Part shown: in pieces, positions 1-64,000 of the stretch | Numbering within the stretch: the first letter of the stretch is position 1 | How the letters are laid out: each line of letters opens with the position of its first letter | Source of the DNA: an uncultured Prevotella sp. | Lineage (GTDB): Bacteria; Bacteroidota; Bacteroidia; Bacteroidales; Bacteroidaceae | DNA: 64,000 bases | Direction: 5' to 3' | Assembly (NCBI GenBank): GCA_900315545.1 | Contig: OMZM01000006.1 | Location: 1-64,000, forward strand | Program-made: the position numbers and the translations under genes | The notes under the pieces: model-generated | What the model saw: only the letters and a program-made list of their open reading frames with translations | Databases searched by the model: none | Told to the model about the DNA's origin: nothing

Positions 1-445
1 TGGGGTCGTTTACTGTCGCGTGAGTGGCGGCGAAAGCCGTTTCGGAAATCTGAGGGGCAAAATATGCGGGTATTTTGAATGTTATTGTAATTATCTGAGG
101 GTCAGGATGATAGCGCGGAGGGTGGCGGTTTTGAGGGCGAAAGAGAAGTGTTAAAATTGTCAAAGAGTATGTTTGAGATTGTCAAACACACTGTTTGAGG
201 CGGTCAGACATAGTGTTTGGGGGTATCGGGCACTGTGTTTTGCAGGGCTAAAAACATGAAATAGGCGCGTCAAAGGTACTCTTTGACAATTTTAACAGTT
301 GTGTTTGGATACGGAATTAACAGATTTTTGCAATTTCAGAGGGTAAAAAATTTCTATTTGGAGAGTTTTTGTCTGTCAAAAGTTTTCATATTTTTCGGGG
401 TCGCAACGGAAGGCGCGAACACTTTGGCACGGTTTTTGCAGGGAG
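1..445 (+). repeat. Dispersed intergenic repeat, copy 1 (cut by window start)
   Basis: This noncoding repeat recurs at 12662-13130 (minus), 23672-24146 and 33539-33977. It starts in a block with tttactgtcgcg (9-20) and ends in ggcacggtttttgcagggag (426-445). Its core is bounded by an 18-bp inverted repeat, gttaaaattgtcaaagag at 150-167 and its complement at 279-296. Between the arms are several TCAAAC/GTTTGA words facing each other. No reading frame is conserved among the copies, so I treat it as noncoding. Whether it is a mobile element remnant, a structured RNA or a protein-binding region is unknown. Confidence 0.8.
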
Positions 446-485
446 ATGACAACGGGAACGATAACCTTAACGGGAACGGGAAATA

Positions 486-532
486 TTGGTTTTCGAAAGG
501 AGGCAGATAGCCGATAGTATCCAGAGAAAATA
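486..532 (+). repeat. 47-bp direct repeat, left copy
   Basis: This matches 1836-1882 at 45 of 47 positions (differences at 501 and 504). It lies between dispersed repeat copy 1 and the AT-rich segment with the 645-1856 genes. The arrangement looks like the left attachment or recombination junction of an inserted segment; the insertion itself is inferred. Confidence 0.75.
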
Positions 533-576
533 AACACGGCAATGGGTTGAAGAAAATTTTGAAAAAATAAAAAAGA

Positions 577-608
577 TTTGGATATTTGAAAAAGATGCAT
601 TATATTTG
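577..608 (+). promoter_or_regulatory. Promoter of the 645 gene
   Basis: TTTG at 577-580 and TATATTTG at 601-608 are separated by 20 bp, matching the Bacteroidetes -33/-7 consensus. It lies inside the inserted segment, about 36 bp before the start codon. Confidence 0.7.
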
Positions 609-644
609 CAATTGGAAAGATAACAACTTATAATTGAAGTAATT

Positions 645-1166
645 ATGAAAAAACTGATTATCATATTATTGTTAATAATTCCACTTGTTTCAATGGCGCA
701 AGTGGAAAAAACACCCTTTGAAAAGGGTATTGAAAAAACATGGCAATATGTGCAGGATATGGGGTATAACACCAATATTGAAATCACGTATGACACAACG
801 GAGGTTAAAATATATGGTCAACAACCATTCAACAAATACTATAAACATTTAAAGGCTAAAAAACCATCTGATGATTCAATGGTTGATATAGTAATACAGA
901 TTGATGATGAAATGGGAACACAGACAATGTGGAATGTGTTATTTACATGGTGCAATAAAAAGTTAATGCCAAAAAACTTAAAGGGCATTACAGAATATGA
1001 TTTTTGGAATGACAATGGCACTTGTTATCATTTAAAAAAAGATGGTTATAAAAACAGTTATGCAGTTGGATTGATAGGAAACCCAAACAGACCAATAAGA
1101 TTCAACGCAGATATACACACATTCAGTTTTATAGTTAACGGAATACCTTACAGCGGTTGGTATTAA
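645..1166 (+). CDS. Secreted protein of unknown function
   Basis: A 173-residue protein that I do not recognise. The first 19 residues form a clear signal peptide (MKKLI, a run of Ile/Leu, then VSMAQ), so the mature protein of about 154 residues should be exported. No Cys lipobox is present. The rest is polar with many Lys, Asn and aromatic residues and a Trp-Tyr C-terminus. The gene has its own -33/-7 promoter and a hairpin terminator, so it is a complete transcription unit inside the segment bounded by the 47-bp repeats. It is clearly more AT-rich than the core genes to the right, which suggests recent acquisition. Its role is unknown. Confidence 0.75.
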   Translation: MKKLIIILLLIIPLVSMAQVEKTPFEKGIEKTWQYVQDMGYNTNIEITYDTTEVKIYGQQPFNKYYKHLKAKKPSDDSMVDIVIQIDDEMGTQTMWNVLFTWCNKKLMPKNLKGITEYDFWNDNGTCYHLKKDGYKNSYAVGLIGNPNRPIRFNADIHTFSFIVNGIPYSGWY

Positions 1167-1197
1167 CATACATAAACATAATTTTTAAATTCAACAT

Positions 1198-1227
1198 TCC
1201 ATCTTTTTTAAAAAAGGTGGATTTTTT
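1198..1227 (+). terminator. Rho-independent terminator after the 645 gene
   Basis: tccatctttttt pairs with aaaaaaggtgga (one G-T pair) and is followed by six T. Confidence 0.7.
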
Positions 1228-1300
1228 GTTTATAATTGATAACTTTTTAATTCTAACATATATTTATATATATAGATAATAAAAAGAATTATAATAAAAA

Positions 1301-1633
1301 ATGGAAGAATGGAAACAAATAACTGATTTTCCAAAATATGAAGTCAGCAATAATGGGCAAATAAGAAACAGTAAAGGACAAATTTTAAAAGCACAAGCAA
1401 ACACAAAAAACAACTATTTCCAAGTGCTTTTGTGGAAAGACAGCAAAGCAAAATGTTGTTATGTACACAGACTGGTAGCGGAGGCTTTTGTGCCAAAGGA
1501 GAAAGACACACAGATTTATGTTTGGTTCAAAGATGAAAATGTACAGAATAATAATGCTGAAAATCTATACTGGAAAGATTTCAAAAGAAATAGCAACAAA
1601 GCAAAGGAAGACGGTAAAAAATACTTTGGTTAA
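1301..1633 (+). CDS. NUMOD4/HNH-like protein with degenerate active site
   Basis: A 110-residue protein. Residues 1-25 match the NUMOD4 start found in phage homing-type endonucleases (EEWKQITDFPKYEVSNNGQI). Residues 45-95 follow the HNH fold (VHRLVAEAF ... NNNAENLYW). In the family the central strand normally reads like VNHIDGNKxNN; here it reads IYVWFKDENVQNN, so the catalytic His pair expected at that point is missing. The protein may bind DNA but is probably not an active nuclease. It is followed by a terminase-small-subunit-like ORF, a common phage order (HNH next to TerS). Base composition is AT-rich. The fold assignment is fairly secure; loss of activity is inferred from the missing residues. 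Confidence 0.65.
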   Translation: MEEWKQITDFPKYEVSNNGQIRNSKGQILKAQANTKNNYFQVLLWKDSKAKCCYVHRLVAEAFVPKEKDTQIYVWFKDENVQNNNAENLYWKDFKRNSNKAKEDGKKYFG

Positions 1634-1670
1634 AAAATATTTAAATTATTCAAATTACACCCAAAAAATT

Positions 1671-1856
1671 ATGGCGGAGGTTGAGGGTTTTTTAAAGAAA
1701 AAATATAATGAAATTCAACCCCATTGGGAAGGTCAATTACAACTTCTTGCAACAAATTATGACCTTTTTATCAAAGCCAAAGAGCAAGTTGACATCGATG
1801 GTTTGTTGGTACAGAACAGAATGGGAGGTTGGGAATTGGTTTTCGAAAGGGGGTAG
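1671..1856 (+). pseudogene. Truncated phage terminase small subunit-like (P27 type) remnant
   Basis: The 61-residue frame starts at an ATG and resembles the helical part of P27-family small terminases: LQLLATNYDLFIKAKEQV, then GLLVQNRMGGW. Family members are usually well over 100 residues and continue with a proline-rich substrate-binding tail. Here the frame runs into the right 47-bp repeat (from 1836) and stops after VFERG, so the C-terminal part is missing. The same frame is open upstream to about 1488, overlapping the HNH gene, but the ATG at 1671 gives the best family match. Together with the HNH gene it looks like a fragment of a phage packaging module. No portal, capsid or large terminase gene is present. 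Confidence 0.5.
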
Positions 1857-1882
1857 ATAGCCGATAGTATCCAGAGAAAATA
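1836..1882 (+). repeat. 47-bp direct repeat, right copy
   Basis: Partner of 486-532 (45/47 identical). It overlaps the 3' end of the terminase-like remnant. The sequence after it (1883-2020) is purine-rich, with repeated gagaggttag and ctggagaatct words and no gene. Confidence 0.75.
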
Positions 1883-2028
1883 GAGAGGTTAGAGTATATA
1901 GAGGAAATAGAGGGGTTAGAGGGGCTGGAGAATCTATATATTTTGGATATTCCGGAGGACCTATATATTCTGGAGAATCTGAAGAGGGTGTAGAATGCGG
2001 ATGGATTTGTATATTTAGCGTGGGTTGT

Positions 2029-2063
2029 TTTGGGGTTTAATTGAAAATTATTTCGTATTTTTG
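2029..2063 (+). promoter_or_regulatory. Promoter of the mgtC-like gene
   Basis: TTTG at 2029-2032 and TATTTTTG at 2056-2063, with 23-bp spacing (slightly long). The ATG is 25 bp downstream. Confidence 0.5.
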
Positions 2064-2087
2064 CAGAAAACTTAAAAGGTAATCTTT

Positions 2088-2549
2088 ATGGACACTACAT
2101 TCGATTTCATTCTGCGCATTACTGTGGCTGCCATTCTTGGCGGTGCCATTGGTCTTGAGCGCGAATACCGCGAGAAAGCAGCAGGTTTCCGCACTCATTT
2201 TCTTGTTGCACTTGGGTCTGCCCTGTTTATGATAATCTCCGTTTACGGCTTCGATGGTGGTCTGACGAGCGCGAACCACCGCCTTGACGTGTCGCGCGTG
2301 GCAGCTCAGGTTGTCAGCGGTATTGGTTTCATCGGTGCCGGCTCCATCGTTTTTCAGAAGAACATGGTTGTCGGCCTTACCACTGCCGCCGGCGTGTGGG
2401 TTACCGCTGCCATCGGTCTTGCCTGCGGCTCCGGCATGTATCTGCTATCTACGGCAGCCACTATTCTCGTGCTTATAGGCTTTGAGGCTTTCAACCTGTT
2501 TCTGCGCGGAGTGGACAAACATAAGGCAAAAGAAGACAAAAGCACATAA
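2088..2549 (+). CDS. MgtC/SapB family inner-membrane protein
   Basis: A 153-residue membrane protein with the MgtC family hallmarks in order: GGAIGLEREYREKAAGFRTH near the N-terminus, then LVALGSALFMIIS, RVAAQVVSGIGFIGAGSI and GLTTAAGVWVTAAIGLACG, followed by a last hydrophobic helix and a short charged tail. Four to five membrane segments can be drawn. The length fits the short family members without the C-terminal cytosolic domain. MgtC proteins are linked to growth at low magnesium and to modulation of the F-type ATPase in some pathogens; the role here is not shown. It is a single-gene unit with its own promoter and a hairpin that overlaps the stop codon. Confidence 0.88.
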   Translation: MDTTFDFILRITVAAILGGAIGLEREYREKAAGFRTHFLVALGSALFMIISVYGFDGGLTSANHRLDVSRVAAQVVSGIGFIGAGSIVFQKNMVVGLTTAAGVWVTAAIGLACGSGMYLLSTAATILVLIGFEAFNLFLRGVDKHKAKEDKST

Positions 2550-2573
2550 GGGAACTATGCCCCTATGTGCTTT
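2538..2573. terminator. Hairpin terminator between convergent genes
   Basis: aaagcacataaggg pairs with cccctatgtgcttt around a 7-nt loop. The stop codon of the mgtC-like gene (2547-2549) lies in the left arm. Confidence 0.65.
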
Positions 2574-2607
2574 CACCATGAACTATGAATTCTGCGAATG
2601 GTAAGTA

Positions 2608-3768
2608 TTATTCGCCGAGTTTCTTTGTGTGGAACGGTATGAGCTGCAGTTCCGTTGACGGTCCACCGTTGTAGCCTACGACTATAAGATAGTAGTCTGT
2701 GTCTGGCTTCTTTACTGTCTTCTTAAATTCTGCATTGCCCCGATGCTGCAGGTCTGCGTTGTCGCGTATGTCGGTGAACCATGACTTCAACATCTCTTCG
2801 TTGTCAGCGAAATATTTAAAGTATGATGCCGGTTCAGAGCCTACGAAGTACAGGTCGTTGTTTGTCGTCGTAACCTTTACGTCCACTCCGTTATAGTAAA
2901 CGTCTCCGATTTCTACTGTGATTTTGTTGTCAGACGGTGTCGGTTTCAGTGTGTGTAGGCTCGTTACGTATGTTTCCGTGAGTGGTGAAGCATCATCGTA
3001 GTCTATTCCATACACTGTTACTACGTAGTCGCTGTCCCACGTCATCCATACAGACTGCTCATCAGTGATGCCCTTCGACAAGTCTGAGTGCATACAGTCG
3101 TTCCACGGTTGCCCCGTTTGCTCAGCCTTGAAGTTCCACCACGCCAGGTCCCATGTGTTCATATCGCCCTCCTTAGCAAGAATCTGGTCATAATGTTCCT
3201 TGGTGTGCAGTAGCCAACTGTAATACATTTCAGGATTTTTCGGGGTAATCTTTATGTCCACATAGTTGGCAGACAGGTTATTCAATTCTACCGTAAACAT
3301 CTCTGTTCCAGCATTTTCCAATTTTACCTTCAGCATTTCCGCCTCTCCCTCGATACCATACTTGTCGAAAGCAAGAGTATAGAAATTGTATTCGGTATCG
3401 GTAATCAGATTGTTGATAGTCTGCTCTCCATCGGCAGAACATTCAGTATAGTTTATAGCCTTTACCCTGTCGGCTACGCTGCCTTGCCCGTCCCACTTGC
3501 TTGCAGGCTCGTAAGCCAAATAGAACTTCTCGCAGTCTGCAGAGCGGGTAACATTCACTACAGCTCCGTTGCTCTCCGAAGACACGAGAGCCATATGAGC
3601 CTTTACTTCGCCAAGCGTTTCAAACGTAAGGCTGTCTACAGCGTTGAGTGTATATCCAACAACTGTCTGATCGCCCTTGTGAACAACTAATCGGTTTGCA
3701 CTTTGTGCCTGCGCTTCCATAGTTACGGAAACAACGGCAAGAATCAAAAATAAAAATAGTTTTTTCAT
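2608..3768 (-). CDS. Secreted protein with Fn3-like repeats, unknown function
   Basis: A 386-residue protein with a signal peptide (MKKLFLFLILAVVSV, cleavage near AQA). Residues 25-55 resemble the short N-terminal strand motif common in Bacteroidales secreted proteins (VHKGDQTVVGYTLNAVDSLTF). The rest falls into about three beta-rich blocks, each with the same ending pattern (ITDTEYNFYTLAFD, DSDYVVTVYGID, DTDYYLIVVGYN) as in fibronectin type III-like modules. No catalytic motif is seen. It lies 25 bp downstream of the porin gene on the same strand with no promoter between them, so the two are probably one operon. A surface or periplasmic binding role is possible but not shown. Confidence 0.75.
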   Translation of the reverse strand: MKKLFLFLILAVVSVTMEAQAQSANRLVVHKGDQTVVGYTLNAVDSLTFETLGEVKAHMALVSSESNGAVVNVTRSADCEKFYLAYEPASKWDGQGSVADRVKAINYTECSADGEQTINNLITDTEYNFYTLAFDKYGIEGEAEMLKVKLENAGTEMFTVELNNLSANYVDIKITPKNPEMYYSWLLHTKEHYDQILAKEGDMNTWDLAWWNFKAEQTGQPWNDCMHSDLSKGITDEQSVWMTWDSDYVVTVYGIDYDDASPLTETYVTSLHTLKPTPSDNKITVEIGDVYYNGVDVKVTTTNNDLYFVGSEPASYFKYFADNEEMLKSWFTDIRDNADLQHRGNAEFKKTVKKPDTDYYLIVVGYNGGPSTELQLIPFHTKKLGE

Positions 3769-3793
3769 AAGTTTTTATTTATACATTAATATA

Positions 3794-5002
3794 TTAATAG
3801 ACTTTCATTCTGTACATCATGCCCAGCTCAATGCGGTTTGTGTCGTAGTCCTTCAGTCCGCACTTGTCAGAATAGTCGAACTTGCGTCCGATGTAGGCGA
3901 GGAATATTCTGAGGTTCTGATGCTTTATAGGAAAATACTCCAGACTTGCCAGATAGCCGTAAGACTTCTTGTAGTCTTTCAGTATGTCTACATTCTTCAC
4001 GTTTGCCGTTTCATACATACCCTTCAGCATGAGGTTCCATTTTGGATAGAACTGCCAGTTCAGCTTTGTTACCCATGCAGAATAGTGGACGTCGCTGAGA
4101 TATGCATTTCCGAGTCCGGCAGTCTCGATGATACCCTTTACGTCGTCGGATGCTATGCGCAGCCTGTCGAGACCTTCTGTAGAATACATGTAGTCGACAT
4201 ACCACTGGAGCTTCGGCAGGTTCAGCTGCTGCCCCAGCATCACCATTCGTGCATACTTGTGGTGAGCCTCGTTCTGTATTCCCCACGCCCAACGCGTCTG
4301 CAACTTGTTGTCGAAGAAGTTTCCGTTCCAGTTTACTATGAATGCAAACGGATGGTTGGCTTCCTTCAGTTTCGTTGCCGTATTGAAATTGTTGCCTATC
4401 GCCTTAGCATCTTCGCCATATTCTTCGGCAAGCCTTCCGTTGCTGTCGTCGGTCAGCTGAAGCACTATTTCCTGCGATTCCACAGGCTTTACTATCACGT
4501 TTACACCTGCCTTGAATATGCTCATCCTGTCTACGAGGTCAGAATACTGATATATGAACATAGGATTTTCGTCGTATTCGAAACCGCCCCACGTCTGGCA
4601 CAGCTTACCAGCCTGCACGCTGAACTTAGGCGTAAAGTCGTAGCCAACGAACATAAGGTCGGTAGCTCTGGCGAAATTATCCTGCGAGCGTGCAGCATTG
4701 CTCTTGTTCAGCTGATGACGTAAACGATAATAAAGCTTGTCGGTAATATGTCCCAATATCTCGAGTCGGAGTTCGCGGTTGGCAAATCCCGTTCTCCAGT
4801 CGCCTTCATTATCGCGTGCATAACCCGATGCAGCATAGTTGAAATAGACGTTGAAAGCATCATTCTTCTTCTCGAGCTTGAATACTCTTTCAGCCAGCGA
4901 CTGCTCATCGTCGTTCTCATCGCCCATGCCTGTATTGTTACCCTGCGCACCAGCAAAAAGAGCTGTTGCAAACATTAAAGTGCTAAGTAAGATTCTTTTC
5001 AT
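3794..5002 (-). CDS. Outer-membrane porin (phosphate-selective porin O/P type)
   Basis: A 402-residue beta-barrel protein. I place the start at the ATG at 5002, giving a clean signal peptide (MKRILLSTLMFATALFAGAQG); a longer frame up to 5050 would overlap the -7 box. A short acidic linker and a small coiled stretch (SLAERVFKLEKK) precede the barrel, as in OprP/OprO-like trimeric porins. Alternating aromatic strands follow, with the typical pattern TGFANRELRLEILGHITDKLYYRLRH split over several strands, and the chain ends in a C-terminal aromatic-rich strand (MMYRMKVY). Substrate specificity cannot be read from sequence. It is the first gene of a two-gene operon and is divergent from the cytidylyltransferase-aminotransferase gene. 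Confidence 0.8.
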   Translation of the reverse strand: MKRILLSTLMFATALFAGAQGNNTGMGDENDDEQSLAERVFKLEKKNDAFNVYFNYAASGYARDNEGDWRTGFANRELRLEILGHITDKLYYRLRHQLNKSNAARSQDNFARATDLMFVGYDFTPKFSVQAGKLCQTWGGFEYDENPMFIYQYSDLVDRMSIFKAGVNVIVKPVESQEIVLQLTDDSNGRLAEEYGEDAKAIGNNFNTATKLKEANHPFAFIVNWNGNFFDNKLQTRWAWGIQNEAHHKYARMVMLGQQLNLPKLQWYVDYMYSTEGLDRLRIASDDVKGIIETAGLGNAYLSDVHYSAWVTKLNWQFYPKWNLMLKGMYETANVKNVDILKDYKKSYGYLASLEYFPIKHQNLRIFLAYIGRKFDYSDKCGLKDYDTNRIELGMMYRMKVY

Positions 5003-5028
5003 ACAAGTTGTTATGTGGTTTTTCGCTG

Positions 5029-5036
5029 CAAAATTA
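5029..5036 (-). promoter_or_regulatory. -7 box of the porin operon
   Basis: TAATTTTG on the minus strand, 27 bp before the ATG at 5002. No clear -33 element was seen. Confidence 0.45.
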
Positions 5037-5078
5037 CATTTTTTTTTCATTCTACACCATTTTATTGCAGAAAATTTG

Positions 5079-5086
5079 TACCTTTG
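5079..5086 (+). promoter_or_regulatory. -7 box of the fusion gene
   Basis: TACCTTTG, 31 bp before the ATG at 5117. It is divergent from the porin -7 box 43 bp away. Confidence 0.5.
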
Positions 5087-5116
5087 TCAACGAATATAAA
5101 TTTAATATATAATTAT

Positions 5117-6931
5117 ATGCAGGCTATTATATTGGCGGCAGGCATGGGTCGCCGACTTGGGAAATACACGCAGGACAACACGAAATGCATGGTAGAAGTC
5201 AACGGAGTAAAGCTCATTGACAGGCTGCTTCGCCAACTTTCGAAGGTAGATTTGTCGAGGGTTATTATCGTCGTTGGATATAAAGGCGACAATCTGAAAC
5301 AATATATAACATCGCACTACGCCAACAGCAAACTGAACATAGAATTTTACGACAATCCCATATACGACAAGACAAACAACATCTATTCGCTGTGGCTTGT
5401 CAGGAAACAGATGGAAGAAGACGAGACGCTGCTCATAGAAAGCGACCTTATCTTCTCCGACCGCATGATACCAATGATTGTCAACGACAAACGCCCGAAC
5501 ATTGCCCTCGTAGCCAAATATGAGACGTGGATGGACGGCACGATGGTGTGTCTGGACGATGACAACCACATCACTAACTTCGTATCAAAAAAGGCGTTCA
5601 GATATGAAGATGTTGACAAATACTACAAGACGGTCAACATATATAAATTCTCGCAAAACTTCACGCAAAACATATACGTTCCATTTCTCGACGCCTACTG
5701 CAAGGCGTTGGGAAACAACGAATACTACGAACAGGTGCTGAGAGTTGTTACCATGCTTGACAAGAGCAACCTCGAAGCACTCGAAATAGGCAGCGAAAAA
5801 TGGTATGAGATAGACGACGTGCAAGACTTAGACATTGCAGAGACTATCTTTGCCGACAACGACGAGATGCTGCACCGATACAACATGCGCTTCGGCGGAC
5901 ACTGGCGGTTTCCTAAGATGCTTGACTTCTGCTATCTCGTAAACCCGTACTTCCCTCCGCAGAGGATGAAAGACGAACTGCGATACAGTTTCGACACACT
6001 GCTTACCGAATATCCTTCGGGCATGTTTGTCAACTCACTGCTGGCTGCAAAATACTTCGGCATAGCACAAGAATATACAGTTGTAGGCAATGGCGCAGCT
6101 GAGCTGATAAAGTCAATGATGGAACATTCAGCAGGAAAAGTCGGCATCATATATCCTACTTTCGAGGAATATCCAAACAGATTGAAACAGGAACGCATCG
6201 TGGCATTTGTCCCCGCAAGCGAAAACCTGTCGTACACGGCAGACGAACTGATTGATTTCTATGAAGGCAAAGACATTGATACACTGCTCGTCATAAACCC
6301 AGACAACCCTACGGGTAACTTTATTCCAAAGCCAGACGTACTGAAACTGGCACAATGGTGCGAAGAACGAAACATACGACTTGTCGTGGATGAATCATTT
6401 GTTGACTTCAGCGACAACTTTACAGAGAACTCACTGCTGGAAGACGACATTCTCGAAAACAACAGAAACCTTGTTGTTGTGAAAAGTATCTCAAAATCGT
6501 ATGGTGTTCCAGGCTTACGACTGGGTATTCTGGCAACAGCCGACGTGCCACTTATAAACTACATAAAGAAAGATGTTTCGATATGGAACATCAATTCGTT
6601 TGCTGAATTCTACATGCAGATTTTCGGCAAATATCAGTCAGACTACACTGATGCCTGCAACAAATTTATAGCAGAACGACGGCGGTTTGAGAAGGAATTG
6701 CAGACCATTCCATTCCTCGAAGTTATGCCTACACAAGCTAACTACTTCTTCTGTCGCATAAAAGACAAATACACGGCATACGAACTGACACGCATACTGC
6801 TAGACAAGTTCCAGATAATGATAAAGGATTGCAACAATAAGACAACACTCAACGGCAGCAACTTTATACGCATATCAATTCGCGACGAACACGATAACAA
6901 CTGTCTGATAAGCGCACTTCGTTCTTTATGA
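5117..6931 (+). CDS. Fused nucleotidyltransferase - PLP aminotransferase
   Basis: A 604-residue two-domain protein. Residues 1-240 are a sugar/choline-phosphate type nucleotidyltransferase: AIILAAGMGRRLG is the nucleotide-binding loop and IESDLIFSD the metal-binding region, closest in style to LicC-like cytidylyltransferases. Residues 270-604 are a fold-type-I aminotransferase of the HisC/CobD group: NPDNPTGN, a VDESFVDF strand, and the PLP lysine in SISKSYG (Lys about 460), with a final Arg-containing RISIRDE. The start is the ATG at 5117, just after the -7 box. The following gene overlaps by ATGA. Such fusions make and activate an amino-phosphate head group for surface glycans in related enzymes; the exact substrate here is unknown. 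A LicD transferase gene lies 3.2 kb away, which fits that idea. Confidence 0.85.
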   Translation: MQAIILAAGMGRRLGKYTQDNTKCMVEVNGVKLIDRLLRQLSKVDLSRVIIVVGYKGDNLKQYITSHYANSKLNIEFYDNPIYDKTNNIYSLWLVRKQMEEDETLLIESDLIFSDRMIPMIVNDKRPNIALVAKYETWMDGTMVCLDDDNHITNFVSKKAFRYEDVDKYYKTVNIYKFSQNFTQNIYVPFLDAYCKALGNNEYYEQVLRVVTMLDKSNLEALEIGSEKWYEIDDVQDLDIAETIFADNDEMLHRYNMRFGGHWRFPKMLDFCYLVNPYFPPQRMKDELRYSFDTLLTEYPSGMFVNSLLAAKYFGIAQEYTVVGNGAAELIKSMMEHSAGKVGIIYPTFEEYPNRLKQERIVAFVPASENLSYTADELIDFYEGKDIDTLLVINPDNPTGNFIPKPDVLKLAQWCEERNIRLVVDESFVDFSDNFTENSLLEDDILENNRNLVVVKSISKSYGVPGLRLGILATADVPLINYIKKDVSIWNINSFAEFYMQIFGKYQSDYTDACNKFIAERRRFEKELQTIPFLEVMPTQANYFFCRIKDKYTAYELTRILLDKFQIMIKDCNNKTTLNGSNFIRISIRDEHDNNCLISALRSL

Positions 6932-7155
6932 AAACCGTATGCATCTGTGGAGGAGGCAACTTGGGGCATGTCATAGCAGCCACTCTTGCCTCATCGCAAA
7001 ACTATATCGTCAACATTCTCACAAACCGTCCGCAATCATGGAGACAGGAACTGACGGTTAAACTTCCTGACAGCACACCGACAAAACAGTCATTGACATG
7101 GTTTTTAACTGGGGCAAGACATTTTATTAACGAAAAATTTTGCTGCTTAAAATAA
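6928..7155 (+). pseudogene. Truncated NAD-dependent (opine-type) dehydrogenase
   Basis: A 75-residue frame that overlaps the stop of the fusion gene by ATGA, so it was translationally coupled. It begins with a Rossmann-fold start (VCICGGGNLGHVIAATLAS) of the octopine/nopaline-type dehydrogenase kind, whose members normally run to about 350 residues. Family similarity ends at about residue 45-55. The tail overlaps the promoter of the next gene (7139-7170), so the remaining five sixths of the enzyme have been lost and replaced. The remnant lacks the substrate domain and cannot be a working enzyme. An intact homologue probably acted with the fusion protein in one pathway; that is inference. Confidence 0.65.
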
Positions 7156-7170
7156 AAAATATTATATTTG
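7139..7170 (+). promoter_or_regulatory. Promoter of the 7287 gene
   Basis: TTTG at 7139-7142 and TATATTTG at 7163-7170, spacing 20 bp. It lies across the 3' end of the truncated dehydrogenase frame. The leader to the ATG is about 110 nt. Confidence 0.7.
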
Positions 7171-7286
7171 CGCTGAAAAATCAAAAGAATAGTTATAAAC
7201 TATAATATTGTATCTAAAACTTAAAACATAACACTAAAATTAATTTAACAAGTTTAATTATTCTAATCTAAAAGAGAGGATCATTT

Positions 7287-10061
7287 ATGAAAAGGATTAC
7301 AATTCTATCATTATTGATGCTTGTCGTTATGTTAACTTTTGCTCAACGCAGCCAAAAACATCCAATGGCAACGTTGACGAAGCAAGCGACTACAGTTGGT
7401 AACCGGATTCAAGGCATTGAGCGCACAGCCAAAACCTCGAAGCAAAACAAAATCCGCAAGGCAGAGGGCGATGAGCTCGTAACTCCACCGGCAGGCATTA
7501 CGCCTGAAGCATGGGAGTACAAAGCTGGTTCGTGGTATTATTACGGCGACAATGGATGGGTAGAGGGCACATCACATGCCAATACTGACTTTGAAGTTGT
7601 CATCGACGGCAATGACATATATGTAAAGGGATTTGCATCTTTCTTCCCTGAGGGATGGATAAAGGGTATCATCAACGGCAACACCATTACGTTCGAACAC
7701 GGTCAGTTCGTAGGCGAAGACGAAGAGGGTCCAGAATACCTGAACGGCCAGGATTTAAATGCGGAAGAAACAGCAAGCCTTGTTGACATCGTATTCGACT
7801 ATGACGCTGATACAAAAACCATGACATTGCCTAACGAAAATATCATCATGATAGAAGCCGATGGCAAAGAAAGCGTACAGTCTTATGCTTTCTGGCAGAA
7901 TCTGTCTATCACTTTTGCAACGCCAGAAGACTACACCACAGTTACACCTCCTGCAGACATGGCAACAATAAATCTGACTTATACTTGCAAGGACAGAGTC
8001 AATGACGAAATTATAAACACTACTATTAAAGCTGGCATCAACGGCACGAACGAAGTTTACGTACAGGGCATGATTCCGGCAGCACCTGAAGCATGGTTGA
8101 AAGGCACTTTAAACGGCAATGAAATACGATTTCCAATACAGTGCATAGGCGAAATCGACGGCACCAACTATTTCATGTGCGGTTATAACAATGGAAGTTT
8201 AACTCCGTTCACAATGCCATTCAACATTGCAAAACATTCTGGAGAATCAGTGGATATATTGCTTGTTAACAAAAGCAGCAAGAAGTACAATCAGGCAGAA
8301 ATGCTGACATACTACACAGGCGTACTTATTGGCGAGCGTCCGGAGCTAACTACTGCTCCTGACTATTTGGAAACAGAAGCACTTGCATTAAATGGCTTCG
8401 ACAACGATGGAAATGAATTAAGTGGCACTGTAAACGTTGGTTTCGATGGCAATGACGTATATTTCCAGAACCTCATCAGCTATGTTAAGGGGGGCTGGAT
8501 TAAGGGTATATTGAACGAAGACCAGACCGTAACCATTCCTTATGGACAGTATGTAGGTGTTGAGCCTGAGAGCTATCTTCCTGTATATGCTGTGGGCTTA
8601 AACTACATCGACAACGAAACAGCAGAGGTTACTGACATTACTCTTACATACAACTCAGACTTCAACACTTTCGAGTTTGTCAACGACTTATACATTAATG
8701 GTAAGAAAAATGAACCTCACAATTATGACGTTATCCAGGCTGGTGCCACTATCGGCGTATACCCAGATGCATCTTGGGTTGCAAAACAGCAGGGCTATGA
8801 AGACGGGCAATACGTCACGACAATCACTCTCGACGAAGGCGTTACCGGCACACTTGCCAAGAACGAAGGGAAGTACGGTAGTTGGTATGTCGAAGACGAC
8901 AAAGCTCTTCGCATGCATGCAGACAATACACTGACCATCACTTCTGAAAACAAGGAAATCTACAAGATTGTGTTTACCATGACAGGTGCATTTGAGAACA
9001 ATATGCTTCTCACTGCTGACAAGGGAAGATACAAACTGAACGGCAACAAGGGTACGTGGACCGGCATGGAAAAAGAGGTTGTCTTCACCGTTCCTTCTGA
9101 GTCAGGAAGCCAGGCACGCATACAGCGCATTGACATCTACTACCTGGATTACGCCAAGACTATGGTTGAGGCTCCGGCTGACCTCGTAACAGAACCTTAC
9201 TTCTTCAAGGCTACGGACACATACTTGGACGAAGAAGAAACCCGCGAAGTACATGTTGGTTTCTACGGAGACAACAACGACGAAGTTTACATTCAGGGCC
9301 TGAGCTTCTACATGCCGGAATCTTGGATTGTTGGCAAGCTGAAAGACAACAAACTGACAATCCACGGCTGGTATCTTGGCTTGTACCAGAGTATCTTTGG
9401 CTCTGCCAATATCACGCTTAACGAGTGCGTATTCGACTACAATCCAGAGACAAATACATTCTCAATTGACGCTTATTCAACAACAAACGGCGACGAGGAG
9501 ATGGACGAGTACAGCAACGTTACTATCACAAAGATTATCGAAAAGGCTGCCACTCCTGCTAATCCTGTCATCATGTCTTACGGTCGCGGCGAAGCTTACG
9601 ACTATGTAAGCATGAACATTCCTATGGTTGACACAGAAGACGCTCCTATGCTTCCTTCCAAGTTGACATATCTTCTCTACTCTGTTGTTGACGGCAAAAT
9701 AAATGTCATCAACTTCCTGGCAAGCGAGTACTCTAACATTGACGAGGACATGACTGAAATTCCATACAACTTTACTGACAACTATGATATCTACAGGGGC
9801 GGTTCCACTATCTACTTCAATCAGGCTGACCGTGCAAACTGGGACGAGATTGGTGTTGTAAGCATATATACGGGCGGTGGCGAAACACACAAGTCTGACA
9901 TCTTCTGGTTCGACATCAACGAATACTTAGGCATTAAAGACGGTATCGTAACTGTAAACAGTAACAACGATGCTATCTACAATCTGCAGGGTGTACGCGT
10001 GAACAGCGCAACTCAGAAGGGTATCTACATCAAGAACGGCAAGAAGTTTATTGTTAAATAA
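7287..10061 (+). CDS. Large secreted protein with four repeated beta domains and T9SS-like tail
   Basis: A 924-residue protein with a signal peptide (MKRITILSLLMLVVMLTFAQ). At least four copies of one module of about 130 residues can be read, each with the pattern (N)(D/E)VYxQG(L/M) - PxxWIKG - G(N)xxT(I/F) - GQ(Y/F)VG. Examples are NDIYVKGFASFFPEGWIKG, NEVYVQGMIPAAPEAWLKG, NDVYFQNLISYVKGGWIKG and DEVYIQGLSFYMPESWIVG. A different beta domain (about 490-630) sits between copies 3 and 4. The C-terminus (AIYNLQGVRV ... KGIYIKNGKKFIVK) resembles Prevotella T9SS sorting tails, so it is probably exported through the outer membrane. I do not recognise the repeated module. A strong promoter and a terminator make it monocistronic. 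Confidence 0.8.
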   Translation: MKRITILSLLMLVVMLTFAQRSQKHPMATLTKQATTVGNRIQGIERTAKTSKQNKIRKAEGDELVTPPAGITPEAWEYKAGSWYYYGDNGWVEGTSHANTDFEVVIDGNDIYVKGFASFFPEGWIKGIINGNTITFEHGQFVGEDEEGPEYLNGQDLNAEETASLVDIVFDYDADTKTMTLPNENIIMIEADGKESVQSYAFWQNLSITFATPEDYTTVTPPADMATINLTYTCKDRVNDEIINTTIKAGINGTNEVYVQGMIPAAPEAWLKGTLNGNEIRFPIQCIGEIDGTNYFMCGYNNGSLTPFTMPFNIAKHSGESVDILLVNKSSKKYNQAEMLTYYTGVLIGERPELTTAPDYLETEALALNGFDNDGNELSGTVNVGFDGNDVYFQNLISYVKGGWIKGILNEDQTVTIPYGQYVGVEPESYLPVYAVGLNYIDNETAEVTDITLTYNSDFNTFEFVNDLYINGKKNEPHNYDVIQAGATIGVYPDASWVAKQQGYEDGQYVTTITLDEGVTGTLAKNEGKYGSWYVEDDKALRMHADNTLTITSENKEIYKIVFTMTGAFENNMLLTADKGRYKLNGNKGTWTGMEKEVVFTVPSESGSQARIQRIDIYYLDYAKTMVEAPADLVTEPYFFKATDTYLDEEETREVHVGFYGDNNDEVYIQGLSFYMPESWIVGKLKDNKLTIHGWYLGLYQSIFGSANITLNECVFDYNPETNTFSIDAYSTTNGDEEMDEYSNVTITKIIEKAATPANPVIMSYGRGEAYDYVSMNIPMVDTEDAPMLPSKLTYLLYSVVDGKINVINFLASEYSNIDEDMTEIPYNFTDNYDIYRGGSTIYFNQADRANWDEIGVVSIYTGGGETHKSDIFWFDINEYLGIKDGIVTVNSNNDAIYNLQGVRVNSATQKGIYIKNGKKFIVK

Positions 10062-10085
10062 GCAATAGGCTGACCGATAATAATT

Positions 10086-10123
10086 GCCCCCGAAAGTCTC
10101 AAGCATGGCTTTCGGGGGCTTTT
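10086..10123. terminator. Hairpin terminator between convergent genes
   Basis: gcccccgaaag pairs perfectly with ctttcgggggc, followed by TTTT on the plus strand. It serves the 7287 gene and may also end the licD-like transcript. Confidence 0.85.
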
Positions 10124-10171
10124 CTGTTTACTTACGTCGCATGGATATATACCCATACGCTTATTGTTTCC

Positions 10172-11008
10172 CTATCTGAATATTATGTCTTTGGCGTGCC
10201 ATTCGCGCTTGGCGCTTGGCGGCAGCTCCTCGAAACGTCCGTAGACGGTGCGGCAGAAAGCCTCGCTGTCGGCTGGAGCAGGGTATCGCCTGTCTTCAAA
10301 CGGCACCTCTGCGTATGGCACTATCGTCTGCTTGTCATACTGTTTGTAGAACCATGTGCCGTAAGCATGCATCACGCGGCTGCTCTTTCCGAACATCTTT
10401 CCCATCAGACGGAACAGCGGGAAGGCTACATTCATATTGAACTTGAACAGCATGTGCGCCAGTCGGGCATGGCTCTTGCCTATGTCGAATATCGCCACGC
10501 AAGCCATCTTGCCCGCCAGTCGCTGCAATCGCGGCAGCATGCGGTCCTCAAAGGGGAAGATATCTATCTGCAATCCCTTGAACTTCTGCTGTTCAAACAC
10601 CTTTGCATCCTTGCTTCCGGGAGGATAGTCCATGACATATTCCGTTCTCGTGTCGCGCAGTTTGTTCCACGGATATAGGTAGTTGCGGTCGGTTTTCGGC
10701 GACTGTATGGCATACTGCGGGTGCGGATTGTCATGCAGGTAGCGGCACAGCCGCTTGTATTCGCTCATCGACAGCGCTATGTCTATATCGTCGTCCCACG
10801 GTATGAAGCCGCCATGTCTGACGGCACCAATCACGTTTCCGCTGTCGAGTCGGTAGGCTATGTCCTGTTCGCGGCACACCGTGTCGATGTAGTCGAGCAT
10901 GTCGAGCATTCTCATCTGTGCCTTTCTCAGCGGCGAGCCGTCTGGATTGTACTTCTCGCGCAGCTGCTGCTGAGTCTCGCCTGTATTGAAAACCCTGTTG
11001 TCTGTCAT
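10172..11008 (-). CDS. LicD family phosphotransferase
   Basis: A 278-residue protein with the LicD signature GAVRHGGFIPWDDDIDIAL (the acidic DDDID binds metal in the nucleotidyltransferase-like fold), preceded by the typical helix MLDMLDYIDTVC and followed by LQIDIFPFE. LicD-type enzymes move phosphocholine or related phospho-head groups from a CDP carrier onto a glycan. A GTG at 11056 would extend the frame by 16 residues, but the -7 box at 11067-11074 leaves almost no leader for it, so I use the ATG at 11008. The gene is divergent from the flippase gene, and the two promoters share 49 bp. With the LicC-like fusion gene it points to phospho-decoration of a surface polymer; the substrate is unknown. 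Confidence 0.85.
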   Translation of the reverse strand: MTDNRVFNTGETQQQLREKYNPDGSPLRKAQMRMLDMLDYIDTVCREQDIAYRLDSGNVIGAVRHGGFIPWDDDIDIALSMSEYKRLCRYLHDNPHPQYAIQSPKTDRNYLYPWNKLRDTRTEYVMDYPPGSKDAKVFEQQKFKGLQIDIFPFEDRMLPRLQRLAGKMACVAIFDIGKSHARLAHMLFKFNMNVAFPLFRLMGKMFGKSSRVMHAYGTWFYKQYDKQTIVPYAEVPFEDRRYPAPADSEAFCRTVYGRFEELPPSAKREWHAKDIIFR

Positions 11009-11066
11009 TGCATGAATATTTTCCGGTCTATGTATCGTTGTGTCGCTTATTGACACTAAAACATTG

Positions 11067-11115
11067 CAAAAATAAGTATTTTCTTTTGATTATCGGCAAA
11101 AGATTTATACTTTTG
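11067..11115. promoter_or_regulatory. Overlapping divergent promoters of the LicD and flippase genes
   Basis: Plus strand: TTTTG at 11084-11088, then 19 bp, then TACTTTTG at 11108-11115. Minus strand: -7 box TATTTTTG at 11074-11067 with CAAA (-33) at 11097-11100. The two RNA polymerase sites overlap, so the genes may compete or be co-regulated. Confidence 0.65.
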
Positions 11116-11136
11116 CATAAAATAAGACAGTTGCAG

Positions 11137-12576
11137 ATGGCAAAATCACTCAAGGACAAGGCTGCGAAAGGTTTGCTGTGGGGCGCGCTGACAAGCGGAG
11201 CCACACAGTTGCTGAATGTCGTTTTCGGCATAATCTTCGGTCGTCTGCTGTCGCCTGCCGACATAGGCTTGGTGGGTATGATTACGATATTCACCGTTCT
11301 CGCCAACAACTTGCAGGAGAGCGGTTTTTTCACGGCACTTGCCAACGAGAAAAATCCTACCCACCGCGATTTCAACTCAGTGTTCTGGTTTTGCCTGTCG
11401 CTGAGTCTGGCTATCTACACCATACTCTTTTTCTCGGCACCGCTCATTGCTGCCTACTATCATCAGCCACAACTGACGTGGCTTGCGCGCTTCGTCTTCA
11501 TCTCGTTCATATTCTCCTCGCTCGGCATAGCGCACGGCGCGTGGATGTTTCGCAAGCTGATGGTGCGCGAGAGGGCTGTCGTCATGGTGGTCTCGCTGCT
11601 CATTTCGGGCGGTGTGGGCATAGTGCTTGCCATGAAGGGCTACTCCTACTGGAGCCTGGCATGGCAGCAAGTCATCTTCAACCTTGTCTACAACATCGGC
11701 AGATTCTACTATACGCAGTGGCACCCTACCCTGTCGTTCGACTTCGAGCCTATCAGGCGCATGTTCCGCTTCAGCAACAAGATACTCATCCCGACGGTTG
11801 TCAACACCATCAGCCAGCACTTTCTGACGGTCATCTTCGGCAGACTGTTCCCAGTGCGCACCGTAGGATATTTCACACAGGCATTCAAGTGGAACACTAT
11901 GGGCTATCAGTTTGTTGCCGACTCGGTGGCGCAGATAGCACAGCCGGTGATGGTGCAGGTGAGCGAGGAGCACGACAGGCAGCTGAGAGTCATGCGTCAG
12001 ATGCTTCGTTTCACGGCTTTTGCAGCCTTTCCGGCACTCTTCGGACTTGCCATCGTCGCCGACGAGTTCATCGTAGTGCTGCTGACGGCAAAGTGGCAGC
12101 CTGCCGTTCCGCTGCTGCAAGTGCTTTGCTTGGGCGGAGCGTTCATGCCTTTCTACAAGATTTACCAGAACTTCATCATCAGTTGCAGGCGCAGCGACAT
12201 CTACATGTGGCTCAACATCATGCAGGTGGTGCTGCAGATAGCCATCGTGCTTGCCTTCAGCCGACGCGGCATCATGGCTATGATTGTGGCTTACACGGTG
12301 CTCAACGTGGCGTGGCTTGCCCTGTGGCAGCACTTCGCAGGCAGGCTGTCCGACCTCAGGTGGCGACACGTGATTGCCGAAACGCTGCCCTACATGCTTA
12401 TCGCAGCCGCATCGATGGCTGCCGCCTACATGCTGACGGCGCAGGCAGACAGCATGATAGTGCGACTCATAGCAAGAATTATGCTTGGAGCATCGCTCTA
12501 TCTGACACTGCTGAGAATACTCCGCATGCCCGTCATCGACGAATGTCTTAACTTCCTAAGGCACAGACATTCATAG
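11137..12576 (+). CDS. Polysaccharide flippase (MOP/Wzx-WzxC type)
   Basis: A 479-residue inner-membrane protein with about 12-14 hydrophobic segments. It starts with KAAKGLLWGALTSGATQLLN and GIIFGRLLSPADIGLVGM, a pattern typical of the WzxC/lipopolysaccharide export branch of the MOP superfamily. The start is the ATG at 11137, 22 bp after a perfect TACTTTTG box; an open frame further upstream to 11008 overlaps the promoter. It probably moves lipid-linked oligosaccharide across the inner membrane. No polymerase or full glycan cluster is next to it, so its substrate cannot be told. No terminator is visible; 685 bp of noncoding DNA with repeat copy 2 follows. Confidence 0.85.
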   Translation: MAKSLKDKAAKGLLWGALTSGATQLLNVVFGIIFGRLLSPADIGLVGMITIFTVLANNLQESGFFTALANEKNPTHRDFNSVFWFCLSLSLAIYTILFFSAPLIAAYYHQPQLTWLARFVFISFIFSSLGIAHGAWMFRKLMVRERAVVMVVSLLISGGVGIVLAMKGYSYWSLAWQQVIFNLVYNIGRFYYTQWHPTLSFDFEPIRRMFRFSNKILIPTVVNTISQHFLTVIFGRLFPVRTVGYFTQAFKWNTMGYQFVADSVAQIAQPVMVQVSEEHDRQLRVMRQMLRFTAFAAFPALFGLAIVADEFIVVLLTAKWQPAVPLLQVLCLGGAFMPFYKIYQNFIISCRRSDIYMWLNIMQVVLQIAIVLAFSRRGIMAMIVAYTVLNVAWLALWQHFAGRLSDLRWRHVIAETLPYMLIAAASMAAAYMLTAQADSMIVRLIARIMLGASLYLTLLRILRMPVIDECLNFLRHRHS

Positions 12577-12661
12577 CCGGCCATGCAGCGCCACCTGCCA
12601 ACACACATATTTCCATACACGACATGCCTGCTGATTTTCCGACCGTATTATTCCGCGCACA

Positions 12662-13130
12662 GCAAAAACCGTGCCAAACTCGTCAGAATTATCTTTCGAG
12701 CAGAAAAATGATGAAAAATTTTGACAGAGAAAAATCGTTCAAATAGATTTTTTATAACCCCTGAAACTGCAAAAATCTGTTAATTCCAAGACCGGTTACA
12801 ACTGTTAAAATTGTCAAAGAGCCTCTTTGACACGTCTATTTCATCATTTTTGCCCTGCCGAACACAGCATACGACACCCCCAAACACTATGTCTGACCTC
12901 CTCAAACAGTGTGTTTGACAATCTCAAACATACTCTTTGACAATTTTAACATATACAATTCACGCGCAAAAGGCTTACTCTTTGCACTATCATCTTGATT
13001 GCCAGACAATTACAGACACATGCGATTTTTGGGCATATTTTGCCCCTCTGATTTTCAAAACGGCTTTCGCGGGCACTCTCGCGACACTAAACGAGCCAAA
13101 ATTGATTAGCATTACATCCACAAACTACTA
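12662..13130 (-). repeat. Dispersed intergenic repeat, copy 2
   Basis: Inverted copy of the family seen at 1-445. The end block gcaaaaaccgtgcc is at 12662-12675 and the start block cgcgacactaaa at 13080-13091; similarity to copy 3 continues through attgattagc to about 13130. The 18-bp arms are at 12804-12821 and 12933-12950. It fills most of the 694-bp gap between the flippase and the PKD protein gene. I see nothing else in the gap except the 13271 gene promoter. Confidence 0.8.
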
Positions 13131-13181
13131 TCCATTGTTTCCCGATTTAGTACAATCAAGAAAAATTTTGATAGCATTTTA

Positions 13182-13213
13182 TTTGACTATTTGCCGAGAA
13201 TTGTATATCTTTG
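13182..13213 (+). promoter_or_regulatory. Promoter of the 13271 gene
   Basis: TTTG at 13182-13185 and TATCTTTG at 13206-13213, spacing 20 bp. Confidence 0.7.
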
Positions 13214-13270
13214 CGGTCTACTATTTTCATTAAGTCTAAGAAAACTATAATAATAATATCAAAACTCATT

Positions 13271-15661
13271 ATGAAAAAAGCAAGAATTACTACACTTTTG
13301 TTAGCAGCCGTAGCCCTGATAGCATGGGCTACTGACAATCCTGTAAAGATTATTAAGGTAAAACGTACGACAACCGAAAAGCCTGCCGACGTCAACTTCA
13401 AGCAGTCGAAGCCAACAAAGCAAATGATGCAAAGGGCTATGCGACATGCTGAGGGCGGACTGATAGCCGACTTCAGCATACAGGGCTCCGGCGCCCAGAA
13501 GACTGTCTGGAGCGAGGGTTTCGACGCAGGCATGCCTGCATGGGAGTTCAACTATGGCGAGGGAAATGCCATCACGTTCACTCTGGAGCAGTCGCCTGAA
13601 AACTATCAGTTCAGCGCTATTGACGAAAACGACGTACAGTCGCTGCACATCGACGGACCTTACCAGACGTTCAAGCGCACCATAGGAACGGCAACGACAC
13701 CTGCCATGAACGTTCCGGCTAACGGACAGTTCCACTGCTACCTGCTGTGCAACAAGAACTGGAATGAGTATGTTGTGATGACCGTAAGCGTTTCTGACGA
13801 CAACTTCGAGACATCTACCGAGATATGGAACAGCACCCAGATAACCGAAAGCGGCAAGCACTGGGAAAAGATAGACGGCGACCTCAGCGCATTCACAGGC
13901 AAGGACGTGAAGATACGCTTTACCTACGGACCTGGAACAAACGACAGTTTCAAGGTGGGCGGCTACATGGGCGACTTCTATCTTGACGGACTGAGCATCA
14001 CTGCGGTAGAGACCATCGACCACGTGGATGCCATTACGGGCGAGGAAATACAGCTGGTAGACCTGTCAGACGGCAACCCTACGGCATGGGAATGGACCTT
14101 CGAGGGGGCTGAAACGGAAACGTCGACAGAGCAGAATCCGACAGTTGTCTACACCAAGTCGGGCGACTACGACATAACTCTGAAGGTTACCGACGCGAAC
14201 GGTGCTACCGACGAAATAACGAAAAAGGCTTTCGTACACATCGAAGGACAGGTGCCTGTGGCACGAATGATAACACCTGCATCGTTCCGCGACAACAGCA
14301 CAAACCTGAAAATGGTTGCACCGATGGTGCCGGTACAGTATCACGACGCATCAACAGGCTACCCGGACGAATGGACATGGGCGTTTGAGACAACAGGCGA
14401 GTCGCTCTTCGACATAGAATACAGCCACGAACTCGACCCGGAAATAGCATACAACGTACTTAACAAGAAACTCTATGCCGTGCTGACTGTCAGCAACGAC
14501 TCCGGCACAACTTACTGCACCGACAGCATAATAGCCAAGTACAGCGGACTGGTGAACAATATCATGACTGGCGACATAGCCACAAACTACGACATGGGCG
14601 AGGCTACTTTCCCAGGCGCAATGCCTAAGAACTCGCCTATAACCGGATATGCCGAGAAGTTCTCGAAACCGTCGAGACCTATAAAGATATACGGCGCATA
14701 CGTCTACTTCAACAAGGCTCAGGCAGAAGAAATCTACGAACAGACCATGCCGATAGCCTTCCAGCTCTGCGAAAGCGACAACGGCGTGCCGGGAAAGGTT
14801 ATCGACAGCGACTTCTGGACTATTCCGGAAATAGGCTACGCCATAAATACCAACAAGGGATTTGTAACGGTTGAGTTTACCGAGCCACACGTTCTGAACG
14901 ACGAATTCTTCATAACCATCGACGGATTTACCGAGAAAAACGAAACATTTGAAGTGTCTTTCGCCATGACACAGATGCGCGACCACGACAACACGGCTTA
15001 CATGCGCTACAACAACGCATGGCGCCCACTGACGGGATACTTCGAGGCTGCACCTGGCGGACAGGCTTCATTCTTCGTTTATGCAGACATAGCACACTCC
15101 GTAATGTCGCCTATCGTGGAAAATGAGGAAGGCACTCTGGTTGTCGGACCAGACTACATGACCGTAGGAAAGGAAGCCGGCATAGCAGAACAGGCATTCT
15201 TCTCATATCTCGGACGTGAGGAAATAACAAGCAACGCCGACTGGTGCCGCGTCATAAGCGAGCCTAACGGACTGACACTCGACACACTGAAAATAGAATA
15301 CGACGCCCTGCCCGAAGGACTGGAAAGCAGAGAGGCTGTACTGACATTCAGCGACGGAGCCGACAAGGTGGAGTTCAGGGTAATTCAGAACAACTCTGGC
15401 GAAACGGCTATTGTAGCTGCCGGCAACAAACTGACACTGCGCATAGAGGAAGCACCAGTGAAAGACATGATGACAGTAAACTGTCCTGACGGCTGCCTGA
15501 GCGTGGAAGTTTACGACGCAACAGGCAACAGGATAGCACGCCAGCGCATGGCAGGCAGCAGCACATGCAAGTTCGACACGTCGGCATGGCACGCAGGAAT
15601 GTATATTGTGCGTGCAACGACAACCGACGGAGCAGCCATAGCCAAGTGCATTAAGGAATAG
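13271..15661 (+). CDS. Secreted PKD-domain protein with T9SS-like tail
   Basis: A 796-residue protein. The start at 13271 gives a signal peptide (MKKARITTLLLAAVALIAWA); the open frame further upstream covers the -7 box. Residues 75-250 form a jelly-roll, choice-of-anchor-like domain that starts at VWSEGFDAGMPAWEF and ends at DFYLDGLSI. Residues 255-325 are a PKD domain (VDLSDGNPTAWEWTFEGA, then NPTVVYTKSGDYDITLKVTD), followed by a weaker second PKD-like block. Then come a beta-rich region and a BACON-like block, and the tail VEVYDATGNRIARQRM ... GMYIVRATT is of the T9SS type A kind. It is likely exported and surface-anchored, with glycan or protein binding possible. No catalytic site is seen. 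Confidence 0.8.
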   Translation: MKKARITTLLLAAVALIAWATDNPVKIIKVKRTTTEKPADVNFKQSKPTKQMMQRAMRHAEGGLIADFSIQGSGAQKTVWSEGFDAGMPAWEFNYGEGNAITFTLEQSPENYQFSAIDENDVQSLHIDGPYQTFKRTIGTATTPAMNVPANGQFHCYLLCNKNWNEYVVMTVSVSDDNFETSTEIWNSTQITESGKHWEKIDGDLSAFTGKDVKIRFTYGPGTNDSFKVGGYMGDFYLDGLSITAVETIDHVDAITGEEIQLVDLSDGNPTAWEWTFEGAETETSTEQNPTVVYTKSGDYDITLKVTDANGATDEITKKAFVHIEGQVPVARMITPASFRDNSTNLKMVAPMVPVQYHDASTGYPDEWTWAFETTGESLFDIEYSHELDPEIAYNVLNKKLYAVLTVSNDSGTTYCTDSIIAKYSGLVNNIMTGDIATNYDMGEATFPGAMPKNSPITGYAEKFSKPSRPIKIYGAYVYFNKAQAEEIYEQTMPIAFQLCESDNGVPGKVIDSDFWTIPEIGYAINTNKGFVTVEFTEPHVLNDEFFITIDGFTEKNETFEVSFAMTQMRDHDNTAYMRYNNAWRPLTGYFEAAPGGQASFFVYADIAHSVMSPIVENEEGTLVVGPDYMTVGKEAGIAEQAFFSYLGREEITSNADWCRVISEPNGLTLDTLKIEYDALPEGLESREAVLTFSDGADKVEFRVIQNNSGETAIVAAGNKLTLRIEEAPVKDMMTVNCPDGCLSVEVYDATGNRIARQRMAGSSTCKFDTSAWHAGMYIVRATTTDGAAIAKCIKE

Positions 15662-15688
15662 TATTCATATATAATACATTAATATAAA

Positions 15689-15727
15689 GAAAAGGATAGG
15701 CACACTTGTCTATCCTTTTCTTCTTTT
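15689..15727 (+). terminator. Rho-independent terminator after the PKD protein
   Basis: gaaaaggatag pairs with ctatccttttc around a 10-nt loop, followed by a T-rich run. Confidence 0.75.
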
Positions 15728-15782
15728 TGAAACATGCAGAGAGTCTTCTGTCCGACAAGACAGCACAAGATTTTCTGCATTA

Positions 15783-15816
15783 ATTGGACTGTTGTCGCAA
15801 AAAAGTTGTATATTTG
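15783..15816 (+). promoter_or_regulatory. Promoter of the patatin gene
   Basis: ATTG at 15783-15786 and TATATTTG at 15809-15816, spacing 22 bp. Confidence 0.5.
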
Positions 15817-15847
15817 CATCATATTTCAACATGCAATCACGGATATT

Positions 15848-16768
15848 ATGAAGGCAAAGTCAGAAGAGATTATGAAACGTGGAAGAAACAAAATACTGGC
15901 AATACTAATGTCGGTATTACTGCTGCCGTTTGCACTGAACGGCAACGCACGTCCGAAAGTGGGACTAGTGCTCGGCGGAGGAGGCGCAAAGGGAGCCGCA
16001 CACATAGGCGCACTGAAAGTAATAGAGAAAGCCGGAATACCAATCGACTACATAGCAGGCACCAGCATAGGCTCTATCGTAGGCGGACTGTATGCCTTAG
16101 GCTATCGCGCCGACCAGCTGGAAGAGCTATTTCTGAAGCAGGAATGGATAGATCTGTTTGCAGGCGAGGTAGTGGAGAAAGACAAAATAGAAAAACTTTT
16201 CGACTCTATAATATGCCAGTCTGACAGCGCTGTATGCCAATCAGACTCGCTGTCGTTCGACAAACTGCCCATACCGTACCGATGCGTGGCTGTAGACATA
16301 AAGCGCATGGAGGAAGTGGTACTGTCAAGCGGAAAACTCTCGAGAGCCATGCGGGCATCGATGGCAATACCCGTAGCACTGCGTTCGGTGAGAATTGACG
16401 GCAGGAAGCTGGTAGACGGAGGTGTGCTGAACAACCTGCCTGTCGATATCGTGAGAGACATGGGTGCCGATATCGTCATTGCAATAGACCTGCAACAAGA
16501 GAAACACAAGACAAAGAAATTCTCGCTGAAGAAGGAATACGGCATTGGAGGCATCATCGACTGGGTCGTATCACGGCCAGACTGGCGCAAATATAACGAC
16601 AACTGTGCTGATGCCGACATATACATAAACCCGCCGCTTGGAGGCTACAACGTAGCCAACTTCCACCCGCGCGACATAAAAGCTATGATTGAAATAGGAG
16701 AAAAGACGGCACACAAATATACCAAGAAACTGAAAAACTACAAGAAAATATACAAAAAGAAAAGGTAA
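15848..16768 (+). CDS. Patatin-like phospholipase
   Basis: A 306-residue protein with the patatin catalytic set. The oxyanion loop is GLVLGGGGAKGAAHIGAL, the nucleophile is Ser 73 in GTSIGS, and the Asp of DGG (about 190) completes the Ser-Asp dyad. The N-terminus has a hydrophobic signal-like stretch (KILAILMSVLLLPFAL), so the enzyme may act in the periplasm or at the membrane. Two starts are possible, 15848 and 15872; the second (MKRGRNK) gives a more typical signal peptide. Family members hydrolyse acyl esters of phospholipids. This one lacks the C-terminal barrel of the larger PlpD type. It is a single-gene unit. Confidence 0.88.
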   Translation: MKAKSEEIMKRGRNKILAILMSVLLLPFALNGNARPKVGLVLGGGGAKGAAHIGALKVIEKAGIPIDYIAGTSIGSIVGGLYALGYRADQLEELFLKQEWIDLFAGEVVEKDKIEKLFDSIICQSDSAVCQSDSLSFDKLPIPYRCVAVDIKRMEEVVLSSGKLSRAMRASMAIPVALRSVRIDGRKLVDGGVLNNLPVDIVRDMGADIVIAIDLQQEKHKTKKFSLKKEYGIGGIIDWVVSRPDWRKYNDNCADADIYINPPLGGYNVANFHPRDIKAMIEIGEKTAHKYTKKLKNYKKIYKKKR

Positions 16769-16792
16769 ATAGCTGTTTGGCTATTTACCTTT
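16761..16792. terminator. Bidirectional terminator between patatin and HU genes
   Basis: aaaggtaaatagc pairs perfectly with gctatttaccttt around a 6-nt loop, with A and T runs on the two sides. Confidence 0.8.
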
Positions 16793-16816
16793 CTCTATTC
16801 AATTCTACTGCTATAA

Positions 16817-17089
16817 TTAGTTCAGTGCGTCATTCAAGTCAGAACCTGCCTTAAATTTAGCAACCTTCTTTGCAGCAATCTTAATCTTAGCCTTTGTTGC
16901 TGGGTTGATACCTGTACGTGCAGGACGCTTGTTCACTGCAAATGTACCAAAACCGATAAGAGCTACCTTATCACCCTTTACAAGAGCTTCCTTAATAGCC
17001 TTTACTGTAGCATCTAATGCTTTCTTAGAGTCAGCCTTTGTCAAGCCTGAACCAGCTGCAATCTTCTCAATTAATTCTGTTTTGTTCAT
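16817..17089 (-). CDS. HU family DNA-binding protein
   Basis: A 90-residue histone-like protein of full family length. It begins MNKTELIEKIA, and the dimerisation core GDKVALIGFGTFAVNKRPAR leads into the DNA-contact arm (RTGINPATKAKIKI) with the usual Asn-Pro tip. It bends and packs DNA as a dimer. The last residues (DLNDALN) are typical of Bacteroidetes HU. It has its own promoter and shares a terminator with the convergent patatin gene. The assignment to HU (not IHF) rests on the standalone 90-residue form and general sequence style. Confidence 0.93.
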   Translation of the reverse strand: MNKTELIEKIAAGSGLTKADSKKALDATVKAIKEALVKGDKVALIGFGTFAVNKRPARTGINPATKAKIKIAAKKVAKFKAGSDLNDALN

Positions 17090-17143
17090 AATTTTGTGAA
17101 TTTATTAAAGATAAATAATATAATAATCGAATAAAATCCACCG

Positions 17144-17173
17144 CAAATATACTTTTTTTTTTCATAAAACAAA
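17144..17173 (-). promoter_or_regulatory. Promoter of the HU gene
   Basis: Minus strand: -7 box TATATTTG at 17151-17144, and TTTG (-33) at 17173-17170, spacing 18 bp. Confidence 0.55.
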
Positions 17174-17256
17174 TAAAAATAGGGGAAAAATTACGAAAAA
17201 GACAAAAAAAAATTATCGAAACTGTCATTTTTATAGTAATCGACAGATATTTTTCG

Positions 17257-17264
17257 TACTTTTG
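17257..17264 (+). promoter_or_regulatory. -7 box of the rhomboid gene
   Basis: TACTTTTG, 34 bp before the ATG at 17299. Confidence 0.5.
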
Positions 17265-17298
17265 CAGCACAAATACAAACAAATAAAAAACGACCAAA

Positions 17299-18225
17299 AT
17301 GCGCAATATACCAACAATAACGAAAAACCTTCTCATTATCAATATTATCGCATTCATTGCGTATCTGGTATTAAGAAGACAAGGGATTGATCTCAACGAC
17401 ATGTTCGGACTGCACATATTTCTTGCTTCCAACTTCAATTTTTACCAACCGGTAACATACATGTTCATGCACGGAGGATGGGATCACTTGTTTTTCAACA
17501 TGTTCGCACTGTGGATGTTCGGATGTGTCATAGAGCGCGTCTGGGGCCCGAAGCGATTCATTATATATTATATGGTGTGCGGCATTGGTGCCGGACTGAT
17601 ACAGGAAATAGCACAGTTTATCGAGATATACGCGATGAATGCTGACAAATTTCCACTTAGCCATTTCTTCAACCTGTCTACAGACGAAGCCAACATGCTT
17701 AACAGCATGACGACGGTGGGTGCATCCGGAGCCATCTACGGCATATTGCTCGCATTCGGAATGATATTCCCAGAAGAACGGATATTCATATTCCCACTGC
17801 CCGTACCTATAAAAGCAAAATGGTTTGTGATGATATACGTCGTCATAGAGCTTATGTCAGCACTGGGAACAAGCAACAGCGGCGTGGCTCACTTTGCACA
17901 TCTCGGCGGAATGTTGTTTGGATTCTTCCTCATCAGATACTGGCAGCGGCATCCCGAGCTTGATGCACGATACGGCAGAAGCGTAGGACGACAATTCTTC
18001 GACAACATGCAAACAAAATGGAACAGGCAGACAAACAGGAAGCCAGAGCCACCTATACGAGAAGAAAAAAACGAGCGTCCACAAACAGACTGGGGCTACA
18101 ACACCAACAAGAAACGCAAGGAAGACGAAATAGACCGCATACTCGACAAAATAAGAAAAAGCGGATACGACTCGCTAACGGACGAGGAAAAGAAACGTCT
18201 GTTTGACCAAAGCAAACTGAACTGA
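17299..18225 (+). CDS. Rhomboid family intramembrane serine protease
   Basis: A 308-residue membrane protein. Six hydrophobic segments lie in residues 10-215. The rhomboid marks are the HGGWDHLFFNMFALWMFG stretch in the first half, catalytic Ser 143 in VGASGAIYG and His 201 in AHFAHLGG, so the Ser-His dyad is intact. The last 90 residues are a charged, cytosolic tail rich in Lys, Arg and Asn that ends in a small helical segment (SLTDEEKKRLFDQSK) common in Bacteroidetes rhomboids. It cleaves membrane proteins within the bilayer; targets are unknown. The next gene starts 10 bp downstream, so the two form an operon. Confidence 0.92.
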   Translation: MRNIPTITKNLLIINIIAFIAYLVLRRQGIDLNDMFGLHIFLASNFNFYQPVTYMFMHGGWDHLFFNMFALWMFGCVIERVWGPKRFIIYYMVCGIGAGLIQEIAQFIEIYAMNADKFPLSHFFNLSTDEANMLNSMTTVGASGAIYGILLAFGMIFPEERIFIFPLPVPIKAKWFVMIYVVIELMSALGTSNSGVAHFAHLGGMLFGFFLIRYWQRHPELDARYGRSVGRQFFDNMQTKWNRQTNRKPEPPIREEKNERPQTDWGYNTNKKRKEDEIDRILDKIRKSGYDSLTDEEKKRLFDQSKLN

Positions 18226-18235
18226 CAAACAAGCA

Positions 18236-19339
18236 ATGAAACTGAAGCATCTGCTTAACATAGGGAACAGGATAGTTTATCTCTTGGCGGGAATAAACAT
18301 CATTTTCGTATGCATTATGTTTGTCGCAGGTTACAGCGACCACTTGAACCCAAACAGTTTCCCATTACTCTCCGTAGCAGGCTTGACTCTGCCTATATTC
18401 ATATTCTCAGTCGTTGCGTTTATGCTGTTTTGGCTATTGATAAAGCCCAAATACACTATAATATCCATAGTCGGACTGCTTCTCTGCTACTCGCCGATAC
18501 GCAGCTACTGCCCTATCAACATCAAGCATGAGACTACTGAAAAGACTATAAAAGTGCTAAGCTACAACGTAATGATGTTCGCTCTATGCGACAATTATTA
18601 CGATAAGAACAACGAGATACTGCAATACATGCTGCAATCGGACGCCGACATCATCTGCCTGCAGGAAGCACAGACGGAACCAGACATATACGACATGCTG
18701 AAACGGGAAATGAGTAAGAAAAACTACTATACAGATTCTGTCAAGAAAAGCAAAAGTTTCAACACTCTTATATTGTTCAGCAAATATCCAATCTTAGGAC
18801 ACGAAAAAATACTTTACGAGTCAACGTCAAACCAAAGCGTAGCCTACTATCTCAACATAGACGGCGACAGCGTCATGGTTATAAACAATCACTTTGAGTC
18901 AAACCGCATATCGAAAAAAGAAAAGAATGACATACGACAGATTATCAGAGGCGGCATGTCCAAAGACAGCATAAAAGCCGACGCCAAACTGCTGATATCC
19001 AAGCTCATCGAGGCAAACAAGACAAGGAGCAGGCAGGTTGATTCTGTCGCAAAATTCATCGACAATTCTAAGATAAAAAGCATCATTGTCTGCGGCGATT
19101 TCAATGATAATCCAAACTCATATACCCACTGGCAGCTGAACAGACGCCTTACCGACTGCTACCGCGAGAGTGCTTCCGGTTTAGGATTTTCATACAAACA
19201 TGGCGGCATAAACGTGCGCATAGACAACATTATGTGTACAAAGAATTTCCGCCCGTATGAATGTAAAGTCGACTCAAAAATGCCTTTTTCCGACCATTTC
19301 CCTATATTATGCAAGCTGAAAAAACAGTCAAAACCTTAA
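18236..19339 (+). CDS. Membrane-anchored endonuclease/exonuclease/phosphatase-fold protein
   Basis: A 367-residue protein. Residues 10-95 hold three membrane helices. The EEP domain follows with its motifs in order: KVLSYNVMMF, DIICLQEAQ (catalytic Glu), VINNHFES, CGDFNDNP, VRIDNIM and SDHFPIL (catalytic His). All metal- and phosphate-binding residues appear present, so an active phosphodiesterase or phosphatase on a membrane-near substrate is likely, but the substrate cannot be told. It is co-transcribed with the rhomboid gene. This pair is common in Bacteroidales. Confidence 0.88.
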   Translation: MKLKHLLNIGNRIVYLLAGINIIFVCIMFVAGYSDHLNPNSFPLLSVAGLTLPIFIFSVVAFMLFWLLIKPKYTIISIVGLLLCYSPIRSYCPINIKHETTEKTIKVLSYNVMMFALCDNYYDKNNEILQYMLQSDADIICLQEAQTEPDIYDMLKREMSKKNYYTDSVKKSKSFNTLILFSKYPILGHEKILYESTSNQSVAYYLNIDGDSVMVINNHFESNRISKKEKNDIRQIIRGGMSKDSIKADAKLLISKLIEANKTRSRQVDSVAKFIDNSKIKSIIVCGDFNDNPNSYTHWQLNRRLTDCYRESASGLGFSYKHGGINVRIDNIMCTKNFRPYECKVDSKMPFSDHFPILCKLKKQSKP

Positions 19340-19378
19340 AAAGCAACACTTTTTTTTTCGTATTTTAAGAAAAATAGT

Positions 19379-19386
19379 TATCTTTG
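19379..19386 (+). promoter_or_regulatory. -7 box of secDF
   Basis: TATCTTTG, 57 bp before the ATG. No clear -33 element. Confidence 0.5.
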
Positions 19387-19443
19387 CACGCTATATTGTA
19401 TTTAATAGTCGAAATATAAACATAACAAAAACATAAAACAAAA

Positions 19444-22416
19444 ATGCAAAACAAAGGAATTGTACTTTTTACTGCCGTCTTACTGACGTTGGCAAGCATT
19501 TTCTATTTGTCTTTTTCGGTTGCCACATCTTATTTTGACAGCCAAGCAGCAAAAATCAAAGATCCGATAGCACAGCAGGATTACAAAGATTCTGTAAAAT
19601 ATCTCGGTCTCTATTCTTATCAGAAATGCTTGGAGACACAAGTTGGTCTCGGTCTTGACCTTAAAGGCGGTATGAACGTCATCCTCGAAGTTTCTGTTCC
19701 AGATCTGGTAGAAAACCTTTCCGGACACAAGAACGATGCAGCTTTCCTTAAATCCATGAAGGAAGCCCGTGCAGAAGAGGAGCAGACACAGAGTGATTTC
19801 ATCTCATTGTTTATCAAGGCTTATCAGCGCAATGCTCCCGGACACCGTCTGGCTGAGATTTTCGCAACACAGCAGTTGCCTGACGTGAAAACAAACAGCA
19901 CAGATGACGAAGTAGAGAAAATCCTTCGCGAGCGTGTCAGCGAGTCTGTTGCCGATGCAAAGAACGTCATTACCAACCGTATCGACCAGTTCGGCGTTGT
20001 TCAGCCTAACATACAGATGCTCGAAGGTCAGCAGCAGGGACGCATCATGGTTGAGATGCCTGGTGTGAAAGACCCTGAACGTATGCGTAAGCTGCTGCAG
20101 GGTAGCGCGAACCTCGAGTTCTGGGAGACTTACAACGCTCAGGAAGTGGCAAGTTACCTTGCACAGATAAACACACGTCTTGCCGGCAACACTGACAGCA
20201 ACGACAGTACTGCCAATGCTGACGAGAGTACAGAAGCAAAGGAAGACTCGACAAAGGCTTCACTTTCACTCAACAAGAAAGGTTCTGACGATAAAGCTAC
20301 TAAAGCCCAGCTGGAAGAGGCTAAGAAGATGAATCCGCTGTTCTCAAGACTTGACAGCCGCTATCTTTCAGGCTGCATTGTCGGTCTGGCTAACGTACGT
20401 GATACAGCAGACATCAACAAGATGCTGAAGAGCGATGCAGCAAAGCAGATTTTGCCAGCAGACCTCAAATTGCTGTGGGGTGCAAAGCCTACAGACTTCA
20501 TCAAGAACAACAAGCGTATATACGAGCTTTATGCTCTCAAGGTAACGACAGCCGACGGCAGAGCTCCTCTGGAGGGTGATGTTGTTGAGTCAGCACGCGA
20601 CGACTTCAACAATTTCACAGGCAAGCCAATCGTCAGCATGTCTATGAACGACGACGGTGCACGCCGCTGGGCTGCGCTTACACGTGCAAACGTAGGCAAA
20701 CCTATCGCTATCGTACTCGACGGACTGGTTTACTGCGCACCTGCACCTCACAACGAAATCACTGGTGGAAACTCTGAAATTTCAGGTAGTTTCACTGTTG
20801 AAGATACGAAAGACTTGGCAAACACACTGAAGTCTGGACGTATGAAGGCTCCTGTACGCATTGTTCAGGAAGAGGTAGTAGGTCCGTCTCTTGGTGCACA
20901 GTCTATCAAGCAGGGTATCATTTCGTTCATCTTTGCCTTCATCATCCTGATGATATACATGGTAATGATGTACAACTTCATTCCTGGTATGGTAGCCAAC
21001 ATGGCTCTGTTGCTTAACCTCTTCTTCACGTTCGGTATCATGGCTTCGTTCCAGTCTGCACTTACGATGCCTGGTATTGCCGGTATCGTGCTTGCATTGG
21101 GTATGGCTGTCGATGCCAACGTACTTATATATGAACGTACACGCGAGGAGATGCGTGCAGGAAAGAATGTCAAGCAGGCTCTGAAAGCCGGCTACAGCAA
21201 TGCTTTTTCTGCTATCTTCGACTCAAACCTCACGTCTATCATAACAGGTGTCATCCTTGCCGTCATCGGTACGGGTCCTGTTCGCGGTTTCGCCGTTACG
21301 TTGATTATCGGTATCTGCTGTTCATTCTTCACAGCCGTATTCCTGACACGTATAGTATATGAAAACCGTCTGAACAAAGACAAGTGGACAAACCTGAAGT
21401 TCTACACAGGCATATCAAAGAACCTGATGCAGAATACAAAGGTCAACTTCATGTCTTTATATCGCAAGGCAAGAATCATCTGGGGCATTGCTGCCATCAT
21501 ATTCATCTGCTCATTCTTCGTAAGAGGCTTGAGCCGCAGCATCGACTTCACTGGTGGCCGCAACTATGTTGTCAAGTTTGAGAAATCCGTTCAGCCAGAG
21601 GAAGTCAACTCGGCACTCCGCTCAGAGTTTGAAGGCTACACGGCAAGCGCCCTTGCTCTCGGTACTGACGGCAAGACTATACGTATATCTACCAACTACA
21701 AGATAGAGTCTAACAGTCTGAGTGTTGACGACGAGGCTGAGGAAAAACTCTTCAACGCACTGTCGAAAGCAAATCTGGTAACCCAGAAAGACCTCAAGAC
21801 ATTCAAGGATCCTGACGTACGCAACGGTGGTTCTATTATCAGTTCTACAAAGGTTGGTCCTTCTATCGCAAAAGACGTAACCCACAAGGCAATCATTTCT
21901 GTCATCGTAGCACTGATAGCAATCTTCCTTTACATCCTGCTGCGCTTCCGCAATGTTGCCTTCTCTGTTGGCTCAATCGTTGCTCTGGCATTCGACACGC
22001 TTATCGTAATAGGTTTCTACTCTATACTTTGGGGAATCGTTCCATTCTCACTCGAAATCGACCAGACGTTCATCGGTGCCATCCTTACCGTTATTGGTTA
22101 CTCTATCAACGACAAGGTGGTGGTGTTCGACCGTATCCGTGAGAACCTGAAACTGTTCCGCAAGCGTGACCGTCAGACACTGTTCAACGATTCACTGAAC
22201 CAGACTTTGGCACGTACCATCAACACCTCAGTGTCTACGCTCATCGTGTTGCTGTGTATCTTCTTCTTCGGTGGAGAAAGCATCCGCAGCTTCTCGTTTG
22301 CAATGATACTCGGTGTCATCTTCGGTACACTGTCTTCTCTCTTCATCGCTGCTCCTATTGCATACCGCACAATGGGCAACAAGATAACGGAGGAAGAGAC
22401 TGCTGAAGAAAAGTAA
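19444..22416 (+). CDS. secDF: Protein translocase subunit SecDF (fused)
   Basis: A 990-residue fusion of SecD and SecF, normal for Bacteroidetes. The SecD half starts with one membrane helix and GLDLKGGMNVILEV, has the periplasmic P1 region (ITNRIDQFGVVQP), an insertion rich in Asp, Ser and Lys near residues 240-290, and then the five-helix block with GMAVDANVLIYERTREE. The SecF half starts near residue 680 (SIDFTGGRNYVVKF) and ends with VIGYSINDKVVVFDRIREN. The protein uses the proton gradient to help SecYEG finish export. It stands alone with a promoter and a strong hairpin after it. Confidence 0.96.
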   Translation: MQNKGIVLFTAVLLTLASIFYLSFSVATSYFDSQAAKIKDPIAQQDYKDSVKYLGLYSYQKCLETQVGLGLDLKGGMNVILEVSVPDLVENLSGHKNDAAFLKSMKEARAEEEQTQSDFISLFIKAYQRNAPGHRLAEIFATQQLPDVKTNSTDDEVEKILRERVSESVADAKNVITNRIDQFGVVQPNIQMLEGQQQGRIMVEMPGVKDPERMRKLLQGSANLEFWETYNAQEVASYLAQINTRLAGNTDSNDSTANADESTEAKEDSTKASLSLNKKGSDDKATKAQLEEAKKMNPLFSRLDSRYLSGCIVGLANVRDTADINKMLKSDAAKQILPADLKLLWGAKPTDFIKNNKRIYELYALKVTTADGRAPLEGDVVESARDDFNNFTGKPIVSMSMNDDGARRWAALTRANVGKPIAIVLDGLVYCAPAPHNEITGGNSEISGSFTVEDTKDLANTLKSGRMKAPVRIVQEEVVGPSLGAQSIKQGIISFIFAFIILMIYMVMMYNFIPGMVANMALLLNLFFTFGIMASFQSALTMPGIAGIVLALGMAVDANVLIYERTREEMRAGKNVKQALKAGYSNAFSAIFDSNLTSIITGVILAVIGTGPVRGFAVTLIIGICCSFFTAVFLTRIVYENRLNKDKWTNLKFYTGISKNLMQNTKVNFMSLYRKARIIWGIAAIIFICSFFVRGLSRSIDFTGGRNYVVKFEKSVQPEEVNSALRSEFEGYTASALALGTDGKTIRISTNYKIESNSLSVDDEAEEKLFNALSKANLVTQKDLKTFKDPDVRNGGSIISSTKVGPSIAKDVTHKAIISVIVALIAIFLYILLRFRNVAFSVGSIVALAFDTLIVIGFYSILWGIVPFSLEIDQTFIGAILTVIGYSINDKVVVFDRIRENLKLFRKRDRQTLFNDSLNQTLARTINTSVSTLIVLLCIFFFGGESIRSFSFAMILGVIFGTLSSLFIAAPIAYRTMGNKITEEETAEEK

Positions 22417-22444
22417 TCAGCACGTTCATACTCTTTTAAATAGC

Positions 22445-22482
22445 AAAGTGGCTGCAAAATCATCTGATTGAGCAGCCACTTT
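22445..22482. terminator. Bidirectional terminator between secDF and the ADP-ribosylglycohydrolase gene
   Basis: aaagtggctgc pairs perfectly with gcagccacttt between two convergent genes. Confidence 0.7.
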
Positions 22483-22540
22483 CATTATTGTGTTATGTCT
22501 CGACATCGCCTGCCTGCATGTTCCTGCGCGGCAGAATTGT

Positions 22541-23332
22541 CTATTTCATCTTGTTTTCCATCGTTCCGTAGAACTCATCTATGATGTCTATCATCTCCTC
22601 CGGCAGATACGACAGAGCCTTGTCTATTATCTCGTCCGGTATATCGTAGTATGCCTCTGCCATTGCTCCCGTTATGTCCGCCTTAGTGTCGGTGTCGCCG
22701 TTGGCACGTATCGCCTTGCGTATGGCATCCTCAAAGTCATTGGAATCTATAAAGCACCGCAGCGCCATAGGCACTGTTTCCTGGCACGTTGCGTCGAAAT
22801 GTCCCTCACTGCCAATCTTATACACATCCTTGAGCGGTATTATCTCATATCCGAAACGCTTTTCGACAGCCTGTTCCAGTTCATATTTCGTTATCTGCTG
22901 CGTTCTCAGCCAGTAGATTACGTCAGCCACACACTGCGCCCCTTTTACGCCTTCGGGATGGTTGTGGCTCACTTCTGCCGAGCGCCTTGCCTCTTCCTCT
23001 ATCTTCGATATATCGTCGAAAAACCATCCGACAGGGCTCACTCTCATTGCCGAGCCGTTGCCGCACGAGTTGTTTGGCTGTGGGTCTGCAGCGTTAATCC
23101 AGCTGTAGAACCTGTTGCCATAGCCTCCCATAGGCTCCGGATAGCGCCGGCACCACTCCAGCAGGGCTGTCTTGTAGTCCTTGCCATGCAGTATTGCGTC
23201 TGCCACCGCGATGGTGCATATCGTGTCGTCGGTATAACTGCATTCGTCAGTAAAGAGATTGAAACCTTTTTCCGGTGCATGAGTAAACTCGAAGCGAGAG
23301 CCTACTATGTCGCCTATTATAGCACCTATCAT
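22541..23332 (-). CDS. ADP-ribosylglycohydrolase family protein
   Basis: A 263-residue protein of the ARH/DraG fold: IGAIIGDIVGSRFEF at the start, the metal-binding SYTDDT near residue 34, GNGSAMRVSPVGW in the middle, and a second metal site NGDTDTKADITGAMAEA near residue 212. The two acidic motifs that hold the pair of Mg ions are both present, so it is probably active in removing ADP-ribose from a protein or small molecule. The target is unknown. No ADP-ribosyltransferase gene is nearby. It lies 47 bp downstream of tRNA-Arg on the same strand and may be co-transcribed with it. Confidence 0.88.
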   Translation of the reverse strand: MIGAIIGDIVGSRFEFTHAPEKGFNLFTDECSYTDDTICTIAVADAILHGKDYKTALLEWCRRYPEPMGGYGNRFYSWINAADPQPNNSCGNGSAMRVSPVGWFFDDISKIEEEARRSAEVSHNHPEGVKGAQCVADVIYWLRTQQITKYELEQAVEKRFGYEIIPLKDVYKIGSEGHFDATCQETVPMALRCFIDSNDFEDAIRKAIRANGDTDTKADITGAMAEAYYDIPDEIIDKALSYLPEEMIDIIDEFYGTMENKMK

Positions 23333-23379
23333 AGTATTTGCATGTTATTGAAATTTGTAGTTTTTAAGTTTTAAGGATG

Positions 23380-23451
23380 CGGTTCCACCGAGAATCGAAC
23401 TCGGATCTAATCTTTAGGAGAGACTTGTTCTATCCATTGAACTATGGAACC
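23380..23451 (-). tRNA. tRNA-Arg (CCU)
   Basis: The minus strand folds into a full cloverleaf of 72 nt. The acceptor GGTTCCA pairs with TGGAACC, the D arm is GTTC/GAAC, the anticodon stem is AGTCT/AGATT around loop CTCCTAA, and the T arm is CCGAG/CTCGG with loop TTCGATT. The anticodon is CCT, reading AGG. The discriminator base is G, and the 3' CCA is not encoded. A -7 box TACCTTTG lies at 23519-23512 on the minus strand. Confidence 0.93.
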
Positions 23452-23511
23452 TTTGTTGCTTTGTCGCGAGCCTCAACTTTTCACATTTTCAAAAGTTTCT
23501 GCAAAGGTAAT

Positions 23512-23519
23512 CATTTTTT
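23512..23519 (-). promoter_or_regulatory. -7 box of tRNA-Arg
   Basis: TACCTTTG on the minus strand, about 60 bp before the tRNA 5' end. Confidence 0.5.
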
Positions 23520-23671
23520 CTGAGTTATAACTATTTTTGCCTCATTTTTATTTCCATTATTCGTTCTTATACCTATTATATATATACTCCGCTCCATGTC
23601 GGATGCGTCTGCCATGTCTTTCTGCTGCCCACGATTATCGCTGCAGTCGGCACGGTTTTGTGCGCCAGAAG

Positions 23672-24146
23672 CACTTTGTGGCGAGAAAACATATAATCAA
23701 TTTTGCCTCATTTACTGTCGCGAGAATGCCCGCGAAAGCCGCTTCTGAAATCTGAGGGGTAAAATACGCCCAAAATTCGCATACATTTGTAATTCTCTGA
23801 CAATCAATCCGTTACACACAAACACAAGTCTTATACGCAAGAAAAGTATATGTTAAAAAAGTCAAAGAGTATGTTTGACATTGTCAAACACACTGTTTGA
23901 GGGTATCAGACATAGTGTTTGGGGGTGTCGCACACTGTGTTCGGCAGTGCAAAAAAGGCGAAACAGGCATGTCAAAGGTACTCTTTGACAATTTTAACAG
24001 TTGTATCCGGTCTCGGAATTAACAAATATTTGCACTTTTAGGGGCTATATTTTTTCTATTTGGAGAGTTTTTCTCTGTCAAAAATTTTCATACTTTTTCA
24101 GTCCGAAAGAAAAATCCGTTGAGTTTGGCACGGTTTTTGTAGGGAG
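23672..24146 (+). repeat. Dispersed intergenic repeat, copy 3
   Basis: The most complete copy. The start block tttactgtcgcg is at 23711-23722, with similarity to copy 2 reaching left to about 23672 (tttgtgg, ataatcaa). The arms are at 23852-23869 (with two changes) and 23981-23998, and the end block is at 24123-24146. Between the arms, gtttgacattgtcaaac is a perfect palindrome. The repeat ends five bases before the stop codon of the Fur-like gene. The rest of the 699-bp gap (23520-23670) shows no feature I recognise. Confidence 0.8.
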
Positions 24147-24150
24147 TCGG

Positions 24151-24579
24151 CTAAACCTTGCAATCCTTGCAAAGTCCCTTCACGACATATTCGGTATGCT
24201 GCACGTCGAAGCCTGCAGGCAGTGCCACAGGCGGAATTTCGACGTCGGTAAGGCAGAATGTGCGGTGGCATTTCGTACACGTCAGGTGCACATGTCCGCG
24301 CCGGTGCTGATGGTCGTCGCAGTGGCACACGCAGTATTTCTGCATGCCCGAGCCGTCGTCAATCTCGTGCAGCAGCTCAGCCTCAGTCAGCGTGTGTATG
24401 GTTCTGAACATCGTCGAGCGGTCTACGGTGGGCAGCAGAGCCTCAAGGTCGGTTATGCTGAAGGCATCTGTCAGCTCGTGGCGTATCGTCCGCCATACCA
24501 GCAGGCGCACAGCCGTAACGCGCACACCTGCATTTACAAGCATCTGCTCGTCAGTATATGTCAGCGACTTGTTGTCCAT
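24151..24579 (-). CDS. Fur family metal-dependent transcriptional regulator
   Basis: A 142-residue regulator. The start is the ATG at 24579; a longer frame to 24714 would overlap the upstream gene. Residues 1-75 form the winged helix (GVRVTAVRLLVWRTI, then TVDRSTMFRTIHTLTEAELLHEI). Residues 85-142 form the metal-binding dimer domain with His clusters and two CxxC pairs (CTKC and CKDC) that bind structural zinc. The sequence style is closer to Zur or a Fur-like metal sensor than to classic Fur. It lies 35 bp after a Cu/Zn-efflux permease gene in one operon, so control of metal export is the likely task. The sensed metal is not certain. Confidence 0.85.
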   Translation of the reverse strand: MDNKSLTYTDEQMLVNAGVRVTAVRLLVWRTIRHELTDAFSITDLEALLPTVDRSTMFRTIHTLTEAELLHEIDDGSGMQKYCVCHCDDHQHRRGHVHLTCTKCHRTFCLTDVEIPPVALPAGFDVQHTEYVVKGLCKDCKV

Positions 24580-24614
24580 ATTATAATAACGGCGCAATCC
24601 CCGTTTTATTGTTG

Positions 24615-25787
24615 TCAGTGTTCGCAACAGTGGCAGTCGTGCGGTTTCTTCCTTACGATGCGGTTGTATGCAGCATATAGCAGCAGCGCCACGAGCACGC
24701 CAGTACAAATCCACTCAAACACGGTGCCGCTGCTCTCGCAGCAAGTCAGCTGTTCGAGCGACGACAGGAACCACTCACGCGGCAGCAGATGGTCTATTAT
24801 CAGTCCTGAAGCGACGGCACCGCCGACGATGGCAGCTATATAGGCTGCGAGCGTACGCCAGCCCAGACGATGGCGAATGATGAGTATTGAAGCCATGTTG
24901 GCTGCCGGACCTGCCATGAGCAGCACCAGACCGGCACCTGGCGTCAAGCCTTTCATCATCAGGGCTACGGCTATCGGAATGCTGCCTGTGGCACATACAT
25001 ACATAGGAATGCTTATGAGCAGCACGAAAGCCATAGACAACAGCGAGTTGTCCTTGAACACTTCAAACCAGCCATCGGGAACGAAGACCGTGATGAGGGC
25101 TGCTATTACGATGCCCACGACAAGCCACTTGCCTATGTCGTCGACCATATCGACGAAGGCATAGCGCAGCGCTACAACCATCTTCTGCCAGAAGCCTTTT
25201 GCCTCGCTGCTGTCGTCGTGGTGGCAATGGCAGCTGCCCGCTTCCTCATGGCTGTGATTTTCGTCATGATGGCAGCAGCAATGGTCTTCTTCAGCCTCAT
25301 CTTGACAGCAACAGCAGTGGTCTTCACCATGCTGTTTTTCAGATTCTTGGTGGCAACAGCCGTGCTCCTCATGCTGCGGCTCAGCCTCATCCTTGTCGAA
25401 GAAATTGACAAGCTGTCCCCCGAACAGAGCCGTTATGAGTGCCGTTATCGGGCGGATGATGGCAAACGGCAGCCCCATGAGCGAGTAGGTTGCCACTATC
25501 GAGTCGACACCCGTCTGCGGCGTGGCGATGAGAAACGACACCACCGCACTCTTCGATGCGCCTTCCTTGCGCAGCGACATGGCTGTGGGAATTACTCCGC
25601 ACGAGCACAACGGCAGCGGAATGCCAAGCAGTGCAGCGTTAAGTACCGACCGGAACGAGCGTTTCGACAGGTATTTGGAATACAGACTTCCGGGTATGAA
25701 GGCGTGCATCAGACCCGCTATGAAGAAGCCCAGCAGCAGATAGGGCGACATTTCGTTGACCAAATGGAGTATTTCTGTTGTAATCAT
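24615..25787 (-). CDS. SO_0444-type Cu/Zn efflux permease
   Basis: A 390-residue membrane protein of the two-repeat permease type. The first half has GFFIAGLMHAFIPG and the key PLPLCSCGVIPTAMSLR motif, with FLIATPQTGVDSI after it. The second half has the matching MYVCATGSIPIAVALMMKG and LLMAGPAANMASI. Between them (about 130-195) is a cytosolic loop very rich in His and Cys (EDHCCCCQDEAEEDHCCC and similar), surely a metal-binding stretch, and the C-terminus ends in HDCHCCEH. The family is linked to copper or zinc efflux. It is co-transcribed with a Fur-type regulator. Confidence 0.85.
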   Translation of the reverse strand: MITTEILHLVNEMSPYLLLGFFIAGLMHAFIPGSLYSKYLSKRSFRSVLNAALLGIPLPLCSCGVIPTAMSLRKEGASKSAVVSFLIATPQTGVDSIVATYSLMGLPFAIIRPITALITALFGGQLVNFFDKDEAEPQHEEHGCCHQESEKQHGEDHCCCCQDEAEEDHCCCHHDENHSHEEAGSCHCHHDDSSEAKGFWQKMVVALRYAFVDMVDDIGKWLVVGIVIAALITVFVPDGWFEVFKDNSLLSMAFVLLISIPMYVCATGSIPIAVALMMKGLTPGAGLVLLMAGPAANMASILIIRHRLGWRTLAAYIAAIVGGAVASGLIIDHLLPREWFLSSLEQLTCCESSGTVFEWICTGVLVALLLYAAYNRIVRKKPHDCHCCEH

Positions 25788-25812
25788 AGTTGTTGATATT
25801 TATGTTTCACTT

Positions 25813-25838
25813 TGTCGGCATCCGACACTGCAAAAGTA
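25813..25838 (-). promoter_or_regulatory. -7 box and palindrome before the efflux operon
   Basis: On the minus strand, TACTTTTG lies at 25838-25831. Right after it, where transcription should start, sits the inverted repeat TGTCGG-cat-CCGACA (25813-25827). The palindrome is placed like an operator; whether the Fur-type protein binds it is untested, and it does not resemble the classic AT-rich Fur box. Confidence 0.4.
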
Positions 25839-25977
25839 GAAACTATATTCATAACACGAAAACATTAGGCAACAAAACCGCCGATATTTGCAATTCAGTG
25901 GCAAAAACATCGCTCAAAACCTGTTGTTAAACAAACAAGACAATAGCAAATAATCGTTAATGATTGTGTACAAATCT

Positions 25978-26007
25978 ATTGTTTTACAACGATTTTACTT
26001 ACTTTTG
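25978..26007 (+). promoter_or_regulatory. Promoter of the TonB-type receptor gene
   Basis: ATTG at 25978-25981 and TACTTTTG at 26000-26007, spacing 18 bp. Confidence 0.55.
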
Positions 26008-26056
26008 CAAGCTATTTATATTATAACACACAAAAACTGTAAGTAACAAAACAATT

Positions 26057-28543
26057 ATGACAAAGAAGTTTTCAATACTGTTCTGCACACTCATGCTGCC
26101 ACTGTTGGCAATGGCGCAGGGTGTCGTAAAAGGCAAGATTCTCGATAAGGCAACAGATGAGCCGATGCCATACGTCAACGTCGTCGTAAACACAAGCGCC
26201 GACGGCAAATTCCTGAAAGGTGCCATCACCGACGAAGATGGCGCATTCATCGTCAGCGACATTGCCGACGGCAACTATCAGCTGGTGATTTCATACTTCG
26301 GATACAAGGAAGTGAAACGCGAATTCAGCATCAGCAGCGAAAAAAACACGCACAACTATTCCACCATATACCTGTCGGAAGACGTAAAGCAGCTTAGCGA
26401 AGTAACCGTCAAGGGACAGCGCTCAAGCGTCAAACTGGAAGTAGACCGCAAGTCGTTCGACGTCAGTCAGGACATCGCCAACGCCGGCGGAGCAGCATCC
26501 GACGTGCTCGAAAACATACCGTCAGTAGAGGTCGACAACGACGGAAACATATCGTTGAGAGGCAACAGCAGCGTGGAGGTATGGATAAACGGCAAGGCAA
26601 GCGGACTGACAAGCGACAACCGAGCACAGATTTTGCAGCAACTGCCTGCAGAAAGCATCGACCGCATAGAGGTCATCGACAACCCTTCGGCTAAATTTTC
26701 GGCAGAAGGCTCGGCGGGAATCATCAATATCGTACTGAAGAAAGACCGCAAGGCTGGCTACTACGGCTCAATACAGACAGGAGCAGACACACGCGGCGGA
26801 GCTAACGTCAGCGGCAACATAAACTACAACAGCTCGAAAATAGATACATATTTGAATATCGGCTACCGACACCGCGAAGGCAAGGGAGGAGCAATAAGCA
26901 ACCAACAGACATACGCGACACAGCAGTATCAGCGCTATAATGCCAACAGCCGAGACATCGGCAACAACCTGTTCACACGCGCAGGAATAACATGGCACGC
27001 CACAAGCAAGGACGACTTCACACTCTCGGGAATGATGATGCACGGCAAAAGAAACGACTGGAGCTCAACACTTTACCACTACGGAAACATCGCCGACAAC
27101 GAAGACTACATGCAGATGTACCGACGCACAAAGTCTGGAGGAGCCATGCACATGTATCATGGCGAACTGGGATACCGTCATGAGTTCAGCAGCACACACT
27201 TCATCGACATGCAGGTGGACTACAATCAGTGGAAGTCGGACAACGACAGCTACTATCGCGACTCGACAACGATAATGGCAGACAACACAAAGGCTTACAG
27301 CTATCAGTACCGACCCATGCACATCAACAACCATTCGTGGCAGGTTAAGGTCGACTACGAGAATGCCTTTACGCCAAAACTGAAACTGCAGACAGGTTAT
27401 CAGGGCAACTTCTCAAAGGAAAACACACCGCAGGAATCGTTTGCAGACAACTCATGGAACGGCGAAAATGCTACGGAAGACCAGGCATTCTACAACCGCT
27501 TCATATACAATCTCGACATACACGCACTCTACGCAACACTGACCGGAAACTTCGGCAAGTTCGGACTGATGGCTGGACTGCGTGGAGAATACTGGCGAGT
27601 GAACACCGAGAGCTACACATGGGAACAGGAACACGACGCCGGAAAGCGCGACACACCGTTCAAGAAAGACTATTTCGAACTCTTCCCAAGCGTGTTCATG
27701 TCATATCAGCTTACCCCCTCACAGCAACTTCAGGTCAACTACACGCGCCGACTGCGACGTCCGTGGGGAGGAGAACTAAACTCTTTCCGCAACACCCGCG
27801 ATGCCTTGATGGTAGAATTTGGCAATCCGCAACTGACACCGGAATTCTCTAACTCATTCTCGCTCAACTATCTGAAGACTTGGACAGAACATTCGCTGCT
27901 CGTAAGTGCATACTACCGCCCTACCACCGACGTCATACAGCGCATAAAATGGCAGACGGCAGACGGCATGATGTATCAAACGAACATGAACGTGGCTGAA
28001 AGCAACAGTTCCGGAGTTGAGATTGTACTGAAAAACAAGTTGTTCCGCAAACTCGACCTGACAACTACCGCAAACGCCTACTACTATCATCTCGACGGAT
28101 TTACATACAACGTGGAGGGACAAACAGTTACAGGCGAAAGCGACCACAACTTCACCTGGAACGCACGAATGCAGGCAAGCATGATGCTGCCATACGACAT
28201 TACCGTTCAGTTGACTGGCGACTATCGCGCCCGACAGGTAATAACGCAGGGATACAGGAAAGCCAACTACAGTGTCGACTTTGGCGCAAGAAAGAACTTT
28301 TTCAACAAAAAACTGACCGTAGCCATCAACTGCCGCGACATCTTCAACACTCGCAAGTGGCGCAATGTCGTGGAAACGGCAGACTTCTTCCGTTCGTCTG
28401 AGTTCTTCCGAAAGGGTCGCCGAGTGAACCTTACGCTGACATGGAACTTCGGAAACACTAAGAATAAGCGTCAGCGAAACGACTTCGAAGGCGGCGACGA
28501 CTTGCAGGACGGCAGCGGATACTCAAGCGGTATGGGAGAATAA
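26057..28543 (+). CDS. TonB-dependent receptor-like outer-membrane protein
   Basis: An 828-residue protein with a signal peptide (cleavage after MAQ). Residues 22-110 are a carboxypeptidase-regulatory-like domain (GKILDKATDEPMPYVNVVV). Residues 115-225 form the plug (LSEVTVKGQRSSVKL, then SDVLENIPSVEVDNDGNISLRG, INGKASGL, IEVIDNPSAKFSAEGSAGIINI). The rest is an outer-membrane barrel of the type found in receptors without a SusD partner. The typical TonB box is not obvious. No SusD gene follows; a GH18 gene does, 25 bp away, so the pair may deal with an amino-sugar polymer. That link is inference. Confidence 0.87.
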   Translation: MTKKFSILFCTLMLPLLAMAQGVVKGKILDKATDEPMPYVNVVVNTSADGKFLKGAITDEDGAFIVSDIADGNYQLVISYFGYKEVKREFSISSEKNTHNYSTIYLSEDVKQLSEVTVKGQRSSVKLEVDRKSFDVSQDIANAGGAASDVLENIPSVEVDNDGNISLRGNSSVEVWINGKASGLTSDNRAQILQQLPAESIDRIEVIDNPSAKFSAEGSAGIINIVLKKDRKAGYYGSIQTGADTRGGANVSGNINYNSSKIDTYLNIGYRHREGKGGAISNQQTYATQQYQRYNANSRDIGNNLFTRAGITWHATSKDDFTLSGMMMHGKRNDWSSTLYHYGNIADNEDYMQMYRRTKSGGAMHMYHGELGYRHEFSSTHFIDMQVDYNQWKSDNDSYYRDSTTIMADNTKAYSYQYRPMHINNHSWQVKVDYENAFTPKLKLQTGYQGNFSKENTPQESFADNSWNGENATEDQAFYNRFIYNLDIHALYATLTGNFGKFGLMAGLRGEYWRVNTESYTWEQEHDAGKRDTPFKKDYFELFPSVFMSYQLTPSQQLQVNYTRRLRRPWGGELNSFRNTRDALMVEFGNPQLTPEFSNSFSLNYLKTWTEHSLLVSAYYRPTTDVIQRIKWQTADGMMYQTNMNVAESNSSGVEIVLKNKLFRKLDLTTTANAYYYHLDGFTYNVEGQTVTGESDHNFTWNARMQASMMLPYDITVQLTGDYRARQVITQGYRKANYSVDFGARKNFFNKKLTVAINCRDIFNTRKWRNVVETADFFRSSEFFRKGRRVNLTLTWNFGNTKNKRQRNDFEGGDDLQDGSGYSSGMGE

Positions 28544-28568
28544 CATTATTAATAATATATACTACAAT

Positions 28569-29984
28569 ATGAGGCAAATCAGGAATATCATTATCATGGC
28601 TGTTGCGGCAATAGTTGCAATGCCTGTGCTGGCTGCCGGAAACAACGGCAAACAGTCTGAAAAAAAACAGAAAGTAGTGGCTGTAGACAACGACAAGGAC
28701 CAGCCGCAGAGAGAACGGATAGTAGTGGCTTATGTCTGCTCATGGACCAATGAGCGTCTGCCAGACCCCAATCTGATGACTCACATCAACTATGCTTTCG
28801 GCCATGTAAACAGCATTTTCAACGGCGTACGCATTCAGAATGAGCCGTTTTTGCGCAAGGTGGTGGCACTGAGAGAGCAAAATCCGAAACTGAAAATCAT
28901 GCTTTCGATAGGCGGATGGACATCGGGCAACTTCTCGGAGATGGCTGCCGACGCAAAATGCAGGATGAGTTTTGCAAAAGACTGCGGACGAATAGTTAAG
29001 GAATATGGTCTCGACGGCATCGACATCGACTGGGAATACCCTACCAGCAGCGAGTCCGGCATATCGTCATCGCCCGACGACACGAAGAACTTTACACTCC
29101 TTATGCGCGACTTGCGCAAGGTTTTGGGCAAGAAGAAACTGCTTACGGCAGCCACGATTGCCGACGGTCTGTATATCGACTTCCCCGAATGTATAAAGTA
29201 TATGGACTTTGTCAACATCATGGCATACGATGTTGCCAATCCGCCCAAGCACCACACTACCCTTTTCCGCTCGCCTCTGTCGGGCAGAATCACTGTCGAG
29301 GAGGCTGTCATTGCCCACATCCGCAACGGCGTTCCGCCAGAGAAGCTGACTCTGGGAATGCCTCTCTACGGACGCGGCGACCACTCTAACAAGATTTTAG
29401 ACCAGTATGTGAAGACGCGATACACCGACGGCAAGTATTCCGAGCGTTGGGACAGCATCGGTCAGGTGCCGTATCTCGTAGACGAAAATGGCGAACTGGT
29501 ATGGGGATTCGACGATACTCGCTCGCTCGCAGCGAAGTGTCAGTTTATCATCGACAGCAACCTGCTCGGCGGAATGTACTGGGAATGTACTGAAGACAAT
29601 GCCCAGCTCGACGAAATGCGCACCATACACGAGTCGCTTATGGTAAACAACAAGGGTACGGAGGCTAAGAAGCGCGTGCTCGTATTGTATGAAAAAGCCA
29701 ACGAAGAGATGGCTGTGAAGATGAACTATGCTGCTGACGAAGCCAGGAAAGCAGGCTGCGAGGTGGAAACAATGGCGCCGTCGGAGTTTACGGCAGACAA
29801 GAGTTTCGACCGCTACCACATCGTTGTGGCTTGCGAATGTGCCTTCGGCAAACTGCCAAAAGAGCAGCAGGAGTCGCTGAAGACATACGTTGACGAGATG
29901 AAGGGTCGCTATCTGCCGCTGATGAGGGGTATGGGAACAGAGAAGACCATTAAGGAAAGCATGCGTCAACTGCTGGCTTTATAG
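28569..29984 (+). CDS. Glycoside hydrolase family 18 protein
   Basis: A 471-residue secreted enzyme with signal peptide (MRQIRNIIIMAVAAIVAMPVLA). Residues 50-360 form the GH18 barrel: VVAYVCSWTN, KIMLSIGGWTSGNF, and the catalytic DGIDIDWEYP with Glu 156 as acid. MAYD and LGMPLYGRG also fit, and GGMYWECTED closes the barrel. All Asp residues of the DxxDxDxE motif are present, so activity on chitin-type or N-glycan GlcNAc bonds is likely. Residues 375-471 form an extra C-terminal alpha/beta region I do not recognise. It is likely in one operon with the receptor upstream. Confidence 0.9.
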   Translation: MRQIRNIIIMAVAAIVAMPVLAAGNNGKQSEKKQKVVAVDNDKDQPQRERIVVAYVCSWTNERLPDPNLMTHINYAFGHVNSIFNGVRIQNEPFLRKVVALREQNPKLKIMLSIGGWTSGNFSEMAADAKCRMSFAKDCGRIVKEYGLDGIDIDWEYPTSSESGISSSPDDTKNFTLLMRDLRKVLGKKKLLTAATIADGLYIDFPECIKYMDFVNIMAYDVANPPKHHTTLFRSPLSGRITVEEAVIAHIRNGVPPEKLTLGMPLYGRGDHSNKILDQYVKTRYTDGKYSERWDSIGQVPYLVDENGELVWGFDDTRSLAAKCQFIIDSNLLGGMYWECTEDNAQLDEMRTIHESLMVNNKGTEAKKRVLVLYEKANEEMAVKMNYAADEARKAGCEVETMAPSEFTADKSFDRYHIVVACECAFGKLPKEQQESLKTYVDEMKGRYLPLMRGMGTEKTIKESMRQLLAL

Positions 29985-30077
29985 AAGCGGAACGACAGAA
30001 AATGTTATACAAGGAATAACGTTTCCATATAAAAAACGGCAGGAACAAGCATATAAGAAATAACGTTTTCATAGATG

Positions 30078-30120
30078 AAAAGAGAGAAACGCGGACGTCT
30101 GTTCCAATGTTTCTCTCTTT
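30078..30120. terminator. Bidirectional terminator between GH18 and upp genes
   Basis: aaagagagaaac pairs with gtttctctcttt; the minus strand continues with TTTT. Confidence 0.7.
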
Positions 30121-30139
30121 GTTTATTTCCGTCTGACGG

Positions 30140-30796
30140 CTACAGTTTCTCTCCGAAACACAGGTCGCCGGCATCTCCGAAGCCCGGAACGATATACTTG
30201 TGCTCGTTCATTCCTTCGTCTATTGCCGCACACCACACTGTCGTGTCCTCGTCAACGTTATCACGCAGCATCTCCAGTCCCTCCGGCACGGCTATCACGC
30301 AGGCAATGTGCACCTTCTTGGGCTTGCCCGTTTTCAGCAGCGCCTCATAGCTTGCTACCATCGAGCCTCCCGTAGCAAGCATCGGGTCGACAATGATGAG
30401 CGTCTTGCCCTCGACACTTGGCGCAGCCATATATTCCGTATGTACGCCCACTTCCGTATGCTCGCGGTTGGTGTACATACGATAAGCCGAGACAAAAGCG
30501 TTCTCGGCATGGTCGAAAACATTGAGAAATCCCTGATGGAAGGGCAGTCCGGCGCGCAGCACCGTAGCCAGTACAATGTTCTGTTCGGGCATGTTTACCG
30601 TCGCGGTGCCAAGCGGTGTCTTGACATCCTGCTGCGTATAGTCCAGCGCCTTCGACATCTCGTAAGCCATAACCTCGCCTATGCGCACTATGTTGTTGCG
30701 GAAAAGCAGTCGGTTCTGCTGATATTCCATGTCGCGGACCTCAGCCATGAAGCGGTTGAGGACTGAGTTTTGTTCCGAAAGATTTACTATCTGCAT
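30140..30796 (-). CDS. upp: Uracil phosphoribosyltransferase
   Basis: A 218-residue salvage enzyme that makes UMP from uracil and PRPP. The PRPP loop LIIVDPMLATGGSM is intact, and the uracil-binding end IVPGFGDAGDLCFG is present. The N-terminal LSEQNSVLNRFMAEVRD and VLRAGLPFHQGFL segments also match the family. It is a single-gene unit divergent from pckA. A -7 box (TACATTTG on the minus strand, 30898-30891) lies about 95 bp before the start. Confidence 0.95.
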   Translation of the reverse strand: MQIVNLSEQNSVLNRFMAEVRDMEYQQNRLLFRNNIVRIGEVMAYEMSKALDYTQQDVKTPLGTATVNMPEQNIVLATVLRAGLPFHQGFLNVFDHAENAFVSAYRMYTNREHTEVGVHTEYMAAPSVEGKTLIIVDPMLATGGSMVASYEALLKTGKPKKVHIACVIAVPEGLEMLRDNVDEDTTVWCAAIDEGMNEHKYIVPGFGDAGDLCFGEKL

Positions 30797-30890
30797 ATAT
30801 TAAACTTTATTCCTTAATTTCCCTAAGCTACAGCCTGCATTTCCTCCGCGCCTCTGCGGATGAGACGATGCAAGCAATTCTATTTCGCTG

Positions 30891-30898
30891 CAAATGTA
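30891..30898 (-). promoter_or_regulatory. -7 box of upp
   Basis: TACATTTG on the minus strand; no clear -33 element. Confidence 0.4.
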
Positions 30899-30979
30899 AT
30901 AAAAATCATCAATAATCGCCTTTCTTTTTCCATAAAAATAAGACAGAGAGATGGAAAGATTAAATTTCTTTGTCTGAAA

Positions 30980-31011
30980 TTTGCTGTTTAAAAACCTTTT
31001 TCTTACTTTTG
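30980..31011 (+). promoter_or_regulatory. Promoter of pckA
   Basis: TTTG at 30980-30983 and TACTTTTG at 31004-31011, spacing 20 bp; a near-perfect Bacteroidetes promoter. Confidence 0.75.
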
Positions 31012-31063
31012 CTCCTTAAAATTAACTGAAACGATATAATTAAAACGCATAAAAAACAAAATC

Positions 31064-32677
31064 ATGGCTAAGTTTGACAAGAAAGTATTGGAGCAGTATG
31101 GCATCACAGGTGCTACGGAAGTGCTCTACAACCCTACCTACGAGGTGTTGTTCAACGAAGAGACGAAGGAAGGTCTGACTGGTTTCGACAAGGGACAGGA
31201 GACCGAGCTGGGTGCTATCAACGTAATGACGGGTGTCTATACCGGTCGCAGTCCTAAGGACAAATTCATCGTTGACGATGAAAATTCGCACGACACGGTA
31301 TGGTGGACAAGTGACGAATACAAGAACGACAACCACCGTGCTACGCCAGAGGCATGGAAAGCCGTTAAGGAACTGGCTAAGAAAGAGTTGTCGAACAAGA
31401 AGCTCTATGTTGTCGACGGCTTCTGCGGTGCCAACAAAGACACACGCATGAAGGTGCGCTTCATCATGGAAGTGGCATGGCAGGCACATTTCGTTACAAA
31501 CATGTTCATATGTCCTCAGACTGAGGAAGACTTCGAGCAGGAGCCCGACTTCATCGTCTACAACGCGTCGAAGGCTAAGGTTGAGAACTACAAGGAGCTT
31601 GGTCTGAACTCAGAGACAGCCGTTGTCTTCAACGTAACGAGCCGCGAGCAGGTCATCATCAACACTTGGTATGGCGGCGAAATGAAGAAAGGCATGTTCT
31701 CTATGATGAACTACTACCTGCCGCTGAAGGGCATTGCAGCCATGCACTGCTCGGCAAACTGCGACATGAACGGCGAGAACACAGCCATTTTCTTCGGACT
31801 TTCAGGCACAGGCAAGACCACGCTCTCTACCGACCCGAAGCGCAAACTCATCGGCGACGACGAGCACGGATGGGACGACAACGGCGTGTTCAACTTCGAA
31901 GGCGGATGCTATGCTAAGGTCATCAACCTCGACAAGGAGAGCGAGCCAGACATCTACAACGCCATACGACGCGATGCGCTGCTCGAAAACGTTACGGTAG
32001 ACAAGGACGGCAAGATAGACTTTGCCGACAAGAGCGTAACCGAGAACACCCGCGTAAGCTATCCTATCTATCACATAAAGAACATTCAGCGTCCTATATC
32101 TCACGCTCCGGCAGCAAAGCAGGTAATCTTCCTCAGTGCCGATGCCTTCGGCGTACTGCCTCCAGTGAGCATTCTCGATGCTGAGCAGACAAAATACTAC
32201 TTCCTCTCAGGCTTCACGGCAAAACTTGCAGGAACGGAGCGCGGCATCACAGAGCCTACTCCTACCTTCTCGGCATGCTTCGGACAGGCTTTCCTCGAGC
32301 TGCATCCGACAAAATATGCAGAGGAACTCGTTAAGCGCATGAAGCAGAGCGGTGCTAAGGCTTACCTCGTAAACACAGGCTGGAACGGCACTGGCAAGCG
32401 CATTTCCATAAAGGATACGCGCGGCATCATAGACGCTATTCTTAACCACTCGATAGACAGTGCGCCGACAAAGCAGATACCTTACTTCAACTTCACTGTT
32501 CCTACACAGCTCGAAGGCGTAGATCCGGCTATCTTAGACCCGCGCGACACATACGCTAACCCTGCCGAGTGGGAAGAGAAGGCTAAGGACCTGGCTGGCA
32601 GATTCATAAAGAATTTTGCAAAATACGAAGGCAACGAGGCTGGAAAGAAACTCGTAGAAGCCGGACCGAAGCTTTAA
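31064..32677 (+). CDS. pckA: Phosphoenolpyruvate carboxykinase (ATP)
   Basis: A 537-residue enzyme that interconverts oxaloacetate and PEP with ATP. It has [11 protein letters not shown], the PEPCK signature with [24 protein letters not shown] split over kinase-1a and -2 motifs (P-loop near residue 246), and [10 protein letters not shown] and [13 protein letters not shown] further on. Length is normal. In Bacteroidetes it mainly runs toward oxaloacetate during fermentation to succinate and propionate. The last 28 codons are present a second time at 33448-33534. No hairpin follows directly; the next hairpin is after the AT-rich lipoprotein gene. Confidence 0.97.
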
Positions 32678-32737
32678 TTTGGCAAGAAAAGAAAGAACAT
32701 GTTACTATCATATCATTAATGATAATATAATATAAAA

Positions 32738-33286
32738 ATGCGATTTTATGTAATAATATCATTGCTTTGTTGTTGTTTCTACTCATGCATATCCATAGAA
32801 GGTATTACAAGTGATTATGACAAACTGAACGAAGAGCAGAAAAGCAGGATAATAAAATACGATGGAAGTATTGAAGAGCTTTCTGTAGACGGTAATGTTT
32901 ATGTCATAAAGACTGGACAAGTCAGAGACTTTATATCAAATCATAATAACGTAATTATTTACGATTATACACCATGGTGTAAAGGCGACAACTGCGTGAG
33001 TCCTATAATGCTTGAAAAAATCTGCAACGACAATGGATTTAAACTATTATTAATCGCAGACTCATTTGTTGAAATATTTAAGACAAAAAGCCAACAAAGT
33101 CCCATGTTATTCATCGACTATGATGTGTATAATACAAAAAAAAGAAACAAATATATACGTTTATTTTTTGATGAATTAACGCAAACATCGGAAAAACAAC
33201 GAGGGTGTGGCATGTTCTATGTTTTCGAGAAAGGTACTTTTAAGGGAGCAAAAAACAATATTTCAGAAGTGTTCTCAGGTATCTAA
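32738..33286 (+). CDS. Putative lipoprotein with thioredoxin-like pattern
   Basis: A 182-residue AT-rich gene. The first residues form a lipoprotein signal (MRFYVIISLLCCCFYSC), so the mature protein probably starts at Cys 17. The middle reads IIYDYTPWCKGDNCVSP, a strand followed by CxxxxC, which recalls a thioredoxin-type fold with a non-standard active site. Later Cys and the predicted alternation of strands and helices fit but do not prove this. Lys, Asn and Ile codons in AT-rich form set it apart from pckA and the genes nearby. It sits between pckA and the second copy of the pckA 3' end, as if inserted. Function unknown. Confidence 0.65.
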   Translation: MRFYVIISLLCCCFYSCISIEGITSDYDKLNEEQKSRIIKYDGSIEELSVDGNVYVIKTGQVRDFISNHNNVIIYDYTPWCKGDNCVSPIMLEKICNDNGFKLLLIADSFVEIFKTKSQQSPMLFIDYDVYNTKKRNKYIRLFFDELTQTSEKQRGCGMFYVFEKGTFKGAKNNISEVFSGI

Positions 33287-33328
33287 TTACTTAAATAATT
33301 CACTTTTCATTATCAATGTGTATATGAG

Positions 33329-33379
33329 GAAAGAATTTGTGCAGGCTTACTAAGTATGTCCGCACAAATTCTTTCTTTT
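33329..33379 (+). terminator. Terminator after the lipoprotein gene
   Basis: gaaagaatttgtgc pairs perfectly with gcacaaattctttc around a 19-nt loop, followed by TTTT. Confidence 0.75.
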
Positions 33380-33447
33380 GTCTTTATCTACAGAATCATT
33401 CTATGTGATATCCACGCATGACAATGCTAAGACTTACCTCGCAAAAA

Positions 33448-33534
33448 ATGGCTGGCAGATTTATAAAGATTTTTGCAAAATACGAAGGCAACGAGGCTGG
33501 AAAGAAACTCGTAGAAGCCAGACCAAAGTTGTAG
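33448..33534 (+). pseudogene. Duplicated 3' end of pckA
   Basis: Positions 33449-33530 match the pckA end (32592-32673) with about five differences in 82 bp. The frame is kept: an ATG replaces a CTG and 28 codons follow to a TAG ([20 protein letters not shown] and on). Most changes are silent or mild. A 28-residue peptide with only the last PEPCK helix would have no enzymatic function. Dispersed repeat copy 4 begins about five bases after the stop. Confidence 0.85.
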
Positions 33535-33538
33535 ACTT

Positions 33539-33977
33539 ATAATCAAAATACCCTTCTGAATACTCGCGTATTTGCGCACTTGAAACATCTTGGGCTCAAA
33601 TATACGAGTATTTTGTGTGCATTTTTATTCATCTGACATACAGCACGTTAGCCCTAAACACAAGCCATGTGTGCAAGAAATATGAGTGTTAAAATTGTCA
33701 AAGAGCATGTTTGAGATTGTCAAACACACTGTTTGAGGAGGTCAGACATAGTGTTTTGGGGTGTCAGGCATTGTGTTTTGCAGGGCAAAACAAACGAAAT
33801 AGGCACCTCAAAGGTACTCTTTGACAATTTTAACAGTTGTTTCCCACTCGAAATTTCACATATTTTTGCACTTTCAAGGCATGTTCCGATTCTATTTTGC
33901 AACTTTTTCTCTGTCAAAAAAAAGTCACAAATCGCTTAAATTTTCCGCATCAAAAATTTTTGGCACACTTTTTGCTG
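33539..33977 (+). repeat. Dispersed intergenic repeat, copy 4
   Basis: The most diverged copy. ataatcaa at the left end and tactcgcg match the start block weakly. The core with arms at 33688-33705 and 33817-33834 is well kept, and ggcacactttttgctg at 33962-33977 matches the end block. The rest of the 918-bp gap before 34205 holds the terminator, the pckA duplicate and a promoter. Confidence 0.75.
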
Positions 33978-34121
33978 CGAAAACCACAAAATATGTTTCA
34001 TGCAATGCGATTATATATATTATCCTTCACTCGGATTGCGACCAGATAAGACTTACAACCTATATATTTGCAAAGTAAATCAAAAAAAACATTCACATAG
34101 TTAGATTTTTTAACAAGGGAA

Positions 34122-34154
34122 ATTGCAATTTGTCTTGCATATCTATTATCTTTG
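34122..34154 (+). promoter_or_regulatory. Promoter of the 34205 gene
   Basis: ATTG at 34122-34125 and TATCTTTG at 34147-34154, spacing 21 bp. Confidence 0.5.
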
Positions 34155-34204
34155 CAGAAAATATATCAATTATTACATTACTTTAATTATTTAATAATTC
34201 AACT

Positions 34205-34723
34205 ATGACAAAGATTAAGTTGTTATTTTTGTGCATGTTATGCACCACAAGTTTGCTTGCACAAGACTCGCAGACGTCTACAAGACTGTTAGACAAGTTT
34301 TTCATCGAAGGCAGCGTGTTGGGAACTGTCAAACAACATGACATCAAGACTTTTGGGCTGCAACTGAATGTCGGTTATGATGTATTGCCAAAGTTTCATG
34401 TGTTTGCCACATGTGAAGGAACAACATCGCTGCTGGACAAAGAAAATCTGAAAACCTATGCAGAGACTACCATTCTTGGCGGAGGCATTGGGTATAGCCT
34501 TTTCAGAGACCCCAAAGGCGGCATTGTCGACATAAGAGCAATGCTTGGCACAAGCATAGGCAATGTAGACTGGAAACAAACGACATACGGAATTGGCTTC
34601 CAGTGGAAAATTCTAAAAGGCGTATCGCCCATCTTGGGACTTGGCTACAGGCATGTTAATTCCCGCACATCGTCAATGCCTGACATGAATGTTGTCTATG
34701 GAACCATTGGCATTAGCCTATAA
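34205..34723 (+). CDS. Small outer-membrane beta-barrel protein
   Basis: A 172-residue protein with signal peptide (MTKIKLLFLCMLCTTSLLAQ). The mature part alternates polar and hydrophobic residues as in an eight-stranded barrel: KFFIEGSVLGTVKQ, FGLQLNVGYDVLPKFHVFA, ILGGGIGYSLF, VDIRAMLGTSIG, YGIGFQWKIL, LGLGYRHV and VVYGTIGISL, with the last strand at the very C-terminus. It resembles opacity/OmpA-N-type barrels. No partner is evident; it is a single-gene unit with its own promoter and terminator. Function unknown. Confidence 0.7.
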   Translation: MTKIKLLFLCMLCTTSLLAQDSQTSTRLLDKFFIEGSVLGTVKQHDIKTFGLQLNVGYDVLPKFHVFATCEGTTSLLDKENLKTYAETTILGGGIGYSLFRDPKGGIVDIRAMLGTSIGNVDWKQTTYGIGFQWKILKGVSPILGLGYRHVNSRTSSMPDMNVVYGTIGISL

Positions 34724-34772
34724 GTAAACACAAGTCATATCGTCTGACAGAATAGACGAAGGCAAATTTCAG

Positions 34773-34803
34773 TCTCACTCTCTCAAAGAGGGTGAGATTT
34801 TTT
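34773..34803 (+). terminator. Terminator after the 34205 gene
   Basis: tctcactctc pairs with gagggtgaga (one G-T), followed by six T. Confidence 0.8.
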
Positions 34804-34944
34804 ATCAGTACCAACGTGTATTCTATAAGAAATTTAAAGAACAAATATCTTCCCTAATGCCAAAAGAATGTAAAAAAAGTGCAAAGAATAATGAATTTAC
34901 ATAAGAAAAGACACAAAATGTCGGTGTAATTAGATAATTCTGCT

Positions 34945-34952
34945 TATCTTTG
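34945..34952 (+). promoter_or_regulatory. -7 box of the bamA operon
   Basis: TATCTTTG, 18 bp before the ATG at 34971. It is the only promoter-like site I see before the eight-gene run. Confidence 0.55.
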
Positions 34953-34970
34953 CAAACAAAAAGCATACAG

Positions 34971-36407
34971 ATGAAACGCATATCACTTCACATAACACTG
35001 CTGCTCGCAGCCACAATAATGATGTCGTCGTGTCTGGGCGACAACGAAGACGAGACAGTCTACTATGGCGATGCCGCAATAACGGCATTCACTCTCGGCA
35101 AGCTGAACCGCTATCTGCACACCACGACATACGACGGTCTGGACTCGATTGCAAAGACCAATATCGACGGCACAACCTACAAGTTTACCATCGACCAGAT
35201 AAACCACGTCATCTACAACACTGACTCGCTGCCCTACGGCACCGACATCAGCAAGGTGATATGCACCATAACGTCGAAAAACAGCGGCTCGGTGGTAATA
35301 AAGAGCATGACGAGCGACTCCGTGAAATACCACAACTCTGCCGACTCGGTAGACTTCTCGCAGCCGCGAACATTCATAGTCTACTCTAACAACGGTGTCA
35401 ACGCACAGGAATATACGGCAACCGTAAACGTACACAAGCAGCAAGCCGACCAGTTTGAATGGCAACGCACAGCCGTAGGAAGCATATTCAGGGATTTCCG
35501 CAACATGCGCGCACTCGAACTGAACGGACGCATGTATGTAGTGGGAAGCACCGAAACGACATCGAGCATACTCTATACCGACGTCAGCGACGGACAGGCT
35601 TGGCACACAGCAACGCCAAACATCAGCACACCGCTGACTGCCGATGCATACAAGAACACCATCGTTCACAACGGAAAACTGTACATGCTCAACGGCAACA
35701 ACATCATATCGTCTGCCGACGGCACAGCATGGAACGAAGAAACAACGACAACCATAAGGCAACTGCTGGGCTCTGACGGCAAACTGGTATTTGCCTTCGA
35801 CGGCGACGGCAACATAGTATCGTCTGCCGACAACTGCCAGACATGGACAGCCAATAAACTCGACGACAGCAACACGCTGCTGCCGACACAGGACATCAGC
35901 CTCGTGGCAAGACCACTGGCAACCAACCCCGACATAAGGAGAGTAGTCCTGGTGGGCAACAGAAGCATAGGCACCTATCCGCAGGATGCCAATGCAGTGG
36001 TATGGAGCCGCCTCATAGAGAACGACGAAAGCGCACCGCAGTACGAATGGATGTACTACGGCGAATCATCATCGGCACTCTACAAGGCACCACGACAGAA
36101 CAACCTCACGGTCATGGCATACGACAACGGAATGATAGCCATAGGCGGACAGCCGGCAGGAAGCTGCACAGTGGCAGCCTTCTCGGCTATATACTACAGC
36201 GCCGACGGAGGCATAACATGGAAGAAAGACAGCCGCATGAGCCTGCCGGAAGGCTTCGTCAGCACAGCCACCACATTCTGCGCCACTGTCGACTCGCAGA
36301 ACCACATCTGGCTATTCAGCCCTGCGACAGGCGAAATATGGCGCGCACGACTGAGCCAACTCGGATGGCAGGACACACAGACAATATTCCGCACAAAAAA
36401 GAAATAA
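34971..36407 (+). CDS. DUF6242-type lipoprotein
   Basis: A 478-residue lipoprotein. The start at 34971 gives a lipobox (MMSSC, Cys near residue 20). Residues 35-170 form an N-terminal domain (ITAFTLGKLNRYLHT and NGVNAQEYTATVNV). Residues 175-478 hold about six short repeats of a beta-propeller type with the pattern SADG-x-W (SADGTAWNEE, SADNCQTWTAN, SADGGITWKKD). This fits the DUF6242 proteins that stand before DUF6089 and uppS in Bacteroidales. It probably faces the periplasm or cell surface, and the position suggests a part in envelope assembly, but no function is known to me. It is the first gene of the operon. Confidence 0.8.
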   Translation: MKRISLHITLLLAATIMMSSCLGDNEDETVYYGDAAITAFTLGKLNRYLHTTTYDGLDSIAKTNIDGTTYKFTIDQINHVIYNTDSLPYGTDISKVICTITSKNSGSVVIKSMTSDSVKYHNSADSVDFSQPRTFIVYSNNGVNAQEYTATVNVHKQQADQFEWQRTAVGSIFRDFRNMRALELNGRMYVVGSTETTSSILYTDVSDGQAWHTATPNISTPLTADAYKNTIVHNGKLYMLNGNNIISSADGTAWNEETTTTIRQLLGSDGKLVFAFDGDGNIVSSADNCQTWTANKLDDSNTLLPTQDISLVARPLATNPDIRRVVLVGNRSIGTYPQDANAVVWSRLIENDESAPQYEWMYYGESSSALYKAPRQNNLTVMAYDNGMIAIGGQPAGSCTVAAFSAIYYSADGGITWKKDSRMSLPEGFVSTATTFCATVDSQNHIWLFSPATGEIWRARLSQLGWQDTQTIFRTKKK

Positions 36408-36410
36408 GCC

Positions 36411-37094
36411 ATGCGTCGGACAATAATCATACTTGCCATCATCTTGTCGAGTCTCAACGCCAAGGCACAGAGCGACCCCGAATATCTCATGGAGATAGGC
36501 GCGGGAGCAGGAATGGTAAACTATCTCGGCGACTTCAACGGCTCGATAACGGGCAACATGCAGCCTATGGCTACCCTAATGCTGCGCCGACTGTTCAACC
36601 CATACATGGGCCTGAGGCTTCACGCATCATACGGCAAGCTGAAAGGATCGTCTGCCGACGTAAAGACTTACTACCCCGAATATCAGGAGAAAGCCTACGA
36701 ATTCAGCAATACACTTGCCGACGCAGGCATAGTGTTTGAATACAACATGTGGCCCTACGGCACCGGACGCGACTACAGGGGAGCAAAACGACTGACACCA
36801 TACATCTTCGGAGGACTCGGAGCAACATACGTCAAGACCGAAGACAAAAGCGTGGTAACGGCAAACATACCTATAGGCATAGGCGTGAAATATAAAATAG
36901 GAGACAGAATGAATCTCGGACTGCAGTGGGCAGCACACTTCTCGCTGAACGATGAGCTCGACGGAAGAAAAGACCCATACACCGTAGAAAGCACGGGAGC
37001 ATTCAAGAACACCGACGGATACAGCACGCTGACACTCACACTGACATACAGTTTCAAGGCAAAATGCCGCACCTGCCACAACGAAGACGAATGA
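36411..37094 (+). CDS. DUF6089 family outer-membrane protein
   Basis: A 227-residue protein with signal peptide ([20 protein letters not shown]) and an eight-stranded barrel pattern: [17 protein letters not shown] near the start, then [49 protein letters not shown] and a last strand [12 protein letters not shown] short tail with CRTCHNEDE, including a CxxC pair, extends past the barrel. It starts 3 bp after the DUF6242 gene. The family is always found next to uppS and bamA in Bacteroidales as far as I know; its role is not known to me. Confidence 0.82.
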
Positions 37095-37141
37095 CGGGAA
37101 GGCAGAATACAACGGAAAAACAGAAAATAGATACATTTAGC

Positions 37142-37885
37142 ATGGACTACAAGATAGATGAGAATCGCATACCACAGCACATTGCCATAATCATGGACGG
37201 CAACGGACGATGGGCAACAGAACGAAACCAGCCGCGAAACTACGGACACCAGGCTGGAGTGGACACAGTGCGACGAATCACAATCGAGTGTACAAAGCTC
37301 GGAGTGAAATATCTGACACTATATACGTTCTCTACCGAGAACTGGAACAGACCAGCCGACGAGATAACAGCACTCATGGGACTGGTACTTTCATCGTTGG
37401 AAGACGAGATATTCATGAAGAACAACGTGCGCTTCCGCGTCGTGGGCGACTTGAAAAGACTGCCCGAAAACGTGCAGCAGAAACTGCGCGAGACGGAAGA
37501 ACACACAGCAAAAAACAGTGCAATGACAATGGTTGTGGCACTGAGCTACTCTGCACGATGGGAAATAACACAGGCTGTGAAAGACATGGCGCGTGAAGCC
37601 AAGAACGGAACACTCGACCCCGACAACATCAGCGAGGAAGATGTGAGCCGACACATGCAGACAAACTTCATGCCCGACCCAGACCTGCTGATAAGAACAG
37701 GAGGAGAAGTAAGAGTATCAAACTACCTGCTCTGGCAGATAGCATACAGCGAACTGTACTTCTGCGACACATATTGGCCAGACTTCAACGAAGCCGACCT
37801 GCACAAAGCCATAGCCGACTATCAGTCGAGACAAAGGCGATTTGGAAAGACAGAGGCACAGGTGGAAGAGGAAAACGACAGATAA
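37142..37885 (+). CDS. uppS: Isoprenyl transferase (undecaprenyl diphosphate synthase)
   Basis: A 247-residue cis-prenyltransferase. It makes the long polyprenyl diphosphate used as glycan carrier in cell-wall synthesis. The catalytic Asp 19 lies in [13 protein letters not shown], the pattern [12 protein letters not shown] follows, and [13 protein letters not shown] and [19 protein letters not shown] with the final [14 protein letters not shown] are all in place. The ATG at 37142 gives the normal length; a longer frame starts inside the DUF6089 gene. Confidence 0.95.
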
Positions 37886-37937
37886 ATACAGAATAAACGA
37901 CCGGTAAGATTAAGTTCAAAAAGAAAACAATATCAAT

Positions 37938-40559
37938 ATGCGACATATAAATAAGTTGATAGCACTGCTGCTTTTGCTCGGAGCTTTGACAACAATCAAC
38001 GCACAAGAGAAAATCGTAAATCCTGAAATATCATATCTCGGAACACCACGCTCATACGCCATCGCTGCACTGAACGTAACAGGCGGAGAGGGATATGAAG
38101 ACTACATCATAACAGGAATATCAGGACTCACGATAGGACAACGCGTAACCGTGCCGGGAAGCGAAATCACCGATGCCGTGAAAAGATACTGGAAGCACGG
38201 ACTGTTCTCACGAATATCTATAAAGGCAGACTCTATCGTAGGCGACAGCATCTACCTGCACATAGACCTCGCACTGAGACCGAGAGTGTCGGAAATAAAC
38301 TATACTGGCGTGAAGAAGTCTGAACGCGAAGACCTGGAAAACAAGATAGGACTGCTGAAAGGCGGACAACTGACTCCCAACCACATCGACAGGGCTAAGC
38401 TGCTGACACGCAAATACTTTGAAGACAAAGGCTACAAGAATGCCGAAATAAGCATACGTCAGCGCGACGACGTCGCAAACAAAAACCAGATAATACTCGA
38501 TATCGACATCGACAAGAAGGAAAAGATGAAAATACACGAGATTATCATCAGCGGAAACAACAAGCTGGCAAGCTCAAAAATAAAGGGCAAACTCTTCGGT
38601 AAGGGTGCATTCAAGAATGTACACGAAGCAAATAAACTGTCATCATTCATGAAAAAGAAAAAATATACACCTGAACGTTGGAAGGAAGACAAGAAAAACC
38701 TGATAGACAAATACAACGAACTGGGCTACCGCGATGCAGTCATACTCGAAGACAGTGTATGGAACTACGACGACAAGCATGTAAATATATATGTAAAGGT
38801 TGACGAAGGCGAGAAATATTACCTGCGAAACATAACGTGGGTGGGCAACACCGTCTATCCGACAGAGCAACTCGCTGCCGTATTCGGCATGCAAAAGGGC
38901 GACGTCTACAACCAAAAGCAAATGAACAAGCGACTCACTGAAGACGAGGATGCTGTGGGAAATATGTACTGGAACAACGGTTACCTGTTCTATCAGCTCA
39001 CTCCAGCAGAGATAAACATCGACGGCGACTCCATAGACCTTGAGATGCGTATATCGGAAAACATGCAGGCTCGCATAAGCAAGGTACGCATCAACGGAAA
39101 CTCACGCATATACGAGAATGTCATACGACGCGAATTACGCACTAAGCCAGGCGACTTGTTCTCGAAAGAAGCACTGATGCGTTCGGCACGCGAACTGGCA
39201 TCAATGGGACACTTCGACCCAGAGAAATGTCAGCCAGACGTAAAACCAAATGCGGAGAACGGAACTGTAGACATCAACTGGAACCTCGAGCAGAAGTCGA
39301 ACGACCAGGTTGAGTTGTCGCTCGGCTGGGGACAGACAGGCGTGATAGGACGCGTCGGACTGAAACTCAATAACTTCTCTATGGCAAACCTGATGAGGAA
39401 GAACAAGGAAAGAAGAGGCATCATGCCTATAGGCGACGGTGAAGTGCTGTCGATTGGCGCTCAGACCAACGGAACATACTACCAGTCGTACAACACATCT
39501 TACTCTACCGGATGGTTCGGCGGCAAACGACCGATACAGCTTACAGTAGGCGCTTACTATTCGAAGCAGACCGACGTGTCAAGCAACTACTACAATCAGG
39601 GCTATCTGAACAATTACTACAACAACATGCTCGGATACGGAATGTACAACAACGGGTACTATAACAGTTACGAAAACTATTACGATCCCGACAAATACAT
39701 TCGTCTGTTCAGTGCCTCTGTTTCGTGGGGAAAACGTCTGCGCTGGCCTGACGACTACTTCACATTGTCTGTTCAGTTGTCATACACAAGATACATGCTG
39801 AAAAACTGGCAGTACTTCCTTATCAGCACAGGAAATTCCAACAACCTCAACGTCAGCATCTCGCTCAACCGCACGTCTACCGACAACCAGTTGTTCCCAC
39901 GTCGCGGCTCTGAATTCAGTGCATCGCTGACCCTCACCCCACCATGGTCGAAGTGGGACGGCAAAGACTACAGGACACTGGCAACAAACCCGCAGTCGTC
40001 AACATACATGGACGAGCAGAAAGACAAATACCGCTGGGTGGAATACCACAAGTGGAAGTTCAAGGCACGTACGTTTACCGCACTGTCCAGCGCACAGAAG
40101 TGTTTCGTCCTTATGACAAGAATCGAGTTCGGACTGTTAGGACACTACAACAAATACAAGAAATCTCCGTTTGAGACATTCTACTTCGGTGGAGACGGTA
40201 TGAGCGGCTACTCTACATACGCTGAAGAAACTATCGGACTGAGAGGTTATGAGAACGGACAATTTACGCCTATGCGTGCTGAAGGCTATGCCTACGAACG
40301 CCTGTCTTTAGAGTTACGCTATCCATTCATGCTTGGCAACACTACAATCTACGGACTGGGCTTCGTGGAGGCAGGTAACGCATGGACCGAAGTCAGCAAG
40401 TTTAATCCTTTCGACGTGAAACGCTCTGCCGGTCTCGGCGTACGCATATTCCTTCCAATGGTGGGCATGATGGGTATCGACTGGGCATACGGCTTCGACA
40501 AGGTTTGGGGCAAGAAGGGCGGCTCGCAGTTCCACTTCGTACTCGGACAGGAATTCTAA
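37938..40559 (+). CDS. bamA: Outer membrane protein assembly factor BamA
   Basis: An 873-residue Omp85 protein. After the signal peptide (MRHINKLIALLLLLGALTTINA), residues 25-450 hold five POTRA domains (for example VSEINYTGVKKSERED, IHEIIISGNNKLASSKIKGK, VRINGNSRIYENVIRRELRTKPGD). The 16-strand barrel follows with the late FYFGGDGMSGYSTY, LRGYENGQF and the final strand FHFVLGQEF. Residues about 548-587 form an unusual Tyr/Asn-rich loop. It folds and inserts barrel proteins into the outer membrane. It lies directly before three Skp-like chaperone genes. Confidence 0.95.
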   Translation: MRHINKLIALLLLLGALTTINAQEKIVNPEISYLGTPRSYAIAALNVTGGEGYEDYIITGISGLTIGQRVTVPGSEITDAVKRYWKHGLFSRISIKADSIVGDSIYLHIDLALRPRVSEINYTGVKKSEREDLENKIGLLKGGQLTPNHIDRAKLLTRKYFEDKGYKNAEISIRQRDDVANKNQIILDIDIDKKEKMKIHEIIISGNNKLASSKIKGKLFGKGAFKNVHEANKLSSFMKKKKYTPERWKEDKKNLIDKYNELGYRDAVILEDSVWNYDDKHVNIYVKVDEGEKYYLRNITWVGNTVYPTEQLAAVFGMQKGDVYNQKQMNKRLTEDEDAVGNMYWNNGYLFYQLTPAEINIDGDSIDLEMRISENMQARISKVRINGNSRIYENVIRRELRTKPGDLFSKEALMRSARELASMGHFDPEKCQPDVKPNAENGTVDINWNLEQKSNDQVELSLGWGQTGVIGRVGLKLNNFSMANLMRKNKERRGIMPIGDGEVLSIGAQTNGTYYQSYNTSYSTGWFGGKRPIQLTVGAYYSKQTDVSSNYYNQGYLNNYYNNMLGYGMYNNGYYNSYENYYDPDKYIRLFSASVSWGKRLRWPDDYFTLSVQLSYTRYMLKNWQYFLISTGNSNNLNVSISLNRTSTDNQLFPRRGSEFSASLTLTPPWSKWDGKDYRTLATNPQSSTYMDEQKDKYRWVEYHKWKFKARTFTALSSAQKCFVLMTRIEFGLLGHYNKYKKSPFETFYFGGDGMSGYSTYAEETIGLRGYENGQFTPMRAEGYAYERLSLELRYPFMLGNTTIYGLGFVEAGNAWTEVSKFNPFDVKRSAGLGVRIFLPMVGMMGIDWAYGFDKVWGKKGGSQFHFVLGQEF

Positions 40560-40606
40560 CATATATATAATAAAGTAGACAAAAACAATAAATTGAAAAG
40601 ACAAAT

Positions 40607-41116
40607 ATGAAAAGATTATTGACTATTGCTTGCTTAGCCATATTAGCCATAGCAGCCAACGCACAGAAGTTTGCGCTTATAGACATGGATTATATTCTGA
40701 AAAACATTCCTGCTTACGAGCGTGCCAACGAGCAGTTGAACCAAGTTTCAAAGAAGTGGCAGGCAGAAGTAGAGGCACTGAACACAGAAGCATCTACCAT
40801 GTACAAGAACTTCCAAAACGAAGTTGTCTTCCTTTCACAGGAACAGAAGAAGACCCGCCAGGAGGCTATCATGAACAAAGAGAAAGAAGCCAGCGACCTG
40901 AAACGCAAGTATTTCGGTCCTGAAGGCGAATTGTTCAAGAAGCGTCAGAGCCTGATGACTCCTATACAGGAGGAAATCTACAATGCCGTAAAAGATATCT
41001 GCGAGCTTCGCGGATACTCTCTCGTGCAAGACAGGTCGGCAGCCGGCATAATCTATGCATCGCCTAAAATTGACATCAGCAACGAAGTATTGGAGAAACT
41101 CGGATACTCAAACTAA
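40607..41116 (+). CDS. OmpH/Skp family periplasmic chaperone, first copy
   Basis: A 169-residue protein with a signal peptide (MKRLLTIACLAILAIAANAQ) and a short strand FALIDMDYILKNIPAY, followed by long charged helices (60-120) that form the Skp tentacles, and a closing strand SAAGIIYASPKIDIS. Skp trimers hold unfolded outer-membrane proteins on the way to BamA. It is the first of three tandem copies, with 47 bp between bamA and its ATG. Confidence 0.9.
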   Translation: MKRLLTIACLAILAIAANAQKFALIDMDYILKNIPAYERANEQLNQVSKKWQAEVEALNTEASTMYKNFQNEVVFLSQEQKKTRQEAIMNKEKEASDLKRKYFGPEGELFKKRQSLMTPIQEEIYNAVKDICELRGYSLVQDRSAAGIIYASPKIDISNEVLEKLGYSN

Positions 41117-41158
41117 TAAAGAAACATAAATTTAATAACAATAAAAACAATCAACAAA

Positions 41159-41656
41159 ATGAAAAAAGTAATTTTAATGTTAATGTTGTTCGCACCGCTG
41201 TCTATCTTTGCACAGAAGTTCGGACACATCGATTCTCAGGCTCTTATTTCGTCTTTGCCTGAGGCTATCCGCGTTCAAGGCGAACTTGAAGCGCTCGGCA
41301 AGCAGTATGAAGCAGAACTTACTTCCATGCAGAACGAGTTGCAGCGCAAGGCTGAAGAGTATGAAAAGACTCGCAGCACCATGAACGCTACAAAGCAAGC
41401 AGAAACAGAGCAGAGCCTGCAGGAAATGTACAACAAGATTCAGCAGGCGGCTTCAGACAACCAGCAGGCTTTCAACAAAGCACAGCAGGAGAAACTTGGT
41501 CCTATCCTTGACAGGGTTCGCGTTGCTATTGAGAACGTTGCCAAGAAGGGTGGATATATTTATATCATGGAACAATCTGCCGGACAGCCTATATATGTCA
41601 ACACAACGCTGTCGACAGACATTACTTCAGAGGTTAAGGCTGAATTGAGCAAGTAA
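41159..41656 (+). CDS. OmpH/Skp family periplasmic chaperone, second copy
   Basis: A 165-residue paralogue. The signal peptide is MKKVILMLMLFAPLSIFAQ; the body strand is FGHIDSQALISSLPEA, the helical hairpin runs about 35-105, and the last strand is YIYIMEQSAGQPIYV. The helices carry more Gln and Glu than in the first copy. It starts 42 bp after the first copy and its stop is one base before the third copy. Confidence 0.9.
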   Translation: MKKVILMLMLFAPLSIFAQKFGHIDSQALISSLPEAIRVQGELEALGKQYEAELTSMQNELQRKAEEYEKTRSTMNATKQAETEQSLQEMYNKIQQAASDNQQAFNKAQQEKLGPILDRVRVAIENVAKKGGYIYIMEQSAGQPIYVNTTLSTDITSEVKAELSK

Positions 41657-41657
41657 C

Positions 41658-42173
41658 ATGACATTACAGAAACGATTTATTTACACTTTGTTGCTGACAT
41701 TGCTGCCAATAGCAATGTCAGCACAAATGCGTTTCGGCTACTACGACCACGACGTAGTTCTACAGTCAATGTCTGACTATACTGAGGCTAAAGATGCTGT
41801 AGAGAAACTGAACAAGCAATATGAAGACGAGATGCAGCGTGCTGCAGCAGACCTCAACAGCAAATACGAAGATTTCCTTGACGGTCAGAAAGATTTTGCC
41901 CCGTCTATCCTCAAAAAGCGTCAGGCTGAGCTGCAAGACATTTACAACAAGAACATTGCTTTCCGCAAAGATGCAGAAAAGTTGTTGGCTGAATCGGAGA
42001 AAGCCATATATGCACCTGTACTGCAGCGTCTGAATACTGTCATCAGGCAGGTCGGACAGCAGCACGGCTATGCTTTCGTCATCAGACACGATGCCGACAT
42101 GATGCCTTTCATCAATGAAATGATTGGCGAAGACATAACGGAAGAACTGATAGAACTTCTTAAAAACTATTAA
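41658..42173 (+). CDS. OmpH/Skp family periplasmic chaperone, third copy
   Basis: A 171-residue paralogue. The signal peptide is MTLQKRFIYTLLLTLLPIAMSAQ and the strand FGYYDHDVVLQSMSDY is more divergent than the other two. The helical part (DAVEKLNKQYEDEMQRAA and on) and the closing YAFVIRHDADMM are clear. The ATG is 1 bp after the stop of the second copy, so translational coupling is likely. Three unlike copies may serve different clients or form mixed trimers; this is inference. Confidence 0.88.
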   Translation: MTLQKRFIYTLLLTLLPIAMSAQMRFGYYDHDVVLQSMSDYTEAKDAVEKLNKQYEDEMQRAAADLNSKYEDFLDGQKDFAPSILKKRQAELQDIYNKNIAFRKDAEKLLAESEKAIYAPVLQRLNTVIRQVGQQHGYAFVIRHDADMMPFINEMIGEDITEELIELLKNY

Positions 42174-42241
42174 ACAAATCACTACAGGCTGGTTTGTTGC
42201 CTGTATATTTAACAACAAATACGACTGAACGATCATACAAC

Positions 42242-43075
42242 ATGCAGAATACAAATGGTCCAATAGGCATATTCGATTCCGGCTACGGCGGGCTTACCAT
42301 ACTTGAAGCCATACGACGCAAGCTGCCGGAGTATGACTATATCTATCTGGGCGACAATGCACGCGCCCCGTACGGACCACGCTCGTTCGATGTTGTCTAT
42401 GAGTTCACGCGACAAGCCGTCCGCTACTTGTTTGAGCGCGGATGCCATCTCGTCATTCTCGGATGCAACACTGCATCTGCCAAGGCACTGAGAACCATCC
42501 AGCAGAACGACCTTCCCAAGTGGGACAGCAAGCGCCGCGTGCTTGGCATCATACGTCCTACAGCAGAGGAAATAGGCAGTCTGACGAAATCGAGACATAT
42601 TGGCGTTCTTGCCACCGAAGGCACTATCCTGTCTGGAAGTTACGACATAGAGATACGCAAGCTTCATCCCGACATTATCGTTGTCGGCGAAGCATGTCCG
42701 CTGTGGGTTCCTATTGTGGAGAACAATGAAGCCGGCAGCGCAGGCGCAGACTATTTTGTAAAGAAACATCTCGACAGCATTTTGCAGCGAGACCCACAGA
42801 TTGACACCATCCTGCTCGGCTGCACGCACTATCCGCTGCTGCTAAAATCAATACAGAAGTTTACACCCGACAATGTCAACATCATGCAACAGGGTGGCTA
42901 TGTGGCATCGAGCCTGCAACAATATCTTTTGCGCCATCCTGAGATTGCTGACCGCTGCACGCGGAACTCGTCGGTTACGTATCTCACCACCGAAAACACC
43001 AGGAAGTTCAACGAGCATGCCTTCACATTCCTGAAAGAATCTATCGTGGCAGAGCATGTCTTCATCGACAACTGA
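42242..43075 (+). CDS. murI: Glutamate racemase
   Basis: A 277-residue enzyme that makes D-glutamate for peptidoglycan. GIFDSGYGGLT (Asp 12) binds substrate; the two catalytic Cys are in LGCNTASAKA and LLGCTHYPLL. YLGDNARAPYG is also typical. The start at 42242 follows the Skp genes by 68 bp, and it is the last gene of the envelope operon before a hairpin terminator. Confidence 0.95.
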   Translation: MQNTNGPIGIFDSGYGGLTILEAIRRKLPEYDYIYLGDNARAPYGPRSFDVVYEFTRQAVRYLFERGCHLVILGCNTASAKALRTIQQNDLPKWDSKRRVLGIIRPTAEEIGSLTKSRHIGVLATEGTILSGSYDIEIRKLHPDIIVVGEACPLWVPIVENNEAGSAGADYFVKKHLDSILQRDPQIDTILLGCTHYPLLLKSIQKFTPDNVNIMQQGGYVASSLQQYLLRHPEIADRCTRNSSVTYLTTENTRKFNEHAFTFLKESIVAEHVFIDN

Positions 43076-43101
43076 ACACATATACATTAATTAATAATAA
43101 G

Positions 43102-43137
43102 AGCAGCGGTCAACATGATGTTGCCGCTGCTTTGTTT
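43102..43137. terminator. Terminator between murI and metG
   Basis: agcagcggtcaac pairs with gttgccgctgct (one bulge), then TTTGTTTT; convergent genes share it. Confidence 0.7.
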
Positions 43138-43193
43138 TATGTTTCGTCATGCCTGCTGCGACAGAAGTCCATCCAGCACGGTCTTGCTATTTG

Positions 43194-45260
43194 CTATCCT
43201 ACCTGACTTCCAGGCTTTACGTCCCTTGAAGTGGTAACAACGCTCAGTGTCTCGTCGAAGTCTACGGCAGACAAAATCATGCCCTGACTCTCTATACCCA
43301 TCATCTTTCGCGGTGCGAAGTTGGCTACGAACAGCACTCGCTTGCCGACAAGTTCCTGTGGATTGTCGTAGAACTGTGCTATGCCCGAGAGTATTGTGCG
43401 GTCGGTGCCAGTACCGTCGTCGATGCAGAACTGCAACAATTTCTTTGACTTCTTTACCTTTTCGCACGATTTTATGAGTCCGACGCGAATGTCAAGTTTC
43501 TCAAAATCCTCAAACGACACTGTCGGTTTCACGTCCTTAGCCTTGTATTGTGCAGCCTCGTTCTGTTTCTTTATGTCTTCCAGACGCTGCAACTGTGCCT
43601 CTATCACGTCGTCTTCTATCTTTTCAAACAGCAACTGTGGCTCAGCCAACTGATGTCCTGCCTTCAGCAAGTCAGTCTGCCCGAGCTGGTTCCAGTCGAA
43701 GTCTGTGATGTTGAGCATGTCGCGCAGCTTCTTTGATGAGAACGGCAGGAACGGCTCGAAGGCTATTGCGAGGTTTGCGACAAGCTGCAGCGAGATATTG
43801 AGTATTGTCTCGACGCGTTTCGGGTCGGTCTTCCACACCTTCCATGGCTCACATTCGGTGATGTAGCGGTTGCCTATTCGCGCGAGGTTCATTGCCTCTT
43901 TCTGTGCGTCGCGGAACTTGAACACGTCGAGCAACTCCTCCACTTTCTGCTTCACATCCTTGAACTCGTCGAGTGTCTGTCGGTCGGTTTCGCTGAGTTC
44001 TCCACACTCCGGCACCACGCCGTTCCAGTATTTCTTCGTCAGTTGCAGAGCCCTATTCACGAAATTGCCGTAGACAGCCACCAGCTCGTTGTTGTTTCTT
44101 TCCTGGAAGTCGCGCCAAGTGAAGTTGTTGTCCTTAGTTTCTGGTGCGTTTGCAGTCAGCACATAGCGCAGCACATCCTGCTTTCCGGGAAAGTCGCGCA
44201 GATATTCGTGCAGCCATATAGCCCAGTTTCTCGATGTCGATATCTTGTCGTTTTCGAGGTTCAGGAATTCGTTTGCCGGCACGTTGTCAGGCATTATGTA
44301 CTTGCCGTGAGCCTTCATCATCACTGGGAAGATTATGCAGTGGAAGACGATGTTGTCCTTTCCGATGAAGTGTACGAGCCTTGTGTCTTCGTCCTGCCAC
44401 CATTTTGTCCATTCGCCCCATCTCTGCGGATTGCTTTCGCACAGTTCCTTTGTGTTTGAAACATATCCTATCGGGGCGTCGAACCAGACGTACAGCACTT
44501 TTCCCTCAGCTCCTTCCACCGGCACTGGTATGCCCCAGTTGAGGTCGCGTGTCATTGCTCTCGGCTGCAGGTCCATGTCGAGCCACGACTTGCACTGTCC
44601 GTAGACGTTCGGTCGCCACTCCTTGTGTTGCTGAAGTATCCATTCCTTCAGCCATTCCTGGTATTCGTTCAGTGGCAGATACCAGTTTTTTGTTTCCTTC
44701 AGCACGGGTGTCGAGCCGCTGATGGTCGAGCGTGGGTTGATGAGTTCGGTCGGGTCGAGGTCGCGTCCGCACTTTTCGCACTGGTCGCCGTATGCTCCTT
44801 CGTTGTGGCAGTGTGGGCATTCGCCTGTTATGTATCTGTCGGCGAGGAATTGCTTTGCCTCCTCGTCGTAGTATTGCTTTGTCGTTTCTTCTGTCAGTTT
44901 GCCCTCGTCGTATAGTTTCCGGAAGAATTCGGATGCTGTTTTCCTGTGCATTTCCGATGTCGTGCGGCTGTAGACGTCGAACGAGATGCCGAACTCGTCG
45001 AACGAGTCCTTTATCATCTTGTGGTATCTGTCTACTATGTCCTGCGGCGTAACTCCTTCTTTTCTTGCGCGTATGGTTATAGGCACACCGTGCTCGTCGC
45101 TTCCTCCGACGAACATGACGTCTTCCTTCTTCAGCCTGAGGTAGCGCACGTAGATATCGGCTGGCACATAGACTCCTGCGAGGTGTCCGATGTGCACGCC
45201 TCCGTTAGCGTATGGCAGTGCCGACGTAACGGTCGTTCTCTTATATTTTTTCTGCTCCAT
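43194..45260 (-). CDS. metG: Methionine-tRNA ligase
   Basis: A 688-residue class I synthetase. The start at 45260 ([20 protein letters not shown]) removes a 19-residue extension that would overlap the -7 box at 45305-45312. The HIGH motif is in [10 protein letters not shown], zinc-binding Cys pairs are CPHC and CEKC, and the KMSKS counterpart is [10 protein letters not shown]. The C-terminal 110 residues are the tRNA-binding domain ([16 protein letters not shown] ... [14 protein letters not shown]) that makes dimers. Length and order are normal for Bacteroidetes. Confidence 0.96.
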
Positions 45261-45304
45261 GTATGTTATTTTGTTTCTGTTTGTTACTTTTGCGTTTTCT
45301 GTTG

Positions 45305-45312
45305 CAAAGGTA
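45305..45312 (-). promoter_or_regulatory. -7 box of metG
   Basis: TACCTTTG on the minus strand, 45 bp before the ATG at 45260. Confidence 0.45.
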
Positions 45313-45390
45313 CACAAAATATTCTTTATAATGAACTATTCATATTTATATTTGCAATTTTGCATGTTTCCGCTGCGTATAGAAGATATA

Positions 45391-45580
45391 TAAAAGTACA
45401 AGCTACTACTCTCAACGAGCAGCAGCTTGTAAAAGTTGTTTTTAATTTTATCATTGCTATTTCAAAATAAGGGAAGCTTCACAGTTTCCAGAAAACTAAA
45501 ATAGTTACTTATTTTGCCTTAACAATATTAAAAACCTAAATCTATTACTACTAACCTAAACAATCTATTAACCTTTTTGA
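45391..45580 (-). ncRNA. Probable structured small RNA (6S-like rod possible)
   Basis: A minus-strand transcription unit of about 190 nt without a reading frame. It has a perfect promoter just upstream and ends in a strong terminator: acaagctgctgctc pairs with gagtagtagcttgt on the minus strand (two G-U pairs), followed by ACTTTTA at the end. In between, the transcript folds as a long rod. GUUUUUAAU pairs with AUUAAAAAC, then AUUGUU with AGCAAU, then CAAAAUAAG with CUUAUUUUG, closing on the hairpin AGUUUUCUGGAAACU. The 5' part (about 45 nt) looks unpaired. The size and interrupted rod recall 6S RNA or the Bacteroidales-1 motif, but I cannot confirm membership. Confidence 0.6.
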
Positions 45581-45585
45581 CAGTG

Positions 45586-45617
45586 CAAAAGTATCTACTT
45601 TTCCGTTTCTGTGCAAA
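45586..45617 (-). promoter_or_regulatory. Promoter of the small RNA
   Basis: Minus strand: TTTG (-33) at 45617-45614 and TACTTTTG (-7) at 45593-45586, spacing 20 bp. It points into the 45580-45391 region, away from the glycosyltransferase gene. Confidence 0.7.
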
Positions 45618-45726
45618 TATTTCCGCAACAAATTGCATATTTATTCACGATTTTTGATTTACGTCAACACTGTTTGTTTAAATCTCAAATCATAATCTTC
45701 TGAATATCAATCGTTTCCGCCGTCGG

Positions 45727-45821
45727 TTTTACAGACCGTTTGTAATGCTTTTACAAGTGCTCTGTAATCTTTTTACAGATACTCTGTAATGATTTTACAA
45801 ACGCCTTGTAAAAACCTGTAA
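45727..45821. repeat. 22-bp-period palindrome array A
   Basis: Three full copies of TGTAAN-N3-NTTACA lie at 45741-45755, 45763-45777 and 45785-45799, each separated by exactly 7 bp, with a half copy before (ttttaca, 45727-45733) and a degenerate copy after (45807-45821). A related array is at 57953-58049. It sits between the small RNA promoter and the glycosyltransferase promoter. Confidence 0.8.
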
Positions 45822-45942
45822 TCACAGATTTCATAATTATACGGTATATTTATGCAGTTTTTGTTTCTTTGCATTCCTGTTGCCAGAAGTATCGTTTCCG
45901 CCTGCAAATTGTCGTTCTATTGCAAGAAAATCGCGTTTTTGC

Positions 45943-45973
45943 TTTGCATTTTGCGCGTTTAGTCGTAACTTTG
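45943..45973 (+). promoter_or_regulatory. Promoter of the glycosyltransferase gene, probably leaderless
   Basis: TTTG at 45943-45946 and TAACTTTG at 45966-45973, spacing 19 bp. The ATG is at 45980, only 6 bp after the -7 box, so the mRNA would start at or next to the start codon. Confidence 0.55.
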
Positions 45974-45979
45974 TACCCA

Positions 45980-47254
45980 ATGAGAGTATTATTAGTAAAT
46001 ACGAGCGAGCGCACCGGCGGTGCTGCCGTAGCAGCCAACCGCCTGATGGAGACACTGAAGAACAACGGTGTCAAGGCGAAGATGCTGGTGCAGAAGAAAG
46101 ACAGCGACAGCCTGACCGTCGTAGAGCTCGGCAACAGCTGGCTACAGCGGATGCGCTTCCTGTATGAGCGGTTCTGCATCTTCATGCACCTGCGCATGCA
46201 GCGCAATCATCTTTTCGAGACAGACATTGCCAACGCTGGAGCAGACATCACGCGCCTGCCCGAATACCGCGAGGCTGACGTCATACACCTGCACTGGATA
46301 AATCAGGGCATGCTGTCGCTCAGAAGCATACGCAAGATAGTGGCGTCGGGCAAGCCGATAGTATGGACCATGCACGATGCGTGGCCAGCAACGGCTATAT
46401 GCCACTACACGAAGGGCTGCAAGGCGTTCACCAACGAGTGCCACCACTGCCGCCTGCTGCCCGGCAACGGCTCGAGACACGACCTGGCCAACAGGGTATG
46501 GCGACGCAAGATGCGCATACTGGAAAATGCAAACATAACGTTCGTGGCATGCTCCCGATGGCTCGAAGGACAAGCCAGAAAGAGCCGTCTGCTGCAAGGA
46601 CACACCGTCGTGAGCATACCAAACTGCATTGACACTCGCGTCTACTGTCCGCAGGACAAGGCAGAGGCACGCCGCAAGCTCAGCCTGCCTGCCGACAAGC
46701 GACTTCTGCTGTTCGTCTCGCAGCGGGTAACCGACGAGCGCAAGGGCATGAGCTATCTCATAGAAGCAATCAACATAATAGCAGGACAGAGTCCGGAATG
46801 GCGCGAAAACACTGGCATCGTAATACTCGGCGGACATGCTGACGACTACACAGGGCAGTTGCCGCTACCCATCTATCCACTGGGATACATCGACAACGAG
46901 AAGACCATCGTCGATGCCTACAACGCCGTCGACCTCTTCGTCATACCGTCGCTGGAAGACAACCTGCCCAACACCATCATGGAAGCACTTGCCTGCGGCG
47001 TGCCGTGCGTGGGTTTCAAGACTGGCGGAATACCGGAAATGATAGACCACAAACGCAACGGATACGTGGCAGAATACCGCAAGGCTGACGACCTCGCACG
47101 CGGAATAAAATGGGTGTTCGACGAGGCTGACAGCGAGAGTCTCGGCAAGGAAGCCGTGAAGAAAGTGGCTACCACGTATTCGCAGAACAGCGTGGCACTG
47201 AAATATATTGATATATATACACACGCAACGGCATTTAAGAACTATCGGATATGA
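45980..47254 (+). CDS. Glycosyltransferase family 4 (GT-B fold)
   Basis: A 424-residue cytosolic enzyme. The N-terminal half starts MRVLLVNTSERTGGAAVAANRL, the glycine-rich acceptor-side loop, and has HLHWINQGMLS and WTMHDAWP. The C-terminal half carries the nucleotide-sugar site: RKLSLPADKRLLLFVSQRV, then VIPSLEDNLPNTIMEALACG with the Glu pair used by GT4 enzymes, and GFKTGGIPEMI. The first ATG in reach of the promoter is at 45980; an upstream open frame from 45869 crosses the promoter. It overlaps the next glycosyltransferase by ATGA. Donor and acceptor cannot be told. Confidence 0.87.
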   Translation: MRVLLVNTSERTGGAAVAANRLMETLKNNGVKAKMLVQKKDSDSLTVVELGNSWLQRMRFLYERFCIFMHLRMQRNHLFETDIANAGADITRLPEYREADVIHLHWINQGMLSLRSIRKIVASGKPIVWTMHDAWPATAICHYTKGCKAFTNECHHCRLLPGNGSRHDLANRVWRRKMRILENANITFVACSRWLEGQARKSRLLQGHTVVSIPNCIDTRVYCPQDKAEARRKLSLPADKRLLLFVSQRVTDERKGMSYLIEAINIIAGQSPEWRENTGIVILGGHADDYTGQLPLPIYPLGYIDNEKTIVDAYNAVDLFVIPSLEDNLPNTIMEALACGVPCVGFKTGGIPEMIDHKRNGYVAEYRKADDLARGIKWVFDEADSESLGKEAVKKVATTYSQNSVALKYIDIYTHATAFKNYRI

Positions 47255-48033
47255 TACGGTTTAGCATTGTTACAGTAGCTTACAACGCAGAGGCAAGCAT
47301 CGTGCACACACTTTCCAGTGTGTGCCGACAGACATATCCGTACATCGAGCACATCATCATCGACGGCGGCTCAAGCGACGGAACGGTGCAGCGGTGCAAC
47401 GAATATGCACGGAAATGCGAAGAAAAGGACATCGACCACCAGATAACGATAGTGTCGGAACCCGACAAGGGCATATACGACGCCATGAACAAAGGCATAG
47501 CCCACGCCACCGGCGACTATATCGTCTTCCTCAATTCGGGCGACCGACTGGCTAAAGACGACACTCTCGACACCGTAGCCAGCAGCGTAGGCGAGGGCGA
47601 GGAACTGCCGGGCGTGCTCTACGGCGACACCGACATAATAGACAGCGAGGGCAATATTCTGGGACGACGCAGGAAAAAAATACCGCAAAGGCTGACATGG
47701 AGGAAGTTCAGATACGGCATGCTCGTATGCCATCAGGCTTTCTACGCACGGACAGACATAGCACGCGACACGCCATACGACCTGAAATACAAGTACTCGT
47801 CGGACGTGGACTGGTGCATAAAGATAATGAAGAAATCGCAGCAGAGAGGGCTGTCGCTGCGCAACGTGCAGGCTGTAACGGCACTGTTTCTCGACGGAGG
47901 AGCAACGACACAGCACCATAAAGAGTCGCTGAAGGAACGATTCGACATAATGAGACGCCACTACGGACTGCTGACAACATTAGCCATGCACACGTGGTTT
48001 ACCGTAAGAATGGCTCTGAGACAAAAGAAATAA
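47251..48033 (+). CDS. Glycosyltransferase family 2 (GT-A fold)
   Basis: A 260-residue enzyme of the WcaA/PGL-type group. FSIVTVAYNAEASIVHTLSS at the start, IIIDGGSSDGTV, the DKGIYDAMNKGIAHATGDYI stretch and the metal-binding LNSGDRLA are all present; VCHQAFYAR and SSDVDWCIK follow. The start overlaps the stop of the GT4 gene, so the two are translated together and likely add successive sugars to the same glycan. The M20 peptidase gene 24 bp downstream may be in the same operon although unrelated in function. Confidence 0.88.
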   Translation: MIRFSIVTVAYNAEASIVHTLSSVCRQTYPYIEHIIIDGGSSDGTVQRCNEYARKCEEKDIDHQITIVSEPDKGIYDAMNKGIAHATGDYIVFLNSGDRLAKDDTLDTVASSVGEGEELPGVLYGDTDIIDSEGNILGRRRKKIPQRLTWRKFRYGMLVCHQAFYARTDIARDTPYDLKYKYSSDVDWCIKIMKKSQQRGLSLRNVQAVTALFLDGGATTQHHKESLKERFDIMRRHYGLLTTLAMHTWFTVRMALRQKK

Positions 48034-48057
48034 TACATTATTTATATATATACAGAC

Positions 48058-49416
48058 ATGATAAAGGAATATATTGAGAAAAACGAACAGCGCATACTCG
48101 ACGAACTGTTCAGCCTGATACGAATACCAAGTGTCAGCGCACAACCTGAACACAAGGACGACATGACTCGCTGCGCAGAACGATGGAAGGAACTGCTTAT
48201 AGCAGCAGGAGCAGACAAGGCTGAGGTAATGCCGTCTGACGGAAACCCTATGGTCTACGCAGAGAAAATGGTTGACCCGAAAGCAAAGACCGTACTGATT
48301 TACGGACACTACGACGTCATGCCGGCAGAACCGTTTGAACTGTGGAAGACAGAGCCGTTTGAACCGGTGGTAAAAGACGGACATATATGGGCAAGAGGTG
48401 CCGACGACGACAAGGGACAAGCCTTCATACAGGCTAAGGCTTTCGAATATGTCGTGAAAAACAATATGCTCAAGCATAACGTGAAATTCATATTCGAGGG
48501 CGAAGAAGAAATAGGCTCGCCAAGCCTCGAAGCATTCTGTAAGAAGCACAAGGAACTGCTGAAGGCTGACATCATACTCGTCTCAGACACGAGCATGCTC
48601 TCTGCCGACCTGCCGTCGCTGACAACAGGACTGAGAGGACTGGCTTACTGGCAACTGGAAGTAACAGGTCCGAACCACGACCTGCACTCAGGACACTTCG
48701 GAGGCGCCGTAGCCAACCCGATAAACGTGCTGTGCAAGCTCATTGCCGACGTACAGGACGAGAAAGGACATATAAACATTCCGGGATTCTACGACGATGT
48801 TGAGCCTATACCGGCTGAGGAACGAAAGATGGTTGGAGAAATACCGTTCAACCTGGAGAAATACAAACAGTCGCTCGACGTTGAAGAACTGTTTGGCGAA
48901 GAAGGATACAACACGATAGAACGCACAGGCTTCAGACCGTCGTTCGACGTTTGCGGAATATGGGGAGGATACACCGGCGACGGAGCAAAAACAGTTATAC
49001 CATCGAAGGCTTATGCCAAGATATCCACTCGTCTCGTACCTCATCAGCAGTCGGAAAAGATAGCAGAAATAGTAGTAGACTACTTCCGCAAAGTGGCACC
49101 AAAGACTGTGAAGATAGACATCAAGTATCTGCACGGTGGCGAGGGATACGTCTGCCCTATCGACATGCCGGCATACAAGGCTGCGGAACGTGCCTTTGAA
49201 AAGGCATTCGGCAAGCGACCATTGCCTGTAAGACGAGGAGGAAGCATCCCTATCATATCTACTTTCGAAAAGATTTTGGGCATAAAGACTGTTCTAATGG
49301 GCTTCGGACTGGAATCGAACGCCATACACTCGCCTAACGAAAACATGCCACTCGACATTTTCAGGAAAGGAATAGAAGCTGTCATAAACTTCCACGAGGA
49401 GTACGACAATATTTAA
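48058..49416 (+). CDS. M20 family dipeptidase
   Basis: A 452-residue zinc peptidase. Metal and catalytic residues: YGHYDVMP (His and Asp), ARGADDDKGQ (bridging Asp), FEGEEEIGS (Glu base and ligand), VSDTSM (Asp), and HSPNEN near the C-terminus (His). The dimerisation lid lies between, about residues 190-330. The style is that of the CNDP/PepV-like dipeptidases found in many Bacteroidetes, which cut dipeptides in the cytosol; no signal peptide is present. Confidence 0.92.
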   Translation: MIKEYIEKNEQRILDELFSLIRIPSVSAQPEHKDDMTRCAERWKELLIAAGADKAEVMPSDGNPMVYAEKMVDPKAKTVLIYGHYDVMPAEPFELWKTEPFEPVVKDGHIWARGADDDKGQAFIQAKAFEYVVKNNMLKHNVKFIFEGEEEIGSPSLEAFCKKHKELLKADIILVSDTSMLSADLPSLTTGLRGLAYWQLEVTGPNHDLHSGHFGGAVANPINVLCKLIADVQDEKGHINIPGFYDDVEPIPAEERKMVGEIPFNLEKYKQSLDVEELFGEEGYNTIERTGFRPSFDVCGIWGGYTGDGAKTVIPSKAYAKISTRLVPHQQSEKIAEIVVDYFRKVAPKTVKIDIKYLHGGEGYVCPIDMPAYKAAERAFEKAFGKRPLPVRRGGSIPIISTFEKILGIKTVLMGFGLESNAIHSPNENMPLDIFRKGIEAVINFHEEYDNI

Positions 49417-49457
49417 TTTAAACAAAAAAAGAATAATAATTTAAACTAAAAACTGAA

Positions 49458-49865
49458 ATGAGAAGATTTATTTTATCAGCCGTCATGATTGTTACGGCAC
49501 TCACATTTACACTTGATGCAAACGCACAGAATGAGAAAAAAGAAGTAATGCAGAAGAAAACAGAGCGCACAACCAAGCTGGCAAAGAGAGGCGACGTAAA
49601 GAAAGTTGACGCCATGACAGCAGCAACAGCTAAGACTGAACAGGCTGAAAAGAAGTGCGACGGTTGCAAGAAAGCTGACGGACAGTGCCCAAAGGCTAAG
49701 GCTGAAGCGGAAAAGAAGGAATGCTGCAAGGATAAGGCAGCAAAGGCAGAAGACGCAAAGTCTTGCTGCAAGAAAGAAGCAGCTGTGGCTGAGAAGAATT
49801 GTGGCGGATGCAAGAAAGCTGACGGACAGTGCCCAAAGGCTAAGGCTGAAGCTGAAAAGAAATAA
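49458..49865 (+). CDS. Secreted Cys-rich repeat protein, unknown function
   Basis: A 135-residue protein with signal peptide (MRRFILSAVMIVTALTFTLDANA). The mature part is almost only Lys, Ala, Glu and Cys. It has ten Cys: two copies of CxGCKKADGQCPKAKAEAEKK and two CC pairs between. The two copies come from a tandem DNA repeat of 144 bp. It has no recognised fold; the Cys spacing would suit metal binding or disulfide linking. The DNA after the stop continues as a degraded further unit, so the protein was once longer. It follows the M20 gene by 41 bp and ends before a strong hairpin. Confidence 0.75.
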   Translation: MRRFILSAVMIVTALTFTLDANAQNEKKEVMQKKTERTTKLAKRGDVKKVDAMTAATAKTEQAEKKCDGCKKADGQCPKAKAEAEKKECCKDKAAKAEDAKSCCKKEAAVAEKNCGGCKKADGQCPKAKAEAEKK

Positions 49866-49886
49866 TGCTGCATGAAATAAGCTAAC
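49643..49886 (+). repeat. 144-bp tandem repeat inside and past the Cys-rich gene
   Basis: The 44-bp block at 49665-49708 is repeated exactly at 49809-49852, offset 144 bp (48 codons). The similarity goes on through the stop codon: gaaggaatgctgcaag in unit 1 corresponds to aaataatgctgcatg in unit 2. Confidence 0.8.
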
Positions 49887-49953
49887 GACAATATCTAAAC
49901 TCTGACAACAGACCGCATAGGTTGTAACGATTGTTAGTGTAAACCATAGAATA

Positions 49954-49992
49954 AATCATCCCCGAAAGTGTCAATCTCTTTCGGGGATGATT
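49954..49992 (+). terminator. Terminator after the Cys-rich gene
   Basis: aatcatccccgaaag pairs perfectly with ctttcggggatgatt. Confidence 0.75.
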
Positions 49993-50136
49993 GTAACCGT
50001 AAAACATAAATGGGAAACTTCAATTAACAACTTACAGCAATACTATATAAAAATAATTATTTTGTACTCAACTGTACAACTATAATTATCTTAGGTAACT
50101 ATATATATGTTGACTGAAGTATATCATTACCTTTTC

Positions 50137-50499
50137 TTAAATATACCTTATAGCTCCACCACTTCCAAATGGGTAATCAGAAGCATCCTTATTAATATAT
50201 GGTGAATCCTCTATCAACTTGCCCTCAAAGATGCATCGTTCACTCTTAAACTTTGTTCCGTCTTCTGCAACATTAGTCCATTCCCAGCCATTAATTTCTA
50301 TTACACTACGGACAACTCCCTTATACACTCCCAATACATATTTAATATTTTGAGCTCTGCTCTTCGCTATTTTCCAATACTTGCGCGTAGCTTCATAAAT
50401 GTCTAACCTGCGATATACTCCACTGGCTTTTGTCTGATCAAAACTCCTATTGAGATTTACTAATAGCATTGTTTTACCTTGACTGAATGAATTATTCAT
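50137..50499 (-). CDS. Small protein of unknown function, AT-rich
   Basis: A 120-residue cytosolic protein that I do not recognise with certainty. It starts MNNSFSQGKTMLLVNLNRSF, has a basic helix-like segment (YEATRKYWKIAKSRAQNIKY) and a strand block YVLGVYKGVVRSVIEINGWEW, then ends in a Gly-rich SDYPFGSGGAIRYI. The central block is reminiscent of PUA-like (ASCH/EVE) folds, which bind modified nucleic acid, but the match is weak. Its promoter is strong (50535-50565), it stands alone, and it is more AT-rich than the genes around it, all of which suits an acquired gene. Confidence 0.65.
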   Translation of the reverse strand: MNNSFSQGKTMLLVNLNRSFDQTKASGVYRRLDIYEATRKYWKIAKSRAQNIKYVLGVYKGVVRSVIEINGWEWTNVAEDGTKFKSERCIFEGKLIEDSPYINKDASDYPFGSGGAIRYI

Positions 50500-50534
50500 A
50501 CTCTAAATTATTTAAATGTCTCTATTGTCAAACG

Positions 50535-50565
50535 CAAAAATACGAAAATTCATAAACTCTGCAAA
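50535..50565 (-). promoter_or_regulatory. Promoter of the 50137 gene
   Basis: Minus strand: TTTG (-33) at 50565-50562 and TATTTTTG (-7) at 50542-50535, spacing 19 bp. Confidence 0.7.
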
Positions 50566-50592
50566 AATGTTTGGTTATTATTTGCTGACAAA

Positions 50593-50638
50593 AATCATTA
50601 AGCCCGGAAGTCAATTGATACTTTCGGGCTTAATGATT
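50593..50638 (-). terminator. Terminator after the LysM/M23 peptidase gene
   Basis: aatcattaagcccgaaag pairs with the facing tccgggcttaatgatt on the minus strand and is followed by TTT. Confidence 0.75.
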
Positions 50639-50665
50639 TATTATACTATTATATATATTCCTTTA

Positions 50666-51631
50666 TCAGTATTTTATCAGTTGTCCTGCTCTGACACCTT
50701 TATTCTTACCTATGTGGTTGAGTTTGCACAGTTCATCTACCGACACTCCGCGCTTGCGGGCTATAGAATACAAGGTCTCTCCTGCTTCCACCTTATGATA
50801 GCGAACTGTTCCGCGATAAGAGCTTTCTGACACTTTACCGTTTTGCTGAGATGTTTGCGCCATGACTTTTCCATCATTTACATCGCTTGGCTTATAACCT
50901 TTATCGTCGTTTTTACCACGCAACTTAGTTGCACGAGCAGATTCTTTGTCTATCGAACTGCGACGGAACATATAGTTATCAGCTGTAACATCCTGCGCAC
51001 GGAAGTCGAAGAAGAGTGCCGGGTTCAATGCAACACCACAAAGACGAGTCTCGAAGTGCAAGTGTGTACCCGTGCTTCGTCCTGTACTTCCACCCAAACC
51101 GATTGGATCACCGGCACGCACGTTCATATTTTCCTTTACCAAATGCTTTGACAAGTGTCCGTAGATTGTTTCCAATCCATTGTCATGGCGGATTACAACA
51201 TAGTTGCCATAGCCGTTACGTTCATATCTTACCACTCTCACTTTGCCACTGAAGGCAGCACGGATGGTATCGCCCAAGTATACCTTGATGTCCAATCCTT
51301 TATGCATTCTGCCCCAACGCGGTCCAAAGTTTGAAGTAATTACCTTGCTTGGAGTAGGCATGTGATAGTGTCTGAGATTTATGTTGAAACTGTCAGGCAA
51401 TGCTGTAGCTCTGTGCGCATACTTGTTGTCCCAGTCTTCATACAGTTCATTTGCTGGCATGTCGTAAGATTCTTTCATTATCATGCTTTGCAGTGCTAAT
51501 GTGTCAAGAACCTTTGCTTTTCTGTCTACTGGTGCATAGTTTGCAATCTTGTCTTGTGCAGAAATGGTAGAAGTAGTTACAATCATCAATGCAACAGCAG
51601 CTATTTTCTTTATTGATTTCTTCAAATTCAT
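50666..51631 (-). CDS. M23 peptidase with C-terminal LysM domain
   Basis: A 321-residue exported protein (signal peptide up to TISAQ). Residues 95-215 form the M23 domain: SNFGPRWGRMHKGLDIKV carries the His and Asp zinc ligands, and GTHLHFET the active His pair. Residues 276-321 form a LysM domain (YHKVEAGETLYSIARKRGV ... LNHIGKNKGVRAGQ) that binds peptidoglycan. It probably cuts or remodels cell-wall cross-links, with NlpD/EnvC-like regulation possible but its ligands being intact. A -7 box (TATCTTTG, minus strand, 51743-51736) precedes it. Confidence 0.92.
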   Translation of the reverse strand: MNLKKSIKKIAAVALMIVTTSTISAQDKIANYAPVDRKAKVLDTLALQSMIMKESYDMPANELYEDWDNKYAHRATALPDSFNINLRHYHMPTPSKVITSNFGPRWGRMHKGLDIKVYLGDTIRAAFSGKVRVVRYERNGYGNYVVIRHDNGLETIYGHLSKHLVKENMNVRAGDPIGLGGSTGRSTGTHLHFETRLCGVALNPALFFDFRAQDVTADNYMFRRSSIDKESARATKLRGKNDDKGYKPSDVNDGKVMAQTSQQNGKVSESSYRGTVRYHKVEAGETLYSIARKRGVSVDELCKLNHIGKNKGVRAGQLIKY

Positions 51632-51735
51632 ATTCTATTTTTTCGTTCATATATAGCCATTCCAAAGTTTGGAATGTGCGAAAAATAAGTACTGAACACA
51701 ATAAATGATACAATACATATTTTTGAAATCCGCTG

Positions 51736-51743
51736 CAAAGATA
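51736..51743 (-). promoter_or_regulatory. -7 box of the LysM/M23 peptidase gene
   Basis: TATCTTTG on the minus strand; the leader is about 100 nt. Confidence 0.5.
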
Positions 51744-51857
51744 ACGAAAAAAGTTGTATTTTGTTGCTTTTTACTTTAAAATTGTCGTATAATTAACAGT
51801 TATTGTTACGTTTTTAACGTTTCAGGAAGTTTTTTCGGTTATATTTCAAGAGTCATT

Positions 51858-53957
51858 CTATGATATTGCAGCCCAGTTAATATTAGTTTTTCTCAGAGAG
51901 TTCAGCCTGTTCCACAGCATTGCATATTCCAATTTGGAGCATTCAGGGTCGTTTTCGATTATTTTCTCCGCCTCCTTTCGTGCAAGATTTATTATTTGTC
52001 CGTCGCGTGCTATATTTGCTATTTTCAGGTCGAAAGCTATTCCGCTTTGTTGTGTTCCCTCCAGATCGCCTGGTCCGCGCAGCTGCAAGTCAGCCTCAGC
52101 GATACGGAAGCCATCATTCGTATCGCACATTATGTCAATACGTTTGCGTGTTTCTGTAGACATTTTCTGCGTTGTAACGAGTATGCAGTAGCTCTGGTCG
52201 CCTCCACGCCCTACTCTACCACGAAGCTGATGAAGTTGCGACAGTCCAAAGCGTTGGGCTTCCAGGATGACCATGACTGTAGCATTTGGCACGTTTACAC
52301 CTACCTCTATCACCGTCGTGGCAACGAGTATCTGCGTCTCCTTGTTTAGAAATTTCTGCATCTCAGCCTCTTTCTCCGCAGGTTTCATTTTCCCATGCAC
52401 CTTGCTAAGCCGCAAGTCTGGGAAAACCTTACAAAGATGTTCATATCCTTCTTCCAGGTTTTGCAAGTCAATCTTCTCGCTTTCCTTTATCAAAGGATAG
52501 ACGATATACACCTGCCTTCCCTCCTCTATCTGCTGTCGTATTCCGCTATATAGCATCGACTGCTGATTGTTATACCTGTGGATTGTCTGTATCGGTTTTC
52601 TTCCAGGCGGCAGTTCATCTATGGTACTGACATCCAAGTCGCCATATATTGTCATAGCCAGTGTTCTTGGTATAGGCGTAGCAGTCATGACAAGCACATG
52701 AGGAGGATTTGCACTCTTGTTCCAAAGCTTTGCCCTTTGTGCCACTCCAAACCTGTGCTGCTCGTCTACGACTACAAATCCAAGTCTTGCAAACTGCACA
52801 TTATCTTCTATTATGGCATGTGTTCCCACAAGAATATCGATGCTGCCGTCTATGAGTCCCTGCATGACAGCCTTTCTTCGTTTCCCTTTAACTATACCCG
52901 TAAGGAGTTCTACCCTAACGTTCATGTCGCCGAGAAAGCTTCTTATTGTTTCGAGATGCTGTTCTGCAAGGATTTCCGTCGGTGCCATTATTGCAGCCTG
53001 AAAGCCATTGTCAACAGCTATTAGCATCGACATGAGCGCTACCAGAGTCTTGCCTGAGCCTACGTCTCCCTGTAATAGTCTGTTCATCTGCATGCCGCTG
53101 CGCATATCCAAGCGTATTTCCTTTATCACGCGCTTCTGTGCATTGGTGAGTGGGAACGGCAGATAATCTTTAAAGAATGTGTTAAAAGTATCGCCAACAT
53201 GCTGGAATATATATCCTCTATACTTCCTTCTTCTGTCACTGGCATAGCGCAGAATGTTCAGTTGCACATAGAATAGTTCCTCAAACTTCAGTCTTAACCT
53301 GGCATTTTCAGCATCTTTTGCTGTTTTAGGATAATGTATCAGCCTCATGGCATCATCACGCGACAGAAGATGTAGTGGTGCCGTAATGAATGTTGGCAAT
53401 GTCTCCGGCAGTTGCAGCGACATCTTTTCAAAGAGCGACTTTATTATTTTTTCTATCGCCCTCGACGTCATGCCCATCTTCTTCATCTTCTCTGTCGTAA
53501 CATAATACGGTTGCAGTCCCATCGTAGTCAGTTCCATGTTCTCCGCCTTGTCTATTTCCGGATGTGCTATCTGAAACCTACCATTGTATACGACAGGACG
53601 TCCGAAAACTATGTATTCAGTTCTCGTATCGTAGTTTTGCTTCACATACTTAGTTCCGGAGAACCATACCATGTCCATTACTCCACTGCCGTCGGAGAAG
53701 TGTGCTACCAACCGTTTCTTCCTGATGCCCATGTCAAACTCCTCGAAGCTGAGTATTCTGCCGCGCAACTGCACAAACGGCATGTCCGTCGTAAGTTCAT
53801 TGACTGTGTAAATGCGGCTTCTGTCAACATATTTATATGGGTAATATTCTATCAGTTGCCCAACATTTTCAATGCCGAGTTCATCTTGGAGCAGTTTCTT
53901 TCGCTTTGGTCCCACTCCTGGAAGATACTGTATGTCTTGGTCTAAGATGTTGTGCAT
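51858..53957 (-). CDS. recG: ATP-dependent DNA helicase RecG
   Basis: A 699-residue helicase. Residues 1-200 form the wedge/OB domain (YLPGVGPKRKKLLQDELG). Helicase motifs: LQGDVGSGKTLVALM (Walker A), VVDEQHRFGVAQR (DEQH box), VMTATPIPRTLAMTIYGD (motif III), then TTVIEVGVNVPNAT and QLRGRVGRGGDQSYC. It reverses stalled replication forks and processes R-loops and Holliday structures. Its start overlaps ispD by 16 bp, and the two lie in one minus-strand operon with the DJ-1 gene. Confidence 0.96.
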   Translation of the reverse strand: MHNILDQDIQYLPGVGPKRKKLLQDELGIENVGQLIEYYPYKYVDRSRIYTVNELTTDMPFVQLRGRILSFEEFDMGIRKKRLVAHFSDGSGVMDMVWFSGTKYVKQNYDTRTEYIVFGRPVVYNGRFQIAHPEIDKAENMELTTMGLQPYYVTTEKMKKMGMTSRAIEKIIKSLFEKMSLQLPETLPTFITAPLHLLSRDDAMRLIHYPKTAKDAENARLRLKFEELFYVQLNILRYASDRRRKYRGYIFQHVGDTFNTFFKDYLPFPLTNAQKRVIKEIRLDMRSGMQMNRLLQGDVGSGKTLVALMSMLIAVDNGFQAAIMAPTEILAEQHLETIRSFLGDMNVRVELLTGIVKGKRRKAVMQGLIDGSIDILVGTHAIIEDNVQFARLGFVVVDEQHRFGVAQRAKLWNKSANPPHVLVMTATPIPRTLAMTIYGDLDVSTIDELPPGRKPIQTIHRYNNQQSMLYSGIRQQIEEGRQVYIVYPLIKESEKIDLQNLEEGYEHLCKVFPDLRLSKVHGKMKPAEKEAEMQKFLNKETQILVATTVIEVGVNVPNATVMVILEAQRFGLSQLHQLRGRVGRGGDQSYCILVTTQKMSTETRKRIDIMCDTNDGFRIAEADLQLRGPGDLEGTQQSGIAFDLKIANIARDGQIINLARKEAEKIIENDPECSKLEYAMLWNRLNSLRKTNINWAAIS

Positions 53958-54610
53958 TTCACAATAGTTTCGCCCATCATCATTTCGAAGGGCGTAGTTA
54001 TCTTTATATTCTCGCGGTTTCCTTCCACAGTAACAACACTAAATCCCGCCTTTTCAACGACCGACGCGTCGTCTGTAAAGCTGTTCTGATATGCTTGCTG
54101 ATATGCTTTTCTTATTATTTTTGCATCAAACGCCTGCGGTGTCTGCACCAACCGATAGTCAGCGCGAGGCACAGTCATGCCGTTGACGTGCCGCAAAGTC
54201 TCCACGACAGGTATTACCGGTATTGCTGAGCCTTCTGCCCGAGCCGTATCAAAACACCGCTTTATGACCTCATCCGACACAAACGGCCTCACTCCGTCAT
54301 GTATTGCAACGATGCCGGCTGTCTCTTCTACAAGTGAAAGTCCGTTTCTCACAGAATAAAAGCGCTCGGTTCCTCCATCTGCAAGCGAATAATCTATGTC
54401 GAAATTATATTCATCGCACAACTGTTTCCAATATTCGTGCTGGTCTTTCGGCAGCACAACTATTATCTTCAGTGCCTGCGAAAAGTGTCGGAAACGCTCT
54501 ATCGTGCGCATTAGCACAGGTTTTCCGTTCAGAGGGAGAAACTGCTTTGGTATGTCAGTACCCATCCGCAGTCCCTTCCCGCCTGCCACTATTATTACAT
54601 AGTCAGACAT
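53942..54610 (-). CDS. ispD: 2-C-methyl-D-erythritol 4-phosphate cytidylyltransferase
   Basis: A 222-residue enzyme of the MEP isoprenoid pathway, making CDP-methylerythritol. It has VIIVAGGKGLRMGTDIPKQF (CTP loop), VVLPKDQHEYW, DGGTERFYSVRNGL, AIHDGVRPFVSD and the ending TDDASVVEKAGF with VEGNRENIKITTP. All binding residues look intact. It lies 4 bp after the DJ-1 gene and overlaps recG. Confidence 0.95.
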   Translation of the reverse strand: MSDYVIIVAGGKGLRMGTDIPKQFLPLNGKPVLMRTIERFRHFSQALKIIVVLPKDQHEYWKQLCDEYNFDIDYSLADGGTERFYSVRNGLSLVEETAGIVAIHDGVRPFVSDEVIKRCFDTARAEGSAIPVIPVVETLRHVNGMTVPRADYRLVQTPQAFDAKIIRKAYQQAYQNSFTDDASVVEKAGFSVVTVEGNRENIKITTPFEMMMGETIVKCTTS

Positions 54611-54614
54611 TCCG

Positions 54615-55178
54615 CTATTCTCCCATTAGGTGCAGGTATCGCATGCCGGCAGCCACTTCCTGAGCGATTGTATCGTTTTTCAGCATTCTCAGCAGCTGAT
54701 AGCCGAAAGGCAAGGCAACAGCAGGACCTTCGCCCGTAACGATGTTTCCGTCTACAGTTACGAGTTCTGCCGTATAGTTTGCACCTGTCAGTGTATTTTC
54801 AAATCCCGGATAGCACGTAGCATTACGTCCCGACAGCATTCCAAGTCCGCCGAGAACCAGCGGTGCGGCACATATTGCAGCTACAAGTCTGCCGTTCTCA
54901 TGGTGCTCCTGTAACGCCTTGCGCAGAGGCTCGCATTCGTTGAGGTTGGTTGCGCCGGGCATTCCTCCTGGAAGGAACAGCAGGTCGGCATCGCCGAAAG
55001 CACATTCGTCGATAAGCGTATCTGCCATCATGGTTACGCCGTGAGCTGACACGACATCCTTTCTGCCCATAACGCTGACTGTAACTACCTCTACTCCACC
55101 TCTTTTCAGTATGTCTAACGGTGCCAATGCTTCTATATCCTCGAAGCCATCGGCAAGAAATTCATAAACTTTTGCCAT
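54615..55178 (-). CDS. DJ-1/PfpI family protein
   Basis: A 187-residue protein with the DJ-1 nucleophile elbow LVAAICAAPLVLGG (Cys near residue 103), the nearby Glu in FLADGFEDIEALAP (about 16) and LLFLPGGMPGATNL. Members are often labelled ThiJ or deglycase, although real functions vary (repair of glycated compounds, redox sensing). It is first of the operon with ispD and recG and is divergent from nadK. Confidence 0.9.
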   Translation of the reverse strand: MAKVYEFLADGFEDIEALAPLDILKRGGVEVVTVSVMGRKDVVSAHGVTMMADTLIDECAFGDADLLFLPGGMPGATNLNECEPLRKALQEHHENGRLVAAICAAPLVLGGLGMLSGRNATCYPGFENTLTGANYTAELVTVDGNIVTGEGPAVALPFGYQLLRMLKNDTIAQEVAAGMRYLHLMGE

Positions 55179-55207
55179 AATCGTAATGTTATTTCATTAA
55201 AAAAGAG

Positions 55208-55215
55208 TATATTTG
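55208..55215 (+). promoter_or_regulatory. -7 box of nadK
   Basis: TATATTTG on the plus strand; the leader is about 110 nt. Confidence 0.45.
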
Positions 55216-55331
55216 CAACATTAAGATGCAAAACACATAATTTGTTGCATATACTTTTATCATGGCAAAGATAATAAATGTTTCAAAAACAACAAAAACG
55301 ATAAAGATAAAATAACAAACAAAATATAATT

Positions 55332-56219
55332 ATGTCGCTTTCTTCATTAAAGTTTGCACTTTTCGGCAATAAATATCAGACACAGAAGTCAACTGAGCTT
55401 CAACGCGTGCTTGACATCCTGCGCGAAGCAGGCGTCAGGCTTGCCATCGACCGCGAATATGGCGAATTCATAAGCGCGAACGGGAGCATCTGTCTCGACG
55501 GCATAGAAAAATTCGACGGCGACGACTTCTCTGCCGACTTCGTCATCTCTATGGGCGGCGACGGCACTTTCCTCATGGCGGCTAACCGAGTGGGCAGCAA
55601 GCAAATTCCCATTATCGGTATAAACATGGGGCGACTGGGCTTCCTTGCCGACATAAACTCTAACGACATCGACACCGAGCTGGGCGCAATTATTCGCGGC
55701 GAATACAACATTGAGGAGCGTACCGTCATCTGCATAGAGTCTGACGGCAAACCGCTCGTGCCCGACAACTGCGCACTGAACGACATAGCCATACTGAAGC
55801 GCGACAATGCTTCGATGATTACCATCGATGCTAAAATCAACGACGAGGAGCTGACCACTTACGAGGCTGACGGTCTGATAGTCAGCACGACAACGGGCTC
55901 TACTGCCTACTCTCTGTCGGTGGGTGGCCCGATACTTGTTCCGCAGACCGGCATCATGTCTATAACACCTGTTGCCCCACATTCTCTCAACATCCGCCCA
56001 GTCGTTGTCAGCGACTGTTCGGAGATTACGCTTACTGTCGAGAGCCGTTCCCACCAATTTCTCGTAGCCATCGACGGGCGTTCCGTCGACTGCAAGGAGG
56101 GAAGCACGCTTACTGTCAGGAAGGCGCCTCACACCATAAAGATTGTGAAGCGCAACGGACAGAGTTTCTTCAAGACCCTGCGGGAGAAAATGATGTGGGG
56201 AGCTAAATATAACACTTAA
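55332..56219 (+). CDS. nadK: NAD kinase
   Basis: A 295-residue enzyme that makes NADP from NAD and ATP. The core motif SMGGDGTFLMAA (with the catalytic Asp) follows a Rossmann-like N-terminal part. GINMGRLGFLADI and TTTGSTAYSLSVGGP give the NAD site, and TPVAPHSLNIRPVVV is the usual substrate-contacting region. Length is normal. The ABC exporter gene follows after 15 bp, so both are probably one transcript. Confidence 0.95.
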   Translation: MSLSSLKFALFGNKYQTQKSTELQRVLDILREAGVRLAIDREYGEFISANGSICLDGIEKFDGDDFSADFVISMGGDGTFLMAANRVGSKQIPIIGINMGRLGFLADINSNDIDTELGAIIRGEYNIEERTVICIESDGKPLVPDNCALNDIAILKRDNASMITIDAKINDEELTTYEADGLIVSTTTGSTAYSLSVGGPILVPQTGIMSITPVAPHSLNIRPVVVSDCSEITLTVESRSHQFLVAIDGRSVDCKEGSTLTVRKAPHTIKIVKRNGQSFFKTLREKMMWGAKYNT

Positions 56220-56234
56220 AAAACTCATCTATAT

Positions 56235-57917
56235 ATGTTCAAATCATTACTGAAGCGAGACAACTCAAAATATACAGTCAAAGACATTGTCGTTTGGATG
56301 GTCAGGGCATGGCGCGGAAACCATCTTCAGGCCATACTGAATGCCACGCTCGGACTGGTGGAGGTAGCCATTAGCCTCTGCCAGGTATGGGCTGTGAAGT
56401 ATGCCATTGACATTGCCTCGCACAACAAGGAGGGTTCCATATACATTGCTGTAGGGCTGATGACATTATTAATAATAGGCAGCTTTGCCGTGTCTATCTC
56501 TGAAACATGGGTGCAGAACATTCTGGGCGTGCGAGCACAGAACCGTATGCAGCAGCAGATGCTCGACCGAATACTGCGTTCGGAGTGGCACAACAAGGAA
56601 AAGATGCACAGTGGCGACATGATAAACCGACTGGAAAGCGACGTCAGCAATGTTGTCAACTTCCTGACGACTACCATTCCTAACCTGCTGTCTACTCTCT
56701 GCATGTTCTTCAGTGCGTTTGTCTATCTCTATCTTATGGACAATCGACTGGCTGTCATTCTCGTTATAGTGATTCCGATATTCCTTCTTATGAGCCGAAT
56801 ATATATCGGCAAGATGAGAATACTCAACCGAAAGGTGAGGGAAAGCGACTCTATGGTGCAGAGCATATTGCAGGAAACGGTGCAGAACCGTATGCTCATA
56901 AAGACCCTTGAGAGCGATAACGAGATGATAGACAAACTGGAAGGCACGCAGAGCGAACTGCGACAGAGAATTGTCAAGCGCACGGCGTTCTCGGTAACGT
57001 CTAAACTTATCATCAACACGGGCTTTGCCTTTACATATCTGCTGGCTTTCCTCTGGGCGGCACTGCGACTCAGCGCCAACACGCTGACCTACGGCGGCAT
57101 GGCGGCTTTCCTGCAACTGGTGAGCAAGATACAGCATCCGGCACGCCAGCTGACGCATCTCATTCCGGCTGCCGTCAGCGTTTTCACGGCTGCCGAGCGT
57201 CTGATGGAGCTCGAGGAGAATCCTCTCGAGGAGCAGGGAGACCCGATATGGATAGAAGGGAAATACGGTATCAGGCTGTCTGACGTTTCTTTCAGATATC
57301 CCGACAGCAACGAGTATGTGCTGAACAACATCAACTACGACTTCGAGCCGGGCACGTGTACTGCCATCATTGGGCATACCGGTGCCGGAAAGACTACCGT
57401 CATAAGGCTTATACTCGCACTGCTTCACCCTACGAAGGGCAAGGCTGAGATATACAACGACACCAAGTCCATACCACTGAGCGCACGACTAAGGTGCAAC
57501 CTCGTATATGTTCCGCAGGGCAACACGCTGATGAGCGGCTCCATACGCGACAACCTGCGGCTGGGCAAGCTCGATGCTACGGAGGAGGAAATGGTGGACG
57601 CACTGAAAAAGAGCTGTGCCGACTTCGTTTTCCACCTGCCCGACGGCATCGACACACCATGCTCGGAGCACGGAGGCGGACTAAGCGAGGGACAGGCGCA
57701 GAGAATAGCCATAGCAAGGGCGCTGCTTAGAAATCGCAACGTCATGATATTCGACGAGGCAACGTCGGCTCTCGACATTGAGACGGAAAAGCAGTTGCTG
57801 TCGAACATTCTTTCGTCGAAAGACAAGACTATAATATTCATCACCCACCGACTGGAAGTGGTTGACTACTGCGACAAGGTCTACAGGATGCAACGGTCGT
57901 TTGAACTGAACGAATAA
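56235..57917 (+). CDS. ABC exporter, fused permease and ATPase
   Basis: A 560-residue half-transporter. Residues 20-320 hold six membrane helices of the type I exporter fold. Residues 340-560 form the ATPase: Walker A GHTGAGKTT, Q-loop YVPQGNTLMSGS, signature LSEGQAQRIAIARALL (LSEGQ, not the usual LSGGQ), Walker B NVMIFDEATSALD and the switch His in FITHRLE. It should work as a homodimer. The substrate is unknown; lipid, peptide or drug exporters share this layout. It is followed by palindrome array B. Confidence 0.9.
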   Translation: MFKSLLKRDNSKYTVKDIVVWMVRAWRGNHLQAILNATLGLVEVAISLCQVWAVKYAIDIASHNKEGSIYIAVGLMTLLIIGSFAVSISETWVQNILGVRAQNRMQQQMLDRILRSEWHNKEKMHSGDMINRLESDVSNVVNFLTTTIPNLLSTLCMFFSAFVYLYLMDNRLAVILVIVIPIFLLMSRIYIGKMRILNRKVRESDSMVQSILQETVQNRMLIKTLESDNEMIDKLEGTQSELRQRIVKRTAFSVTSKLIINTGFAFTYLLAFLWAALRLSANTLTYGGMAAFLQLVSKIQHPARQLTHLIPAAVSVFTAAERLMELEENPLEEQGDPIWIEGKYGIRLSDVSFRYPDSNEYVLNNINYDFEPGTCTAIIGHTGAGKTTVIRLILALLHPTKGKAEIYNDTKSIPLSARLRCNLVYVPQGNTLMSGSIRDNLRLGKLDATEEEMVDALKKSCADFVFHLPDGIDTPCSEHGGGLSEGQAQRIAIARALLRNRNVMIFDEATSALDIETEKQLLSNILSSKDKTIIFITHRLEVVDYCDKVYRMQRSFELNE

Positions 57918-57952
57918 GCGGGAATATTTTTACAGGATTTTCAGAAGTATCT

Positions 57953-58049
57953 TGTAATTCGATTACAAGATACTTGTAACGGCGTTACAGACTGTCCGTC
58001 ACGCTGTTACGGAGTATTTGTAACACCATTACAATCCGTTTGTAATTTT
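57953..58049. repeat. 22-bp-period palindrome array B
   Basis: Copies of TGTAAN-N3-NTTACA lie at 57953-57967, 57975-57989 and 58019-58033, with a mutated one at 57997-58011 and a half copy at 58041. Each step is exactly 22 bp. The array sits between two convergent genes, unlike array A. Confidence 0.8.
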
Positions 58050-58184
58050 CGCACCAGAAACGGCTTGCGCCAAGAACTGGCAGCGGTGGCTGTAGCAAAG
58101 ATGCCAACCGACTGAATTACAGGCTGTCAGCATCCGTTTTACACATCATTGCAGGCAATGGCGTTGACATCTGCCGAGCGCAAA

Positions 58185-58225
58185 AACATCAATAGGCGAC
58201 CCGAAAAAAGTCGCCTATTGATGTT
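58185..58225. terminator. Bidirectional terminator
   Basis: aacatcaataggcgac pairs perfectly with gtcgcctattgatgtt around a 9-nt loop, with T runs on both strands. Confidence 0.85.
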
Positions 58226-58245
58226 TTGATGGTTTGTGTATCGTC

Positions 58246-61200
58246 TTATCGACGTATCTTCATTGTCTTTCCGTTTGCCTTGTTTCTAACGACGTAGATG
58301 CCCTGTGGCAGCGTCTTGACCACGTTCTTGCCGTCGGCAACAACCTGTCCTGCAGTGTTGTAGACAACCACGTCGGCAGCCATCACGTTGTCTTCAGCTA
58401 CGGTTTCGTCGATAGCCGTCAGCACGCGAGCAGTGTTCGACAGCGGAGACTCCAGCTTGTCGTCGCCATAGAGAACGGTAACGTTGATAGTATGTCCGTT
58501 CTGCGAAAGTGCCTGAGTAACATATTCTGTCGACAGAGATGTGCTTTCAGCTATGCACTCGTCGTCAACGTAGATGCGATAGCCTGCTATCGGCAGCGTC
58601 GTAATCTCGTCAGATGACACTTCGTAGCTGATATCGTCGAGGAACATTCCCATCACGTTGAACGACGTATGGCGTATCGCGAAATGCTTTGTGCCAGCCG
58701 GCAACAGAACGACATTCTGCGTCCATGTTGTAGTAGTTGTAGAGAAACTGTCAAGGTACTTGAAACTATTGATTTCGCTATCCGTCGTTGAATAAAGTAC
58801 GTCATAGGTTTCTGCGCCGTATGCCGTAGTAGACTCTTTCGCATAGAACGTGACAGCCTGCTGCTGTCCTGACAGTTCCGGAGATATGAGCCAGTCGCTC
58901 GAAGCAGTGCCTATCGTTGCTGAAACAGCCGGACATACCGATATTAGATACTGGTTGCCTGAGTGTGCAGCAAACTGTGGTGCCTGACCGAGGTCGAAGA
59001 CTCCATTCGGATTCATCACCTGCCATGCCATCTGCTTTCCTGCATTGGCGTAGTCATTGGCATTCTGCCATAAATATGTCATCATTCCATCACCATCATA
59101 TAATTTCCAGTCGCCAAACGAGCCAGCCCTCTGTGTCTCAGAAACACCACCGACACCATAGGCTGGGAATACAGAAGTGTCCTCAAAGTCTTCGGTAACT
59201 GTCTTCGGCAGATAAACCGACGGTGTTTCCGGAGCAGTCCAGTTGAGTTTCACGACAGGATCAGCCGAGATGTCTGCCGTCAGGTCGTCAATGGCGGGCA
59301 GGTCGTTCTGTACGACTACGATGTCAGCCGTTGCCGTATTGTTGGTCTTATTCTGGTCTACAGCCGACTTGACTACTGCCTTCAACTTTACATTCTCAGC
59401 CCATGCAGCAGTAGGAGTAACGTTGAACTTATACTGAGTCATGCCTACTAAAGATTCCAACTCGCGACCTTCCTGCTCATCGAGCAGCAGTTCTCTGATG
59501 TTCATTTGTCCAAAACCATCCTCACGTTCGTACGTTGCAAACATTTGTACGGTATAGTCTGACGATGTCTGTTCGCTCAGATTCTCCACCTGAACGATGA
59601 TACTGATATCATTGTTTACCTTAGCAGCCATTGGAGCCATTACCGACGTAACCGCAAAATCGTTGCTATGCGTACTGTAAACCTTAATGTCATCGACAAG
59701 CACACTGGCTGCTGCTTTTGCATTGAGTCCGAACTTGAGCAGAACATATGACGCGCCGGCAATATCGGAAAGGTCTACTATCTCTGCACGCCAGCCTTCC
59801 TGTCCGCTGAGAGTCTTGAAGTCAATCGTCTGAAGCACAACATCCGGTTCTGTGCCCTGCTCTACATTTGCCCTTACAGTCAGCTTGGCATCAACGCCAG
59901 GTTTTGCATAATAGTGGTAAACAAGCTTAGGGCTGACTGCATTTGCCATGTCTATCTTTCCGGAAACAATCGTAACACTATCGCCTTTCTGACTGGCTGT
60001 AAGGTTTATAGAGCCTCCATCACCATTTAACGACTCAGTAGAGAAAGCGAAATTGGCATTGCCTGCACGGTCGAAGAACCAGAAACTGTCAGTAGAGCTG
60101 CTTGAGAATGTCTCGCTGTAAGGCAACTGCTCTTTCTCACCAGCTACCAATGATGCAATGATTTGTTCGCTTTCGCCGAGACTGTTGTAAGCGCTGACCA
60201 TGTACTGATAGAGTCTCATCTCGCCAGAGTCGATACCTGAAATCTGTGGGTCAAACATGTTTTCAGAAATATCGGCAATGTATGAACCTACATATCCGTT
60301 GTTTATAGGATATATATGGAACTTGATATCGGCAGGATCGGCATATCCGCCATTGGCACCTATGCCGTCGGCAGCATTCCACATTATGAGAGCAGTGTCA
60401 TCACCATTGTCTACAATGCGCAGATTCTTTGGCGCTGCCGCCTTGTCCTTGCCTACAAATGTAGACACGATAATTGCCTCGCCACGTCCCACAGTGTTGT
60501 ATGCGACAACAGAATATGTGTATTTGCCCTCACTCTGAAATGTATCGTTAGCGTCGAACGTGCTGCCCGGAGCCGGATTGTTGACTACCTTAACCTGCTT
60601 GTTGTCGTCGAGACGGATTACTTCCACTTTGCTTATGTTGCCCAAAGGCTGTCCCTTGACAGTTGTGGATGGTACCGTAACATGCAAAGTAGTCGACAGA
60701 TTTCCGTACGGAGCATTCTCTATGACAACATCAGGAGCTGCCGGTGCATCTTCATCAGCTACCTCGATAGACAGGTCTGTCATCCATATATAGTAACAGA
60801 AAGCATCGCTTATAGCATGGAAACCGATATAGTAGAAGTCATCACTGTCTACAGTAAACTCTGTGTCAAAGGTCTTGTAGTTTGATGATGTGAGCATAAA
60901 CGGGGCAAATAGTTCATCAGTCATGCCCTGAGCTGTGGCAGACTTACCAATCTTCACTTCCATTTTCTCTGGGAAATTCTCATTGTCGCAGCTTGCCTTG
61001 AAACTTAGCTTATACTTCTTTCCTGCCTTCAACTTTAGTTTTGGAGTAACAAGCCAGTCATCGGCACGGTTTGTTTCGCTGTAAACATACCCCACCTCAT
61101 TCTGGTTTCCAATACCCCATGAGCAATCGTCATCGTTGCTGTCGAGTACGGTATACAGGTATATTGTGTTGAAATCACTGAAGTTCTCAAAATAAGGAGG

Positions 61201-62802
61201 CTCGATATATTCGCCTACCTTTATGGTTTCAGTGTTTGCAGATGCACTTTGCATGCCCTGATGCACAGATACGACAAGGTAAGTGTAGAATCTCAACTTG
61301 TTTTCATCTATCGTTCCTGTCCACGATGTGGTAGTCAGGTCTTGCGCAACTATTGTCTGTTCAGGCAACTGCATCAGTGCATAGGTGACCTTAGAAGGGT
61401 CTACAAGACCGCCATGCTCGCCCTTCATCTCTGGCGCATCCCACGTTACCGTGGCTTTATCGCCATTGATGACAAGATGAGCTTTCTTCGGTGCAGCAGT
61501 ATTGTCTGGGCCCGACCATATACGATAGCGGTCTTCTGGACTCTCGCCATCTTTGTTTCTTACTACCACCGACAAATCATGCATGCCACCACTGAGAGAG
61601 TTGAGCGTTAAGTTGACATTCTGTCCGACACTACCAGAGCCTATTGTATAGCTCTCGGCATCAATGAACAGTTCATATGTAACTGTTCCCGACAGTGTAT
61701 TTCCTGCAAATGTCTTGGTTGGCAACTTAAAGCTTACGCTGAAGTCATACATGTTTTGCAGTGTATTTTCAGCCTTGAAATTCATTACACCGATAGGCGC
61801 TTTGGCATCAGCCTCTAACTCCTCGACAGCAATTACATCGGCATCAAGTCCACCACTTAGCGTACCTATATCTGTTCCTGCACCTGTCTGCAAGTCTACC
61901 TCTATGACATGGGTAGTGCCGTCGTCTATATTTCCAACCATATAGAGCTTGTTGAAGCGCGAGTCTATGCATGCCCTGTGAACTCCAATTCCTATTCCGA
62001 AACCTGTATTGCCTATCTTAGTGAACTTACCAGTGGACTTATTGACAGAATAGAGTGCACCGTCATTATATCCGATGGCATATAGATTGCCAGAATTATC
62101 AGCAGCCATCGCTGCCGGAGATACCCAGTTGTCCATATCAATGGACGCAACCTTAACACGTTCCCAGGTATTATAGTCGATATAAGCAAACTCATACGGA
62201 TAGCCGTCATCATGGTAATAAACGCCATATCCACGACCTGTCGTCTTGTCATAGGCAGTACCTACGGTTGCCATATATCCCAGATTGCCACGCTCAACAG
62301 ACTCCACCTCAAACGTATTTGTCAGTGTATTATACTCAAAACACCTTACCGGAGCACCTTCTGTATAGTAGCGCTGGTAGTAAAGTTTCGTTCCTACGAA
62401 TGCGCCTCCAGCATCTGCTCGCAGACGGTCGTCCTGCGAGATGAGGTTAGGTGTAAGCGATGTTGTTGAGAAAGAATATATACCGTTTTTTGATTCACCG
62501 GTAAATAAACTGTTCGATGCCATGCATGCTATGAAGTTTACTTCCTTCACGGCTTTCTTTGGAGCATCTTTCTTCTGACTGTCAACAGCCTTTCTGCCCC
62601 AACGCTCTGTCGAGCCTTTGTCTGAAACGTCTCTTTCACTCTTTACAGTCAGTTCCGTCAGGCTTTTGGCAGACGGTTCGACTTGTCGTGTTTTACATTT
62701 CGCTGCATTGTCGCTGCCGTCTTCCTGTGCCATGATTGACATTGGCACAAGAAGCAAGACAGACAGCAACAGTGTCGATAGGTTTGTTTTTAAGGTTTTC
62801 AT
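58246..62802 (-). CDS. Large secreted adhesin-like protein with T9SS-like tail
   Basis: A 1518-residue exported protein (signal peptide MKTLKTNLSTLLLSVLLLVPMSIMA). After a low-complexity linker, residues 90-340 look like a repeat propeller (GNLYAIGYNDGALYSVNKST and like). From about 420 on, Fn3-like modules alternate with three jelly-roll, cleaved-adhesin or choice-of-anchor J-like domains, marked by endings such as ADDWLVTPKLKL and SSDWLISPEL with the later FLDDISYEV. The tail (VVVYNTAGQVVADGKN ... QGIYVVRNKANGKTMKIRR) is of the T9SS kind. Similar domains occur in gingipain-type haemagglutinins. A surface binding role is likely. The gene upstream encodes a paralogue. Confidence 0.82.
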   Translation of the reverse strand: MKTLKTNLSTLLLSVLLLVPMSIMAQEDGSDNAAKCKTRQVEPSAKSLTELTVKSERDVSDKGSTERWGRKAVDSQKKDAPKKAVKEVNFIACMASNSLFTGESKNGIYSFSTTSLTPNLISQDDRLRADAGGAFVGTKLYYQRYYTEGAPVRCFEYNTLTNTFEVESVERGNLGYMATVGTAYDKTTGRGYGVYYHDDGYPYEFAYIDYNTWERVKVASIDMDNWVSPAAMAADNSGNLYAIGYNDGALYSVNKSTGKFTKIGNTGFGIGIGVHRACIDSRFNKLYMVGNIDDGTTHVIEVDLQTGAGTDIGTLSGGLDADVIAVEELEADAKAPIGVMNFKAENTLQNMYDFSVSFKLPTKTFAGNTLSGTVTYELFIDAESYTIGSGSVGQNVNLTLNSLSGGMHDLSVVVRNKDGESPEDRYRIWSGPDNTAAPKKAHLVINGDKATVTWDAPEMKGEHGGLVDPSKVTYALMQLPEQTIVAQDLTTTSWTGTIDENKLRFYTYLVVSVHQGMQSASANTETIKVGEYIEPPYFENFSDFNTIYLYTVLDSNDDDCSWGIGNQNEVGYVYSETNRADDWLVTPKLKLKAGKKYKLSFKASCDNENFPEKMEVKIGKSATAQGMTDELFAPFMLTSSNYKTFDTEFTVDSDDFYYIGFHAISDAFCYYIWMTDLSIEVADEDAPAAPDVVIENAPYGNLSTTLHVTVPSTTVKGQPLGNISKVEVIRLDDNKQVKVVNNPAPGSTFDANDTFQSEGKYTYSVVAYNTVGRGEAIIVSTFVGKDKAAAPKNLRIVDNGDDTALIMWNAADGIGANGGYADPADIKFHIYPINNGYVGSYIADISENMFDPQISGIDSGEMRLYQYMVSAYNSLGESEQIIASLVAGEKEQLPYSETFSSSSTDSFWFFDRAGNANFAFSTESLNGDGGSINLTASQKGDSVTIVSGKIDMANAVSPKLVYHYYAKPGVDAKLTVRANVEQGTEPDVVLQTIDFKTLSGQEGWRAEIVDLSDIAGASYVLLKFGLNAKAAASVLVDDIKVYSTHSNDFAVTSVMAPMAAKVNNDISIIVQVENLSEQTSSDYTVQMFATYEREDGFGQMNIRELLLDEQEGRELESLVGMTQYKFNVTPTAAWAENVKLKAVVKSAVDQNKTNNTATADIVVVQNDLPAIDDLTADISADPVVKLNWTAPETPSVYLPKTVTEDFEDTSVFPAYGVGGVSETQRAGSFGDWKLYDGDGMMTYLWQNANDYANAGKQMAWQVMNPNGVFDLGQAPQFAAHSGNQYLISVCPAVSATIGTASSDWLISPELSGQQQAVTFYAKESTTAYGAETYDVLYSTTDSEINSFKYLDSFSTTTTTWTQNVVLLPAGTKHFAIRHTSFNVMGMFLDDISYEVSSDEITTLPIAGYRIYVDDECIAESTSLSTEYVTQALSQNGHTINVTVLYGDDKLESPLSNTARVLTAIDETVAEDNVMAADVVVYNTAGQVVADGKNVVKTLPQGIYVVRNKANGKTMKIRR

Positions 62803-62863
62803 ATCAATTTAATATTATAATTATAATCAGGTTTGCAGCATCCAGACATGTTGTCTGAATGTA

Positions 62864-64000
62864 TTATTTTACGGTCATCTTGCTTATGATGCCCGTATTG
62901 TTGTCTTTCACGACGTATATTCCTCGTGGTAATGTAGAAAGGATATTCTTCCCTGCCTTTACCATTTCTCCACTAAGCAAATATACCGTCAGTATTGCAT
63001 CGTCCGACATTGCCGTATCAACTGTCTCGATTGCCGTTGAACCTTGCAGTTCCACTGTATTTGAGAGTTTTGATTCTCCAGCGTTGTATACTATTCCCAC
63101 GCGATATTTGTGCATTCCATTGACCATCATGTCTGTATATGCCTGTTGCGTATTTGGCACTACTGCAATGATTTTTTTGTCGCGATATACGTTATAGTTC
63201 TCAATTTCCAGATTAGCCGGTTTATAGCTTATGTCGTCAAGCATAAGTGCATATGCATCGGCAGACGTTACCCTGATTGCAAAATAACGTGCATTATGGG
63301 GCAGTACCTGTGTATAGTTTGTCCACTCTGTAGGAACGCCATCAACGGTATTCAGCAGTTTAAAGTCTTCTATCTCATTGCTTTCTGACGAATAGTACAC
63401 CTCAAATTTTTCCTTATAATTACCCGACATCGCCCTTGCATAGAAGTCGATTGTCTGTCCTCCTTCTGCAATCAGCGGCGATATGAGCCAGTCGTCGTTG
63501 TGTCCTTCCGGAGCCTGCGAGCCTACAGCAGACACACATACCAGATACTGCTTGCCAGAATGTGGTGCAAACTCTGGATTGTTTTCCACGTTAACACCTA
63601 TTGATGACGGATTGAAAACGAGGAACGACATTGGTTCGCCTTCGTGTTCAAACTTTATACCATCAATACCATATGTGAACGCATAGTCGTTGTCGACGGT
63701 TTTCCACGCTCCTATTCCGCCCGCAATCCATGCTTCATAGTTGTCAAATGTGTCAATCGTCTGTACACTTTCGCCTATTTCCGGCTGCTGCCATTCAAGA
63801 ACGACGCGACCATTCTGGTCTGTATATCCCGTCAGTGCATCTATATAAGGGTACGATGGCTGGTTTACCGGCATCTCAACAGGTCCGTACTCATTGTCGC
63901 TGGTATCCATGTCAGACGTATAGTCCACAACTGCCGTGAACTTCATCACTTCCGGATCGGTAAGTGTCGGCATGACATAGAAGAATCGTGCGAGGTCGTA
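62864..64000 (-). CDS. Partial paralogue of the large secreted adhesin-like protein
   Basis: The frame stays open to the window edge, so the start is outside. The 378 residues seen carry one jelly-roll domain (NDDWLISPLIAEGGQTIDFYA ends it, then YFAIRVTSADAYALMLDD), one Fn3-like module (YNVYRDKKIIAVVPNT) and the T9SS-type tail with VYLLSGEMVKAGKNILSTL and RGIYVVKDNNTG. This is the same order as the end of the 58246-62802 protein, whose tail motif is nearly the same. The genes are 61 bp apart on one strand, so they likely come from tandem duplication and are co-transcribed. Confidence 0.8.
   Translation of the reverse strand, partial: YDLARFFYVMPTLTDPEVMKFTAVVDYTSDMDTSDNEYGPVEMPVNQPSYPYIDALTGYTDQNGRVVLEWQQPEIGESVQTIDTFDNYEAWIAGGIGAWKTVDNDYAFTYGIDGIKFEHEGEPMSFLVFNPSSIGVNVENNPEFAPHSGKQYLVCVSAVGSQAPEGHNDDWLISPLIAEGGQTIDFYARAMSGNYKEKFEVYYSSESNEIEDFKLLNTVDGVPTEWTNYTQVLPHNARYFAIRVTSADAYALMLDDISYKPANLEIENYNVYRDKKIIAVVPNTQQAYTDMMVNGMHKYRVGIVYNAGESKLSNTVELQGSTAIETVDTAMSDDAILTVYLLSGEMVKAGKNILSTLPRGIYVVKDNNTGIISKMTVK

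Follow-up and report, generated by a model that had tools for sequence, protein, structure and literature searches.

Two kinds of intergenic repeat array, unrelated in sequence and built on the same 22-bp period, occur along the chromosome of an uncultured Prevotella species. These marks are more regularly spaced than random intergenic placement would give. Even spacing over two unrelated sequences, near-fixed length, a period of two helical turns and placement at gene borders together indicate protein-bound marks. The repeats may therefore be protein-bound chromosomal marks that would divide the nucleoid into segments of about 12 kb. We put this explanation, with its putative protein and proposed function, a little short of an even chance.

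The repeat in the window and in the genome

The window is the whole stretch of DNA that was analysed, 64,000 nucleotides long. A sequence-only reading had listed four copies of an intergenic repeat in it, and this repeat is real: a profile places all four copies at 295-475 bits. Pairwise alignment of the copies gives long identical runs. A repeat search of the window finds inverted arms at 3-406 and 12694-13097 (404 nt, 79% complementary), and a 247-nt block that is common to copies 1, 3 and 4, with 78-85% identity to copy 1. These copies are called type-1 here. The earlier list lacked two arrays of a second kind, type-2, near 45.7 and 58.0 kb; their ends, as given below, were set by eye.

4..444, plus strand: copy 1, type-1 (frame of about 450 bp); profile 400 bits over model positions 18-457, and alignment
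149..297, plus strand: core of copy 1, a dyad array of 22-bp period between the inverted arms TGTTAAAATTGTCAAAGA and TCTTTGACAATTTTAACA
12657..13111, minus strand: copy 2, type-1, full length; profile 470 bits
12803..12951, minus strand: core array of copy 2
23692..24145, plus strand: copy 3, type-1, full length; profile 475 bits
23851..23999, plus strand: core array of copy 3
33592..33979, plus strand: copy 4, type-1, divergent; profile 295 bits over model positions 68-456, and alignment
33687..33835, plus strand: core array of copy 4
45727..45816, no strand assigned: type-2 array of TTACAG-N5-CTGTAA dyads, 22-bp period, without the type-1 frame; lag-22 scan and unit scan
57930..58045, no strand assigned: type-2 array with a 22-bp period and an outer TTACAG arm; lag-22 scan and unit scan

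Because the window begins at base 1 of its contig (C22), roughly 15 bp are missing from the start of copy 1. The order of blocks that was said to be common to the four copies holds for the core and the right half. On the left it fails in copy 4, which in the alignment lacks the tttactgtcgcg, gcgaaagccg and tgaggggcaaaat blocks and has only a degenerate end (TATAATCAAAATA) from about 33537. A convergent Fur-family gene (PF01475) has its 3' end 5 bp from the end of copy 3. The marks of both types stand at 0.2, 12.9, 23.9, 33.8, 45.8 and 58.0 kb in the window, and the next one, beyond it, stands at 67.1 kb.

Other repeats are also found here. The 3' end of the PEPCK gene (PF01293), at 32592-32676, is duplicated at 33449-33533 (93%), 857 bp downstream and just before copy 4, and a 182-aa ORF without a Pfam match sits between the two. 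This looks like a past insertion or duplication. A 48-nt repeat (485-532 and 1835-1882, 96% identical) lies on both sides of the first ORFs of the window. Two 86-nt repeats (91%) lie at 49643-49872, inside a small ORF that is rich in Cys and Lys by eye. Finally, degenerate AACNNN hexamer arrays adjoin the right end of some copies (window 451-480, C17:451-486 and C17:89017-89028). As a signature of retro-insertion these tails were rejected: 19 short arrays occur in 443 kb, several of them away from any element.

The genome of the host (G000) is a draft assembly of 2.29 Mb in 56 contigs, 92% complete. A BLAST search of it with copy 3 scored 40 copies, each about 430-446 bp long, out of 165 first-look candidates. 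A type-1 profile was built from 30 genome copies. On nine contigs, which total 1.09 Mb or 48% of the genome, it yields 74 copies that score 90 bits or more. Profile fragments below 90 bits and overlapping opposite-strand matches are not counted as copies, while the 74 take in five hybrids, described below, a partial copy that adjoins a complete one, and several copies truncated at contig ends. Contigs C17, C18, C22 and C36 start within copies. Extrapolation from this 48% gives about 153-155 copies in the genome. The repeat is therefore not confined to the window; its copy number is high, and lower than the hundreds per genome that had been projected.

The length of the repeat is nearly fixed. 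Among 55 full-length copies, 52 measure 449-457 bp, most commonly 453-455 bp, and the other three are two of 441 bp, cut by contig starts, and one of 434 bp. Mean pairwise identity in this set is 76.7%, with a median of 0 indel runs per copy. Mean r2 between columns is 0.25 at 1-2 bp, 0.07 at 6-11 bp and about 0.03 past 50 bp. The ends of the element are sharp: in the 30-copy consensus the left one reads TAATCAATTTT and the right one TTTGGCAC..TTTTTG. Copies less than 16 kb apart share 80.8% identity, compared with 76.6% for copies on different contigs (0 of 5000 permutations). Nearby copies are thus more similar, which indicates local copying and is counted against the reading as marks.

The core array and its replacement

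In the type-1 core (TGTTAAAATTGTCAAAGAG...), the half-sites TCAAA and TTTGA alternate at 11-bp steps. A 17-bp inverted repeat and a 5-bp spacer form a unit of 22 bp, or two helical turns, and the units are arranged between outer inverted arms. Conservation has a strong 11-bp component in the core and none in the outer parts. An alignment of 46 copies shows next to no variation in the arms of the first dyad; in the second and third dyads, variation is mainly A-to-G on one arm.

The 22-bp period can be detected without a family model. Autocorrelation at a stricter threshold finds 78 arrays at lag 22 on the nine contigs, versus 0-1 at each of 12 other lags. Of the 87 lag-22 arrays at a looser threshold, 20 are not within type-1 copies: 15 type-2 arrays and five of neither family. 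The type-2 array, with its TTACAG-N5-CTGTAA dyads, has the same period as type-1 and an unrelated sequence. A scan for its unit finds 20 arrays, five inside type-1 frames and 15 solo; the reversed sequence has none. At C17:83408, 3.8 kb from a type-1 copy, lies a strong lag-22 tandem repeat (AGCAAACTGCAACCATATATAA type) that belongs to neither family.

The five hybrids keep the left and right parts of type-1, the right core arm included, and carry a type-2 array as their core. Since the core is swapped within a type-1 frame, the array is a replaceable module. Hybrids measure 431-434 bp, about one 22-bp period below the commonest length, and helical phase may be kept across the replacement.

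Such a core could also belong to a structured regulatory RNA family expressed from the repeats, as the sequence-only reading had proposed among other roles. The core can form a long stem with inner hairpins, and two dyads favour G-U pairs on the plus strand, with 51 and 174 cells versus 7 and 1 for A-C. RNAalifold energies favour the plus strand as well, a preference that is partly circular because G-U is counted on the strand given. A structured RNA was rejected because the core folds well, yet compensatory changes in the 22-bp dyads are almost absent (46 copies). The core is also replaceable by an unrelated array. The repeat has no match to an Rfam family above the cut-off: only a tRNA reaches it in the whole window, and the best match of copy 3 is mir-190, at 21 bits against a cut-off of 48. 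A regulatory RNA thus finds no positive support here and is highly improbable.

Spacing, gene borders and spread of the copies

Spacing was mapped on the nine contigs, 48% of the draft assembly, with gene calls made in this analysis. The null for type-1 consists of 5000 random placements in intergenic gaps. One of 65 type-1 intervals is shorter than 6.5 kb, against a null mean of 23.5 and a minimum of 14, and 50 of the 65 fall between 6.5 and 16.5 kb, against a null mean of 22.3 and a maximum of 35. None of the 15 solo type-2 arrays lies within 5 kb of a type-1 copy, where the null mean is 8.7 and 0 of 10,000 simulations are as low.

Type-1 and type-2 merged give 88 marks and 79 intervals, with a mean of 12.3 kb, a CV of 0.354 and a minimum of 5.66 kb. 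The null CV has a mean of 0.845 and is never below 0.62. Marks less than 1 kb apart were merged for this count, which removed one interval of 0.46 kb. The five looser-threshold lag-22 arrays of neither family are kept out of the merged marks and are included in a test that uses the lag-22 detector alone. This test reproduces the even spacing. At a threshold of.66 the detector gives 78 arrays with a CV of 0.46, and 1 of 69 intervals is below 5.5 kb, where the null has a mean of 20.6 and a minimum of 10. At.61 it gives 87 arrays with a CV of 0.476, and 5 of 78 intervals are below 5.5 kb (null mean 26.1, minimum 14).

The marks also differ from other gaps in their gene surroundings. Convergent gaps account for 26 of 81 marked gaps, compared with 24 of 203 gaps that measure at least 150 bp and bear no mark, and tandem gaps for 31 of 81 compared with 121 of 203 (chi-square P about 1e-4). 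For 31 matches checked against our own gene calls, distances to genes are positive except for one of -4 bp. Relative to the copy, the strands of the upstream and downstream genes are opposite/same in 21 cases, same/opposite in 19, opposite/opposite in 17 and same/same in 10; these counts leave out 7 of the 74 copies, which have no called gene on one side. At C17:130332-130928, a purH-like gene call ends early, after an MGS domain and the first 59 positions of AICARFT, possibly through a frameshift or a gene-call error.

Enrichment at convergent borders would fit transcription control, whether the repeat is a sigma-54-type promoter plus enhancer array or a bidirectional terminator or insulator. 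The right end, TTTGGCAC..TTTTTG(C/T), is similar to the -24/-12 consensus of sigma-54. RpoN is encoded in the genome, which also has one strong activator match, and TTTTGGCACG follows one of the 15 solo type-2 arrays (C35:3891), whereas the other solo arrays lack such an end by eye. Sigma-54 promoters have an invariant GG and GC at -24 and -12. In the repeat, however, 17 of the 54 ends that are readable (of 55) have T for C at -12, and the downstream gene is on the strand of the copy in only 31 of 67. The reading as a sigma-54 promoter or enhancer was rejected on this mixed gene orientation and variable -12 base. The even spacing is left unexplained by a promoter and by a terminator or insulator alike, and transcription control in any of these forms is quite unlikely.

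The main rival to protein-bound marks is selfish spread with long-range exclusion. In that case the repeats would be non-autonomous mobile elements, existing arrays would inhibit insertion in their vicinity, and even spacing would be a by-product. Long-range target immunity occurs in Tn7- and Mu-like transposons. Insertion exclusion, and not selection, could be what produces the even spacing, and selfish spread of this kind could be the source of the copies too. Sharp ends and the greater similarity of neighbouring copies agree with a mobile element, and so does the small number of carriers. Type-1 has a BLAST match in 5 of 399 genus genomes when 2 candidates per genome are scored, a search in which divergent copies may be missed; the five are the own genome, one with a truncated copy (G005), and three with short array-only matches. 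The rumen MAG genomes RUG13423 and RUG753 contain two copies and one copy, so carriers number at least two. Among 17 other genomes of the same genus, one has a match, which is a truncated copy, and BLAST matches 2 of 30 relatives, the own genome and one truncated copy included. The full type-1 element is nearly confined to its own genome.

Several properties argue against a mobile element. In 51 copies, the best k-mer matches for a target-site duplication (k 3-8) stay within the range of shuffled partners. The consensus ends, TAATCAATTTT... and ...TTTTTGCAGGGAG, are by eye not inverted copies of each other. A PF01797 search of the own genome for the Y1 (REP-associated) transposase gives 0 matches, while 5 of 14 control genomes are positive. 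Exclusion would have to act between two families of differing sequence, the merged spacing peaks at 9-10 kb, above the minimum distance, and there are almost no indels despite 77% identity. Copy 3 has no match in plasmid and phage records, and viral contigs have no match to a core pattern. A classical MITE was rejected on the lack of a duplication, of inverted ends and of a variable direct-repeat number, the length being near-fixed.

The non-autonomous element of the earlier proposal thus survives as a possible origin, given the nearly one-genome spread and the similar neighbours; the duplication, Y1 transposase and terminal inverted repeats that were looked for did not appear. Mobile elements with exclusion are, all in all, an unlikely explanation of the spacing. 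The same proposal had also named a chromosomal organiser, and this role is favoured by the even spacing, the type-2 arrays in the gaps, the near-fixed length and the preference for convergent borders.

Two of the scarce copies in other genomes have unusual surroundings. The sole copy of G005 is truncated (L056 1501-1679 and beyond) and adjoins a transposase-like region, which we take, by eye, to be an IS3-type transposase on the minus strand. The element of RUG753 is interrupted at L058 6660-6751 by a sequence that, by eye, looks like the beginning of a group II intron.

If the repeats are protein-bound marks, one or more putative dimeric DNA-binding proteins would coat the array, with its 22-bp dyad step of two helical turns, on one face of the DNA. 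Marked intergenic sites, one per roughly 12 kb, would act as loop anchors or barriers. These putative anchors would split the nucleoid into the segments described, with convergent borders preferred. The array geometry, the regular spacing, the exchange of two array sequences in one role, the scarcity of indels and the spread of 22-bp arrays over most sampled species of the genus, with none in the outgroups sampled, are shown by the data; we infer that protein is bound, that it bridges or insulates, and that selection, not insertion bias, preserves the spacing.

Arrays in related species and known systems

Arrays with a 22-bp period are found in most of the sampled species of the genus. In 839 kb from nine other species, autocorrelation finds 25 arrays at lag 22, 11 at lag 44, 5 at lag 23 and no more than 2 at any of 16 other lags. 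At least one lag-22 array is present in eight of the nine species; G010 has none in the 39 kb sampled. The outgroups sampled, four genomes from other families of the same order together with E. coli (419 kb in all), have 0 arrays at lag 22 and one match each at lags 17 and 23. At the stricter threshold, density per 100 kb is 1 in G149, 2 in G016, G129 and G132, and 5 in G056, G040 and G175. Array density varies by species, and the period of about 12 kb is therefore not genus-wide.

Two or more different 22-bp families seem to lie side by side in G056, G040, G175 and G016; for instance, G056 has TTACCAG-N3-CTGGTAA and AACTTTGTT (by eye). In G008 (L128), another tandem repeat with CTTTGCTTCCACGTGCGGTTA-like units adjoins a 22-bp array.

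The type-1 dyad pattern occurs in 43 of 200 genus genomes at up to 3 mismatches, mostly with one or two matches that are perhaps due to chance. The reversed pattern cannot serve as a clean control, because it matches the arrays of other species: in several of them it hits a different array at dozens to more than 200 overlapping positions.

The arrays of one species, G157, are of the ACAAAsTCGwCGAsTTTGT type, about 100 bp long and, among the matches listed, 12-42 kb apart. On 11 contigs with at least two arrays among the matches listed, 0 of 15 intervals are below 12 kb, against a null mean of 6.8; the four fully listed contigs (C1-C4) alone give P 0.11. Among the matches listed, these arrays look evenly spaced too. 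A first comparison of their placement with that in G000, made before a matched control, gave 4 of 10 against 16.4%. With the matched control the counts are 7 of 22 and 5 of 34 (Fisher P = 0.12), leaving out L188-L190, which contig C1 covers. Conservation of array placement between the two genomes is suggestive only.

These arrays may form a chromosomal ruler. Fast-diverging 22-bp dyad arrays would be read by a matching putative protein, and selection would keep one array per segment, about 12 kb in the present species. Array sequences would be interchangeable in one slot because geometry and spacing matter, not sequence. We regard this as possible and, on balance, doubtful.

Species-specific sequence, constant geometry and even spacing would also be expected of uptake, packaging or recombination signals, with one recognition array per piece of about 12 kb and dialects among species. 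DNA uptake sequences are evenly spaced along genomes. They are about 10-12 nt long and far denser than marks some 12 kb apart. The marks described here are intergenic arrays of about 90-455 bp, unlike such short, dense words, and signals of this kind are very unlikely. As genome-wide marks that differ among related species, the arrays do resemble the uptake-sequence dialects of Neisseriaceae, as these appear in the portion of PMC3630211 drawn on here.

Other known systems share some of these properties. The BIME/REP sequences of enterobacteria are likewise high-copy intergenic palindromic repeats. In contrast to them, the present repeats have a 17-bp dyad array with a 22-bp period, even spacing, and two unrelated sequences in one role. 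REP/BIME may come with RAYT, whereas a Y1 (RAYT-type) transposase was not found in the own assembly (PF01797). The matS/MatP, Noc and SlmA systems likewise organise or mark the nucleoid through dispersed dyads that bind protein. Each of those dyads is a single short site, whereas the marks here are multi-site arrays, present on all nine contigs examined.

Porphyromonas gingivalis belongs to the same bacterial order as the host of the window. Its BrickBuilt MITE, as far as the consulted part of PMC4596501 describes it, is also intergenic, with a short tandem repeat between a conserved leader and tail. BrickBuilt has 23-nt direct repeats in variable number, elements of 84-991 nt in 19 copies, inverted-repeat ends and a GAAA duplication (same part of PMC4596501). 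Type-1 differs from that description in its 22-bp dyad period, its near-fixed length and the absence of a duplication in the search made. Even spacing or interchangeable arrays appear in neither the BIME/REP nor the BrickBuilt description, within the parts of PMC6907758 and PMC4596501 used. The repeats are therefore rated as a new kind, with a putative function. Among the matches listed, open-access literature gave no paper on these arrays or on a comparable evenly spaced intergenic repeat.

According to the sections used of a review of the E. coli nucleoid (PMC6907758), BIME slows supercoil diffusion, and BIMEs have been proposed as domain barriers. The same sections treat the nature of topological-domain barriers as an open question and describe barrier placement as apparently random. 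The evenly spaced marks of two types look less like scattered mobile junk than like a system for organising the chromosome. If they are one, the barrier question would become testable in a genome whose marks, of two interchangeable types, are visible, evenly spaced and defined by sequence, and intergenic repeats that are otherwise taken as mobile junk would have a role.
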